From positions 1 through 40,514 of the forward strand of contig CABVRO010000016.1 in NCBI GenBank assembly GCA_902500715.1: a stretch of DNA of 40,514 nucleotides. The letters are read 5' to 3'. The translations under genes were made by a program, and so were the position numbers. The notes under the pieces are model-generated. The model worked only from the letters and a program-made list of their open reading frames with translations, was not told where the DNA came from and did no database searches. This document shows positions 1-40,514 of the stretch, in pieces (the stretch's first letter is position 1; every line of letters starts with the position of its first letter). This DNA comes from an uncultured Nitrospira sp. (GTDB lineage Bacteria; Nitrospirota; Nitrospiria; Nitrospirales; Nitrospiraceae).

Positions 1-2527
1 CGACGACATACACCGTGCCGTCGGCCTGATCTACGGCGATCCCGCGAGGGAAATAAAATTGACCGTCGCCGTTACCGAAACTGCCCCATGACATGATGAA
101 CTCTCCGCTCATGTCGAACTTCTGTACTCTGAAGTTGGCGCTATCCACGACATAGATGTACCCGCGGACCCGATCGATCGTGATCCCCCATGGGGCATTG
201 AACTGGCCTTCGCCGTTCCCCCGCGATCCGAACTTCATCAAATAGCCGCCCAGCTTCCCGTCGAATTTCTGCACGCGGTGATTGTTGGTATCCACCACAT
301 AGACATCGCCCTTGGCGTCGCAGGCAATACCCGTCGGGTTATGGAAGTTCGCATTGGCGGCGCCGAAATTCCCCCAGAGAATGATGAAATTCCCCGTGCG
401 ATCGAATTTCTGGATACGGTTGTTCCCGTTGTCCACGACAAAGATCGACCCCTGTTGATCGATGGCCAGCCCATACATCGGCGCCATGAATTCACCGCCG
501 TGCAACAACGACGCGCCGCGACCAGGCTTGCCCCACTTGGAGACACAAAGATAGCCGGAGGTGTTGACGAGAATCGTCGCACTCGCCGGCGTGGAGATAT
601 TGTTTCCGAGGTCTTTGAACCAGACGATGACGGTCTTCTGCCCGTCGCCGGGAGACAGAATGAAGGGGATCGTTGCGCCGAACTTGATCGCCGGCGGCAC
701 CTCGACCCAGCCCGGCGTTCCCGCCATCGGGGTCATCGGGTTCTCTGAGATGTAGTACGCCGCCACGCCGGTATCGAGGTCGGTGGCGGAAATCGTGACG
801 ACAATTTCAGGCGAGTTCGTCATAAACGCGCCGTGGTTGATCACCGCATACGGCGTCTGCGGAGCCGTAATATCGATCAGCACCGGCGTAGCAGACGCTT
901 CTTCCGACAATCCACTCTCCGTGCCGTCCTCATAGACCGCCGTCAGCGCGTAATAGTAGGCCTGGTCGTTGGTCAATCCCGAGTGATTGTATGGGCTGGT
1001 GACGCCCTCGATCTTGGTGCCGCCTTCCTGCGTCAGATTCGCCGAGGTATGGAAGTAGAGATTGTAGGAGACTGCCCCGGGCACATCCATCCAGCTCAAG
1101 AAGGTTTCGGTATCTCCGGGCTTGATCGCCAGATTGCGGGGAATCGGGTACTCACTGACGGCTTGCGCGCGTTCGCGTTCCGCCTTGCCGCGGTCCAATT
1201 CTTCATCGGTCGGCACGTATTTGATGACCCGATGGTTACCGCTATCGACGACGTACACCGCCCCTTCCTTGTCCACGGCCACGCCGGAGGGAAAGTTTAA
1301 CTGCCCCTCGGTCTTTCCACGATTTCCCCAGGCACAGAGGAAGGTCCCGTTTCCGTCGAACTTTTGAATGCGGTGGTTGCCCTGATCGACGACATACACA
1401 TTGCCCAAGGCATCGCAGGTCACGCCCCAGGGGGCTTTGAACTGGCCGGGACCGCTTCCTTCACGGCCCCACTTGGTCAAAAAACTTCCACGGGTATCGA
1501 ACTTCTGAATGCGATTATTCCCTTCATCGGCCACATACGTATTACCCACGAAGTCCACGGCGACCCCGCGCGGAAAGAAAAAGGCTCCGTCGAAACTTCC
1601 ATCCCGCCCCCACTTCAACAACGGAGTTCCATCGCCCTTGAACTTTTGAATACGGGCGTTGTTGGTATCGGTCACGTAGATATTGCCGTCCTGATCGGTG
1701 GTCACGCCCCAGGGCGCGTCGAACTTATTCATGTCGGCCCCGCGCCAGGCAAACCCGAACTTACCCCATGCCTTCATGGGATTACCGTCGGTGTCGAGGC
1801 GCTGTACGCGATTGTTGCCGGTATCGGCGACGTACACCTGCCCGTCTGAATTCGTGGTTAGTCCGCGCGGATAGTAGAAGCCGCCTTCTGCGCTGCCGGC
1901 TTCGCCGCCCCAGCGACCGAGGAATGTTCCGTCTTTGTCGAATTTCTGTATGGAGTGATTATCGGTATCGGCAACATAAATATTGCCGTCCTTGTCTACC
2001 GCAATACCGGTCGGCGAACTGAACTCCCCGTCCTCCACGCCCTCCTGCCCGATGATCTTGGCAATGAGGTAGGGAGCCGGGATCGCCATGACTTCCTGGG
2101 ATTCGGGGCTCTCCCCCTTCTGCGTCACCACGGTCACGACATAGTGGTAGCACGTTCCGTTTGCCAAATCGTCATGCACGAAGGGCGACTGCGCACCTTC
2201 AATACATGTCCCCTTTTCCTTGGTCACGCCGATGACGGTTTTGAAATCTTCCGCGCTGGCGATGGGGCGAGTGAGTTCGGAGAATTTAATCTGCACGCCC
2301 TTGGTGGTCATGAAATACAGGTTGTAATACATGGCCTCCGGCACAGCGTCCCAGGTAATCATCACCCGGCCATTTCCAGCTTGAGCGGCCACCCCAGTCG
2401 GTGCAGGAGGCAGGTCTTCCTCCTCAGCAACGGAGTCCCCGGCGCCCCACTCGCTCTGACTTCCCTCTGCCGTGAGATACCGTCGGTCAAACCGAAACAT
2501 TTCATCGAGCAGCCAAGCCTTGATCAT
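1..2527 (-). CDS. NHL-repeat beta-propeller protein with fibronectin type III domains (C-terminus outside window)
   Basis: The reading frame stays open from an ATG at 2525-2527 to the window edge, so at least 842 residues are seen and the C-terminus is missing. A GAGGA ribosome site lies just upstream of the ATG. Residues about 39-145 and 436-552 look like Fn3 domains. About 155-437 and 660-842 are NHL repeats with the recurring pattern of GIAVD, a short strand, YVADT, then NHRVQKFD and a W/F-G-x-x-G turn. Residues about 559-656 look like another beta-sandwich. No signal peptide is evident at the N-terminus, although such propellers are often extracytoplasmic. NHL propellers usually bind proteins, RNA or ligands; I cannot name the partner. 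The call of repeats and domains is secure, the role is not. Confidence 0.9.
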   Translation of the reverse strand, partial: MIKAWLLDEMFRFDRRYLTAEGSQSEWGAGDSVAEEEDLPPAPTGVAAQAGNGRVMITWDAVPEAMYYNLYFMTTKGVQIKFSELTRPIASAEDFKTVIGVTKEKGTCIEGAQSPFVHDDLANGTCYHYVVTVVTQKGESPESQEVMAIPAPYLIAKIIGQEGVEDGEFSSPTGIAVDKDGNIYVADTDNHSIQKFDKDGTFLGRWGGEAGSAEGGFYYPRGLTTNSDGQVYVADTGNNRVQRLDTDGNPMKAWGKFGFAWRGADMNKFDAPWGVTTDQDGNIYVTDTNNARIQKFKGDGTPLLKWGRDGSFDGAFFFPRGVAVDFVGNTYVADEGNNRIQKFDTRGSFLTKWGREGSGPGQFKAPWGVTCDALGNVYVVDQGNHRIQKFDGNGTFLCAWGNRGKTEGQLNFPSGVAVDKEGAVYVVDSGNHRVIKYVPTDEELDRGKAERERAQAVSEYPIPRNLAIKPGDTETFLSWMDVPGAVSYNLYFHTSANLTQEGGTKIEGVTSPYNHSGLTNDQAYYYALTAVYEDGTESGLSEEASATPVLIDITAPQTPYAVINHGAFMTNSPEIVVTISATDLDTGVAAYYISENPMTPMAGTPGWVEVPPAIKFGATIPFILSPGDGQKTVIVWFKDLGNNISTPASATILVNTSGYLCVSKWGKPGRGASLLHGGEFMAPMYGLAIDQQGSIFVVDNGNNRIQKFDRTGNFIILWGNFGAANANFHNPTGIACDAKGDVYVVDTNNHRVQKFDGKLGGYLMKFGSRGNGEGQFNAPWGITIDRVRGYIYVVDSANFRVQKFDMSGEFIMSWGSFGNGDGQFYFPRGIAVDQADGTVYVV

Positions 2528-2829
2528 GGTGTTCCTCGTGGTACGAGATTGGTGAAGATTGGCGGATGTTTCAACAACTTAGATCGGGCAGTCTAACAAA
2601 GCGAAAAGAAGGGAGTCAAGGCACGACCAGCGCGGTGCGAGTCGCTCTAGAGCACTTCCTCCTCTATATCGACAAAGAAGTCACCGCGTCGACGAGAACG
2701 AATGAAGCCGTGCGTCCATCCCCCCAAAGCTGGATGGACGCATTTCTTCCGAATGTCATAGGCTCTGCATTCTCGACGCTGGATAACAACACACGTCGCC
2801 CGGTAAGATGAACCAATCGGAGGTGTACC
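2528..2829. other. Intergenic region between two divergent genes
   Basis: This stretch holds the promoters of the NHL protein (minus) and the small secreted protein (plus). I find no convincing ORF in it; a minus-strand frame crossing it overlaps the signal-peptide region of the next gene and has no family resemblance. The only clear structure is the hairpin at 2711-2742. The ribosome site GGAGGTG for the plus gene lies at its right end. Confidence 0.6.
2711..2742 (+). repeat. Perfect 11-bp inverted repeat, terminator-like
   Basis: TGCGTCCATCC (2711-2721) pairs with GGATGGACGCA (2732-2742) over a 10-nt loop, followed on the plus strand by TTTCTT. It could be a weak plus-strand terminator or a dyad operator. 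It lies inside a divergent intergenic region, so no obvious transcript needs stopping there. Confidence 0.5.
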
Positions 2830-3396
2830 ATGTGGCCAACACGACTTGTACTCGCAACTCTCGCCGCGAGTCTGCTCCTTGTTCCCAGCGTGCACGCGGT
2901 CGAGTCATCCCCTGTAGAAATGTGGGAATGCCCGGGACCAGAGGGAACGCTCCTCTATACCAATAAAGAGCGGCCCGATTGCCAGGCCAAGGCCCTCAAA
3001 GCGCTCTCCGTGGTGCCCTCGCTGCCCGATCTGCCGCTCGCGCCTCCCAACGGTTCAACCTATCAACCGACCCCGAAAGCGAAAGATTTTTCATACGACA
3101 CTCCCATCGGCGCCTTGAGCAATCTCTCCCAGATACCCGAGTCGGGACGCGACTGGTATGCGGGCAACGCCAGCGGCGGATCGGTCCAGGGCGAAGTTTG
3201 CAGCATGTACATGGAATGGATTCATCTGGTTCAGAATAGTCGCGGAGGAACCTTCTTCGGAACCGATCCATCCTATGGAGGAAATCCGACTGCCCATAAC
3301 TGGTATGCCCCGAGTTACTCATTCTATGACAATGCTCGATACGTCACACTGTCGCGGATTTTCGGTGCGGGCTTTATTCCGATCGGCTGCCGTTAG
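2830..3396 (+). CDS. Small secreted protein of unknown function
   Basis: 188 residues starting at an ATG with GGAGGTG six bases upstream. Residues 1-23 form a signal peptide ending near VHA. The next segment has W-E-C-P, then LLYTNKERPDC, resembling the short DUF4124-type motif found at the start of many exported bacterial proteins (aromatic strand, Y-[ST]-[ND], Cys). The remainder is Gly/Ser/Pro/Tyr-rich with no family I recognise. Four cysteines (in the WECP, RPDC, EVCSM and GCR contexts) suggest two disulfides in the periplasm. The gene stands alone and ends at a strong terminator. Confidence 0.75.
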   Translation: MWPTRLVLATLAASLLLVPSVHAVESSPVEMWECPGPEGTLLYTNKERPDCQAKALKALSVVPSLPDLPLAPPNGSTYQPTPKAKDFSYDTPIGALSNLSQIPESGRDWYAGNASGGSVQGEVCSMYMEWIHLVQNSRGGTFFGTDPSYGGNPTAHNWYAPSYSFYDNARYVTLSRIFGAGFIPIGCR

Positions 3397-3437
3397 GGCT
3401 TCGCTCTTCTCAACGGACCGCCGTTTGAACGTCAGAC

Positions 3438-3490
3438 ACAAAAGGCCTCCGGAAGCAACCTGGTCGAGGCGCCTCCCGGAGGCCTTTTGT
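3438..3490. terminator. Bidirectional Rho-independent terminator
   Basis: ACAAAAGGCCTCCGG (3438-3452) is the perfect reverse complement of CCGGAGGCCTTTTGT (3476-3490). The 15-bp stem ends in an A run on one side and a T run on the other, so it can stop transcription both ways. It sits between the converging ends of the secreted-protein gene (plus) and scpB (minus), the expected place. Confidence 0.85.
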
Positions 3491-3566
3491 ACAGAGAGCG
3501 AAACCTAAAACCGGCGACATGCCGGGACATCCTCCCGGCACAACCCATCAGGGATCTGATCGGAAG

Positions 3567-4484
3567 TTAGGACTCGTCTACAAAATCGGCGACCACGAGT
3601 TCATTTTCAGTATCCGTTGCCGTGCCTCCCTCCCCAAGCCCTCGCCCGCCGTCATCATTCCGATTCAAGAGGGCAATGGACTCAGCCATGCCTTCAGAAG
3701 CATCCTCTGTGGATGCCTCAATAGTTGGAGGCAATGACTCATCATCCACGGCAACAGACTCGTCGATCGGCAACATCGCCTGCTCGGATTCGCCCAACTC
3801 TTTGAACTCACGAAGCGGCGGCAGCTGAGATAAATCGCGCAACCCAAAATGTTCGAGGAAAAACTTGGTCGTCCCATACATGATCGGGCGTCCCGGCTCT
3901 TCCTTGCGGCCAACGATGCGCACGAGTTTTCGCTCCAGCAGCGTCCGAATAACCCCTGATGTTTCGACCCCTCGAATCTGCTCGACCTCCGCGCGAACGA
4001 TCGGCTGCTTGTAGGCAATGATCGCCAGGGATTCCAAGGCCGAGCGCGAGAGTTTTGAGGGAGACTTTACCTTCTCCAACCGTTTGAGCCACGGGGCGAA
4101 TTCGGCCTTGGTGACGATCCGGTAACCGCCGGCCACTTCAGCCAACTGCAGCCCGCGGCCTTCCTGCTCATAGTCCTGAGCAAGGCTCGCGAGCGCCTGA
4201 TCGACATCCTGCTTCGTAACCGCTCCGAGCAATGCCAAGAACCGCGTGACCGGAATAGGCTCGGCCGTCACAAAGAGCAAGGCCTCGAGGATACCCTTCA
4301 ATGCACGCATGTCGGACAGCGCAGAATCGGCCGCCGGGGCCGCCATGTCGTGGACAACGCCCTGGCCCGACTCCGGCACCACCTCAACCGCATCGAGTGA
4401 GGCAGTCGGCTCGTCAACCGGGTCCCGCACCTCCTCCGATTCTTCGATTGCCTCCTCCACGCCGGGACTCATAGGTTCTTCCAT
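3567..4484 (-). CDS. scpB: Segregation and condensation protein B
   Basis: ScpB is the winged-helix kleisin partner that, with ScpA and SMC, forms bacterial condensin. The conserved core lies at about residues 58-235: ALLFVTAEPIP, then GYRIVTKAEFAPWL, SRSALESLAIIAYKQPIVRAEVE, VETSGVIRTLLE and GRPIMYGTTKFFLEHFGL. The protein is 305 residues, against about 180-200 for typical ScpB; the extra length is an acidic N-terminal tail of about 55 residues and an acidic/Ser-rich C-terminal tail of about 70. The start codon lies inside the end of scpA (16-nt overlap), with GGAGGAG upstream, so the two are translationally coupled. Confidence 0.95.
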   Translation of the reverse strand: MEEPMSPGVEEAIEESEEVRDPVDEPTASLDAVEVVPESGQGVVHDMAAPAADSALSDMRALKGILEALLFVTAEPIPVTRFLALLGAVTKQDVDQALASLAQDYEQEGRGLQLAEVAGGYRIVTKAEFAPWLKRLEKVKSPSKLSRSALESLAIIAYKQPIVRAEVEQIRGVETSGVIRTLLERKLVRIVGRKEEPGRPIMYGTTKFFLEHFGLRDLSQLPPLREFKELGESEQAMLPIDESVAVDDESLPPTIEASTEDASEGMAESIALLNRNDDGGRGLGEGGTATDTENELVVADFVDES

Positions 4485-5248
4485 TCAGACTCCTCCACTA
4501 GCTCCCCTTCCGTAACCGCCGAAAAGGCACGCGAGACAAGAATCGCCCCGAAAGTTTCGCTCTGAAACACGCGCACGACCCTGATTCGAATCAATTCGAG
4601 CAGAGCCAGGAACGTCACGATCACCACAAGCCGATGACTGGACTCCTCGAACAGCGCCGTAAAGGCCATGGATTCATGCAGTTCCAGCGCCTCGATAATG
4701 GCGCTCATACGGGTGCGGACCGTGAGGTTGTCCGGAATAATTTCAACAAATCGCTTGCCTGGATGGCGAGACAGGACCCCCTGCAGCGCATCGACCAGGT
4801 CAAAGAGGGAAATCTCATCGAGCAGACTCTCGTCTTTCGTGACCTCGACCGGCGGACCGGGCTCGCGCGAAAACACATCCCGCCATAAACGTTCTTTATA
4901 GTCCAGCTGCGAAGCCGCCTCTTTGAACTGCTTATATTCGAGCAGTCGCCGGACGAGTTCTTCGCGCGGATCGGGGCCGTCCTCCTCGTCCACCGCCACC
5001 TCGTCGACCGGCAACAACATCCGTGACTTGATATGCAGCAGGGTCGCCGCCATCACGAGGAATTCACCGGCCACAGCCAGGTTCAATTCCTTCATCACCG
5101 ACAGATAGTCCAAGTATTGCTGCGCGATCAGCGCAATCGGAATATCGTAGATGTTGATTTCGTTTTTCTTGATGAGGTGCAAGAGGAGATCGAGAGGACC
5201 TTCGAAATTCTCGATCTTGACTTGGTAGGGCAGTTCAGGTTGGTCCAT
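4469..5248 (-). CDS. scpA: Segregation and condensation protein A (kleisin)
   Basis: 259 residues, the normal length of ScpA. The N-terminus has the diagnostic F-E-G-P-L-D-L-L-L-H-L-I at residues 14-25, followed by IYDIPIALIAQQYLDYL, and the C-terminus is the winged-helix part with TFLALLELIRIRVV. ScpA bridges the SMC head domains and binds a ScpB dimer. The gene is first of a two-gene operon with scpB. A possible promoter on the minus strand reads TTGCCC, 18-nt spacer, TATAAG (complement of 5284-5313). Confidence 0.95.
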   Translation of the reverse strand: MDQPELPYQVKIENFEGPLDLLLHLIKKNEINIYDIPIALIAQQYLDYLSVMKELNLAVAGEFLVMAATLLHIKSRMLLPVDEVAVDEEDGPDPREELVRRLLEYKQFKEAASQLDYKERLWRDVFSREPGPPVEVTKDESLLDEISLFDLVDALQGVLSRHPGKRFVEIIPDNLTVRTRMSAIIEALELHESMAFTALFEESSHRLVVIVTFLALLELIRIRVVRVFQSETFGAILVSRAFSAVTEGELVEESEWKNL

Positions 5249-5346
5249 CAGGTACGAGAGGCTCCCTTGGCCAAATTTTCAATCTTATACCAATTTATGG
5301 GGGGGCCGGGCAAGACTAAAACTATATGTTGTGGGTTCAGCCAGGG

Positions 5347-6501
5347 CTACTTGGCCCTAATGATATAGACCAACAGCCCCAACGCCATGGCAAGCAGGAC
5401 GATCGTGACCGCCTGGGGAAATGGAGCCGAGGCGGAAGCCGTAGGACCCGGCACCGTTGTGCTGACACGAGCGGTTCTGGCCAGCAGCGGTGCGCGCGCG
5501 AAAGTCGCCTGCGCGAGATCATCGGCCTCTTTAAATGCGGCATCCGAAAAGTCGGCCTGCGATCCGAACCGCGCGGAGGCAAAGGTAGCCGGACGGTCGA
5601 AGACGGCGAACAGAAAAAAGGCTTCCCGATCGAACTGAGACGAAGAGAAGTCGCACTTCGCACGGCAATGAGCCCCGGAAAATCCGGTGCCGAGGTGAAA
5701 GGCTGCGCGCGAAAAATTCGCATCCTGCTCAAACACCACTTCCAGAAACTCAGTCAACCCCTGAAAAGTCGCCTCGCGAAAAATCGCCGGGCCCGAGAAC
5801 ATCGAACGGTGAAATCGAGCGTGCGGACCGAAATGCGTATCCGAGAACATAGCGCCCTGCGTAAATCGATCCTGAACAAAATAACTCTCCTGACGGAAGG
5901 TCGCATTCGATCCATCGACCAAGCCGAGAAACACAGTGCGCGAGAGGTCGACGAATCCGGCGAAATCCGTGTGCGCCAACACCACTGGTCCGGTGATCAA
6001 CAGAAACCCGCTCTTGAGCCGGTTGACGATCCGTCCTTTCACCCTCGACTGCTTGATCACGAATGGCCCGCGAATGACATGCACTTCCTCGTCATTCAGC
6101 CCCTCAAGCACTCGACGGTCCTCGGGTGCCAGGTCGCCCACCATACTCACCTTCTGAGCAGGCAGCTCATCGAGCACCAGGTCGCCCTGAATCACAACCC
6201 CCGACAGGTCCAGCCCCTTTCCTGCCGCCAGCGCCCGCAGCAATTCTTGCGCGGATACGGCACGTGCCTCCCGCTCAGCCTCGGTGCAGGTATTCGGTAA
6301 ATGCAGGGTGAACACCGTCGCCGCGCTTTTTACACCCGTCTCCGCGGCACATTCCGCGCGCAGCGTACCGGGGAGCAGCACCATTCCCCACAACACCGCT
6401 ATTGCGGCCCAGACGGGAAATCCACGAGGCCGAGAGGATCGGGATGATGATTCCACAAAACCTCTCCGAACTAACCGAGAAACACGTAACGGTGCGAACA
6501 C
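5347..6501 (-). CDS. Pentapeptide-repeat protein with signal sequence and C-terminal membrane anchor
   Basis: 384 residues. The start used is GTG at 6499-6501 with GGGAG four bases before it. An N-terminal hydrophobic stretch at about 31-47 followed by LRAEC looks like an export signal. Residues about 185-340 are pentapeptide repeats of the A-x-F/D-F-S type (ATFRQ, ARFHR, AIFREATF, ANFSRAAF, ADFSDAAF), which build a right-handed quadrilateral beta-helix. A single membrane span follows near 365-381 just before a basic end, so the helix is predicted to be tethered outside the cytoplasm. No biochemical role can be read from the sequence. It is divergent from the S16 protein gene with only 37 nt between starts. 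Confidence 0.8.
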   Translation of the reverse strand: MFAPLRVSRLVRRGFVESSSRSSRPRGFPVWAAIAVLWGMVLLPGTLRAECAAETGVKSAATVFTLHLPNTCTEAEREARAVSAQELLRALAAGKGLDLSGVVIQGDLVLDELPAQKVSMVGDLAPEDRRVLEGLNDEEVHVIRGPFVIKQSRVKGRIVNRLKSGFLLITGPVVLAHTDFAGFVDLSRTVFLGLVDGSNATFRQESYFVQDRFTQGAMFSDTHFGPHARFHRSMFSGPAIFREATFQGLTEFLEVVFEQDANFSRAAFHLGTGFSGAHCRAKCDFSSSQFDREAFFLFAVFDRPATFASARFGSQADFSDAAFKEADDLAQATFARAPLLARTARVSTTVPGPTASASAPFPQAVTIVLLAMALGLLVYIIRAK

Positions 6502-6522
6502 TTTACTCCCCCAATGCCTTTG

Positions 6523-6529
6523 CTACACT
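6523..6529 (+). promoter_or_regulatory. Possible extended -10 promoter for a near-leaderless mRNA
   Basis: The sequence TGCTACACT at 6521-6529 resembles an extended -10 element (TGnTATAAT), with TACACT at 6524-6529. A start of transcription about seven bases later would fall only a few bases before the ATG at 6539. No Shine-Dalgarno sequence precedes that ATG, consistent with a leaderless message. This is inference from sequence only. Confidence 0.35.
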
Positions 6530-6538
6530 TCGACTCAT

Positions 6539-7219
6539 ATGCTCACCAGTACGCCTGAGGTTCGCACCAGCAAAGGCCGGCGCTTCCTATGCACCGTCGC
6601 TGTCTACGCTACTGCTCTATTGGCAACGATCCCTTTCGCCGGCGCAGAATCGGTGGTCGAAATCCCGATGCTCGCGGCGATCCAAGCGAATAACCTCGGC
6701 GTGTTCGAAGTGCTCCTGTTGCGTTGGGATCACCGGCCAAGCCCTTCCCCCATGGAACTGCAATGGCAAGGCGGCAACATCCGGCCGGGACAGACAAACC
6801 TCAGTTCCATGGTCCTTGCGTTTCAATATGCGATCGACCACACCCCGCAGATCGATCATGCGGGAACGGTCAGTGCCATGGGCATCGCGTACGCCTCAAC
6901 CGGGACAGAGGGCCCGAGCGCCGGCGCAGTGATGACGGTCGGATTTGCGGCGCTGTTGAAAGGAGATCATATCCGGCGAGGAATCGCCTTAACCGGTACG
7001 ATTGCCAAGGATGGCACCATCGGACCCGTGGGCGGCATCCCCGACAAGATTCGTGCGGCAGCCCGCGAGGGTTATCGTACGATCCTGATCCCCCAAGGTC
7101 AGCGGGACGATCCGCGCTGGAACCTCAACCGGCTCGCTTGGGAGCTCAACGTTGAAGTCACAGAGGTCGCCACAGTCGAGGAGGCCTACCGCCTCATGAC
7201 CGGAGGCACACTCGACTAA
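6539..7219 (+). CDS. Exported Lon-type (S16) protease-domain protein without ATPase
   Basis: 226 residues, from the ATG at 6539. Residues about 18-36 form a signal peptide ending near FAGA. The rest is an S16 proteolytic domain: the nucleophile motif E-G-P-S-A-G puts Ser at 127, and GPVGGIPDKIRAAAREG puts the catalytic Lys at 170, the spacing seen in Lon. There is no AAA+ module, so ATP-driven unfolding must come from elsewhere or is not used. Stand-alone exported S16 domains resemble those of the YlbL/SdrC type, although no PDZ domain is seen here. An upstream in-frame extension to 6284 exists but overlaps the divergent gene and is rejected. Confidence 0.8.
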   Translation: MLTSTPEVRTSKGRRFLCTVAVYATALLATIPFAGAESVVEIPMLAAIQANNLGVFEVLLLRWDHRPSPSPMELQWQGGNIRPGQTNLSSMVLAFQYAIDHTPQIDHAGTVSAMGIAYASTGTEGPSAGAVMTVGFAALLKGDHIRRGIALTGTIAKDGTIGPVGGIPDKIRAAAREGYRTILIPQGQRDDPRWNLNRLAWELNVEVTEVATVEEAYRLMTGGTLD

Positions 7220-7247
7220 GAGTCCCGCGGTCAGGGGACCTCGCCGG

Positions 7248-7700
7248 CTACGCCTCCGCCCCCAACCCTTCGACGATCGCCCGAAACTCCGCGTCTGTGA
7301 GACGATGCATGCCGAGACTAAGCCGTCGAGTCAATTCTACCTGCTCCTCGATCCCCAGCACCCGCTGAAGCAGGGCCTGACAATCCGGCGCATGAACCTG
7401 CCAACGCCGGAGCGGCGTGATCCGAACGAATCCATATCGGGCTTCTGTTCGCACCTCGTCCTTGAGCAATTCATCCAGGGCTTGAAACGGCTGGACCGGT
7501 GAAGTAATCGTAAACTCCGCTCGAATACCTTCCTTAAGCACATACACCAGTCCGTGGGAGTCCTGCGCCAAAAACCTCTGGAGATTGTCGCGAATCAAGG
7601 CCGTGCAGAGGCCCCAAATCCCGGCGCCAAGCTGCAGCTCGGCACTCTCCTGGGAGGTCCGTTCACGAAGGGCTCCGGCGATAAACAGAAAATGGCTCAT
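7248..7700 (-). CDS. Protein of unknown function
   Basis: 150 residues from the ATG at 7698-7700; a longer TTG-initiated version reaching 7790 adds 30 residues with no coding character. The protein begins SHFLFIAGALRE and is mixed alpha/beta with no membrane span, signal peptide or recognisable motif. No Shine-Dalgarno sequence is obvious at either start. It lies alone between the S16 gene, which converges on it, and the histone-like gene. I do not recognise the family. Confidence 0.6.
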   Translation of the reverse strand: MSHFLFIAGALRERTSQESAELQLGAGIWGLCTALIRDNLQRFLAQDSHGLVYVLKEGIRAEFTITSPVQPFQALDELLKDEVRTEARYGFVRITPLRRWQVHAPDCQALLQRVLGIEEQVELTRRLSLGMHRLTDAEFRAIVEGLGAEA

Positions 7701-7910
7701 GAAATCTATAGGATCAGGATGATGGCCAGAAGCCGCGAACAGCGGAGTACCACAGCGACGGGATCGAGGACTCTCCTCGAGACAGCCCAAGGCTTGTCGG
7801 GACCGAGGTCACCATCGGGCCTGTTCAGGGGAGCTTTCCCTGGCTAGAGAACACATGGCACGGATTGGCACCAACCGAGCACAACCCGGTAAGCCACAAC
7901 ACCACGTGGG

Positions 7911-8498
7911 CTAATTGTTGCGATACTCGTCTGCGTCGTCGAGGAGATCTTCCGACTTTTCCAGATAGTCCACGTCGTCGTCTTCACCGTCGAGGCCTAG
8001 TTCTTCTTCGATCTCTTCCTCGATTTCTTCCGACACATCCTCAAGGTCTTCCGCCATTTCCTCTTCGTCGTCGAGCTCCAGCGGTTGAGGCTCGGGCTCC
8101 ACCTTCGCCGCCTTACTGAGCTCCTGCACTGGAGACTTCGCGGGTTTCGACTCAGGAATCACGGCCGAGGGCTCGACCGGAGATTTGACCTTGGGAGGCG
8201 CAGGCTTGGATTTGGGCTTTGTCGCAGGCTTAACGGCTTTCGACGCCGGCTTCACCGCTTTAGAGACGGGCTTGGCCTTAGAAGGACGTTTGGCCGCTGC
8301 GGCCGGCTTTTTGGTCGCTTTTTTTGCCGGCTTGACGGCTTTCTTGGCAGCGGGTTTCCTCTTCACCGCCTTCTTGGCCTTCACAGGCTTCTTCGCTGTC
8401 ACGGCTTTCTTCGGCTTCGTCGACTTTTTCGCCGCGACTTTTTTCGGCCGCGAGCCTTTGGCAGCAACGCTTTTCTTTTTCACGAGTTTCTTCGCCAT
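7911..8498 (-). CDS. Histone H1-like Lys/Ala/Pro-rich protein with acidic C-terminal tail
   Basis: 195 residues; the ATG at 8496-8498 has AGGAGGA eight bases upstream. Residues 1 to about 115 are almost only K, A, P, V, S and T in AKKP/KKAV repeats, like bacterial H1-like proteins such as AlgP or Hc1, which coat DNA. After a Pro/Ser/Glu linker, residues about 145-195 are a strongly acidic run of E and D ending in DEYRNN. Basic repeats fused to an acidic tail would let the protein bind DNA and self-shield, similar in plan to eukaryotic nucleoplasmin- or HMGB-type tails. DNA binding is inferred from composition only. Confidence 0.8.
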   Translation of the reverse strand: MAKKLVKKKSVAAKGSRPKKVAAKKSTKPKKAVTAKKPVKAKKAVKRKPAAKKAVKPAKKATKKPAAAAKRPSKAKPVSKAVKPASKAVKPATKPKSKPAPPKVKSPVEPSAVIPESKPAKSPVQELSKAAKVEPEPQPLELDDEEEMAEDLEDVSEEIEEEIEEELGLDGEDDDVDYLEKSEDLLDDADEYRNN

Positions 8499-8684
8499 TC
8501 CACGTCCTCCTCTCAGGGCTTCAGCATGGCACGTCGGTGGTAAAGCGGCCTCCATCTAGCATGAACAACCAGGTTCTTGCAACCATCCTGTACGCATGGC
8601 GGACTGTGCCAGACAGCAACACTGTCGCGCCCCTCCAAGCGTTCACATTCGTGACCGGCACCGCCCCATAGGCCGACTGAATCC

Positions 8685-8714
8685 TTCCGTCGGGAACCTG
8701 TCTCTATGTATAAT
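8685..8714 (+). promoter_or_regulatory. Sigma-70-type promoter for the cupredoxin gene
   Basis: A perfect TATAAT lies at 8709-8714. The best -35 match is weak, TTCCGT at 8685-8690 with an 18-nt spacer. Transcription would begin near 8721, leaving a leader of about 27 nt before the cupredoxin ATG. Confidence 0.5.
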
Positions 8715-8747
8715 AGAGGTATATTAACCCAGGGGAATGGCAAGGCT

Positions 8748-9122
8748 ATGAGCTGGCGACTGATCTTCTTCATATTGGCGACAAGTACTGTGATAGCCTG
8801 GCCGACTTCTGCAACCCCGCCGGCAACGCAAGTCCTGATGGACAGCGGATCACCCTATTATGTACCCGCAGCCGTGACCGTCACCGCCGGCGGGGCCATA
8901 CGTTGGGAAAATCCAACGCCTACCCACCATACCGTGACCCATGATGCATGCCTTGAAGAAAACGGCCGTTGCGCCTTCGACTCAGGAGCCGTCGAACCGG
9001 GAGAGGCTTACACCATCCCCAGCCTGCCGCCTGGCCGTTACCCCTATCAATGTCGCATTCACCCTATTATGCGCGGCATGATCATCGTAACGGATTCGCC
9101 ATTGCTTCCCTCGCAGACGTAG
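8748..9122 (+). CDS. Secreted plastocyanin/amicyanin-like cupredoxin
   Basis: 124 residues from the ATG at 8748; an upstream in-frame ATG at 8706 overlaps the -10 box and is not used here. Residues 1-22 form a signal peptide. The fold is a single cupredoxin domain with VTVTAGGAIRWENP, then THHTVTHD, and the C-terminal loop Y-Q-C-R-I-H-P-I-M. Likely type 1 copper ligands are one His of 60/61/65, Cys102, His105 and Met108. Such proteins carry electrons in the periplasm; Nitrospira genomes are rich in copper proteins, but no partner is encoded nearby. The ribosome site is poor (AAGG very close to the ATG). Confidence 0.85.
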   Translation: MSWRLIFFILATSTVIAWPTSATPPATQVLMDSGSPYYVPAAVTVTAGGAIRWENPTPTHHTVTHDACLEENGRCAFDSGAVEPGEAYTIPSLPPGRYPYQCRIHPIMRGMIIVTDSPLLPSQT

Positions 9123-9200
9123 CCACTCCTCACCGAGGTTCTTGCACGTCAGCGCCACGCTCGTGTAGGCTGCGGCTTTTCGTGCGCGGGACCTAACCAA

Positions 9201-10694
9201 ATGAAAGCTGCCGCAGCCATCCAAGAGCCCCTCACCCTGAGCGGCGACACTCTCAACCTGCTAGCCTGGCGTATTCCCGACCTCGTGGCCTACCAGCACG
9301 CCTTCGACGAATGGTGGCTGGCGCCGCTCGACGACGATTTCCCCCTCGTCCGGCTCAATGCCCTCGGGATTGAAATGCTCACCTCGATGAACGGGCACAT
9401 TACAGTGGGTGCGCTCTTAGAGAAGTACGGCAATAAGACCTGCGGCCCGGACGGCCAGCCCGGGACCTGGCACCTGGCACGCTGGTCTACACCCAATTAT
9501 TCTCTGTGTTACTTTGGCACGGAGCCGCCCGGCGGCCATCGCCACAAGGCTAAATGGGACTTGCTTCTGCAACAAATCCGGGAAGGCTGGTCCGGGCAGC
9601 AGGAGTTCGAAGGTGAGGAACACCTTGAGGACTTCCATGTCCACGAGTTGAAGGAAAGTGACCTAGAGGACGGCCACTTCGATTTGATCGAAACGACCGT
9701 GTCCCACCTCTTCCGTGAGCCTTGCGAAGCCCTGGGCGGCACGACTTATGGCCGCCTGCTCATGCGCCAGCTACGCTGGCTTGGCTGGTTCAAACCGAAG
9801 CCCAAGGTCATCGTTGAGATCGGTGGTGGATTGGGTTATGTCGCCCGCGAACTAGGACAGGAACTACTGCCGTTCGAGAAACAAGGCATTCAATACATTT
9901 CGCTGGATGTCACGCGCCCGTTCCTACAGCTGCAGACCAAACGCGCGAAGGCCGGCGGCTGGACCGGCACCGGCACCCATGCTAACGGTGAATGCCTGCC
10001 CTTTAGAGACAACTCCGTCGACCTCATTATCGACAACGAAAATATGGCCGATATGACGCCGGTGAGGCTTAGCCGCAAGGAGCTTACGGAAGGCACAGGC
10101 GAGACCGCACAACATCAAGAAGCCTTAGATTGGATCAGGCGGCTGAGGTTGCCGCTTGAGAAGGACTTGCCCGAAGAAGTGATCTTCAATCTGGGACCGA
10201 TGCGATTTGTCGCCGAAGTCTGGCGAGTGCTCAAGCCGGGCGGCCGGGCATTTCTCACGGAGTTTGGCGTCGAAGAAGGTTGGCCCGCCGCCGTAAAGCT
10301 CCCCCACCACACGGAATACGAGGTGCAGTACGGCCACCTGCGGCAAGCGGTGCGGTGGCTGGGCTTTCAGGAACGGTACCTGTCACTCCCGCAGTTTTTG
10401 CAGATCAAACCGGACACAAAAGTCCTCTGTACCGGCGCAGCCTATACGATTCAACGATTCTGTCAGGGACTGGGGCAGAACTTTTCTGTGCGGGCCTATA
10501 CGGAAGATGAGCTCACCAAAACCTTGGGCGACATCCTTCCCAAGCTCCAGGGATGTCATTACCACGACATTGCTGATCCCGCCTGGTTCGGCCTCATCGA
10601 CTTCAAAGTGCTGCTGCTCGAAAAGCCGGGCGGCATCCCCCAACCGACCTTCACTGAACAAAAGAGCGGCCTCCGCTGGTATTCGCAGCGCTGA
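9201..10694 (+). CDS. SAM-dependent methyltransferase with N-terminal PqqD-like domain
   Basis: 497 residues. Residues about 45-78 (PLVRLNALGIEMLTSMNG, then TVGALLEKYG) match the pattern of PqqD-like peptide-binding winged helices: a small-residue-rich helix followed by a helix for 'oligomerised' recognition. Residues about 200-385 form a class I methyltransferase: motif I V-E-I-G-G-G-L-G-Y at 205-213, a D-V-T acidic end of strand 2, FRDNSVDLIIDNE for motif IV, and EVWRVLKPGGRAFLTEFG for post-motif strand 5. The substrate is unknown; the PqqD-like part suggests a peptide or a RiPP-like substrate. The gene is monocistronic between a cupredoxin and a converging small gene. The methyltransferase call is firm, the PqqD-like call moderate. 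Confidence 0.8.
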   Translation: MKAAAAIQEPLTLSGDTLNLLAWRIPDLVAYQHAFDEWWLAPLDDDFPLVRLNALGIEMLTSMNGHITVGALLEKYGNKTCGPDGQPGTWHLARWSTPNYSLCYFGTEPPGGHRHKAKWDLLLQQIREGWSGQQEFEGEEHLEDFHVHELKESDLEDGHFDLIETTVSHLFREPCEALGGTTYGRLLMRQLRWLGWFKPKPKVIVEIGGGLGYVARELGQELLPFEKQGIQYISLDVTRPFLQLQTKRAKAGGWTGTGTHANGECLPFRDNSVDLIIDNENMADMTPVRLSRKELTEGTGETAQHQEALDWIRRLRLPLEKDLPEEVIFNLGPMRFVAEVWRVLKPGGRAFLTEFGVEEGWPAAVKLPHHTEYEVQYGHLRQAVRWLGFQERYLSLPQFLQIKPDTKVLCTGAAYTIQRFCQGLGQNFSVRAYTEDELTKTLGDILPKLQGCHYHDIADPAWFGLIDFKVLLLEKPGGIPQPTFTEQKSGLRWYSQR

Positions 10695-10711
10695 CCCACC
10701 TGCGTCGCAGG

Positions 10712-11044
10712 TCAATCCCCTTCAATGTCAGATACATCTGCGCCCGCACCAGACTCATGCGAATGAGTTCCTACTCTTCCCCGACCCTCTAAACGACAAT
10801 CACCACCGTCAAAGTCATCGCCTTCAAGTAACTTACCATGAGAGGGACGAGTTCGATCGGTAGTGGTATACAGCACGAGGTGGCATAACCCGGCACCAAG
10901 GAATGGAACAAGCCAAATAATTACAGACTGGGCTATTTTTTGAGCTCTGCTGTATTCCGACGCCCCCAGTACTCGAACCGTCACGTATACCTGGTAGCAG
11001 GCAATGTCGACCGGGAGAACCAGGACGAGAGGCTGAACATTCAC
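10712..11044 (-). CDS. Small single-span membrane protein (tentative)
   Basis: A minus-strand frame of about 110 residues starting at GTG 11042-11044 (or the adjacent TTG at 11045-11047), with GGAGGA at the right distance. The central part, AQKIAQSVIIWLVPFLGAGL, reads as a membrane span preceded by an amphipathic Tyr-Ser-Arg-Ala-Gln-Lys stretch, resembling small uncharacterised proteins with the pattern Q-x2-x-Q-x-[IL]-[IV]-V-W-L-[IV]-P-x-[LI]-G-A. The tail is hydrophilic and acidic. It lies directly downstream of the Ppx/GppA gene on the same strand. Codon use is ordinary; the start and even the reality of the gene are uncertain. Confidence 0.45.
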   Translation of the reverse strand: MNVQPLVLVLPVDIACYQVYVTVRVLGASEYSRAQKIAQSVIIWLVPFLGAGLCHLVLYTTTDRTRPSHGKLLEGDDFDGGDCRLEGRGRVGTHSHESGAGADVSDIEGD

Positions 11045-11081
11045 CAATCGACAGTCCTCCGTCCAACCACAACAACCAGCC

Positions 11082-12035
11082 TTACCTCGGCAGACCTGCC
11101 AGATGCAAAAGCACACCTTCCCGCAGCCCCAGGTCGCTCACAAGTACTTTCGCCATTCCCAACGTCTCCATCACGGTTCGCAAGATAATGGCTCCGGCGG
11201 CGATGACGTCTTCTCGACCTCGCTCAAGCCCGGGCAGGCCTTCCCGTTGCGCCTTCGAACAACCGAGTAGCTGCACCTCCAACTGCTTCACCCTATCCAG
11301 TGTGAGTGTGTAGTTGTGAATCCTTGCCGGTTCATAGGCAGGCAACTGCTGAGCCATGGCCGCCAGGGACGTGATCGTTCCAGCGGTGCCGACGAAGGCA
11401 AAGCCGGCCGCCTTTGGCATATCCGCAACCGCCGCTGCCGTCTCGTTCCGCACCCATTCCCGCGCCTGCCGAATCTCGTCGACCGTGGGCGGATCACCAT
11501 GCAGAATCCGTTCACTCAACCGCACGACGCCGATGTCGATAGAGCGTGCCATCGTCGGCTGGCCCGGCCTATCCAGAATGAACTCCGTGCTCCCTCCACC
11601 GATATCCAGGGCCAGAAGATCAGTCACGCCAGGGGACAGACCGGAACGGATACCGAGCATCGTTCGACGCGCTTCTTCTTCGCCGGAAATGATCTCAACT
11701 TGGAAACCGGATCCCCTCCGCACCAGGTCCAGAAACTCATCACGATTCCCGGCGTCGCGCACGGCGCTGGTCGCCACGGCCGTTGCCGCGTCAACATGAT
11801 AGCTCTCGATGACCTGACGCCATTCCTTCAACGTGGCCACCACCCGTGCCATGGCATCGGGACGCAGCACGCGATCCCGATCCACCTCTTGGCCGAGCCG
11901 GAGAATGCGCCGGTCAGATTGGAGTTCCCGCAACCCTCCGGCAGAGGTCAGTTCTGCTATGAGCAAACGGCAGGTGAGTGTCCCGATATCGATACCGGCA
12001 AAAATTCGAGGAGAGGCCGTTGTCCGGTTGGTCAT
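11082..12035 (-). CDS. Ppx/GppA-family exopolyphosphatase / guanosine pentaphosphate phosphatase
   Basis: 317 residues, covering only the actin-like ASKHA domain of the family. It starts with G-I-D-I-G-T-L-T-C-R-L-L-I (phosphate 1 loop), has T-S-A-V-R-D-A near 108-115, the conserved G-x-E-E-A-R segment (ISGEEEARRTMLGI), LALDIGGGSTEF (phosphate 2), and FVGTAGTITSLAAM towards the end. Enzymes of this short type hydrolyse polyphosphate or pppGpp. The C-terminal HD-like domain of long Ppx/GppA is absent, as in many short homologues. It is the last of the recG, coiled-coil, ppx row on the minus strand. Confidence 0.88.
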   Translation of the reverse strand: MTNRTTASPRIFAGIDIGTLTCRLLIAELTSAGGLRELQSDRRILRLGQEVDRDRVLRPDAMARVVATLKEWRQVIESYHVDAATAVATSAVRDAGNRDEFLDLVRRGSGFQVEIISGEEEARRTMLGIRSGLSPGVTDLLALDIGGGSTEFILDRPGQPTMARSIDIGVVRLSERILHGDPPTVDEIRQAREWVRNETAAAVADMPKAAGFAFVGTAGTITSLAAMAQQLPAYEPARIHNYTLTLDRVKQLEVQLLGCSKAQREGLPGLERGREDVIAAGAIILRTVMETLGMAKVLVSDLGLREGVLLHLAGLPR

Positions 12036-12045
12036 CGGCTGAGAC

Positions 12046-12372
12046 TCACTGTCCTTCGACCGTGATGTCGTTCATTTCCAGCAACAACTTGGTGCGTTCA
12101 TCCTGTAGCGTTCGCACTTGTTGCCTCAGGCGGGTGATTTCAGAATCGGACAGGATACGGTCGGCCGATTCACCACGATCGTGCAGCGCGATCGTCCGTT
12201 CGCCGATGTCAGCGTAGAGATCATCGAGTTGCTGATCCACCTTTCGCAATTCCAGGCGATAGCGAAGTAACTCGCCCTCTTCCAATGCACGAGTGGCGGC
12301 TTTGGCCGTGCCGTGCCGCAATGTCACCCAGCCGGCTCGCAAATCGTGACTCAAGCGCTGCAACATTCCCAT
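12046..12372 (-). CDS. Small coiled-coil protein of unknown function
   Basis: 108 residues, rich in Leu, Arg, Glu and Asp in heptad-like spacing across about residues 27-105 (LEEGELLRYRLELRKVDQQ, then RLRQQVRTLQDERTKLL). It is cytoplasmic with no signal or membrane span. It lies 36 nt after recG and 10 nt before the ppx gene, so the three are probably co-transcribed. The family is not one I can name; the coiled coil suggests oligomerisation or a scaffold role. Confidence 0.75.
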   Translation of the reverse strand: MGMLQRLSHDLRAGWVTLRHGTAKAATRALEEGELLRYRLELRKVDQQLDDLYADIGERTIALHDRGESADRILSDSEITRLRQQVRTLQDERTKLLLEMNDITVEGQ

Positions 12373-12408
12373 CGATCACCCCCGCCAAACTGGCAGCAAC
12401 TATGCCGC

Positions 12409-14976
12409 CTAACACACATCTCCTAAGGCCAGCTTGCCCCGCCAGCGCCGGAACATAGCGGCCTTGAACGCCTGGTGTTGAGGCAACGTCAGGCTCGGAT
12501 CCTGTTCCAGCAACGCCACGGCTTCCTGCCTGGCTTGCTCCAACAATTGCACGTCCCGCACCAGATTCGCGGCTCGAAACTCCGGCACCCCCCACTGACG
12601 TAGCCCAAGAAATTCACCCGGGCCTCTGATCCGAAGGTCTTCCTCGGCGATGACAAATCCATCGTTCGAATTCACGAGGGCAGCCAACCGTTGCTGTGCA
12701 CTGGAGGCATTCTCCTCCGGCCGACCGTCACGACTGACTCGTGCCCTGGCCTCTCGTGCAAGATACGTTGCCATCAGAATACAGAGCGATTGTTGCGCTC
12801 CACGACCGACACGCCCTCGCAATTGATGTAGCTGCGCTAATCCGAATCGTTCGGCATGCTCGATGACCATCACTGTCGCGTTCGGCACGTCCACGCCGAC
12901 CTCGATCACCGTCGTCGCGACGAGAATCTGAACCGTCCCTGCCTTGAACGCCGCCATGGTGCGCTCTTTTTCCGCGGTTGGAAGCCGGCCGTGCAGCAAC
13001 CCGACACGCGCCTGAGGAAAGATCTCGCGCTGTAGATGTTCCGCTCCTTGGATCGCCGCCTTGAGATCCACCTTCTCGGATTCCTCAACCAGCGGATAGA
13101 CGATATACGCCTGACGTCCGGCCTTCAACTCATCCCCCACCAGCCGCCAGGTTTTGTGACGTTGCCCGTCCGTATAGAGTAATGTTCGCACCGGTTTGCG
13201 GCCCGGCGGCAACATATCGATCACCGATACATCCAAGTCTCCATAAACGGTCATGGCCAGGGTTCTCGGAATCGGCGTCGCCGTCATCACCAGCACGTCC
13301 GGTCGATACCCTTTCTCTAGCAACGTCTTCCTTTGCAGGACGCCGAACTTGTGCTGTTCATCGACAATCACCAAGCCAAGCTTTGCGAACCGCACCTTCT
13401 TTTGTATCAATGCATGGGTGCCGATTGCGACCTGCGCAACGCCGGACTCCAGCTCCTTCAGCGTCTCGTTTCGCTCTTTTGCCCTCCCGCCGCTGGTCAG
13501 AAGCACTGCCTTCAACCCCACGGCCCCCAGCAAGGGGGCGAGATTCAGATAGTGCTGTTCGGCCAGAATTTCGGTAGGGACCATCAACGCCGTCTGGCAG
13601 CCCGATCCACAAGCCATCACCAGGGCATGCAATGCCACGACGGTCTTCCCGGACCCAACATCCCCCTGCACCAGGCGATTCATCGGCCGCGAACTCACCA
13701 TATCGGCCTGAACCTCGCGAAACACGCGTTCCTGCGCGGAAGTCAGCGTAAAGGGCAGAACCTTCGCCAGTTGCTTCAGCTGCGGCACGTGAGGATTGAA
13801 CCGAATTGCTTTGGACTCTTCCTTCATCTCCCGCTGGCGAAGCACTATGGCTGCCTGCAGCAGCAACAGTTCTTCGAATACCAATCGGCGGTGGGCCGGC
13901 GTCACCCCCTGATCGAGAGCGGCCAGATCCGTCTTCGGCAGAGGAAAATGCACCTGTTGAATCGCCTCGCCAATAGGCGGTAACCGATGGCGTGCACGGA
14001 CGGACAGTGGCAATACCTCCTCCATGTCAGCCCCATACTCTGCCAGCAACCCCTGCAACAAGACCCGCATCTGGCGCGATGTCCACCCCTTGGTCTCATG
14101 GTAGATCGGAACGATGCGCCCAACATGGAGCAACTCATCCTCGCCGCCGCTCAGGACCTCAAATTGCGTCGCTTCCAACCGCACATCGGTCCAACCACCC
14201 CGACCGGCCGCCACCCGCCCCGACATCATGACCCGCAGTCCTTCCTTCAACACATCTTCCAGATATGGTTGATTAAAAAACACCGCGTGCACAATCCCCG
14301 TCGCGTCCTGAACCGTCACATCGAGAATCGACAGCCGGCGAACGCGCGCACGCGTTGCCTCTGCCCGAGTGATCACGCCGCAAACGCTCCGTGTAGCCCC
14401 CGGCACAAGCTCGGCCACCGGCGTGATGACCGAACGATCTTCATACCGCCATGGTAACGTCCACAAGGCCTGCTCAACAGTGTGCGCGCCCAGTCGCTCC
14501 AGCAAGAGGGTTCGTTTGGGACCAACTCCTTTTGCATATTGAATCGACAGCTTCCACAGTGGCCGGGCAGGACTGGACTGAACCGGGGCAAGTTGCACTA
14601 GGCTCTCCCTCGGAGACCTCACTGGTTGACTCACCGCTCGTGCGTCCCCTTGTAAGCGAGTGAGTAGCGCCAGCGCTTTCGTGAGCCGATCCTGTTGTTC
14701 GAGGGGGGTGAGTCGTGTGTGGAAGTCGACAAACAGGTTGCGTAGCGAGAGCAATTCCGTCTCCAGCGCTCGCGGATAGACCCGCTCGCCAAGAGTGCCA
14801 ATCACCTGTTCCGACACAAACCGGTCAAGATTTCTGACCGTCGGGAGATGGGCATAGGCATCGCGACAAGCAAATTGAATCGGTCTGCTTACACGACGCA
14901 GGAAGGCATGGAACGGATCGTGAGAGTCGGCGGATTCAGGACGTGGCATCCTGGAGCGGGATCGTACCACAGCCAC
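12409..14976 (-). CDS. recG: ATP-dependent DNA helicase RecG
   Basis: RecG remodels stalled replication forks and branch-migrates Holliday junctions. The order is: a family-variable N-terminal helical extension (about 1-140), the wedge OB-fold (about 200-300, with SVCGVITRAEATR and GRVAAGRGGW), helicase domain 1 with Walker A GDVGSGKT near residue 440 and the DEQH box DEQHKFG near 538, and helicase domain 2 with TTVIEVGVDVPNATVMVIEHAERFGLAQLHQLRGRVGRG. At 855 residues it is longer than E. coli RecG (693) because of the N-terminal extension. The start is a GTG at 14974-14976; an ATG nine codons later is an alternative. Confidence 0.95.
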   Translation of the reverse strand: MAVVRSRSRMPRPESADSHDPFHAFLRRVSRPIQFACRDAYAHLPTVRNLDRFVSEQVIGTLGERVYPRALETELLSLRNLFVDFHTRLTPLEQQDRLTKALALLTRLQGDARAVSQPVRSPRESLVQLAPVQSSPARPLWKLSIQYAKGVGPKRTLLLERLGAHTVEQALWTLPWRYEDRSVITPVAELVPGATRSVCGVITRAEATRARVRRLSILDVTVQDATGIVHAVFFNQPYLEDVLKEGLRVMMSGRVAAGRGGWTDVRLEATQFEVLSGGEDELLHVGRIVPIYHETKGWTSRQMRVLLQGLLAEYGADMEEVLPLSVRARHRLPPIGEAIQQVHFPLPKTDLAALDQGVTPAHRRLVFEELLLLQAAIVLRQREMKEESKAIRFNPHVPQLKQLAKVLPFTLTSAQERVFREVQADMVSSRPMNRLVQGDVGSGKTVVALHALVMACGSGCQTALMVPTEILAEQHYLNLAPLLGAVGLKAVLLTSGGRAKERNETLKELESGVAQVAIGTHALIQKKVRFAKLGLVIVDEQHKFGVLQRKTLLEKGYRPDVLVMTATPIPRTLAMTVYGDLDVSVIDMLPPGRKPVRTLLYTDGQRHKTWRLVGDELKAGRQAYIVYPLVEESEKVDLKAAIQGAEHLQREIFPQARVGLLHGRLPTAEKERTMAAFKAGTVQILVATTVIEVGVDVPNATVMVIEHAERFGLAQLHQLRGRVGRGAQQSLCILMATYLAREARARVSRDGRPEENASSAQQRLAALVNSNDGFVIAEEDLRIRGPGEFLGLRQWGVPEFRAANLVRDVQLLEQARQEAVALLEQDPSLTLPQHQAFKAAMFRRWRGKLALGDVC

Positions 14977-15052
14977 CTGAACGGCTCAACGAGGAGACTC
15001 TTGCCGAGCGATAGTCAGCCGGACAGACCCAGGCTGCTTTTTCAACTTTCCT

Positions 15053-15080
15053 TTGTCCGCTCCCGGCTCGGTGGTACAGT
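15053..15080 (+). promoter_or_regulatory. Sigma-70-type promoter for the TPR-peptidase gene
   Basis: TTGTCC at 15053-15058, a 16-nt spacer and TACAGT at 15075-15080 lie 31 nt before the ATG at 15112. Both boxes match consensus at four of six positions. Confidence 0.45.
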
Positions 15081-15111
15081 GAATTCGCGTAGGATTCACG
15101 GAAGGACACCA

Positions 15112-16554
15112 ATGTATCGACGCAATATCAAACATATTCTCGGCCCTCTAGCCGTGTTGATCGGTATCTTTATTTTCTATCAAACATGGCTGAAGCCTCA
15201 CTATTTCCACGATACACCGGCGCCACCCCCACAGGTCATTGTCGAGGAGACCAACCCTGCGTCGAACGCTCCTGTGGGCCCATCGCAGGAACGTCCCGCC
15301 CCGGAGGTCAAACGGTCGAGGACCATCGATCCCGTCAGCATTCCAGTTCCGCGACATTCCGAACTGCTCGGAGCCATTCACGAAGAACTCGAGAAGCACA
15401 ATATTGCATTAGCCGAGACGAAACTGGAGGAACTGCCGTCGTCGATCCTGACGGAATCCGCCACCAAGCGGCACGTGGCCATCTTGTGGAATAACCTCGG
15501 AATCCTTCAGGAGAGAAGCGGGGGGACCGAAGTTTCCGTGAAGGCGTTTAAGAAGGCAGTCGCGCTCGACCCCCAAAATCCGATTGCCCACCTCAATCTC
15601 GCCCATGCTTACTGGGGGTTGCGGGACCCCGCACTCACGGAAGATTTCCTTCGGAAAGTCGTGGCACTGTCTCCGGATGAGCCATTCCCTCATGTTGCCT
15701 TGGCAGACCTGCTACAGGAAAAGGATCACCTCCCCGAGGCCGGCAAACACCTCGCGCAGGCCAAAGAGCGAATTAAGAAAGACCCCGGTCTCCAGTCTTA
15801 CCTGAAGGCAGTCACGACGAAAGTACATCGCGCCGAGAAAGTTGAAGATAAATTCTCGACGCACAGCAGCGTCCACTTCACTGTCAAATACGATGGGGGT
15901 GACGACCCGGACACGTGGACGACTGTGCTGGATATTCTTGAAGAAGCCTATCGGGACATCGGTCAGAAATTCAATTTTTTCCCGTCAAAGCCGATCATCG
16001 TCGTCCTGCACACAAAGAATCAGTTTCAAGGCGCCACGGGGAGCCCCGGTTGGGCGGATGGCTTGTTCGATCCCGTCCTTGGACGCATTCAAATTCCAAC
16101 CCAAGGCGCTGCAACGGATCGGGCTTGGCTGACTCGAGTGCTTCGTCACGAATTTGTACATGCCCTGATTCATGAGGAATTGGGGGCAACCGGCGGCATG
16201 ATTCCAACCTGGCTGAATGAAGGCTTAGCGATGCAGCTGGCCAGTGATCCCTGGCAAGAGGTGACCGGCGTCACGCCCAGCGAGCACAGCCTGGTTCCAT
16301 TGACGGCGCTTGAAGGTAGTTGGGAAAGTCTGCCTGCGGAGAAGGTCGGTCTCGCTTATAGGGAGGCCAATGCCGCCACTCACTATCTCATCGAACGGTT
16401 CGGCATGCACAAGGTCCACGAGGTGCTGCTCCATCTGAAGGCCCGACAGACAATTGCCGCCGCCATGCAGGATAGACTGCTGCTGTCCTACGATCACTTC
16501 CAGCAGCAATGGGCGGATAGTCTGAGCACCACAGTGGTTCAGCCAAAATCCTAA
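15112..16554 (+). CDS. Membrane-anchored TPR protein with gluzincin metallopeptidase domain
   Basis: 480 residues from the ATG at 15112, with GAAGGA six bases upstream. Residues about 8-26 form one membrane span or uncleaved signal; a Pro-rich linker follows. About 85-250 are TPR-like helices (WNNLGILQERSGG, then KAFKKAVALDPQNPIAHLNLAHAYWGL). About 255-470 form a peptidase MA-like domain: the zinc motif H-E-F-V-H puts His346, Glu347 and His350 in place, and N-E-G-L-A supplies the third ligand Glu370. It probably acts on the periplasmic face; no substrate is evident. Its stop and that of the next converging gene are only three bases apart. Confidence 0.85.
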   Translation: MYRRNIKHILGPLAVLIGIFIFYQTWLKPHYFHDTPAPPPQVIVEETNPASNAPVGPSQERPAPEVKRSRTIDPVSIPVPRHSELLGAIHEELEKHNIALAETKLEELPSSILTESATKRHVAILWNNLGILQERSGGTEVSVKAFKKAVALDPQNPIAHLNLAHAYWGLRDPALTEDFLRKVVALSPDEPFPHVALADLLQEKDHLPEAGKHLAQAKERIKKDPGLQSYLKAVTTKVHRAEKVEDKFSTHSSVHFTVKYDGGDDPDTWTTVLDILEEAYRDIGQKFNFFPSKPIIVVLHTKNQFQGATGSPGWADGLFDPVLGRIQIPTQGAATDRAWLTRVLRHEFVHALIHEELGATGGMIPTWLNEGLAMQLASDPWQEVTGVTPSEHSLVPLTALEGSWESLPAEKVGLAYREANAATHYLIERFGMHKVHEVLLHLKARQTIAAAMQDRLLLSYDHFQQQWADSLSTTVVQPKS

Positions 16555-16557
16555 GGG

Positions 16558-17514
16558 CTATCGCAGCTTCGTCTGATAAGCCTGACGCCCCAGCGAACCG
16601 CTTGGATTCCAAGATGGAATGGCTTGAGGATACGCACGAAGCTCCGGCTCGGTCGGAGACTCATCAATGCGATCCAGTTGCTCGAAAGAATCCTCCCATA
16701 AGAGCGTTCCGGATATTCGATCGTAGGTCCGTACAACCAAATCAAAAATATGTCCGATGGGGTCGCCGATCGGCCTGACGAACAGCCCACCGAATAACAC
16801 TCCTTCGATCCGGGCGCGCTTCCGAACCCCTGGAGCAAACTGATCCTGCCAGACAAGTCCACCCGTGAAAGGATTGACGGCGCGAACCGAGAAGAGAGTC
16901 TGGAGCGGAGTGGTGCCGGAGACCGATACCTTTAGCACCGATGTGCGGCTCGGGATGATCGTCGCATTGGTTCTCGTCTGGCTACCTTCCCCCACTTTGA
17001 GCAAATTCAACTGCCCCTCCCAGAGAAACCTTCCCGATTCTGCGTCATAGACTCTCAACATGAAGGCTGATTTCCCTTTGGAGTCAGTTCCAATGCCACC
17101 GGCAAAAATGCGCCCTCTATTCCCATCATGTTCGGCGGCGCCCTCTTCCTTCACGTTCACATCGAACGAATCCTCCGACAGGATGGCGCCTGACGGCGCA
17201 TCGTAAGTCCGGACTGTAATCATTGAGGACCCCGCCGCCTGAAAACCAAACCCGGCCGCCAACACGTCTGAATGATCGGCAGACGCTTGGGCCACAACCT
17301 TCCCGTTAAATCCAGGAGTGGCTACTCTTCCGGGAGGTACATGGGAGAGGGCAGTTGAAGCAAGGCCGGGAATGAGCACAAGCACACTCGTCGCCCACAA
17401 AGCTAACGCCGACCGTTGCTTTGTGGGTAGATATCTGAACCTTCCTAACCTTCTACTTGATCGCATTCCAACAAACCACCCAGCGATGCTCTCTGGAAGT
17501 ATATGTAGGGTCAC
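16558..17514 (-). CDS. Exported protein with PQQ-like blade repeats
   Basis: 318 residues starting at GTG 17512-17514 with GGGAGG five bases before it. A hydrophobic export segment lies at about 36-55 behind a basic n-region, giving a long leader; an ATG at codon 17 would shorten it. Four repeats of the form R-x-Y-D-x2-S-G-x2-L-W-E-D-S-F (RTYDAPSGAILSEDSF, RVYDAESGRFLWEGQL, RAVNPFTGGLVWQDQF, RTYDRISGTLLWEDSF) resemble PQQ-dependent dehydrogenase propeller blades. It is too short for a full eight-blade enzyme and has no catalytic residues I can see, so a binding role is more likely. Confidence 0.7.
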   Translation of the reverse strand: MTLHILPESIAGWFVGMRSSRRLGRFRYLPTKQRSALALWATSVLVLIPGLASTALSHVPPGRVATPGFNGKVVAQASADHSDVLAAGFGFQAAGSSMITVRTYDAPSGAILSEDSFDVNVKEEGAAEHDGNRGRIFAGGIGTDSKGKSAFMLRVYDAESGRFLWEGQLNLLKVGEGSQTRTNATIIPSRTSVLKVSVSGTTPLQTLFSVRAVNPFTGGLVWQDQFAPGVRKRARIEGVLFGGLFVRPIGDPIGHIFDLVVRTYDRISGTLLWEDSFEQLDRIDESPTEPELRAYPQAIPSWNPSGSLGRQAYQTKLR

Positions 17515-17748
17515 GTGTGCCTCCCTGTCAGAGGCGGATTCTCACTCGCATACCCTCACGCGGTAAATCACACAGCAGTCCTGGCTGGCCCCTCAAAGGT
17601 TGGGCATAGGGTCGCATCTTGAGGTGAGTTTGGACTTGCAAGGACAAAAAGATCCCTGGTTAGGAGACCAGCGGAGATAGCCTGCATTGGAACAGGAGGC
17701 GGGCCAAAGCAACTTGCGGTGGGCAAACGCGGCAGTTATAGTGCCGCC

Positions 17749-18165
17749 ATGAACGCCCTTCGTCCGGTCATCGCCCTTTTTGTCGCTCTGATCGCGTTGG
17801 AAGGTATCCTCTATATGGCGGAATCAACCGCCTCGCTTTCAACTATTCGTGAGGGAGTGTTAGTAGGGTTCCTTTTCGGTTTTCCGACGCTGTTGGTCGG
17901 CGGGCTTCTCGTGATCCGTCAGCACTGGGTCGTAATGGCAACCGTCATGTACAGTACTATTGCCTTGGCGCTCGATCTCGCCACCATCGTCCAGGAAGCA
18001 AGTCAGGCGTCCCCTCGCCCGCTCATCCTGGCACTCACACTGGGTAGCAGCCTTCTCAACTTCCTCATCATGATCCTCGGAGGCCGTTGCGCGCTTTCAC
18101 TCCGGCCGGACGAAAGGCCTCCAGCAGCCCCCCATCCCAATCTTCAATTCCCCTCTTCATCCTAA
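17749..18165 (+). CDS. Small polytopic membrane protein of unknown function
   Basis: 138 residues from the ATG at 17749; a GTG at 17719 would add ten residues. Neither start has a good ribosome site. Four hydrophobic segments are visible at about 5-24, 34-53, 60-80 and 93-110, followed by a Pro-rich hydrophilic tail. No family motif is recognised. The last 98 bases overlap the 3' end of the O-methyltransferase remnant on the opposite strand, which suggests that one of the two reading frames is decayed or run-on. Confidence 0.6.
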   Translation: MNALRPVIALFVALIALEGILYMAESTASLSTIREGVLVGFLFGFPTLLVGGLLVIRQHWVVMATVMYSTIALALDLATIVQEASQASPRPLILALTLGSSLLNFLIMILGGRCALSLRPDERPPAAPHPNLQFPSSS

Positions 18166-18466
18166 CCGGTCTGATCTTTACGACACCCGCGGCGCGAAGC
18201 CACTCGGCTGTTTCACTGAATGAATAGGTATGTCCAGCAGATGTACACAGCAGCATGCTCACGGCGAATAGTCTAGCTTCTTCGGGATAGGAGTCTCCTC
18301 GGTCGTGAAGAAATGCACGCTGCATGATCAGTCGTTCGCCTGGGAATAACACGGAATACAATCGCCGAAACAGCGCTTGGCTCCCACCGAGAGTCTGAGC
18401 CAACTTCGGGGTAGACCGGTTCCCTGACCCCATTGCGGCAAAGAGATTCAGCTTAAGCAGTAACAA
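18068..18466 (-). pseudogene. Remnant of an O-methyltransferase with large internal deletion
   Basis: The 132-codon frame reads like two ends of a hydroxyneurosporene/acetylserotonin-type O-methyltransferase joined together. The first third (LFAAMGSGNRSTPKLAQTLG, then SQALFRRLYSVL) resembles the dimerisation winged helix. The frame then passes straight to the end of the Rossmann domain: FPGERLIMQRAFLHD, AVSMLLCTSAGHTYSFSETAEWLRAAG. The SAM-binding motif I and most of the catalytic domain, perhaps 150-200 residues, are missing. The C-terminal run-on RPAGVKARNGLRGS overlaps a gene on the other strand. A functional mini-protein is possible but unlikely. Confidence 0.6.
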
Positions 18467-18565
18467 TCACACGCGGCTATCGGTAGGCAGCAAGGACATG
18501 ACGAAAGGTTTCAATACTGGTGATGGGAGACGTATCACGAAGTAACCCGGCTGAATTGTCTCGTG

Positions 18566-19003
18566 CTATGGCTGAATCTTGAATAGATTCTGACACCAGC
18601 GCACGGCAGCCAGGATCTCATCAAACCGATCAAAGTCGACTGTCTTGTGGAACGTAATAGCGACATATTCGTCATTCATTTCGGTCTGTTCGACGAAGCC
18701 CACCTTTAGCAGAGCAGAACGCTTCTTAGACACCGCAGGACCCAGAAAGTATTTGGCCTGTTTCGCCACTTCATCGGTACCCAGGTCTTCGGTTGTCCCA
18801 TCGCACATCAGGCTCTTCACATCGTCCATGGCGATTCCGTGCTGACAGAGGAGTTGTCCGTCCGACCGCACCTCCAACAGCCACCCATCATCCCCCAGAT
18901 CGAGCGTCAGGGCTCCACCGGGCTCCAGCTCATAAAATTGCGGAACCGCACTCACCAGCCATGCTCGAGCCTGTTCCCATGATGGAAGCGCGACGGTATT
19001 CAT
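18566..19003 (-). CDS. Protein of unknown function, TPR-gene partner
   Basis: 145 residues, soluble, acidic, no signal peptide. It starts with an ATG that overlaps the TGA of the upstream TPR gene (ATGA, 19000-19003), so translation is coupled. The sequence has a beta-rich middle (GGALTLDLGDDGWLLEVRSDGQLLCQHG) and a C-terminal helix (FDEILAAVRWCQNLF), a plan recalling type III secretion chaperone/CesT-like or SRPBCC-type small domains, but the match is not firm. I do not assign a function. Confidence 0.7.
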   Translation of the reverse strand: MNTVALPSWEQARAWLVSAVPQFYELEPGGALTLDLGDDGWLLEVRSDGQLLCQHGIAMDDVKSLMCDGTTEDLGTDEVAKQAKYFLGPAVSKKRSALLKVGFVEQTEMNDEYVAITFHKTVDFDRFDEILAAVRWCQNLFKIQP

Positions 19004-19824
19004 GCGCGTGACTCCCGAGGCTGGAGAGTCGGGTCTTCGGCGTCTAAACGAGCGCGAAGCCGTTCGAGGCGAGTCACATTCTCAGCTAGTTTAGGGAGAT
19101 CGTACTTACGATCCATACGCACCACCTGCTCCAGTAACTGAACGGCCATCTGCAGTTGGCCCAAATCTTCGTAGCATTGGGCGAGAACGTAACGGGCACC
19201 GCCTGTACGCAGTTCATCTCGACTTCGCTCCGCGATTGATTGACTGGTATGGCAACAAGCAATGGCGTCATCATAGCGCTTTTGGATGGCAAAGGTCCGC
19301 CCCATCATCCGCCAGGCATCGGCGACGCCTCCTTGATTGTTGAGACGGCGCATGAGCACCAGAGACTGCTCATAGTACCGTAGTGCCTCTTCGAACTGGC
19401 CTGTTTCACGCGCCACCAGGCCGAGATCGGAAAACAGCACCGCCTTTCCCAGTTCGTCATGTACCCGCGTCATGATATCGAGCGCCTCAAGGTAATAGGC
19501 TCTCGCTCGCTCCCACTCCCCGGCGTCGGCACGAAGATTCCCCAGATTGGCTAGGGTCGTCCCAATGCCCTTCTCGTCACCCAAAACCTTCTGCAACTCC
19601 AGCACTTCCTGATAGTAGCTCTGAGCCGATTCACGGCGACCACTGACCGCGCAAATATTGCCAAGATTGCCCAACGTCGCGCTCAAGGCGCGATGATCAC
19701 CGGTCAATCGATCACATTCCAGAGCCTTTGCATAACAGGCATAGGCATCCGTATAGTGGCCGCGCGCAAAATGCTCGTTGCCCTGACGATTGAGTTCCTC
19801 TGAGAGTCCGTTTCGAAGGGCCAT
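19000..19824 (-). CDS. Tetratricopeptide repeat protein
   Basis: 274 residues made almost wholly of TPR units from residue 10 on. Examples: GNEHFARGHYTDAYACYAKAL, LGNLGNICAVSGRRESAQSY, LANLGNLRADAGEWERARAY, LGLVARETGQFEEALRYYEQ, CYEDLGQLQMAVQLLEQVV. There is no signal peptide or membrane span, so a cytoplasmic scaffold role is expected. It lies between an MBL-fold gene, 6 nt upstream, and an ATGA-coupled unknown protein, which together form a likely operon. Confidence 0.88.
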   Translation of the reverse strand: MALRNGLSEELNRQGNEHFARGHYTDAYACYAKALECDRLTGDHRALSATLGNLGNICAVSGRRESAQSYYQEVLELQKVLGDEKGIGTTLANLGNLRADAGEWERARAYYLEALDIMTRVHDELGKAVLFSDLGLVARETGQFEEALRYYEQSLVLMRRLNNQGGVADAWRMMGRTFAIQKRYDDAIACCHTSQSIAERSRDELRTGGARYVLAQCYEDLGQLQMAVQLLEQVVRMDRKYDLPKLAENVTRLERLRARLDAEDPTLQPRESRA

Positions 19825-19830
19825 GCTTTC

Positions 19831-20427
19831 CTACGTCTGAAGCGCCTGTTCAACGGCCTGTTTGGCTCCGAATACGATGCTAGCGCCATCGCCCACAAGA
19901 ATCGAGTCGAAGTTATATTTCAACAAACGCCGAAGCCCGTCTCTCGCCTTCGTGATATCGGCGTATTTCTCCGGAGCCAGAAGGCCCAAGCTTCCCGCCG
20001 GTTTGCCAATTAACGCATCGCCGACGATCAACACGCCCTTCCCCTGCTGAATGTACAATGCCGACTCACCCGGAGATTTTTGATCACTCAGGTGAATGAC
20101 CCAAATACCGCCGGGCAACAACTCGCCGTCCTTGAATGTCTTGGACGGCTTCACATCCATCTCCGCGATATCCGCCTCAGGCACCTGTAGCCGGCAACGA
20201 AAATCGGCCTGGTACGACGCCGCCTCACGGACATGATCACGGTTAGTGACAATGATGTAATCCAGGGCGCCCTGGCGTCGAACAACTGTGTGGGCCTCGG
20301 CCGTCATCGGCGGCGGATCAACCAGAATCTTATGTTCCCCCACATTGAGAAATAGCCCGTTAAAATCGAGCTGCTTGTCCTCTGAAAACCAGGACCATTG
20401 CCAAATTCCGGGAAGGAGTTGTTTCAC
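19831..20427 (-). CDS. MBL-fold-like protein with degenerate metal site
   Basis: 198 residues with the layout of a metallo-beta-lactamase fold: LPGIWQW, NGLFLNVGEHKILVDPP, YIIVTNRDHVREA, WVIHLSDQKSPGESALYI, GVLIVGDALIGKPAG and SILVGDGASIVFG. The HxHxDH metal motif is replaced by T-N-R-D-H at 61-65, and the Gly-His ligand of the HTPGH region is replaced by SDQKSPGE, so most metal ligands are lost. It may be a binding protein or use another metal geometry. It is first of the MBL-TPR-unknown row. Confidence 0.75.
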   Translation of the reverse strand: MKQLLPGIWQWSWFSEDKQLDFNGLFLNVGEHKILVDPPPMTAEAHTVVRRQGALDYIIVTNRDHVREAASYQADFRCRLQVPEADIAEMDVKPSKTFKDGELLPGGIWVIHLSDQKSPGESALYIQQGKGVLIVGDALIGKPAGSLGLLAPEKYADITKARDGLRRLLKYNFDSILVGDGASIVFGAKQAVEQALQT

Positions 20428-20451
20428 AGATATCGCCTCACGTAGATGGGA

Positions 20452-20691
20452 TTACAACGCTGCCACCGCATCCTGGAGGGTCTTCGTGACCTTCGCACAG
20501 ATATCGGCTTCGCTGGGAAGATCGATGATATCGTCTTCCGACAGGGTAATGAACTTCCGATTCGGCCCCTTTGTGAGGGAAATAAGGAACATGCTGTTTG
20601 TGGGCTTGGTCGGAATCACCACCTGAACGGTCTGATCAATACCCTGCACGACTTCCAGAAACTTCTGCTTTCCCTCTTCCCATTCGTCCAT
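20452..20691 (-). CDS. Small conserved-looking protein of unknown function
   Basis: 79 residues from the ATG at 20689-20691, with AGAGGA six bases upstream; the longer frame to 20784 runs inside the thioredoxin-like gene and lacks support. The sequence is acidic at the start (MDEWEEGKQKFLEVVQG), then a beta-strand region (VQVVIPTKPTNSMFLISLT) and a C-terminal helix. It follows the thioredoxin-like gene by 19 nt and is probably co-transcribed with it. No family is recognised. Confidence 0.65.
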   Translation of the reverse strand: MDEWEEGKQKFLEVVQGIDQTVQVVIPTKPTNSMFLISLTKGPNRKFITLSEDDIIDLPSEADICAKVTKTLQDAVAAL

Positions 20692-20710
20692 GAATGATCC
20701 TCTTTTCCTG

Positions 20711-21256
20711 CTACATGGCTCCTGCGCCGGCTGGAGTAGAAGCTGCCAACAGCTTTTCCACTTCCTGGATGATGACCTCGGCACCTGCCAATTCCATATT
20801 GCCCACCCGCTGCCACCTGATCACACCGCGCTGATCGATGACATACACATTGGGAATGAACTTCCCGCCTCCATACAGTTTGTCGGTGGTCTTATTCGGG
20901 TCGAGCAAATAGGGGTAGGTTACCTTCACGGGAAAGGCACTCAAGAATTCGCCTACGCCCCGCTTGGAATCCCCCGACGAATTGACCCCGACAACGGCCA
21001 CATTCTTCCCAGCCATCGCCTCATGAACCTTTTGCAGATTGGTTCCTTGGGTCATACAGGGGTCACAAATATGAAACAGCCCGAGGACAACCACTTTCCC
21101 CTTTAATTGCTCAATCGAAACCGCATCGCCTGTTACGGACGTTAACGAGAAGGCCGGCGCCGGCTCTCCGACTTTAAAAAACCCGGCGGCGACTACATGG
21201 TGAGCGGCCCACAGATGCACCAAGACAATCGCAACTACTATGAGAACTCGCTTCAT
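20711..21256 (-). CDS. Exported thioredoxin/peroxiredoxin-fold protein (TlpA/ResA-like)
   Basis: 181 residues from the ATG at 21254-21256, with AAGGAGG six bases upstream. Residues 1-24 form a signal peptide. The mature part opens with FFKVGEPAPAFSL, typical of the redoxin family, and has the active site C-D-P-C at 64-67 in FHICDPCMTQ, then VVGVNSSGDS, and IPNVYVIDQRGVIRW with the cis-Pro. Such periplasmic oxidoreductases reduce disulfides, for example in cytochrome c maturation. The CDPC pair is an uncommon variant of CxxC. It lies 190 nt downstream of the nucleotidyltransferase gene, on the same strand. Confidence 0.88.
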   Translation of the reverse strand: MKRVLIVVAIVLVHLWAAHHVVAAGFFKVGEPAPAFSLTSVTGDAVSIEQLKGKVVVLGLFHICDPCMTQGTNLQKVHEAMAGKNVAVVGVNSSGDSKRGVGEFLSAFPVKVTYPYLLDPNKTTDKLYGGGKFIPNVYVIDQRGVIRWQRVGNMELAGAEVIIQEVEKLLAASTPAGAGAM

Positions 21257-21446
21257 CAGAGCCTCCTTCCTGAAACCAAGCCAATGATGGAAGCCAATAC
21301 TCCCTATGGCTGGTTCGCAGCAGTCAACAATCACTGCTGGTGATGCAAGCATCCTAGCATGCGTTTTTTTTCGGGAGCAACCACTTAGGGAGCAGGGCAT
21401 TTATCTATTGACGAAGGGGAAACGTTTCATGGCGGGAAGCCTACGA

Positions 21447-22742
21447 TCAGCCGGAGCTCTGCAACCATCGCACGACTGCTTCACGCATCCGGACAGAAAG
21501 AAGCCATTTGGCGATAATCCGATGAAACGGTTTCAAACAGATGGCCAGCATACGAAGTCGTCGTTGAAACCGGAACCAGGGCAACGAACGGGTGAGCACC
21601 GCTGCTTCCGCACGACAGAGCGCAGCCCCCAATCTCCACCGCTCAAACCACGAATCTTTGAGGGTCATGTATAGAGCCTCTGCAGAATCTTCATGAATCC
21701 CATGACAAGGATTCTTCAACAGTTGCGTAGGCATCTTTCGAACGAGGATGGGGATGTCTGCATCTGCCTCTATCTCCTGAAGTATCGTCGGTGGGACGGC
21801 GGTATCGAGGAGGCTGTGAGCCACCGCCAGGCCGAGCAGGACCAACCGTCGACATCTCCACTCGTCTGCTTGAAACAGCACACGACTCCAATCTAAGGCC
21901 GGCCGCCGACGCACGAGCTCCGCCACATCGCAGACCCACTTCAACTGCTCCCAGGCATGTTTTGACCCATGCACGCAAAGAAGAATCAACAGATCCTCAG
22001 GACAGAGGCCCATCACCGATTTGGCTGGTAAGTGAACGGGTTTCAGTCTTTCCCAAAACACGCTCCGATCAAGCCGAAATCCGAAATGCCGGCGAGCCAT
22101 CACCCACTGAAGATCAACCGCAATAATGCTGTTTCGCCTCTGAAAAAAGTGGTACGGCTCCCCTGACTCCTCCCCGCTTCCCATGTCCTGGCTGGTCAGT
22201 TGATACCCCTGAGACCATAAGACCTTCCGAGCTTGAGGAATCGCTCCCTGCTCAACGATCAAATCGATATCCGCACATTCCCGTAAACCTAGATCGCCAT
22301 ACGCCGTCTGTGCAAGCGTGATGCCTTTAAAGGGAATCGCCGTCACCCCCTTAGCCGCCAACGCATCCAGTAAGGTCACGAGTTCTTTAGCCAACAAGCT
22401 ATTCAAAAGAGCGTTCGCTTGATTGTGCCGACGAAAAGCTTCGTGGATGGAAGAAGGCACGGCAGCCGGACAAATCGTGACAAGATTGCGATATACTAGC
22501 GGCGCCACGCCATGGGTTCTTGAGAGCTTCCAGACCAGCTCCCAATCAATTCCATCACAGGCCAAATCTGCTACTTCGACTCGAATAAACTCATTCATCG
22601 TCGTTCGCGCACAGAGTGCAAGTAATCGTCCCTCCGCATGCATGAGGGCCAAACCTGGCGCCGGCGTCATCCCCTTACGCGAGATACCTCCCAGACGAGA
22701 AGAGTTCCATTGTGCGACGGTGGACTTAGGACGCTGTCCCAT
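21447..22742 (-). CDS. Nucleotidyltransferase-family protein of the HprK/PqqD RiPP-like locus
   Basis: 431 residues; the first ~45 before ARTTMNEFIRVEVADL may be extra. It matches the nucleotidyltransferase group found with lasso-peptide and HPr-kinase-related cassettes: a helical lead (LVWKLSRTHGVAPLVYRNL), a helical block ending IPFKGITLAQTAYGDLG, then R-E-C-A-D-I-D-L-I-V with Asp158 and Asp160 as metal-binding carboxylates, and HGSKHAWEQLKWVCDVAEL. The family is thought to transfer nucleotidyl groups to small molecules or peptides; in lasso clusters a homologous gene accompanies the kinase. The start codon follows the kinase stop by one base, so the two are tightly coupled. Confidence 0.85.
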   Translation of the reverse strand: MGQRPKSTVAQWNSSRLGGISRKGMTPAPGLALMHAEGRLLALCARTTMNEFIRVEVADLACDGIDWELVWKLSRTHGVAPLVYRNLVTICPAAVPSSIHEAFRRHNQANALLNSLLAKELVTLLDALAAKGVTAIPFKGITLAQTAYGDLGLRECADIDLIVEQGAIPQARKVLWSQGYQLTSQDMGSGEESGEPYHFFQRRNSIIAVDLQWVMARRHFGFRLDRSVFWERLKPVHLPAKSVMGLCPEDLLILLCVHGSKHAWEQLKWVCDVAELVRRRPALDWSRVLFQADEWRCRRLVLLGLAVAHSLLDTAVPPTILQEIEADADIPILVRKMPTQLLKNPCHGIHEDSAEALYMTLKDSWFERWRLGAALCRAEAAVLTRSLPWFRFQRRLRMLAICLKPFHRIIAKWLLSVRMREAVVRWLQSSG

Positions 22743-22743
22743 G

Positions 22744-23784
22744 TCAGTTCTCTCTCCTTGCTTGCCGCTTCTCCAGAAGAGGCGTTACCAGCCATGGCAA
22801 CTCCAGGACATCGCGTCCGAAGTGGAGTCGATAACAGTCCGTTTGCTCGACCAGACGAACAAGTGCTTGAAACTCCTGGCGCGCTACCTCAGCGTCATAC
22901 ACGAGCAACGAATGCGGAAGGATCATCTCCAATGCCACCTTTTTGGGCAAGGGCTCCAGACAACTGTGTGAAGAATCGAGCACCTCGGGAAAGAGGATCA
23001 CGCTTGGCTCGCAAGGCTGGCCTAATGGCCCCGAATATATATCCTCAGCATGGAAATAGCGCTTAGGAACCCCTGCGTGAAGCACAGATGGCGGAGCCTC
23101 TCGCAGTTCAGGAAAGAACGATACGGTGTGATCGGTCACATTGATCTTGAGCGGATACGGGAGGATCTCCACACGCGTGCCACTGACCCGAAAGAACGGG
23201 TGATCGTCGGAGAGGTAACGATACCCTGCTCGCAGCAGGGATAGGAACGAGGTGGTTTTCCCCCGCCCACTGAAACCAGGAATCAACACCCCCTGCCCCT
23301 TGTGCTCCAGGGCAGTGGCATGAAACGTATACAATCCGCACCGCTTCAGAAGTTCCGTCATGGCAAAATGGACAAAACTCACCCGGATATCCGGCGCCAT
23401 GGCCTCCGGCCTCACCAGATAACCATGAGCAGCTTGCGAGGCTCCATCGATGACGACCAAACCTTGTTCATGAAAATCGGCAATCAATAGGCCGTTGTTT
23501 GAATATATGTCGCAGGACCATGTCCTCTTCCCATCAGGACCGATTACGAGGCCAGAGTCGCCATACAACAATTGCGCTGAACCGGAAATCCGGACCGGAA
23601 CATCCCCACGCCGCTCAATCGCGTCGAACTCCATCCGCATCGACGGAGCCACAACGGTGTCGCAGTGAAAGTGATGGAGTAACGCTTCAACGGAATGTGC
23701 CAACTCGGACGAATTGGTGGTGAATGTCATCTCTATGCCATGGACGGAGAGTAGAAGTTCCTTCATTGAAGACGCCATGAACAT
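22744..23784 (-). CDS. HPr kinase-related kinase (HprK-rel-A type)
   Basis: 346 residues. The kinase domain at about 145-250 has F-H-A-T-A-L-E, then the Walker A loop GFSGRGKTT at 170-178 and Y-L-S-D-D-H at 190-195, in the same order as HPr kinase/phosphorylase. The N-terminal 140 residues differ from true HprK. Related kinases occur in lasso clusters such as paeninodin, where they phosphorylate the precursor, and in the 'HPr-rel-A' cassette with PqqD and a nucleotidyltransferase. The ATG has AAGGAGAA upstream. It follows the precursor-like peptide gene by 115 nt, which holds a strong hairpin, and precedes the nucleotidyltransferase gene by one base. Confidence 0.87.
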   Translation of the reverse strand: MFMASSMKELLLSVHGIEMTFTTNSSELAHSVEALLHHFHCDTVVAPSMRMEFDAIERRGDVPVRISGSAQLLYGDSGLVIGPDGKRTWSCDIYSNNGLLIADFHEQGLVVIDGASQAAHGYLVRPEAMAPDIRVSFVHFAMTELLKRCGLYTFHATALEHKGQGVLIPGFSGRGKTTSFLSLLRAGYRYLSDDHPFFRVSGTRVEILPYPLKINVTDHTVSFFPELREAPPSVLHAGVPKRYFHAEDIYSGPLGQPCEPSVILFPEVLDSSHSCLEPLPKKVALEMILPHSLLVYDAEVARQEFQALVRLVEQTDCYRLHFGRDVLELPWLVTPLLEKRQARREN

Positions 23785-23840
23785 TACCGCTTCTCCTTTT
23801 CAGCCTTCTGCCTGTCGTCACTACCTTACAGGTATAGGGC

Positions 23841-23871
23841 GAGCTGGCCGGTCTACGTAACCGGCCAGCTC
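23841..23871 (-). terminator. Perfect 12-bp hairpin between precursor peptide and kinase genes
   Basis: GAGCTGGCCGGT (23841-23852) and ACCGGCCAGCTC (23860-23871) pair perfectly over a 7-nt loop, itself containing the palindrome TACGTA. There is no T run on the minus strand, so complete termination is unlikely. A stable hairpin directly after a short precursor gene commonly protects the 5' message or partly stops transcription, giving more peptide mRNA than enzyme mRNA. Confidence 0.65.
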
Positions 23872-23899
23872 CATAGCTCTCACTGGAGCGAGTGGCATG

Positions 23900-24013
23900 T
23901 TATACGGGTGTTCGATCCAGCACGCGGGACAACTGAATGGCCGTCACGTCGCGCAGCAACTCATGTTTCACGAGCGCCGGCTTGACGTATTCGGGTTTTA
24001 TCTGTCGCTCCAT
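23900..24013 (-). CDS. Lasso-type RiPP precursor-like peptide, 37 residues
   Basis: This gene is short and easily missed. ATG at 24011-24013, stop TAA at 23900-23902, with AAAGGAGGTGAG eight bases before the start. Residues 9-24 read YVKPALVKHELLRDVT. This fits the lasso leader pattern Y-x2-P-x-L-x3-G-x5-T in the positions of Tyr9, Pro12, Leu14 and Thr24; the Gly is replaced by Glu18. If, as in known lasso precursors, Thr is the penultimate leader residue, the core is IQLSRVLDRTPV, with Asp33 at core position 8, a standard macrolactam position. Ile at position 1 and a four-residue tail are unusual. Its start lies six bases after the stop of the PqqD-like gene, and its ribosome site overlaps that gene's end. 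Confidence 0.8.
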   Translation of the reverse strand: MERQIKPEYVKPALVKHELLRDVTAIQLSRVLDRTPV

Positions 24014-24019
24014 TCTCGC

Positions 24020-24337
24020 TCACCTCCTTTCTGTGTGAAGTAATCCTTCCTGCTCCAAAAGAACGATCAACTCCAACATATCGTCCTGAGCCTGCTGTTC
24101 AGACACGTCAAACCTGGCGCAGATTGTTGAGTGAATCTGCCGTAGCGACTGCTCCCCTTTGCACAAATCCCAGATGGTTGATCCGACAACATTAAGCGTG
24201 TAGTAGCGGCCGGAGCTCAGATTCAACAGCACACTTTCACCATCAAGAACCGTGCTGTGGACCTGTTCATCCTGCCTGGGAAACAGTTCTGACAATTCGA
24301 GCTGACGCTCACTCCACAGATGCACAGTGGCAGGCAT
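24020..24337 (-). CDS. PqqD-family peptide recognition protein (lasso B1-like)
   Basis: 105 residues, ATG with AGGAG eight bases upstream. The sequence has the PqqD/RRE pattern: V-L-D-G-E-S-V-L-L-N-L-S-S-G-R-Y-Y-T-L-N-V-V-G-S-T-I-W-D-L near 31-58 followed by a helical C-terminus (FDVSEQQAQDDMLELIVLLEQEGLL). These winged helices bind leader peptides; in lasso systems the B1 protein binds the Y-x2-P leader motif, which the adjacent peptide has. The N-terminal ~25 residues are extra. It is the first gene of the pqqD-like, peptide, kinase, nucleotidyltransferase group. Confidence 0.9.
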   Translation of the reverse strand: MPATVHLWSERQLELSELFPRQDEQVHSTVLDGESVLLNLSSGRYYTLNVVGSTIWDLCKGEQSLRQIHSTICARFDVSEQQAQDDMLELIVLLEQEGLLHTERR

Positions 24338-24662
24338 AGGGATACTCCTGGTTCAGATTGCTGGAAACATGTGACTGCTCCGATACCATCATTCGCTCCA
24401 CAACCGATTGTCCCGCGAAGGTTTGCTCTCCCCACGAGTAAACCCAGCACATCATTGCAAGATACGGGCAAAACTATCGTCATCACGCTCGTTTCGCCAT
24501 TCCCAGTGAGATTGGGATCCACCTCCCTTTAGGGGAGCTGGATTTTTTTCATCGAAAACGGATGTAACGGCCTAGGGCTGGGGGCGCTGATGGGTTTCAA
24601 AATTCGACTAGGCCCGCCAGGTCCAGCCGACACCAAAAGAGAGGGAATGTGCAGAGGAGCGC
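24338..24662. other. Gene-poor gap between the B2-like and PqqD-like genes
   Basis: 325 bases with no convincing gene. A minus-strand frame with many Cys (24223-24522) runs into the PqqD-like gene and is not supported. The region probably contains the promoter of the PqqD-like gene, but I cannot place -35/-10 boxes with confidence. It does contain a strong plus-strand terminator at 24518-24549. Confidence 0.6.
24518..24549 (+). terminator. Orphan plus-strand Rho-independent terminator
   Basis: TCCA-C-CTCCC, loop TTTAG, then GGGAG-C-TGGA (24518-24542): a 9-pair stem with one symmetric C/C mismatch, followed at once by seven T (24543-24549). It points along the plus strand, whereas all nearby genes are on the minus strand, so it could end an antisense RNA. 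On the minus strand it has no T run. Confidence 0.7.
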
Positions 24663-25103
24663 TCAGGAAATGCGAGATGATTGAGCACTTGAAGAAACCA
24701 GGGATTGCGGGAAGGTAACCGTCACCGTAAACGATTGCCAGTAGGAGGACGGCTCAAGAAACACATGACCATCGAGCACCAGCCATGCGTGTCCCTCCAA
24801 CTGCTGATTCAGCTTCAACACTCCACATTTGAATTGAACAGGAAGGCCGGCACGGCGGGCGAAAAAAAACAGCGCTAACGCTCGAGGAAAACAATTTCCC
24901 TTCGGATTGTATGGAAACAGCGCCAGCCACCGATCCACATAATAGGCCACGCCTTCCATCGCGTGCTCATCCGGATCGGCTGAAAGCTCGCATGATAACC
25001 AGCCAAGCAACCGCCTGAGACTCGTCAGGCGAGACGCGATGCGAACCCCAACGACCACAACACCAGTGGCAACGATCACTCGATATTTCCGGACCAGGGA
25101 CAT
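24663..25103 (-). CDS. Lasso peptide biosynthesis B2-like transglutaminase-fold protease
   Basis: 146 residues from the ATG at 25101-25103; a TTG three codons earlier is possible and neither has a clear ribosome site. A hydrophobic segment at about 9-22 precedes the catalytic domain. GNCFPRALALFFFARRAGLP places the nucleophile Cys at 71 and G-H-A-W-L-V-L-D-G-H-V-F the His at 105 with Asp111 nearby, the plan of lasso B2 leader peptidases. In lasso systems B2 cuts the leader after B1 has bound it. The gene lies 67 nt after purF and 325 nt before the PqqD-like gene, on the same strand. Confidence 0.88.
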   Translation of the reverse strand: MSLVRKYRVIVATGVVVVGVRIASRLTSLRRLLGWLSCELSADPDEHAMEGVAYYVDRWLALFPYNPKGNCFPRALALFFFARRAGLPVQFKCGVLKLNQQLEGHAWLVLDGHVFLEPSSYWQSFTVTVTFPQSLVSSSAQSSRIS

Positions 25104-25170
25104 GCCAATCAATCTAACAAGGCGGAGGAGAAAGTCCAGACGATCCTATGAACCGGCGAGGACAACGAGG

Positions 25171-26601
25171 TCAGCGTGGAGCTTCAAAGAGCCCAAGTTG
25201 GAGTTCTTCAGCACGGGTAAAGGAGATAGGGTATCGTTCGGTAAAGCAGGCATCGCAGTAGTGCCCCGGAAGGCCGGGAGCCGCCCTCACCATGCCCTCC
25301 AGGCTCAAGTAGGCGAGGCTGTCCGCAGTGATGTATTTGCGAATCTCTTCGGTGGTGTGACTGGCCGCGATCAATTCTTTCTTGGTCGGGGTATCGATGC
25401 CATAAAAACAGGGCGACACGATCGGCGGAGAACTTATCCGCATATGCACTTCTTTGGCTCCGGCATGACGCAGCATCTTGACGATTTTTCGGCTCGTGGT
25501 TCCCCGAACTAACGAATCGTCTACTACAACGACGCGTTTCCCTTCGAGGACTTCGGGAACGGCATTGAGCTTCACCTTCACCCCGAAGTGACGAATTGAC
25601 TGCTCCGGCTCAATGAAGGTCCGACCTACATAATGATTTCGAATCAGTCCCGTCTCGAACGGAAACCCAGATCCCTCGGAATACCCCAATGCCGCCGGCA
25701 CCCCTGAATCCGGCACGGGAATCACGATGTCTGCATCAACCTGCGATTCTTTCGCCAATTGCCGTCCGAATGCTTTCCGGATGGAATAGACGGCTTTGCC
25801 TCCAAAAATACGGCTATCAGGACGGGCAAAGTAGACATATTCAAACACACACATGGCCGGCTTGGTTTGAGCGAATGGCTTATAACTGGTGACGCCCTGA
25901 TGATCCAGTACCACCAACTCTCCCGGTTCGATCTCCCTTACATATTCGGCATCCAACAGATCGAACGCGCAACTTTCGGAGGCCACTATCCAGGCGTCAC
26001 GAAACCGTCCCAGGCACAGGGGGCGAAATCCATGGGGATCGCGCGCGGCGACAATGCCCTGATCGGTCATCAGAACCACTGAAAATGCGCCGCGAACCTG
26101 GGTGAGCGAATCGATGACCCGGTCCAGCAGCGTATCCGCCCGCGAATGAGCGATGAGATGGATGATGACTTCCGTGTCGGACGTCGATTGAAAAATAGCG
26201 CCGTAGGCTTCCAGTTCACTGCGAAGCATGGTGGCATTGATCAAATTCCCGTTGTGCGCCACGGCCAGGTTGCCGAAGGCAAAATTGACACTCAAAGGCT
26301 GCACATTCTTGAGGCCCGCCCCGCCCGCAGTGGAATAGCGATTGTGCCCGATCGCCATCGTGCCGGGCAGACGTGCCAAAGCCTGTTGCGAAAAGATATC
26401 CGCGACAAGGCCCTGCCCCTTTTCGACATAAAACTGTTCGCCGTCATTGGAGATAATGCCGGAAGCTTCCTGTCCGCGATGTTGCAAGGCGTAAAGACCA
26501 AGGTAGGCGAGGTTCGCGGCTTCTTTATGGCCGTAGATACCGAACACGGCGCATTCGTCGTGGAACTTATCGGAAGAAATCAGCGGGCTTTCGTTGGCCA
26601 T
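25171..26601 (-). CDS. purF: Amidophosphoribosyltransferase
   Basis: 476 residues, normal for PurF. First step of purine synthesis: glutamine plus PRPP gives phosphoribosylamine. A short propeptide ends before Cys17 in H-D-E-C-A-V-F-G, the glutaminase nucleophile, followed by HRGQEASGI and the NTn pattern HNGNLINA. The PRPP loop [14 protein letters not shown] lies near residue 370. Cysteines in [21 protein letters not shown] and HYCDACF match the Fe-S ligands of the Bacillus-type enzyme, so this PurF is of the clostridial/Bacillus, processed and oxygen-sensitive type. It lies 12 nt downstream of purL. Confidence 0.95.
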
Positions 26602-26613
26602 GACGTCCGTATC

Positions 26614-28860
26614 CTAGTCCTGACCTAATGCACGAGGGATTGCCCATCCCCAATGGTCATACAGTGCCGTCAATTCGAGATCGATTTTGCAGCCAGCCGC
26701 TTGCTGATCACCCTCTACTTGAATCACCAACCGGTCACCCCCAACTGTACCGATCCGAGCGGCATGAACACCGGCATCCCAGACCGCATTTAGGACCCGC
26801 TCGGCCAGCTCCGCTTTCACGGAGAGCAGAATTCGTGATTGGCTTTCCCCAAAGAGCACCGCGTCTCGACGAAGACCGTCAAGCGGCAATTGTACCATAG
26901 CCCCCAGTCGTTGAGTTGAACCCGAGATGCAACACTCCGTCAGCGCCACCGCCAATCCGCCATCGGAACAGTCATGGGCCGACTGCACCAACCCCTCACG
27001 GATGAGTCGAATGGTGCAAGCCTGCACGGCCTTTTCAGTTTCCAGACTCAGCAAAGGCGGCGAACCCTGCTCCCGATGGTGCAAGACCTTCAGATATTCC
27101 GTTCCACCGAGATCTTCACGGGTTTGGCCCAGGAGAATGATCGCATCGCCGCTTTCCTTGAACCACTGCGTCATGGCACGATCGGCCTCTTCGATCAACC
27201 CAACCATCCCGATCATCGGGGTGGGATAAATCGACAGGTCATTCGTCTCATTGTACAAACTCACGTTGCCGCTCACGATGGGCACATTCAACGCCTCGCA
27301 CGCATCCTTCAGCCCTTCAATCGCAAGGACGAACTGCCACATGACTTCGGGGCGCTGCGGATTGCCGAAATTCAGACAGTCGGTCACGCCGATCGGCTCA
27401 GCTCCCGAGCAAGCCAGGTTTCGCGCGCATTCCGCAATGGCAATCTTGGCGCCCTCATAAGGATTCAAGAGACAATAGCGCCCGTTGCAATCGACGGACA
27501 ACGCCAGTGCCTTATTCGTCCCCTTCACCCGCAACACAGCCGCATCCGACCCCGGACGCACCATCGTATTTGTTCGCACCATGTGGTCATACTGCTCGTA
27601 GACCCACCGTTTACTGGCAATGGTCGGCGAATCCAGGAGTGCGAGCAATGCGGCATTCGCGTCTTTGAGGTCGGGCAGGGCATCGTGATTCAGCGCCTGC
27701 AACATCTCTTGATAGGCAGGCGGCGAACTCGGCCGATCATACCGTGGCCCCTCGTCGGCCAGAGCCTTGGCCGGAATCTCTGCAACCACGTGGCCATTCT
27801 CTTTGAGGACGACCTTGCCCGTATCCGTCACCCGGCCGATCACGGCCACATCCAGATCCCACTTACGGCAGATCTTGATCACCTCGTCTTCACGACCGGC
27901 CTTCACCACCATCAACATCCGTTCCTGGGATTCCGAGAGCATGATCTCGTAGGGAGTCATCCCAGGTTCACGGCGCGGCACATCTGCCAACTCCAACTCT
28001 ACACCCGTGCCTTCTCGCGAGGCCATTTCGCAGGCCGAACTCGTCAAACCGGCAGCACCCATGTCTTGAATGCCGACCAGGCAATCACCGGCCATCAGTT
28101 CCAAACAGGCTTCGAGCAACAGCTTCTCAGTGAACGGGTCACCGACCTGCACCGTCGGCCGCTTCTGAGCCGCTTGTTCATCGAACGAGTCCGAGGCCAT
28201 CGTCGCGCCGTGAATCCCGTCACGCCCGGTCTTCGAACCAAAATAGATCACCGGGTTGCCGACGCCGGCCGCCTTACCCAGAAAAATCTTGTCCTTCTTC
28301 GCAATGCCCAGACAGAACACATTCACCAGAGGATTCAGGGCATAGATGTCGTTAAAAACAATCTCTCCGCCGACGGTGGGCACACCCATACAGTTGCCGT
28401 ACCCGGCAATACCCGACACAACACCCTTGAGCAGATGGCGGGTATTCGCATTGTCCAATCCGCCGAATCGCAGCGAGTTCAACAACGCAATCGGCCGAGC
28501 GCCCATCGTAAAAATATCGCGTAGAATTCCGCCCACCCCCGTCGCCGCACCCTGGTAGGGCTCGATGAAAGAAGGATGGTTGTGAGACTCCATCTTGAAC
28601 ACCGCGCACAGACCATCCCCGATATCCACCGCGCCGGCATTTTCGCCGGGCCCCTGAACCACGCGCGGCCCCGTCGTCGGCAACTTCTTCAAGTGGATGC
28701 GGGAGCTCTTGTAGGAACAATGTTCGCTCCACATGGCCGAGAACATGCCCAGTTCGGTCCAGTTGGGTTCTCGCCCCAAGATCTCCAGGATCTTCTTATA
28801 TTCGTCATCGCTCAGCTTATGCTGCTCAAGGATGGCTTTGGTAATGACCAGTGCGTTCAT
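26614..28860 (-). CDS. purL: Phosphoribosylformylglycinamidine synthase, large subunit
   Basis: 748 residues from the ATG at 28858-28860; a GTG three codons upstream is an alternative. The size and the presence of separate purS and purQ show the three-part small PurL system. Motifs include [19 protein letters not shown] near 50, [39 protein letters not shown], the second-half [29 protein letters not shown] and [15 protein letters not shown]. It makes FGAM from FGAR with ammonia supplied by PurQ. Confidence 0.96.
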
Positions 28861-28928
28861 GAATGACACATTCTCAATCGTAGGGGGTTACCGACAGTTC
28901 CGGCACCGCTGCTCACGCGAACCGGCCG

Positions 28929-29651
28929 TCATACTCCGATCAACTTGGACTGCAATTCCGGCTTGCCGAACGAGCTCAACATCGACAGAAAGATCAGCCG
29001 ACCATCTTCATTGCCTAATATCGATTCCGCACTGCGTTCGGGATGCGGCATCATGCCCAAAACATTTCCGTCCGCGTTCATGATTCCAGCGATATTATCC
29101 AGCGAACCGTTCGGGTTCGCATCGGGCGTCACCTTGCCGTCGGCCGTGCAGTAGCGAAAGATCACTTGTGCATTGGCTTTAATGCCGCCGAGCGTGACCG
29201 GATCGGTGTAATAGTTCCCGTCGGCATGCGCGATGGGAATCTTCAGCACCTGGCCGGACTCGCATTGATTCGTAAACCGTGTCGCCGCATTTTCCACCTT
29301 CACGTAGACGTCTTTGCAGATAAAATTGAGCGAGGTATTGCGCAGCATCACACCTGGCAGGAGACCAGCCTCCAGCAGAATCTGAAACCCGTTGCAGATG
29401 CCGATGACCAGGCCACCCTTATTCGCAAAGGCCTTCACGGCTCCCATCACCGGAGAAAACCGCGCGATGGCGCCGGTCCGCAAATAATCCCCGTAGGAAA
29501 ACCCGCCCGGCAGCACGACCGCATCGAGCCCCGCGAGCAGAGTTTCCTTATGCCAGATCATCTCCACATACTGGCCGAGCACATCCTTGAAGATATACTG
29601 GCAGTCGTGATCGCAATTACTGCCGGGAAATACCACCACGCCGATTTTCAT
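28929..29651 (-). CDS. purQ: Phosphoribosylformylglycinamidine synthase, glutaminase subunit
   Basis: 240 residues, class I glutaminase. It begins [17 protein letters not shown]. Cys in [11 protein letters not shown] near residue 86 is the nucleophile, with the His-x-Glu of M-P-H-P-E-R-S near 205 completing the triad. It supplies ammonia to PurL with PurS as link. It is followed by purL after 68 nt and preceded by a 101-nt gap that carries a palindromic repeat element. Confidence 0.96.
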
Positions 29652-29660
29652 AATTCTAAA

Positions 29661-29755
29661 GAGCTTATGGCCTATGGCAAATGGCGTATGATACGAGACA
29701 GGAACGAGGTCTCGGCTTCTGCCATCAGCTATAGGCTATAAGCCATCTGCTCCTA
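29661..29755. repeat. REP-like palindromic intergenic element, copy A
   Basis: Between purS and purQ, AGCTTATGGCCTATGGC at the left and GCTATAGGCTATAAGCC at the right are nearly inverted copies around a roughly 40-nt centre. A related element sits at 33244-33333; the minus-strand text GCCTATAGCTGATGGCA aligns with GCCTCTAGCAGATGGCA there. The pair suggests a dispersed element family rather than local structure. Confidence 0.55.
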
Positions 29756-29992
29756 TCCGAGTTCGTACCGATAATCCTCGATCACCGTATTCGCCAGCAA
29801 TTTTTCACACATCTGCTTCACCTGGGCATCCGCCTTGGCGCGGTCCGCTTCGTTCACGTCGACTTCCATGTACTTGCCGACCCGCACGTTTCCCGCATTC
29901 TTAAACCCGAGGGAGTCCAGCGCATGTTCGATCGCCTTCCCCTGCGGATCGAGAATTCCCTGCTTCAGCGTCACATGAATCTTGGCTTTCAT
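29753..29992 (-). CDS. purS: Phosphoribosylformylglycinamidine synthase subunit PurS
   Basis: 79 residues, the usual length. The text MKAKIHVTLKQGILDPQGKA, then ALDSLGFKNAGNVRVGKYMEV, and CEKLLANTVIEDYRYEL is characteristic of PurS, the small bridge between PurL and PurQ. The start is the ATG at 29990-29992, which overlaps the TGA of the upstream small membrane protein gene (ATGA). A much longer in-frame extension to 30337 is not used. Confidence 0.93.
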   Translation of the reverse strand: MKAKIHVTLKQGILDPQGKAIEHALDSLGFKNAGNVRVGKYMEVDVNEADRAKADAQVKQMCEKLLANTVIEDYRYELG

Positions 29993-30219
29993 TGTACTTT
30001 TCCCACTTCCTGCTGTGCCTTGCCGACCCTCTGCACGTACTTCCTGATCCAAAAGATCACGCCGATCGTCCCGAGCCCTGCCAGTGACATTAAGACGAAC
30101 GCCCAGCGCCAAGGCGATTCCTTGAGGTGATAGGCCATCAACGCCACCGTGGCCGCCCACACCAGAATCGCCGCCACCAGGCCATAGTTCAGAAACAACT
30201 GCAGAAACCGGTTCATCAT
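29989..30219 (-). CDS. Small two-span membrane protein inside the purine operon
   Basis: 76 residues with two hydrophobic helices, about 8-31 and 41-60, then a basic tail (RKYVQRVGKAQQEVGKVQ). The start is one of two adjacent ATG codons at 30214-30219 behind GGGGA. Its stop overlaps the start of purS (ATGA), so it is translated with the purine genes. No family is recognised and no known purine enzyme has this form. Confidence 0.7.
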   Translation of the reverse strand: MMNRFLQLFLNYGLVAAILVWAATVALMAYHLKESPWRWAFVLMSLAGLGTIGVIFWIRKYVQRVGKAQQEVGKVQ

Positions 30220-30252
30220 TTTTCCCCGCCCTTAGACCTTCAGAGAGCGGAC

Positions 30253-30345
30253 GAGGGGATGGTGGGGCGGCTACTGCGCGCGTCCAACGAGGGCCTTCTG
30301 AGGCCGCGCGTTGCACGAGCAAAGCCGCCTGGCCCACCCTCCCCT
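30253..30345. repeat. Long GC-rich nested inverted repeat after purC
   Basis: Outer arms GGGGATGGTGGG-GCGGCT and AGCCGCC-TGG-CCCACC-CTCCCC flank inner arms CGCGCG/CGCGCG (30277-30282/30305-30310) and GGCCT-TCTG-AGGCC (30292-30305; the two inner pairings are alternatives at one base). The whole forms a large imperfect hairpin that begins at the purC stop. It looks like a REP/BIME-type element and may act as an mRNA stabiliser or partial terminator between purC and the next gene. Confidence 0.6.
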
Positions 30346-31057
30346 ATCCGCACACCCTCTTTAACACCTCCTGATACGCCTCTTCGATCTTGCCCATGTC
30401 CTTTCGGAATCGATCCTTGTCCATCGACTCTTTGGTCGTCTGATCCCAAAACCGGCAGGTATCGGGAGAAATTTCATCGGCGAGGATGAGTCGATTGTGA
30501 AAGACGCCGAACTCCAGCTTAAAATCCACGAGCATCATCCGGCGTTCTTTGAAAAACGGCAGCAACACGGCATTGATCTTGTGGCCCAGCTCGCGCATCT
30601 CCCGTAACACAGCCGGAGTCGCCACATTCAATAGGCGCAGGTGATCGTCGTTCACCAGCGGATCCCCCAACGCATCGTCCTTGTAGTAAAACTCGATGAT
30701 CGCCGGGTCGATGGCCGCGCCTTCTTTGAGGCCCAGCCGCTTGGCAAGACTCCCCGCAACGACGTTCCGGACCACCACTTCGACCGGCACAATCGTCACT
30801 CGCTTGGTGAGCATCTCGCGCTCGCTGATGCGTTCGATGAAGTGCGTCGAGATCCCCTGCTGTTCGAGAAGCCGGAACAGCCGCTCCGATATCTTGTTGT
30901 TGACCACCCCTTTATCGACGATGGTCCCGCGCTTCTGGGCATTGAATGCCGTGGCGTCATCCTTGAAATACTGCAACACCTGGTCGGGCCGATCAGTCGT
31001 GAAAATCTTCTTGGCCTTGCCTTCATAAATCATCGTGCCTGCTGGTTCGACGGTCAT
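30344..31057 (-). CDS. purC: Phosphoribosylaminoimidazole-succinocarboxamide synthase
   Basis: 237 residues. Signature text: MIYEGKAKKIF, DDATAFNAQKRG, NNKISERLFRLLEQQGISTHF, VPVEVVVRNVVAGSLAKRLG and LVDFKLEFGVF, then ADEISPDTCRFWD. The enzyme joins aspartate to CAIR with ATP. The start ATG has AAGGAG upstream; MIYEGK eight codons later is a possible alternative. It lies 15 nt after the chlorite dismutase gene and precedes a hairpin region. Confidence 0.95.
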   Translation of the reverse strand: MTVEPAGTMIYEGKAKKIFTTDRPDQVLQYFKDDATAFNAQKRGTIVDKGVVNNKISERLFRLLEQQGISTHFIERISEREMLTKRVTIVPVEVVVRNVVAGSLAKRLGLKEGAAIDPAIIEFYYKDDALGDPLVNDDHLRLLNVATPAVLREMRELGHKINAVLLPFFKERRMMLVDFKLEFGVFHNRLILADEISPDTCRFWDQTTKESMDKDRFRKDMGKIEEAYQEVLKRVCG

Positions 31058-31072
31058 CCCTCTCTCCTTCGA

Positions 31073-31867
31073 CTATTGTGCGAACTTTTCCAGGATCTCC
31101 TCCAGCGGACTCATCGTGCCCAACAGGGTCGGATGCCCGAAGCGTCGATTGTGGCGGAACTCCTTCACCTGCTGCAACGCTCGCACCAGATTGTGAAACT
31201 CCTCCAACGTTTCCGTTTCAAAATAGGTGATGAAATCGACGTCGTCGAGGCCCGTAGAGTGATACAGTTTCCGTTTCACCGTCTTGAGATAGGGAAGCGC
31301 CGCCTGCGTATGCTCCTGCATCAGAGCGGTCCGTGATTCCTGGTCCAACCCCCACCATTCCGCGTCCTTCTTGATGGGAATCACAATCGCGTACGGCCTG
31401 GAGCCGGATTCGCCGTTCGCCTGCAACTCCGTCTTTATGGATTCAGGGAAGCCTGCGACATAGGTCGCCTTCTTGCTCACGCCATGAAGAAATCCGCCTG
31501 AAGTGAGATGGCGTCCCAATCGAGTGCCCATGAATGCCGAGAGAAACTGCTGTGTGTCAGACAAGGTGCGGGCATGTATCCGAAACATGAGATCGGCATG
31601 GTCGGACAACCCCCGGAGCAGATAGGATTCGATCAGGATCTTGCCGGACCATTGTTCGACCAATCCCTTGACCTCCGCCACTGAAATCACCCGTGATTCC
31701 CCGGGAAGGTCCCACCAGTCATGGTCCATCTGGAAGGTCGCAAATGTGCCGTATACCCCAGGCTCTGTCAGAAGCTTCTCGCGGTCGGCTGCGGAAGCGG
31801 ACCAAACCGCGGCCAGCACCAGCAGACCGGCCAAGAACCCGATTCGTCCTGTCGACCGCAGGCTCAT
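31073..31867 (-). CDS. cld: Periplasmic chlorite dismutase, Nitrospira type
   Basis: 264 residues. Residues 1-26 are a signal peptide ending ASA, so the mature chain begins ADREK. Counting from there, His160 lies in ALMQEHTQ and Arg173 in TVKRKLYH, the proximal haem ligand and distal arginine numbering known for the N. defluvii enzyme. The text DHDWWDLPGESRVISVAEV and EFRHNRRFGHPTLLGTMSPL also fits that protein closely from memory. The enzyme converts chlorite to chloride and oxygen. Its ATG overlaps the TGA of purB (ATGA) and purC follows after 15 nt, so it is expressed inside the purine operon. Confidence 0.96.
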   Translation of the reverse strand: MSLRSTGRIGFLAGLLVLAAVWSASAADREKLLTEPGVYGTFATFQMDHDWWDLPGESRVISVAEVKGLVEQWSGKILIESYLLRGLSDHADLMFRIHARTLSDTQQFLSAFMGTRLGRHLTSGGFLHGVSKKATYVAGFPESIKTELQANGESGSRPYAIVIPIKKDAEWWGLDQESRTALMQEHTQAALPYLKTVKRKLYHSTGLDDVDFITYFETETLEEFHNLVRALQQVKEFRHNRRFGHPTLLGTMSPLEEILEKFAQ

Positions 31868-33198
31868 GCCCGCTTCCTCCGTCGTTTTGCCGACGGAGCG
31901 CCGCTCGCTCCGAACACCCGGCGAAAAACTTGATCCAAATGTCGCAGGTAATAGGCCGGATCGAAACAGGCAGTGATTTCGTGCGGCTTCAAGTGGGTCG
32001 TGATGAACGGATCGCGAGCGACCAGCTCCTGAAACCCGACTCCGCCTTTCCACGCCGTCATTGCGTTACGCTGGACCGCTTCGTACGACTCCTTGCGCTG
32101 GGCGCCCTTATCGATCAAGGCCAGCAGCAGTCGCTGCGAATAGACCAGGCCTCTGGTCAGATCGAGGTTGCGCTGCATCCGCTCGGGATACACGATCAGA
32201 TTCTTCACCAGATCGGTCACGCGGGCCAGCATGTAATCAACCAGAATGGTGCTGTCCGGCATGATCACCCGCTCCACCGAGGAATGGCTGATATCGCGCT
32301 CATGCCACAGGGCCACGTTCTCCAACGCGGCCAGACTATTGCCGCGTACCAGACGCGCCAGGCCGCACAGGTTTTCGGACGCGATCGGATTGCGCTTGTG
32401 GGGCATCGCCGATGACCCCTTCTGTCCGGCGGAGAAATATTCTTCCGCCTCCAGCACCTCCGTGCGCTGCAGGTGACGAATTTCGGTGGCGATTTTTTCA
32501 ATGGTCGCGGCCAGTAGCGCAAGCGCGGAGGCATAGGCCGCATGCCGGTCTCGCTGCACGATCTGGTTGGACACCGGATCCGACGCGAGCCCCATCTTGG
32601 CGCAGACATACTCTTCAATTTCGGGACCTTGATGCGCGAACGTGCCCATCGCTCCCGAAAGTTTGCCCACCGCGATATCCTTGCGTGCCGCTTCAAGCCG
32701 CATGCGGTGCCGGCAGGCCTCTTCATACCAAATCGCCAACTTGAATCCGAACGACACCGGTTCGCCGTGAATGCCATGCGACCGGCCCACCATCACCGTA
32801 TGGCGATGCTCGATGGCCCGCTTCTTCAACACGGAAATCAGGTCGTCGAGATCCTCGAGAATCAGGTCGAGCGCTTCGGTCATCTGCACCGCCAGCGAGG
32901 TGTCGACGATGTCCGATGAGGTGAGCCCCATATGGAGGAACCGGTGCTCAGGTCCGACCGAATCCATCAGTGATTCGAGGAACGCGATCACATCGTGTTT
33001 CGTGACTTTTTCGATCTCGGCGATGCGGGCCACATCGATCTTGGCCTTCTTGCGAATTCTCGAGCTGGTCCCGCGCGGAATCTGCCCGCCACGCTCAAAC
33101 GCGGCGCAGGCCTGCAACTCCACTTCCAGCCAGATTTCATATTTGTGCTGAAGGTCCCAGATGGCACTCATCTGCGGACGGGTGTATCGATCGATCAT
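31864..33198 (-). CDS. purB: Adenylosuccinate lyase
   Basis: 444 residues, the normal length. It begins MIDRYTRPQMSAIWDLQHKY. Fumarase-superfamily landmarks: THLTSSDIVDTS is read here as HMGLTSSDIVDTSLA, GRSHGIHGEP, and the signature G-S-S-A-M-P-H-K-R-N-P near 262. It cleaves SAICAR and adenylosuccinate. It is the first gene of the purine operon seen here and is ATGA-coupled to cld. Confidence 0.96.
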   Translation of the reverse strand: MIDRYTRPQMSAIWDLQHKYEIWLEVELQACAAFERGGQIPRGTSSRIRKKAKIDVARIAEIEKVTKHDVIAFLESLMDSVGPEHRFLHMGLTSSDIVDTSLAVQMTEALDLILEDLDDLISVLKKRAIEHRHTVMVGRSHGIHGEPVSFGFKLAIWYEEACRHRMRLEAARKDIAVGKLSGAMGTFAHQGPEIEEYVCAKMGLASDPVSNQIVQRDRHAAYASALALLAATIEKIATEIRHLQRTEVLEAEEYFSAGQKGSSAMPHKRNPIASENLCGLARLVRGNSLAALENVALWHERDISHSSVERVIMPDSTILVDYMLARVTDLVKNLIVYPERMQRNLDLTRGLVYSQRLLLALIDKGAQRKESYEAVQRNAMTAWKGGVGFQELVARDPFITTHLKPHEITACFDPAYYLRHLDQVFRRVFGASGAPSAKRRRKRA

Positions 33199-33243
33199 CT
33201 CATCCTCGTGGTTCGTCGCTCGCGAAGCGTCATCCAGGGAAAC

Positions 33244-33333
33244 AAAGCGTATGGCCGATGGCGTATGGTAAAGATAGGGTTAACGTTGGATCTCTTGCCA
33301 TCTGCTAGAGGCCATGAGCTACAGGCTCTTATT
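33244..33333. repeat. REP-like palindromic intergenic element, copy B
   Basis: Between nusB and purB, GCGTATGGCCGATGGCGTATGG on the left and CCATCTGCTAGAGGCCAT, then GAGCTACAGGCTC on the right are imperfect inverted arms. It matches copy A at 29661-29755 in length and arm sequence. The right end reaches the nusB stop codon. Confidence 0.5.
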
Positions 33334-33781
33334 CAGAGCCCACCACAGGCAATTCGGGAAAGGCGCGCTTCCGTTCCAACCGCGCATCCGACCCGAGTAC
33401 CTTATCGAGAATGCCGTTCACGAACTTGGAGGCCTCCTCGTCGCCGAAACTCTTGGCCAGCTCGATCGCTTCGTTCAGCGTCACCTTGGCCGGCACCTCC
33501 GGCACGTGCAGCAACTCAAAACAACCCATGCGGAGAATATTGCGATCGATGATCGGCATCCGACTGACCTTCCAATTGGTCGCATAGGTCCCGATCAGCG
33601 CGTCCAGTTCCGTTTTGTTGGCCCGGACGCCGGAGACCAATCGCTCCGCGAACACCCGCAACTCCTCGGTCAGGGGATACTGAATCCAGAAATCGTCCAG
33701 CCAGGGACCCGCCTGGCCATGAATATCGTATTGAAAGAGAATCTGTACCGCCCGTTCACGGGCTTGATGTCGAGAGGCCAT
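33329..33781 (-). CDS. nusB: Transcription antitermination factor NusB
   Basis: 150 residues, all-helical. [16 protein letters not shown] at the start and [46 protein letters not shown] at the end are typical. NusB with NusE supports rRNA antitermination. It follows ribH by 13 nt, the common ribH-nusB pairing. Confidence 0.95.
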
Positions 33782-33794
33782 AGTGCAACGCCGG

Positions 33795-34337
33795 TCAGCG
33801 TTTCGGCCTCGCTGCCGATCGCCCGGCTCGTCGTGACGGGGTGGCCGGCTGCGGCGCCTCCCCGCTTCCTTCCTTTTTGAGCAGTCGCATCACATTGACC
33901 ATTTCGATCGCCGTTTTCGCCGCATCGGCACCGCGATTCAACTTGTCGGGGTCGGCGCGCTCAATCGCCTGTGCCACGGTATCGGTGGTGAGGACACCGA
34001 AGATGACCGGGATATTCGAGTCCATCGAGGCTTGCAGAATCCCCCGACTGACTTCGGCGCTGATATATTCAAAATGCGGGGTGTCGCCGCGGATCACCGC
34101 GCCGAGACAAATGACCGCATCGAATCGGCCGGACCGGGCAAGCTGGCGGGCCACGAGGGGAATTTCAAACGCCCCCGGCACTCGCACCACCTCGATGGCC
34201 CCGTCCGCCACGCCGGCCTTGGTCAAAGCCTTCACACATTCCGTCAGTAACCGGCTGGTGACGAATTTATTAAATTTGCTCGCCACGATGCCGAACGCCA
34301 GCCCCGTTGCGTCTTGGGAACCTTTGCGAAGCTTCAT
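33795..34337 (-). CDS. ribH: 6,7-dimethyl-8-ribityllumazine synthase
   Basis: 180 residues from the ATG at 34335-34337; a TTG-initiated version to 34397 adds 20 unlikely residues. Text: [58 protein letters not shown] and [19 protein letters not shown]. The residues Phe, Gly-Ala-Phe-Glu and His-Phe-Glu match the active site. The C-terminal ~20 residues are a Pro/Arg/Lys-rich extra tail. It makes the riboflavin precursor from the RibBA product. Confidence 0.95.
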
Positions 34338-34498
34338 GGGATGAGAGAACGAGTCAGACGTTTCATGGACTGTGTGTAGGCCGAAGAAAAAGGGCAATCA
34401 TACCTGGAAACGCCCTCAAATGGCTACACGTTTCAGGCCGTCAGCGCACGCATCTGTCCCACACAAGGATGACTCAGGATTGAAACCAGCGCGCGACG

Positions 34499-35707
34499 CT
34501 AGACCTTCTTCAGCAGATGGCCGAGCTTGGCTTTTTTGGTGCGGAGATATTTTTCGTTGTCGGCACGGGGCGCGATCTCGATCGGCACCCGTTCGACCAC
34601 CTTCAGGCCATAACCTTCGATGCCGACGATCTTGCGAGGATTGTTGGTAATCAGCCGAATGCGATGCAGCCCGAGCTGCACGAGGATCTGCGCGCCGACG
34701 CCATAGTCGCGCAGATCGGCCTTGAATCCGAGCTGGAGATTCGCTTCGACGGTATCGCTGCCGGAATCCTGCAAACCATAGGCACGGATCTTATTCAACA
34801 GGCCGATCCCGCGCCCCTCTTGATTGAGGTAGAGCAACACGCCCCGACCGTCCTTCTGAATGATCTCCATCGCCCGATGCAGTTGCTCGCGACAGTCGCA
34901 CCGCAATGACCCCAGCACATCCGCCGTCAGACAACCGGAATGGACCCGGACCAGCATCGGTGTCTCGGCATCCACCCGGCCCTTTACCAGCGCAATGTGG
35001 GTCGCGCCGTCGATATCGTTCTCGAATGCAATCGCTTCGAAATCGCCGAACATGGTCGGCAAAAAGGCGCTGGCCGCCCGCCGCACGAACGTCTCACGAT
35101 GCATGCGGTACTCGATCAACGCCTTGATCGTCACCATTTTCAGCTTGTGCCGCCGGGCAAACTTGGTCAATTCCGGCACACGAGCCATCGTGCCGTCTTC
35201 ATTCATAATCTCGCAGATGACGCCAGCCGGATAGAGTCCTGCCAATCGCGCCAGGTCGACCGACCCTTCCGTCTGCCCAGCACGCCTGAGCACTCCGCCG
35301 ACTTGCGACTTGAGCGGGAAAATGTGGCCGGGACGTGCAAGGTCGGCCGGGGTGCTACGGGGATCGATCGCGACATGAATGGTCGTGGCACGATCGGCCG
35401 CCGAAATCCCGGTGGTGATCCCTTTGCGAGCGTCGATGGAGACCGTGAACGCGGTGCCGAACGTGGCCGTGTTCTCGGCCGCCTGCGGCGTCAATTGTAA
35501 TTCCTCAACACGCTCCGGAGTCAACGCCAGACAGATGAGGCCACGGGCATGTTTGGCCATGAAGTTGACGGCGTGCGGCGTGACCTTGCCGGCCGCCATC
35601 ACAAGATCGCCCTCGTTTTCACGATCTTCGTCATCGACGAGGATGATGAACTTCCCCTTCTTGATATCCTTGATCGCGTCTTCGATCGAATTAAACGGTG
35701 TCGCCAT
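34499..35707 (-). CDS. ribBA: Bifunctional 3,4-DHBP synthase / GTP cyclohydrolase II
   Basis: 402 residues. Residues about 1-205 are DHBP synthase ([16 protein letters not shown], then DRATTIH and PGHIFPL). Residues about 206-400 are GTP cyclohydrolase II with the zinc cysteines in [24 protein letters not shown], and [19 protein letters not shown]. Both give the two inputs to riboflavin. The ATG has GAGGG upstream. It is first of ribBA-ribH-nusB. Confidence 0.96.
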
Positions 35708-35772
35708 AATCCCTCGATAGTGCAGGCCAGCCTGCTTGGGTGGCCCAGCTAACTCTTTTCAAACCACCCCTG

Positions 35773-37014
35773 TCAACGGGAAAAACCACCCGGGCTCGGG
35801 GCCTGCGCGACGGCGTGGGGACGCCACCGCAGGGCCGGAGCGACCGTCATCGCGGCGGCGGCACTGACGACCGCCAATCCCACGAATCCGAACAGGAACG
35901 TGCCCGTACTTTCCCGCAGCAACCCGAACCCGATGGGCACCAGGAACCCGCCGATCCCGCCGGCAGCGCCCACCAAGCCGGAGGCCAGACCGATGTCCTT
36001 TGGAAACCACTCGGAGACGATTTGGAAAATCACCCCGTTCCCGAACCCCATCACGGCAATCGTCGCCACCAGCACTCCTACGGCCCAGGGTAACGCCGGA
36101 AGCGAGCCCGCCAGCACCGTCATCGAAGCGAGCGCGATAAACACCCCGACCAGCACCGGCAGCCCGCCCCATCGATCTGCCACATATCCACCGACCGGGC
36201 GGATCAGGCTTCCCGTGAACCCGCAGAGCGCGGCGATGGAACCACCGACGATCGGATCGCTTCCATACTGATCGTGCAACAACACCGGAAGAAAACTTGT
36301 CAGCCCGACGAATCCACCGAATGTGACGCCATAAATCATACAAAGCCAATAAACCGACGGCACCCGCGCCATCGCCCAGGCCGCCTGCCACCAGCCTTCC
36401 TTTCCTACCGCGTGCGCGGCCGGCTCACTCTGCACCACCGTGGTAAAGAGACCGATCGCGACCAGAATGGGGACGGCCATGATTCCGCAGGCCCAATGCC
36501 ACCCCCATGCCGTTTCCCATCGCGGAGCGAGCAGCAGCACCAGCACAGTCCCGATATTTCCCGAGGCCACCAGGCCCAGCACCAGACCTTGATGGGTCGC
36601 AGGATAGGCTCGGCTGGCCACCGGCATCGCCACAGCAAAACTCGCCCCCCCGGCACCAAGCAGGAGCGCAATGCCAAGGATCTCCGCATAACTTCTCCCC
36701 CCGAACGCCGCCCAGATCACTGCGAGTAGTTGAACGCCCAGCACCAGCACACCGGTTCGCTTCGCCCCATACCAGTCACAGGCCCAGCCGGCGACAATTC
36801 GCAGCACCGCGCCACCCAACAACGGCAGCGCGACCAACACGCTCTGTTGAGTCGCGGTCAGTCCCAGTTCCTGCCCGATTGACACGGCCAAGGCTCCCAA
36901 CAACAGCCACACCATGAAACTCACGGTGAGATGCAACCAGGCACCGGCCAGAGTCGGCCAGTGCCCGGTGCGCAAAGCTAGCTCCACCGTGTTGAGACTC
37001 AGCAACGACTTCAT
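35773..37014 (-). CDS. NarK-type nitrate/nitrite MFS transporter
   Basis: 413 residues with about 12 hydrophobic helices. The first nitrate-signature loop is present as GLVLGLVASGNIGTVLVL, and the second as GLASGLVGAAGGIGGFLVP, the NarK/NRT2 family hallmarks. HLTVSFMVWLLLGALAVSI and RIVAGWACDWYGAKRTG agree. It likely moves nitrite or nitrate across the inner membrane, which fits a nitrite oxidiser. The direction of transport cannot be read from the sequence. The gene stands alone, 65 nt upstream of ribBA on the same strand. Confidence 0.85.
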   Translation of the reverse strand: MKSLLSLNTVELALRTGHWPTLAGAWLHLTVSFMVWLLLGALAVSIGQELGLTATQQSVLVALPLLGGAVLRIVAGWACDWYGAKRTGVLVLGVQLLAVIWAAFGGRSYAEILGIALLLGAGGASFAVAMPVASRAYPATHQGLVLGLVASGNIGTVLVLLLAPRWETAWGWHWACGIMAVPILVAIGLFTTVVQSEPAAHAVGKEGWWQAAWAMARVPSVYWLCMIYGVTFGGFVGLTSFLPVLLHDQYGSDPIVGGSIAALCGFTGSLIRPVGGYVADRWGGLPVLVGVFIALASMTVLAGSLPALPWAVGVLVATIAVMGFGNGVIFQIVSEWFPKDIGLASGLVGAAGGIGGFLVPIGFGLLRESTGTFLFGFVGLAVVSAAAAMTVAPALRWRPHAVAQAPSPGGFSR

Positions 37015-37129
37015 TTCGCACCGGCTGCGTCCATGCCATCTGTTTGGCTCTTGAGCATCACCCGAGCACTATACGAGGCGCGATTTCAGAGACGCAAGGG
37101 ACGCGCGGACAAGGCGGCCTATCACGTTG

Positions 37130-37157
37130 TTGCCTGGTACCCGACATCTGGTATAGT
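37130..37157 (+). promoter_or_regulatory. Sigma-70-type promoter for the RpoH-like gene
   Basis: TTGCCT at 37130-37135, a 16-nt spacer and TATAGT at 37152-37157. Transcription would begin near 37164, leaving a leader of about 55 nt before the ATG at 37220, which has no clear Shine-Dalgarno sequence. Confidence 0.5.
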
Positions 37158-37219
37158 CAGCCCTTGCCCCGACGCTTCATGGTGAGCGTCCTGGCTGACA
37201 GCCCACAGTTTCAGCCCCT

Positions 37220-38242
37220 ATGACACAGCGTAAACGCACGCACGACTCGGATTCTCACGCGGACCTGGACGAAGTCACCGACGCCATCGAACCCGAGGCC
37301 CTTGAGCCGACGGACGAAGAGGTCACAGAAGAGCATGAGGCAGCCGACCACCAGCCGTCGAAGGAACCGCAGGAGGCCCCGCTCTCGACCTCCCTGGTCC
37401 CGGTCACTACGCTCCAGCAGTACCTGACAGAAATCCGTCGGTATCCCTACCTGAGCAAAGAAGAAGAACTCCGGCTCTTCGAGGAGTATCAGCTCCGGGG
37501 CAGTCGAGATGCGGCCATGAAGCTCATCCTGGCCAACCTGCGGGTCTCCGTCTCCATTGCGTCGGAGTACCTCCATACCGGCGCCGACCACATGGATTTG
37601 ATTCAGGAAGGCAACGTCGGCCTGCTCCAGGCGATCAAGAAGTTCGACCCCACGAAGAACGTCCGCTTTTATGCCTACGCGGCCTGGTGGGCGAGGGCCT
37701 ACATTCTCCGCTACCTGTTGAACACCTACCGCCTCATCAAAGTCGGCACGACCCAGGATCAGCGCAAGCTCTTCTACAATCTGAAGAAGGAAAAGGCCAA
37801 GCTCGAACGGGAAGGCTTCGCGCCCGACAGCAAGTTGCTGGCGGACCGCCTCAACGTGCGCGAACGCGATGTCATCGAAATGGATCAGCGGCTGGGCAGC
37901 TGGGAGCTGTCGCTCGATCAACCCATCGGCCAGGAAAACGATGGCACGCTCATGGATATCCTGCCCGCGCATGAGCAGCCGGCAGACGAACGACTGGCCG
38001 ATACCCAACTCAAAGCGCTCTTCCGGCGGAAGCTGGCCGAATTCACCAAGACCCTCGATGAGCGGGAAGAAGACATCCTGCGCAACCGCATTCTCTCCGA
38101 GACACCATTGACCCTGGAAGACATGGGCGCCAAATACGGCATCACCAAGGAACGCACCAGGCAGTTGGAGGCGCGGATCATCAAACGCCTCCGCGACTAC
38201 ATCAAAAAGGATGTGAAGGACTTTGACCGCCTGCGGATGTAG
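37220..38242 (+). CDS. rpoH: RpoH-like sigma factor
   Basis: 340 residues. After an acidic, disordered first ~60 residues, region 1.2 (QQYLTEIRRYPYLSKEEELRL) and region 2 (NLRVSVSIASEYLHTGADHMDLIQEGNVGLLQAIKKFDPTKNVRFYAYAAWWARAYI) follow; these pieces are split here by their regions. QRKLFYNLK at 181-189 is the RpoH box specific to heat-shock sigma factors. Region 4 with ERTRQLEARIIKRL is at about 300-325. It would direct RNA polymerase to chaperone genes; groES/groEL follow 1.8 kb downstream. The N-terminal acidic tail is longer than in E. coli RpoH. Confidence 0.88.
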   Translation: MTQRKRTHDSDSHADLDEVTDAIEPEALEPTDEEVTEEHEAADHQPSKEPQEAPLSTSLVPVTTLQQYLTEIRRYPYLSKEEELRLFEEYQLRGSRDAAMKLILANLRVSVSIASEYLHTGADHMDLIQEGNVGLLQAIKKFDPTKNVRFYAYAAWWARAYILRYLLNTYRLIKVGTTQDQRKLFYNLKKEKAKLEREGFAPDSKLLADRLNVRERDVIEMDQRLGSWELSLDQPIGQENDGTLMDILPAHEQPADERLADTQLKALFRRKLAEFTKTLDEREEDILRNRILSETPLTLEDMGAKYGITKERTRQLEARIIKRLRDYIKKDVKDFDRLRM

Positions 38243-39824
38243 GACGGCGGCGTTCTTCACGATCGTCATCGCCCGCTTCATGCTGGCAGCGATCGGCGAA
38301 ACCGTTTTACCTGTCCACGCACAAGCCGACTCACTCATTGCTCAGGAAAATGCCCGTCCGGGCGGTACCGACTGGATCCTCACCGACCCGGCCGACCATG
38401 AGGTCGAAGGGTATGCCTCAGCCACCAGCATCCAGCGCGGAGACAAGCTCCACTTCTACATCCACAGCACCGATTCACGTATCACCGTCGCTATCTACCG
38501 GATGGGTTGGTATGGGGGCGCCGGAGCCCGGTTGGTCCAAGGCGGCATTTCGCTACCGGGAGTCCGACAACCGATGCCCACGGCGGACCCCGTCACCGAA
38601 CTCATCGAATGTCAGTGGCAGGTGTCGTTCACGCTCAGCACGAAAACGGACGACCCGAACGAATGGTTGAGCGGCGTCTACCTCGCTAAGTTGACCGGCA
38701 CGAGCAGCGGCAAACAAAGCTACATTATCTTCGTCATCAGGGAAGACGACCGGCCGGCCGACTTCTTGTTTCAATCCAGCGTCACGACCTATCAGGCCTA
38801 CAACAACTGGGGCGGCAAATCGACCTACCCATCGAACAGCCTCGAAGAACGCTGGGCACGGAAAGTCTCGTTCAATCGTCCCTATGGCCGAAGCCAACAT
38901 CCTCAGGGCGGCAGCGGCGTAGGTGCCGGAGAGTTCCTGACCGCCATGTCGATTCACCCGACCCGCTCCCTCTCGACCGCCGGCTGGGAATACAACATGG
39001 TGCGTTGGCTTGAGCGCAACGGTTACGACGTGACTTACAGCACCGATATCGACATCCATAACCATGCGGATTTCTGGAAAGGGCACAAGGCCTGGCTCTC
39101 GGTCGGCCACGATGAATACTGGTCCGATGCAATGCGGCGCCATGTGGAAGCGGCGCGCGACCAAGGGCTCGGCCTCGGCTTCTTCTCCGCCAATACCTGT
39201 TACTGGCAGATCCGGCTCGAACCCAGCCCCCTCACCGGCGAGCCGAACCGGACCATGGTGTCCTATAAGGAGGTCGCCCTGGCGGAAGACCCCTATGCTC
39301 TGGATGGCGATCCATCCAACGACCATCTGATCACCGTTCAGTGGCGCGATCAGCCGCTGAACCGACCCGAACACAAACTACTCGGCGTCATGTTTGAGAC
39401 CGTCCCGGTGGACGGAGACCTGGTCCTCACCCAGCCGTCTCATTCGCTGTTTAAGGGTGTTCTGCTACCTTCGGATCATCGCCTGCCAGGCCTGCTAGGA
39501 TACGAGATCGACCGGGCATTCCCAGACGGGCCGGCGGGGCTGGAGATTCTTGGCCATTCTCCCCACCAGCGGGATGGACAGGTCGTGTATGGCGATATGA
39601 CCCTGTACCAAGCCCCGAGCGGGGCCCACGTGTTTGCGACAGGAACTATCCAGTGGAGTTGGGGCCTGGACGACTACAATGCACCGGCGTTGCGAACCGC
39701 CCGCACCAGTGAAGCCGCCCAACAGATCACCCGCAATATCCTGGAGCTGCTGGCTCGGAAGCCCCTCCCGACTGCACGATACTCTGAATTTTGCCCTCCT
39801 TCCGGCTCCGACTTGATCCGTTGA
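38223..39824 (+). CDS. Exported N,N-dimethylformamidase beta-like protein
   Basis: 533 residues from a TTG at 38223 inside the end of rpoH (20-nt overlap), with GAAGGA close upstream; an ATG at 38280 would cut the signal peptide. Residues to about 36 look like a signal ending HAQA. The body has the dimethylformamidase-large-subunit pattern: WYGGAGARLV, FLFQSSVTTYQAYNNWGGKS, WEYNMVRWLERNGYDVTYSTDID, SVGHDEYWSDAMRR and GLGFFSANTCYW. Homologues are found in exported glycan-associated proteins of unknown role. No small subunit is seen nearby, so amidase activity is doubtful. Confidence 0.75.
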   Translation: MTACGCRTAAFFTIVIARFMLAAIGETVLPVHAQADSLIAQENARPGGTDWILTDPADHEVEGYASATSIQRGDKLHFYIHSTDSRITVAIYRMGWYGGAGARLVQGGISLPGVRQPMPTADPVTELIECQWQVSFTLSTKTDDPNEWLSGVYLAKLTGTSSGKQSYIIFVIREDDRPADFLFQSSVTTYQAYNNWGGKSTYPSNSLEERWARKVSFNRPYGRSQHPQGGSGVGAGEFLTAMSIHPTRSLSTAGWEYNMVRWLERNGYDVTYSTDIDIHNHADFWKGHKAWLSVGHDEYWSDAMRRHVEAARDQGLGLGFFSANTCYWQIRLEPSPLTGEPNRTMVSYKEVALAEDPYALDGDPSNDHLITVQWRDQPLNRPEHKLLGVMFETVPVDGDLVLTQPSHSLFKGVLLPSDHRLPGLLGYEIDRAFPDGPAGLEILGHSPHQRDGQVVYGDMTLYQAPSGAHVFATGTIQWSWGLDDYNAPALRTARTSEAAQQITRNILELLARKPLPTARYSEFCPPSGSDLIR

Positions 39825-39951
39825 CGTGCCGCCGCGGCGACCATTCTCAAAACCTATCGGGGGGAGTCTGGAAACATGCTTCGGAGAATCAATAGTTTAG
39901 GCTCCATTATCTCATTGCATCTGTTTGAGGAATAATTTTATAGTTCATCCA

Positions 39952-39979
39952 TTGACTTGCCTCGTGCTAGCGCTATCTA
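39952..39979 (+). promoter_or_regulatory. Sigma-70-type promoter for groES-groEL
   Basis: TTGACT at 39952-39957, a 16-nt spacer and TATCTA at 39974-39979. This is a good housekeeping promoter. The start would be near 39986, giving a 108-nt leader before groES. I see no clear RpoH-type element, so the relation to the neighbouring sigma factor is unproven. Confidence 0.5.
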
Positions 39980-40020
39980 TGTCTCGGGTTTACTGCAGGT
40001 AGCCCTTGCGGTAACACGTC

Positions 40021-40040
40021 AAAGCTGATTTACCAGCTTT
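40021..40040 (+). promoter_or_regulatory. 7-bp dyad in the groESL leader
   Basis: AAAGCTG (40021-40027) and CAGCTTT (40034-40040) are perfect inverted copies over six bases. It falls inside the predicted groESL leader. It is not the CIRCE element. It could be an operator or an mRNA hairpin. Confidence 0.4.
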
Positions 40041-40093
40041 CACACAACTGTACATTAGGGCCTCGACGCTCATTACCAGAAGGAGGATTGGGT

Positions 40094-40396
40094 ATGGCTA
40101 CGGAAGCGAAAGACAAGAAGTCCACGGCTGCGAAGAATTTTCAGCCGCTTGGTGACCGTTTGTTCGTCACCTACACTGAGGAAATGGAACGGACCTCCGG
40201 CGGGATCTATGTCCCTGACTCTGCGAAGGAAAAGCCGCAGCGGGGTATCGTGCAAGCGATCGGCAAGAAAGTCGAGAACATCAAGGTCGGTGATCAGGTG
40301 TTGTTCGACAAGTATTCCGGCAGCAAGCTTCGTATCGAAGACGAAGAATGCCTCATCCTCAAAGAAGAAGACATCCTGGGCATTTTCACCCACTAA
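40094..40396 (+). CDS. groES: Co-chaperonin GroES
   Basis: 100 residues from the ATG at 40094 with AAGGAGG seven bases upstream. The 10-kDa chaperonin pattern is clear: FQPLGDRLFVTYTEEMERT, the mobile loop S-G-G-I-Y-V-P-D, GKKVENIKVGDQVLFDKYSG and ECLILKEEDILGI. It caps GroEL. The N-terminal 14 residues before the usual start are Lys/Ala-rich. It is followed by groEL after 47 nt. Confidence 0.97.
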   Translation: MATEAKDKKSTAAKNFQPLGDRLFVTYTEEMERTSGGIYVPDSAKEKPQRGIVQAIGKKVENIKVGDQVLFDKYSGSKLRIEDEECLILKEEDILGIFTH

Positions 40397-40443
40397 TCTA
40401 CTCACCTGACTAACGATTACCTGACGATTAACGGAGGACGATT

Positions 40444-40514
40444 ATGGCAAAGCAATTGTTGTATAGCGAAGCGGCACGGGCGGCCATCCTGCGCGGGGTG
40501 AACCAGCTCGCCGA
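40444..40514 (+). CDS. groEL: Chaperonin GroEL (N-terminus only, cut by window end)
   Basis: Twenty-three codons are seen from the ATG at 40444, with CGGAGG upstream. The text MAKQLLYSEAARAAILRGVN is the standard GroEL start. The rest lies beyond the window. Confidence 0.93.
   Translation, partial: MAKQLLYSEAARAAILRGVNQLA

Follow-up and report, generated by a model that had tools for sequence, protein, structure and literature searches.

The window, that is the whole stretch of 40,514 nucleotides analyzed here, corresponds to contig G000:C16 in its entirety; the Nitrospira assembly to which this contig belongs spans 3.66 Mb and is 93.5% complete. On the minus strand of the window the purine gene purF lies directly upstream of a cassette, which begins with a B2 gene and comprises the following features:

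24663 to 25103, minus strand: B2-type leader peptidase (NF033537 above cut-off; invariant catalytic Cys and His)
24462 to 24540, minus strand: conserved leader element upstream of pqqD (sequence conservation)
24020 to 24337, minus strand: PqqD-family RiPP recognition element (RRE), B1-like (Pfam PqqD 7e-18; PDB relatives)
23900 to 24013, minus strand: 37-aa precursor MERQIKPEYVKPALVKHELLRDVTAIQLSRVLDRTPV (ribosome-binding site, conservation, codon constraint)
23841 to 23871, minus strand: 13-bp hairpin directly 3' of the (last) precursor gene (conserved position; covariation)
22744 to 23784, minus strand: HPr-kinase-like kinase with His155, Lys176, Asp193 and Asp194 (family models; residues; predicted fold)
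21447 to 22742, minus strand: NTP_transf_5 nucleotidyltransferase-fold protein, hereafter NTP, with Asp158 and Asp160 (PF14907 5e-67; predicted fold)

The B2 gene has an ATG start at 25103 and a TTG start at 25112, and the residue numbers Cys74-His108-Glu120 count from the latter. Genes encoding a TlpA-like protein, a metallo-beta-lactamase-fold protein (MBL) and a TPR protein follow 3' of NTP. An earlier sequence-only reading had placed a B2 protease, a PqqD protein, a 37-residue peptide, a kinase and a nucleotidyltransferase on one strand, and we recovered all five as described. It had also remarked that the lasso cyclase (C) and the exporter (D) are absent, and indeed no Asn-synthetase gene turned up, nor did any of the scanned window proteins prove to be an ABC exporter.

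The 37-aa ORF is directly preceded by a strong ribosome-binding site, AAAGGAGGTGA, and 25 copies found in 20 genomes are conserved at 59-97%. Among six close species, codons 9-31 display a pN of 0.007 for a pS of 0.113. The ribosome-binding site, the conservation of the 25 copies and the low pN together indicate that this ORF is a real gene. Its leader reads Y9..P12.L14..H17E18.....T24, which bears out the lasso leader spacing attributed to it previously, and the lasso-type leader YxxPxL...T(-2) is present in the precursors of the genus and of sister genera alike. All 25 genus precursors have in common YVKPxLVKHELLRDVTAIQLSR, including an invariant Ser29 (25/25), and variation is confined to about the last six residues. 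In the same six species the last six codons have a pN of 0.23, which merely equals the synonymous rate of the neighboring genes. Relaxed constraint therefore suffices to explain the variable tail and we rejected positive selection. Such near-neutral evolution is odd for a mature core and counts against the explanation that we favor below.

Two putative RNA elements flank the precursor region. Every intact locus examined has the 13-bp hairpin after its last precursor copy; where there are two copies, the first is not followed by one. Eight of its pairs show two-sided changes (0/500 shuffles). It was rejected as an intrinsic terminator because it has no T-run, and for the same reason its sequence likely forms an mRNA-stabilizing or (partial) attenuating element that favors precursor expression. 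The leader element 5' of pqqD (24462-24540) is present in one copy per genome where found. It has no match in Rfam up to E=10 and shows little covariation, and was thus discarded as a known riboswitch.

The enzymes were then compared with family models and solved structures. B2 scores 53 bits with NF033537 (lasso_biosyn_B2, cut-off 33), matches Pfam Transglut_core3, and its Cys74 and His108 are invariant. For the PqqD protein the best NCBIfam model is lasso_PqqD_Bac, under its cut-off, and the nearest solved relatives are TbiB1 (1.6e-8), PbaB1 (9x90, 5e-8) and, weakly, LppB (9x8z, 0.18). The kinase matches Hpr_kinase_C (1e-4) and HprK_rel_A (8e-15), both under cut-off, and has an invariant His155/Lys176/Asp193/Asp194 set of the kind named as catalytic in lasso kinases (PMC13381572). 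Its fold is predicted to be PEPCK/HprK-like, at superfamily level only given the low-confidence model (pLDDT 67). With an HPr-kinase-related protein beside PqqD and a nucleotidyltransferase the locus resembles the HprK-rel-A cassette (TIGR04352), a label suggested for it earlier. However, the kinase reaches only 54.7 bits where the TIGR04352 cut-off is 200, so that membership was rejected, and even with E values of up to 1 admitted no HPr-rel-A PqqD model matched the RRE. In NTP, Asp158 is invariant and Asp160 nearly so. Its predicted structure (pLDDT 83) has MenT1, ANT(2'') and FKRP as its nearest, though weak, matches (E about 1e-3), a predicted fold that is compatible alike with tailoring, immunity and housekeeping and does not decide between them.

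A lasso peptide requires a cyclase and an acidic acceptor residue. The cassette has the B1 (RRE), B2, HprK-like kinase, NTP and lasso leader spacing of the paeninodin/pseudomycoidin-type lasso clusters but differs from them in having no cyclase, no exporter and, in most precursors, no ring acceptor. One could suppose, as was proposed from the sequence, that the cyclase is encoded elsewhere in the genome; a ring would then lie between Ile26 (or Ala25) and Asp33. The lasso-like leader spacing, B1 and B2 speak for such a system, as does the Asp at position 8 of the window core, one of the 10/25 genus precursors with an acidic residue at core positions 7-9. Yet 15/25 lack an acidic residue at these positions and 10/25 cores contain none at all; in sister genera 16/33 precursors have Asp/Glu at 7-9. 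A C-terminal Ser, the paeninodin-type phosphorylation site, is found in only 5/25 precursors. No protein of the 29 congeneric genomes scored above the lasso-cyclase cut-off, the best reaching 307 for a cut-off of 525 bits. The window's own genome encodes five full-length Asn-synthetase-like proteins. All five carry the glutaminase Cys2 motif (MCG) and exceed the asparagine-synthase cut-off, and the models that fit them best are those of amidotransferases or asparagine synthases; a contig end truncates a sixth, whose N-terminus lies outside the data. At least 14 more from the complete congener genomes G001, G004 and G022 all have Cys2, and these genomes agree in containing no recognizable lasso cyclase. 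A conserved neighboring cyclase, which the sequence-only reading would have taken as contrary evidence, is likewise missing, both beside the congener clusters and in those of the sister genera that were read. A hidden cyclase was rejected on the basis of family models, Cys2 N-termini and the sister-genus comparison. Because no cyclase exceeds the cut-off and the ring acceptor is missing in most precursors, we conclude that the product is very probably not a lasso peptide and consider a lasso system with a remote cyclase highly improbable.

The order purF - B2 - PqqD - peptide (one or two copies) - kinase - NTP - tlpA - MBL recurs across the genus, including in the genome that we take to be Candidatus Nitrospira defluvii, and we do not regard it as the remnant of a lasso cluster. 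An intact peptide with a full or nearly full kinase is present in 20/29 congeneric genomes, and the gene order recurs in about 20 of the 29. Four assemblies (G002, G009, G011 and G017) are split, with some of the cassette placed on a second contig, and the B2 of G009 looks frameshifted. A contig end interrupts the cassette of G020, which was counted neither as intact nor as lost. The kinases of G008, G010 and G018, which seemed to be pseudogenes with a stop inside, simply end there as slightly shorter proteins. In contrast to a loss of the peptide gene with retention of all the others, the pattern which the earlier reading would have taken as contrary evidence, the losses and disruptions seen in 8/29 genomes affect peptide, kinase and B2 jointly, and a purF+MBL tree needs at least four changes to account for them. 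An intact NTP is present throughout (29/29 genomes), and it is the only cassette gene intact in all eight loss genomes, three of which keep an intact PqqD. This joint loss with NTP retention indicates that peptide, kinase and B2 form one module, and the persistence of NTP in all eight loss genomes indicates that it has a role beyond the peptide.

No paper on Nitrospira lasso peptides or on this cassette was found in the open-licence literature. The closest described system is the linear polyphosphorylated peptides (LPPs), reported in 2026 from Bacillota and as restricted to that phylum (PMC13381572). The lppAKBSDN cluster of Paenibacillus alginolyticus encodes an RRE, an HprK-like kinase, an NTP transferase, a SipW-like peptidase and an MsbA-like exporter, without a cyclase (PMC13381572). 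The LPP precursor motif is YxxPxVLxHQxIxFETxxS; LppK phosphorylates core Ser3, with up to four phosphates, and the leader is cleaved by the SipW-like LppS, for which the F and E before Thr matter (PMC13381572). Pseudomycoidin, to which hexoses are added, involves PsmN, an enzyme with the same annotation as NTP that is proposed to act on the phosphorylated peptide (PMC13381572). Like the LPP cluster, the Nitrospira cassette brings together a discrete RRE, an HprK-like kinase and an NTP transferase without a cyclase, and its leader shows Y1-P4-[LV]6-H9-[QE]10-[IL]12-T16 in the same register, with a conserved Ser shortly behind Thr and a variable C-terminus. To our knowledge, the lasso leader consensus does not include the His9 seen in the Nitrospira and LPP leaders. 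The two systems nevertheless differ: Nitrospira has a B2 cysteine protease where LPP has LppS, its leader ends in DVT instead of FET (Q10 being E and F14-E15 being D-V), its conserved Ser is at T+5 instead of T+3, no exporter is linked to the cassette whereas the LPP cluster has one, and the host belongs to Nitrospirota. As for an unseen LPP-type protease, the window's own genome has no TIGR02228 match for a SipW-like peptidase. By this analogy the cassette would work like the LPP system without being a member of it as defined.

The conserved gene order, the leader register, the invariant Ser29, the kinase and B2 residues, the co-loss and the missing cyclase lead us to think that the cassette probably makes a linear, phosphorylated RiPP with no macrolactam. 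Everything about its chemistry is inferred, from the individual steps and the order in which they occur to the site where the leader is cut, and so is what becomes of the product and what it does. The PqqD-like RRE would dock on the leader via Y9xxP12xL14 and present the precursor to the HPr-kinase-like enzyme, which would phosphorylate Ser29 just behind the leader. B2, with the RRE as adaptor, would then cut after Ala25 at the lasso-type Thr(-2) site to give IQLS(P)RVLDRTPV, that is an RRE- and B2-dependent release of the core IQLSRVLDRTPV. By analogy with PsmN, NTP would probably add a nucleotide or sugar-phosphate to the phospho-Ser, but it also has a role for which the peptide is dispensable. 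Of the linear alternative offered by the earlier reading, cleavage and phosphorylation replacing macrolactam formation fit well and match the experimentally described LPPs, but the continued presence of the NTP gene in genomes that lack the peptide leaves nucleotidylation unproven. The following also count against the linear phosphopeptide: LPPs are cut by a SipW-like peptidase and not by B2, no exporter is linked, and NTP is kept where the peptide is absent. Such a cassette suggests that lasso-type leader recognition and B2 cleavage may work without a lasso cyclase. It would extend linear phosphopeptide RiPPs from Bacillota to Nitrospirota, with a different protease, and give the nitrite-oxidizing Nitrospira a conserved, testable peptide system.

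Other genera have larger clusters at this purF-tlpA site, and these encode the same leader followed by long, diverse and unrelated cores, for example GQSGYNCDDNKKRRWWNND or QKYKEQCQKAVDAVCVS. Their precursors keep the register Y1-P4-H9-T16 (33/33). The T+4 residue is Ser in 16/16 precursors with a leader ending in TA or TT, and Ser in 6 and Tyr in 11 of the 17 with a leader ending in TG. Following the T(-2) rule, T+4 is core position 3 in these precursors and the conserved Ser is position 4 in the window genus. This Ser is one residue further from Thr than in the sister genera and two further than in LPPs, which counts against the linear phosphopeptide. Two layouts were read in the sister genera. 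One is PqqD-peptides-kinase-NTP-B2. The other begins with B2, an ABC exporter, a 330-aa protein without Pfam match and a RimK-like ATP-grasp, and continues with PqqD, the kinase, peptides interleaved with two FA_hydroxylase proteins and a second NTP; judged by eye, the 330-aa protein reads as a possible second ATP-grasp enzyme. These clusters also bear on whether the peptide might stay inside the cell as a cofactor or regulator (comparable to the carrier peptides of PQQ and mycofactocin), RDVTAIQLSR being the functional part and the tail being discarded. In favor of such a role, residues 9-31 hardly vary, the last six codons evolve at about the neutral rate, and no exporter is linked in the window genus. 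We nonetheless find it improbable since the cores of sister genera are long and diverse and one of their cluster variants includes an ABC exporter, since the invariant stretch is largely the leader that binds RRE and protease, and since eight congeners live without the peptide. More tentatively, and with somewhat less than even confidence, the genus and sister-genus loci may represent a separate new RiPP class of the Nitrospiraceae, in which a single front end, made up of a lasso-type leader with RRE and B2, serves interchangeable chemistries (kinase and NTP alone, or kinase with ATP-grasp, FA-hydroxylase-like proteins and ABC exporter) and in which NTP has an independent conserved function in the genus.

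The retention of NTP was considered separately. In the peptide-less genomes G007, G014, G016, G025 and G027 the omega of NTP is 0.14-0.29, compared with 0.18 in cassette-bearing relatives. This purifying selection in a clade without the peptide, together with the intact gene in every congener and a predicted fold that weakly resembles the antibiotic nucleotidyltransferases ANT(2'') and LnuA, could mean that NTP is an immunity enzyme which inactivates the toxic peptide of the cassette or of a relative, and that non-producers kept the immunity gene. We regard this as unlikely: the pseudomycoidin enzyme with the same annotation decorates a phosphorylated peptide, the sister-genus clusters come with an NTP of their own, which is what one would anticipate for a tailoring enzyme, toxicity is not known, and an unrelated housekeeping role explains the retention equally well. 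Elsewhere, NTP-type enzymes range from LppN, inactive in its LPP host, to the hexose-adding enzyme of pseudomycoidin (PMC13381572). Since peptide, kinase and B2 were lost repeatedly while NTP was kept, the function of this enzyme becomes directly testable in Nitrospira. A kinase match, in some cases weak, is present in 75 of 147 sampled genomes of the family. Within this sample the genomes that encode the closest NTP relatives outside the genus (>40% identity) have a kinase match too, and retention of NTP alone therefore looks genus-specific.

On the minus strand of the window, two elements accompany the cassette genes:
24462-24540: leader element that precedes pqqD and is conserved
23841-23871: hairpin 3' of the last precursor gene, strong and covarying

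Exact matches to the leader element were found in 16 of the 29 congener genomes, at most one per genome and all at the cassette locus, and the element is retained even at some of the decayed loci. It had no match in Rfam. The hairpin is devoid of a T-run. At one congener locus (L129, G007:C46, 5592-6628) the purF-pqqD interval holds a transposase-like ORF at the position occupied by B2 in its relatives.

L039 encodes a putative second kinase/NTP peptide system, different from the cassette. Its parts are an NTP_transf_5-like protein and a 115-aa protein, Tat-like at the N-terminus, which both adjoin a fusion found at two loci:
L039 (G012:C6), 7674-10736, and L041 (G020:C854), 1-1228: fused PqqD-HprK protein, 409 aa

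In two other congeners (L131, G022:C1; L132, G021:C1) one cassette comprises an HprK-like kinase, an NTP-like protein, PqqD, three radical-SAM-like proteins and a signal-peptidase-like protein.

Sister-genus peptide clusters were found at the following loci:
L207 (G114:C38), L208, L209, L172, L173, L217, L218: B2, RRE, kinase and NTP combined with a lasso-type leader

Some of them also encode an ABC exporter, a RimK-like ATP-grasp protein, FA_hydroxylase proteins and a 330-aa protein whose sequence looks ATP-grasp-like by eye, and these clusters are possibly graspetide-like hybrid RiPP systems. In L207 a protein with a PilZ domain, a c-di-GMP-binding module, lies between purF and the peptide cluster (14480-14800).

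Follow-up and report, generated by a model that had tools for sequence, protein, structure and literature searches.

The window, by which we mean the whole stretch of DNA analysed here, comprises 40,514 nucleotides from an uncultured Nitrospira sp. On its minus strand, a gene at 25171-26601, which we take to be purF from its sequence and which has purine genes upstream of it (Pfam), is followed in order by B2, B1, A, K, N, a gene for a TlpA-like redoxin and a gene for a metallo-beta-lactamase-fold protein. The order purF-B2-B1-A-K-N is syntenic across the genus. The features are:

24663-25112, minus strand: B2, a lasso-type transglutaminase-fold leader peptidase (NF033537, 53 bits against a cut-off of 33)
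24020-24337, minus strand: B1, a discrete PqqD-type RiPP recognition element (RRE; Pfam PqqD, 65 bits)
24023-24030, minus strand: the ribosome site of A, AAAGGAGG, overlapping the last codons of B1
23900-24013, minus strand: A, a precursor peptide gene of 37 amino acids, with leader 1-25 and predicted core 26-37 (IQLSRVLDRTPV), which holds the invariant Ser29
23841-23871, minus strand: a hairpin of 13 bp with a 5-base loop and no T-run, just downstream of A
22744-23784, minus strand: K, an HprK-related peptide kinase (TIGR04352, 54.7 bits, below the cut-off of 200)
21447-22742, minus strand: N, an NTP_transf_5 nucleotidyltransferase (Pfam, 226.6 bits)

Gene A starts with ATG and its translation is MERQIKPEYVKPALVKHELLRDVTAIQLSRVLDRTPV. 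A preliminary description of this DNA had given it a ribosome site at eight-base spacing. The site is present (AAAGGAGGTGAG), and the spacing to the ATG is nine bases from the end of GGAGG, or eight if the T is counted with the site. The bases AGG AGG TGA (24020-24028) serve both as the Shine-Dalgarno core of A and as the end of B1 (Arg-Arg-stop), so translation of the two genes is probably coupled, to judge from this overlap. The same motif is also seen before the B1-adjacent precursor in relatives. The core was set by the T(-2) rule, with T24 as position -2, and the peptide has no C-terminal Ser.

The 37-codon frame had been read as a precursor gene with a lasso-type leader pattern formed by Tyr9, Pro12, Leu14 and Thr24. 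We compared loci of relatives, 40 regions at first and then 11 more. Frame, leader and ribosome site recur beside the PqqD-like gene, and 33 of the 40 loci hold a leader-bearing precursor, often in tandem. Eleven residues are invariant in 26 distinct peptides (Y9, P12, L14, H17, E18, R21, D22, V23, T24, A25 and Ser29), and the 27th distinct precursor (G018) agrees, save that its residue 14 is Val. The earlier reading of the leader is thus borne out, and both the frame and the leader residues are conserved in relatives. Selection was estimated on 27 precursor copies from 20 loci, which give 26 distinct peptides and include one locus (L051) of the neighbouring genus g9. The dN/dS was 0.04 for the leader, 0.14 for core positions 1-5 and 0.60 for the tail with all 27 copies, and 0.06, 0.18 and 0.76 with one copy per locus. 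These substitution patterns indicate that the leader and core 1-5 are under strong purifying selection and that the tails vary almost neutrally. Such conservation confirms the 37-codon frame as a real RiPP precursor gene.

Ser29 is found in 27 of 27 distinct precursors, and its codon changes are all synonymous (TCC, TCT, TCG). Since the codon varies, the residue itself is what selection keeps. Of the modification targets put forward in the preliminary description, Ser29 is the best candidate; Thr35, named there as an alternative, varies among relatives.

A hairpin is also a regular feature of the locus. An uninterrupted stem of at least 9 bp follows the last precursor at 17 of 20 loci, as against 190 of 4000 shuffles, and none of seven gaps between tandem precursors has such a stem. 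The arms vary between loci yet remain complementary, so that place and fold are conserved. The hairpin may protect or attenuate the message and so leave A in excess over K.

We next consider the partner genes. B1 scored 60 bits against NF033536, under the cut-off of 80, and it matches both lasso chaperone models, each below its cut-off. Its matches in the PDB are TbiB1, PbaB1 and LppB. Residue D86 of B1 is kept in 48 of 51 rows and, with the PDB alignment registered by hand, falls on LppB D70, which bonds the leader tyrosine. In B2, C74 is conserved in 31 of 32 rows and H108 and E120 in 31 of 31; these three are presumably the catalytic triad. A sequence search of the PDB with B2 returned no match. 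Over 39 rows of K, H155 is conserved in 38 and G170, K176, T177, D193 and D194 in all, at a constant offset of +7 from H148, G163, K169, S170, D186 and D187, which were found important in BsfK (PMC10368454). K matches HPrK structures, and its AlphaFold2 model (pLDDT 87.9) has PEP carboxykinases (PEPCK) as best structural match. The P-loop fold is common to HPr kinases and PEP carboxykinases. The score of K is far under the curated kinase-family cut-offs, and its substrate is suggested by its context. The model of N (85.4) weakly resembles MenT1, FKRP and ANT(2'').

The YxxPxL leader, the Thr at -2 and the discrete B1 and B2 are all features of lasso peptides, and the preliminary description had put Asp at position 8 of a predicted lasso core. 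Asp33 (core 8) is indeed present in the window peptide and its close relatives, but in only part of the relatives at large. An acid at core 7-9 occurs in 11 of 27 distinct precursors and no acid occurs anywhere in the core of 10 of the 27, while Ser29 is conserved throughout. Core position 1 of lasso peptides is usually Gly, Ala, Ser or Cys; here it is mostly Ile. A search of the window peptide for lasso leaders, proposed earlier as a check, gave no leader model match in NCBIfam. Nor was a lasso cyclase, an ATP-grasp, an ABC exporter or a fatty-acid hydroxylase found at the window locus or at 23 loci of the genus and g9, three of which (L047, L054, L060) end at contig edges. A cyclase encoded elsewhere could in principle close an Ile1-Asp8 macrolactam in trans. 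However, the source genome, which is 93.5% complete (the genomes being mostly metagenome assemblies), has no match over cut-off to a lasso cyclase, and TIGR01536 places all five of its full-length asparagine synthases with the ordinary enzymes. A cyclase acting in trans was thus rejected as a candidate. We regard a true lasso peptide as highly improbable and do not file A as one, because the cyclase and a conserved ring acid both fail. Separately, the only asparagine synthase near a locus of the family (L079) was tried and rejected; its nearest models are XrtA-type amidotransferase and ordinary asparagine synthase.

Two described systems are closer. In Bradymonas sediminis, BsfK phosphorylates Ser3 of its precursor with help from BsfB1 (PMC10368454). 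The bsf cluster shares with the window the genes A, B1, B2, K and N, the catalytic residues of K and the leader spacing of BsfA, with Y(-17), P(-14), L(-12) and position -2 in the same places. BsfK acts on an N-terminal core Ser, and by analogy we propose that K may do the same. The bsf cluster also has a cyclase C and an exporter D, whereas the Nitrospira locus has neither; position -2 is Ile in bsf and Thr in the window, and the ring acid is unconserved in Nitrospira.

LPPs are linear RiPPs that are bound by an RRE and polyphosphorylated on core Ser3 by the HprK-type LppK (Popov et al. 2026, PMC13381572), and that paper describes them as restricted to Bacillota. They have in common with the Nitrospira locus a discrete RRE, an HprK-like kinase, an NTP transferase, no macrolactam cyclase, and one to three precursors with a fixed leader, a variable tail and a Ser a few residues past Thr. 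The LPP motif YxxPxVLxHQxIxFETxxS agrees with the window leader at P+3, V/L+5, H+8, I/L+11 and T+15 from Tyr and differs at Q, F, E and the position of Ser, which lies at T+5 in Nitrospira and at T+3 in LPPs. The peptidase of LPPs is the SpI-like LppS, and Nitrospira has the transglutaminase-type B2 instead. LPP clusters carry an MsbA-like exporter, unlike the genus of the window, and have a core of 45 residues, against about 12 in Nitrospira. LPPs show patchy transfer in Bacillota; the present system occupies one fixed locus in Nitrospirota. Because an SpI peptidase and an exporter are absent, the locus does not encode an LPP by the definition of PMC13381572. Paeninodin and pseudomycoidin share B1, B2, an HPr-type kinase and a nucleotidyltransferase with the window, but they have a cyclase and bear their phosphate on a C-terminal Ser, both of which are lacking here; paeninodins also have a WxxPxL leader where the window peptide has YxxPxL.

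The gene content, the synteny, the conservation, the intact catalytic residues and the lack of a cyclase, an ATP-grasp and an exporter can be read directly from the sequences. We think it likely that A gives rise to a linear phosphopeptide RiPP, modified on Ser29 and free of rings. What we say of Ser29 phosphorylation, of cleavage after Ala25, of the action of N and of the fate and function of the product is prediction. The discrete RRE B1 would bind the YxxPxL leader. K, recruited to the bound precursor, would add one or more phosphates to Ser29 (core Ser4). N may then attach a sugar-phosphate or a nucleotide to the Ser29 phosphate. For comparison, PsmN is described as hexosylating a phosphorylated peptide (PMC8498205). 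B2, to which B1 would present the precursor, is predicted to cut after Ala25 and so to release IQLSRVLDRTPV carrying a modified Ser4. Because the cyclase is absent, the core would stay linear. The calculated [M+H]+ of this core is 1396.827, or 1476.793 with one phosphate and 1556.760 with two; a cut after Thr24 would instead leave 1467.864, or 1547.831 with one phosphate.

Several observations favour such a linear phosphopeptide: the conserved frame and leader, the invariance of Ser29, the BsfK residues in K, a leader in bsf spacing and LPP register, and the failure to find a cyclase, an ATP-grasp, an exporter orthologue or an SpI peptidase (TIGR02228, the archaeal-type signal peptidase model, had no match in the source genome). 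Other observations fit it less well. The Ser is at core 4 (or 5), whereas BsfA and LppA have it at core 3; the scores of K fall far short of the curated thresholds for the named kinase families; and no exporter is present, unlike in LPP clusters. Moreover, 8 of 29 genomes of the genus have no intact A, yet N is intact in all 8, which is unlike what a purely A-dedicated N would predict.

The exporter bears on where the product would act. The best match in the source genome to the exporter of sister genera has 30% identity and lies elsewhere, and full-length matches in the genus reach at most 31%, versus 73-87% among the sister-genus loci. The lack of an exporter orthologue, the fixed chromosomal place and an HPrK-type kinase would all suit an HPr-like intracellular phospho-carrier or signal that K phosphorylates reversibly and B1 senses, with cleavage being secondary. 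We consider this unlikely, given that B2 is retained alongside in most loci with its Cys and His conserved and that nothing ties the locus to a sugar uptake system.

How widespread is the locus? Of 175 genomes in the family, 88 carry a B1 relative, and within the genus 23 of 29 do. When 395 genomes of the phylum were searched with a profile built on 22 precursors, 48 gave a match; 47 of these fall in the family, and the 48th (G396) belongs to another family of the order. A leader pattern search of a named collection returned 38 loci, and the title of each names Nitrospira, Nitrospiraceae or Nitrospirae. The precursor of Candidatus Nitrospira defluvii (FP929003.1, A at about 1340135-1340248) is identical to that of the window over 36 residues; its core has Ala as last residue, with calculated masses of 1368.796 and, phosphorylated, 1448.762. 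In G396 (L139, L140, L141), related precursors have a leader ending in RDLTA or RDLTT and cores with Ser and Cys, and B2, an ABC exporter, B1 and a kinase are scattered over separate contigs.

Intact A is present in 20 of the 29 genomes of the genus, and sister genera also carry leader-bearing precursors. Of the other nine genomes, one (G036) has a contig that ends in K, and eight have lost A or hold it in decayed form. A is frameshifted in G031 and G039; pieces of B2 and K remain in G037, together with N; only N is kept in G030 and G043. G023, G032 and G041 keep B1 and N, and a search of these three for a different precursor found only apparent decayed remains of A, as judged by eye. Such losses, together with short cores and almost neutral tails, are what one would expect of a relic whose ring-forming enzymes and exporter are gone and which drifts without making anything useful. 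This we doubt: the leader and core 1-5 are under strong purifying selection, the catalytic residues of K, B1 and B2 are conserved over tens of rows, and second precursor copies retain the same motif.

N is intact at six loci where A, K and B2 are lost (L057, L059, L061, L135, L136, L137); in G030, G037 and G043, B1 is lost too and N is still intact. N may thus have a second role. The K tree groups the genus and g9 in a single clade with support of 100/99, separate from the rest. This tree is in line with the purF tree, though it has long, unsure branches and disagrees with it at some forks. Together with the fixed place of the locus, this accord of gene trees is easier to explain by descent with loss than by recent transfer, and the inheritance beside purF appears to be vertical.

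The clusters of sister genera differ in their enzymes. At 17 loci of other genera, 12 have two ATP-grasp genes in the same region and 11 have an ABC exporter. The ATP-grasp genes are similar to the TIGR04187 and MvdC/MvdD models, and the precursors have the same leader and different cores. By eye, a Ser lies 3-5 residues past Thr in 18 of 19 precursors whose leader ends in T-A (TAGQSGYN, TAQSSGNN) and in 7 of 17 whose leader ends in T-G, the kind found with ATP-grasp genes. Lasso-type B1/B2 and leader are combined with an ATP-grasp pair in L064 (3516-10395), L065, L066 and others, and clusters of this type also hold fatty-acid hydroxylase-like proteins, an HprK-type kinase and a nucleotidyltransferase. 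They are possibly an undescribed graspetide group.

Graspetides carry side-chain ester or amide rings made by ATP-grasp ligases, and the two such genes beside the same B1/A/K/N set in sister genera raise the question of whether A is a graspetide precursor. We give this almost no credence. MvdC/MvdD-type ligases are missing from the source genome, TIGR04187 is matched neither in that genome nor at the genus locus, and where it is matched in the genus, in 4 genomes out of 29, the matches all lie elsewhere, one of them at only E 7e-4. In G022, a gene resembling ATP-grasp peptide maturases lies apart from the locus (L080; TIGR04187, 256 bits, under the cut-off).

Our preferred reading of the locus is a linear phosphopeptide system of Nitrospirota that is LPP-like but processed by B2. 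A literature search limited to one collection found no paper linking Nitrospira to such a system. A bolder and tentative possibility is that the locus by purF is, across Nitrospiraceae, a phospho-graspetide hybrid that joins leader, RRE, B2, kinase and N with an ATP-grasp pair. The genus would then have a cut-down, five-gene, exporter-less version. Its short linear phosphopeptide would stay inside the cell and serve as a signal or phosphate carrier, and the system would be a new RiPP class, similar in kind to LPPs but outside Bacillota, and inherited like a core gene.

Taken as a linear phosphopeptide gene, A would be the missing substrate gene for a kinase, RRE and peptidase operon of nitrite oxidisers, including Candidatus Nitrospira defluvii. 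The locus would represent a lasso-like pathway that has a B2 peptidase and lacks a cyclase, and on this reading it would extend linear phosphorylated RiPPs past Bacillota. The precise prediction that it yields is phosphorylation of Ser29. The sister-genus clusters, in which the same leader meets ATP-grasp enzymes, may offer a series for studying how the chemistry applied to the core is exchanged between RiPP classes and the leader machinery stays the same.
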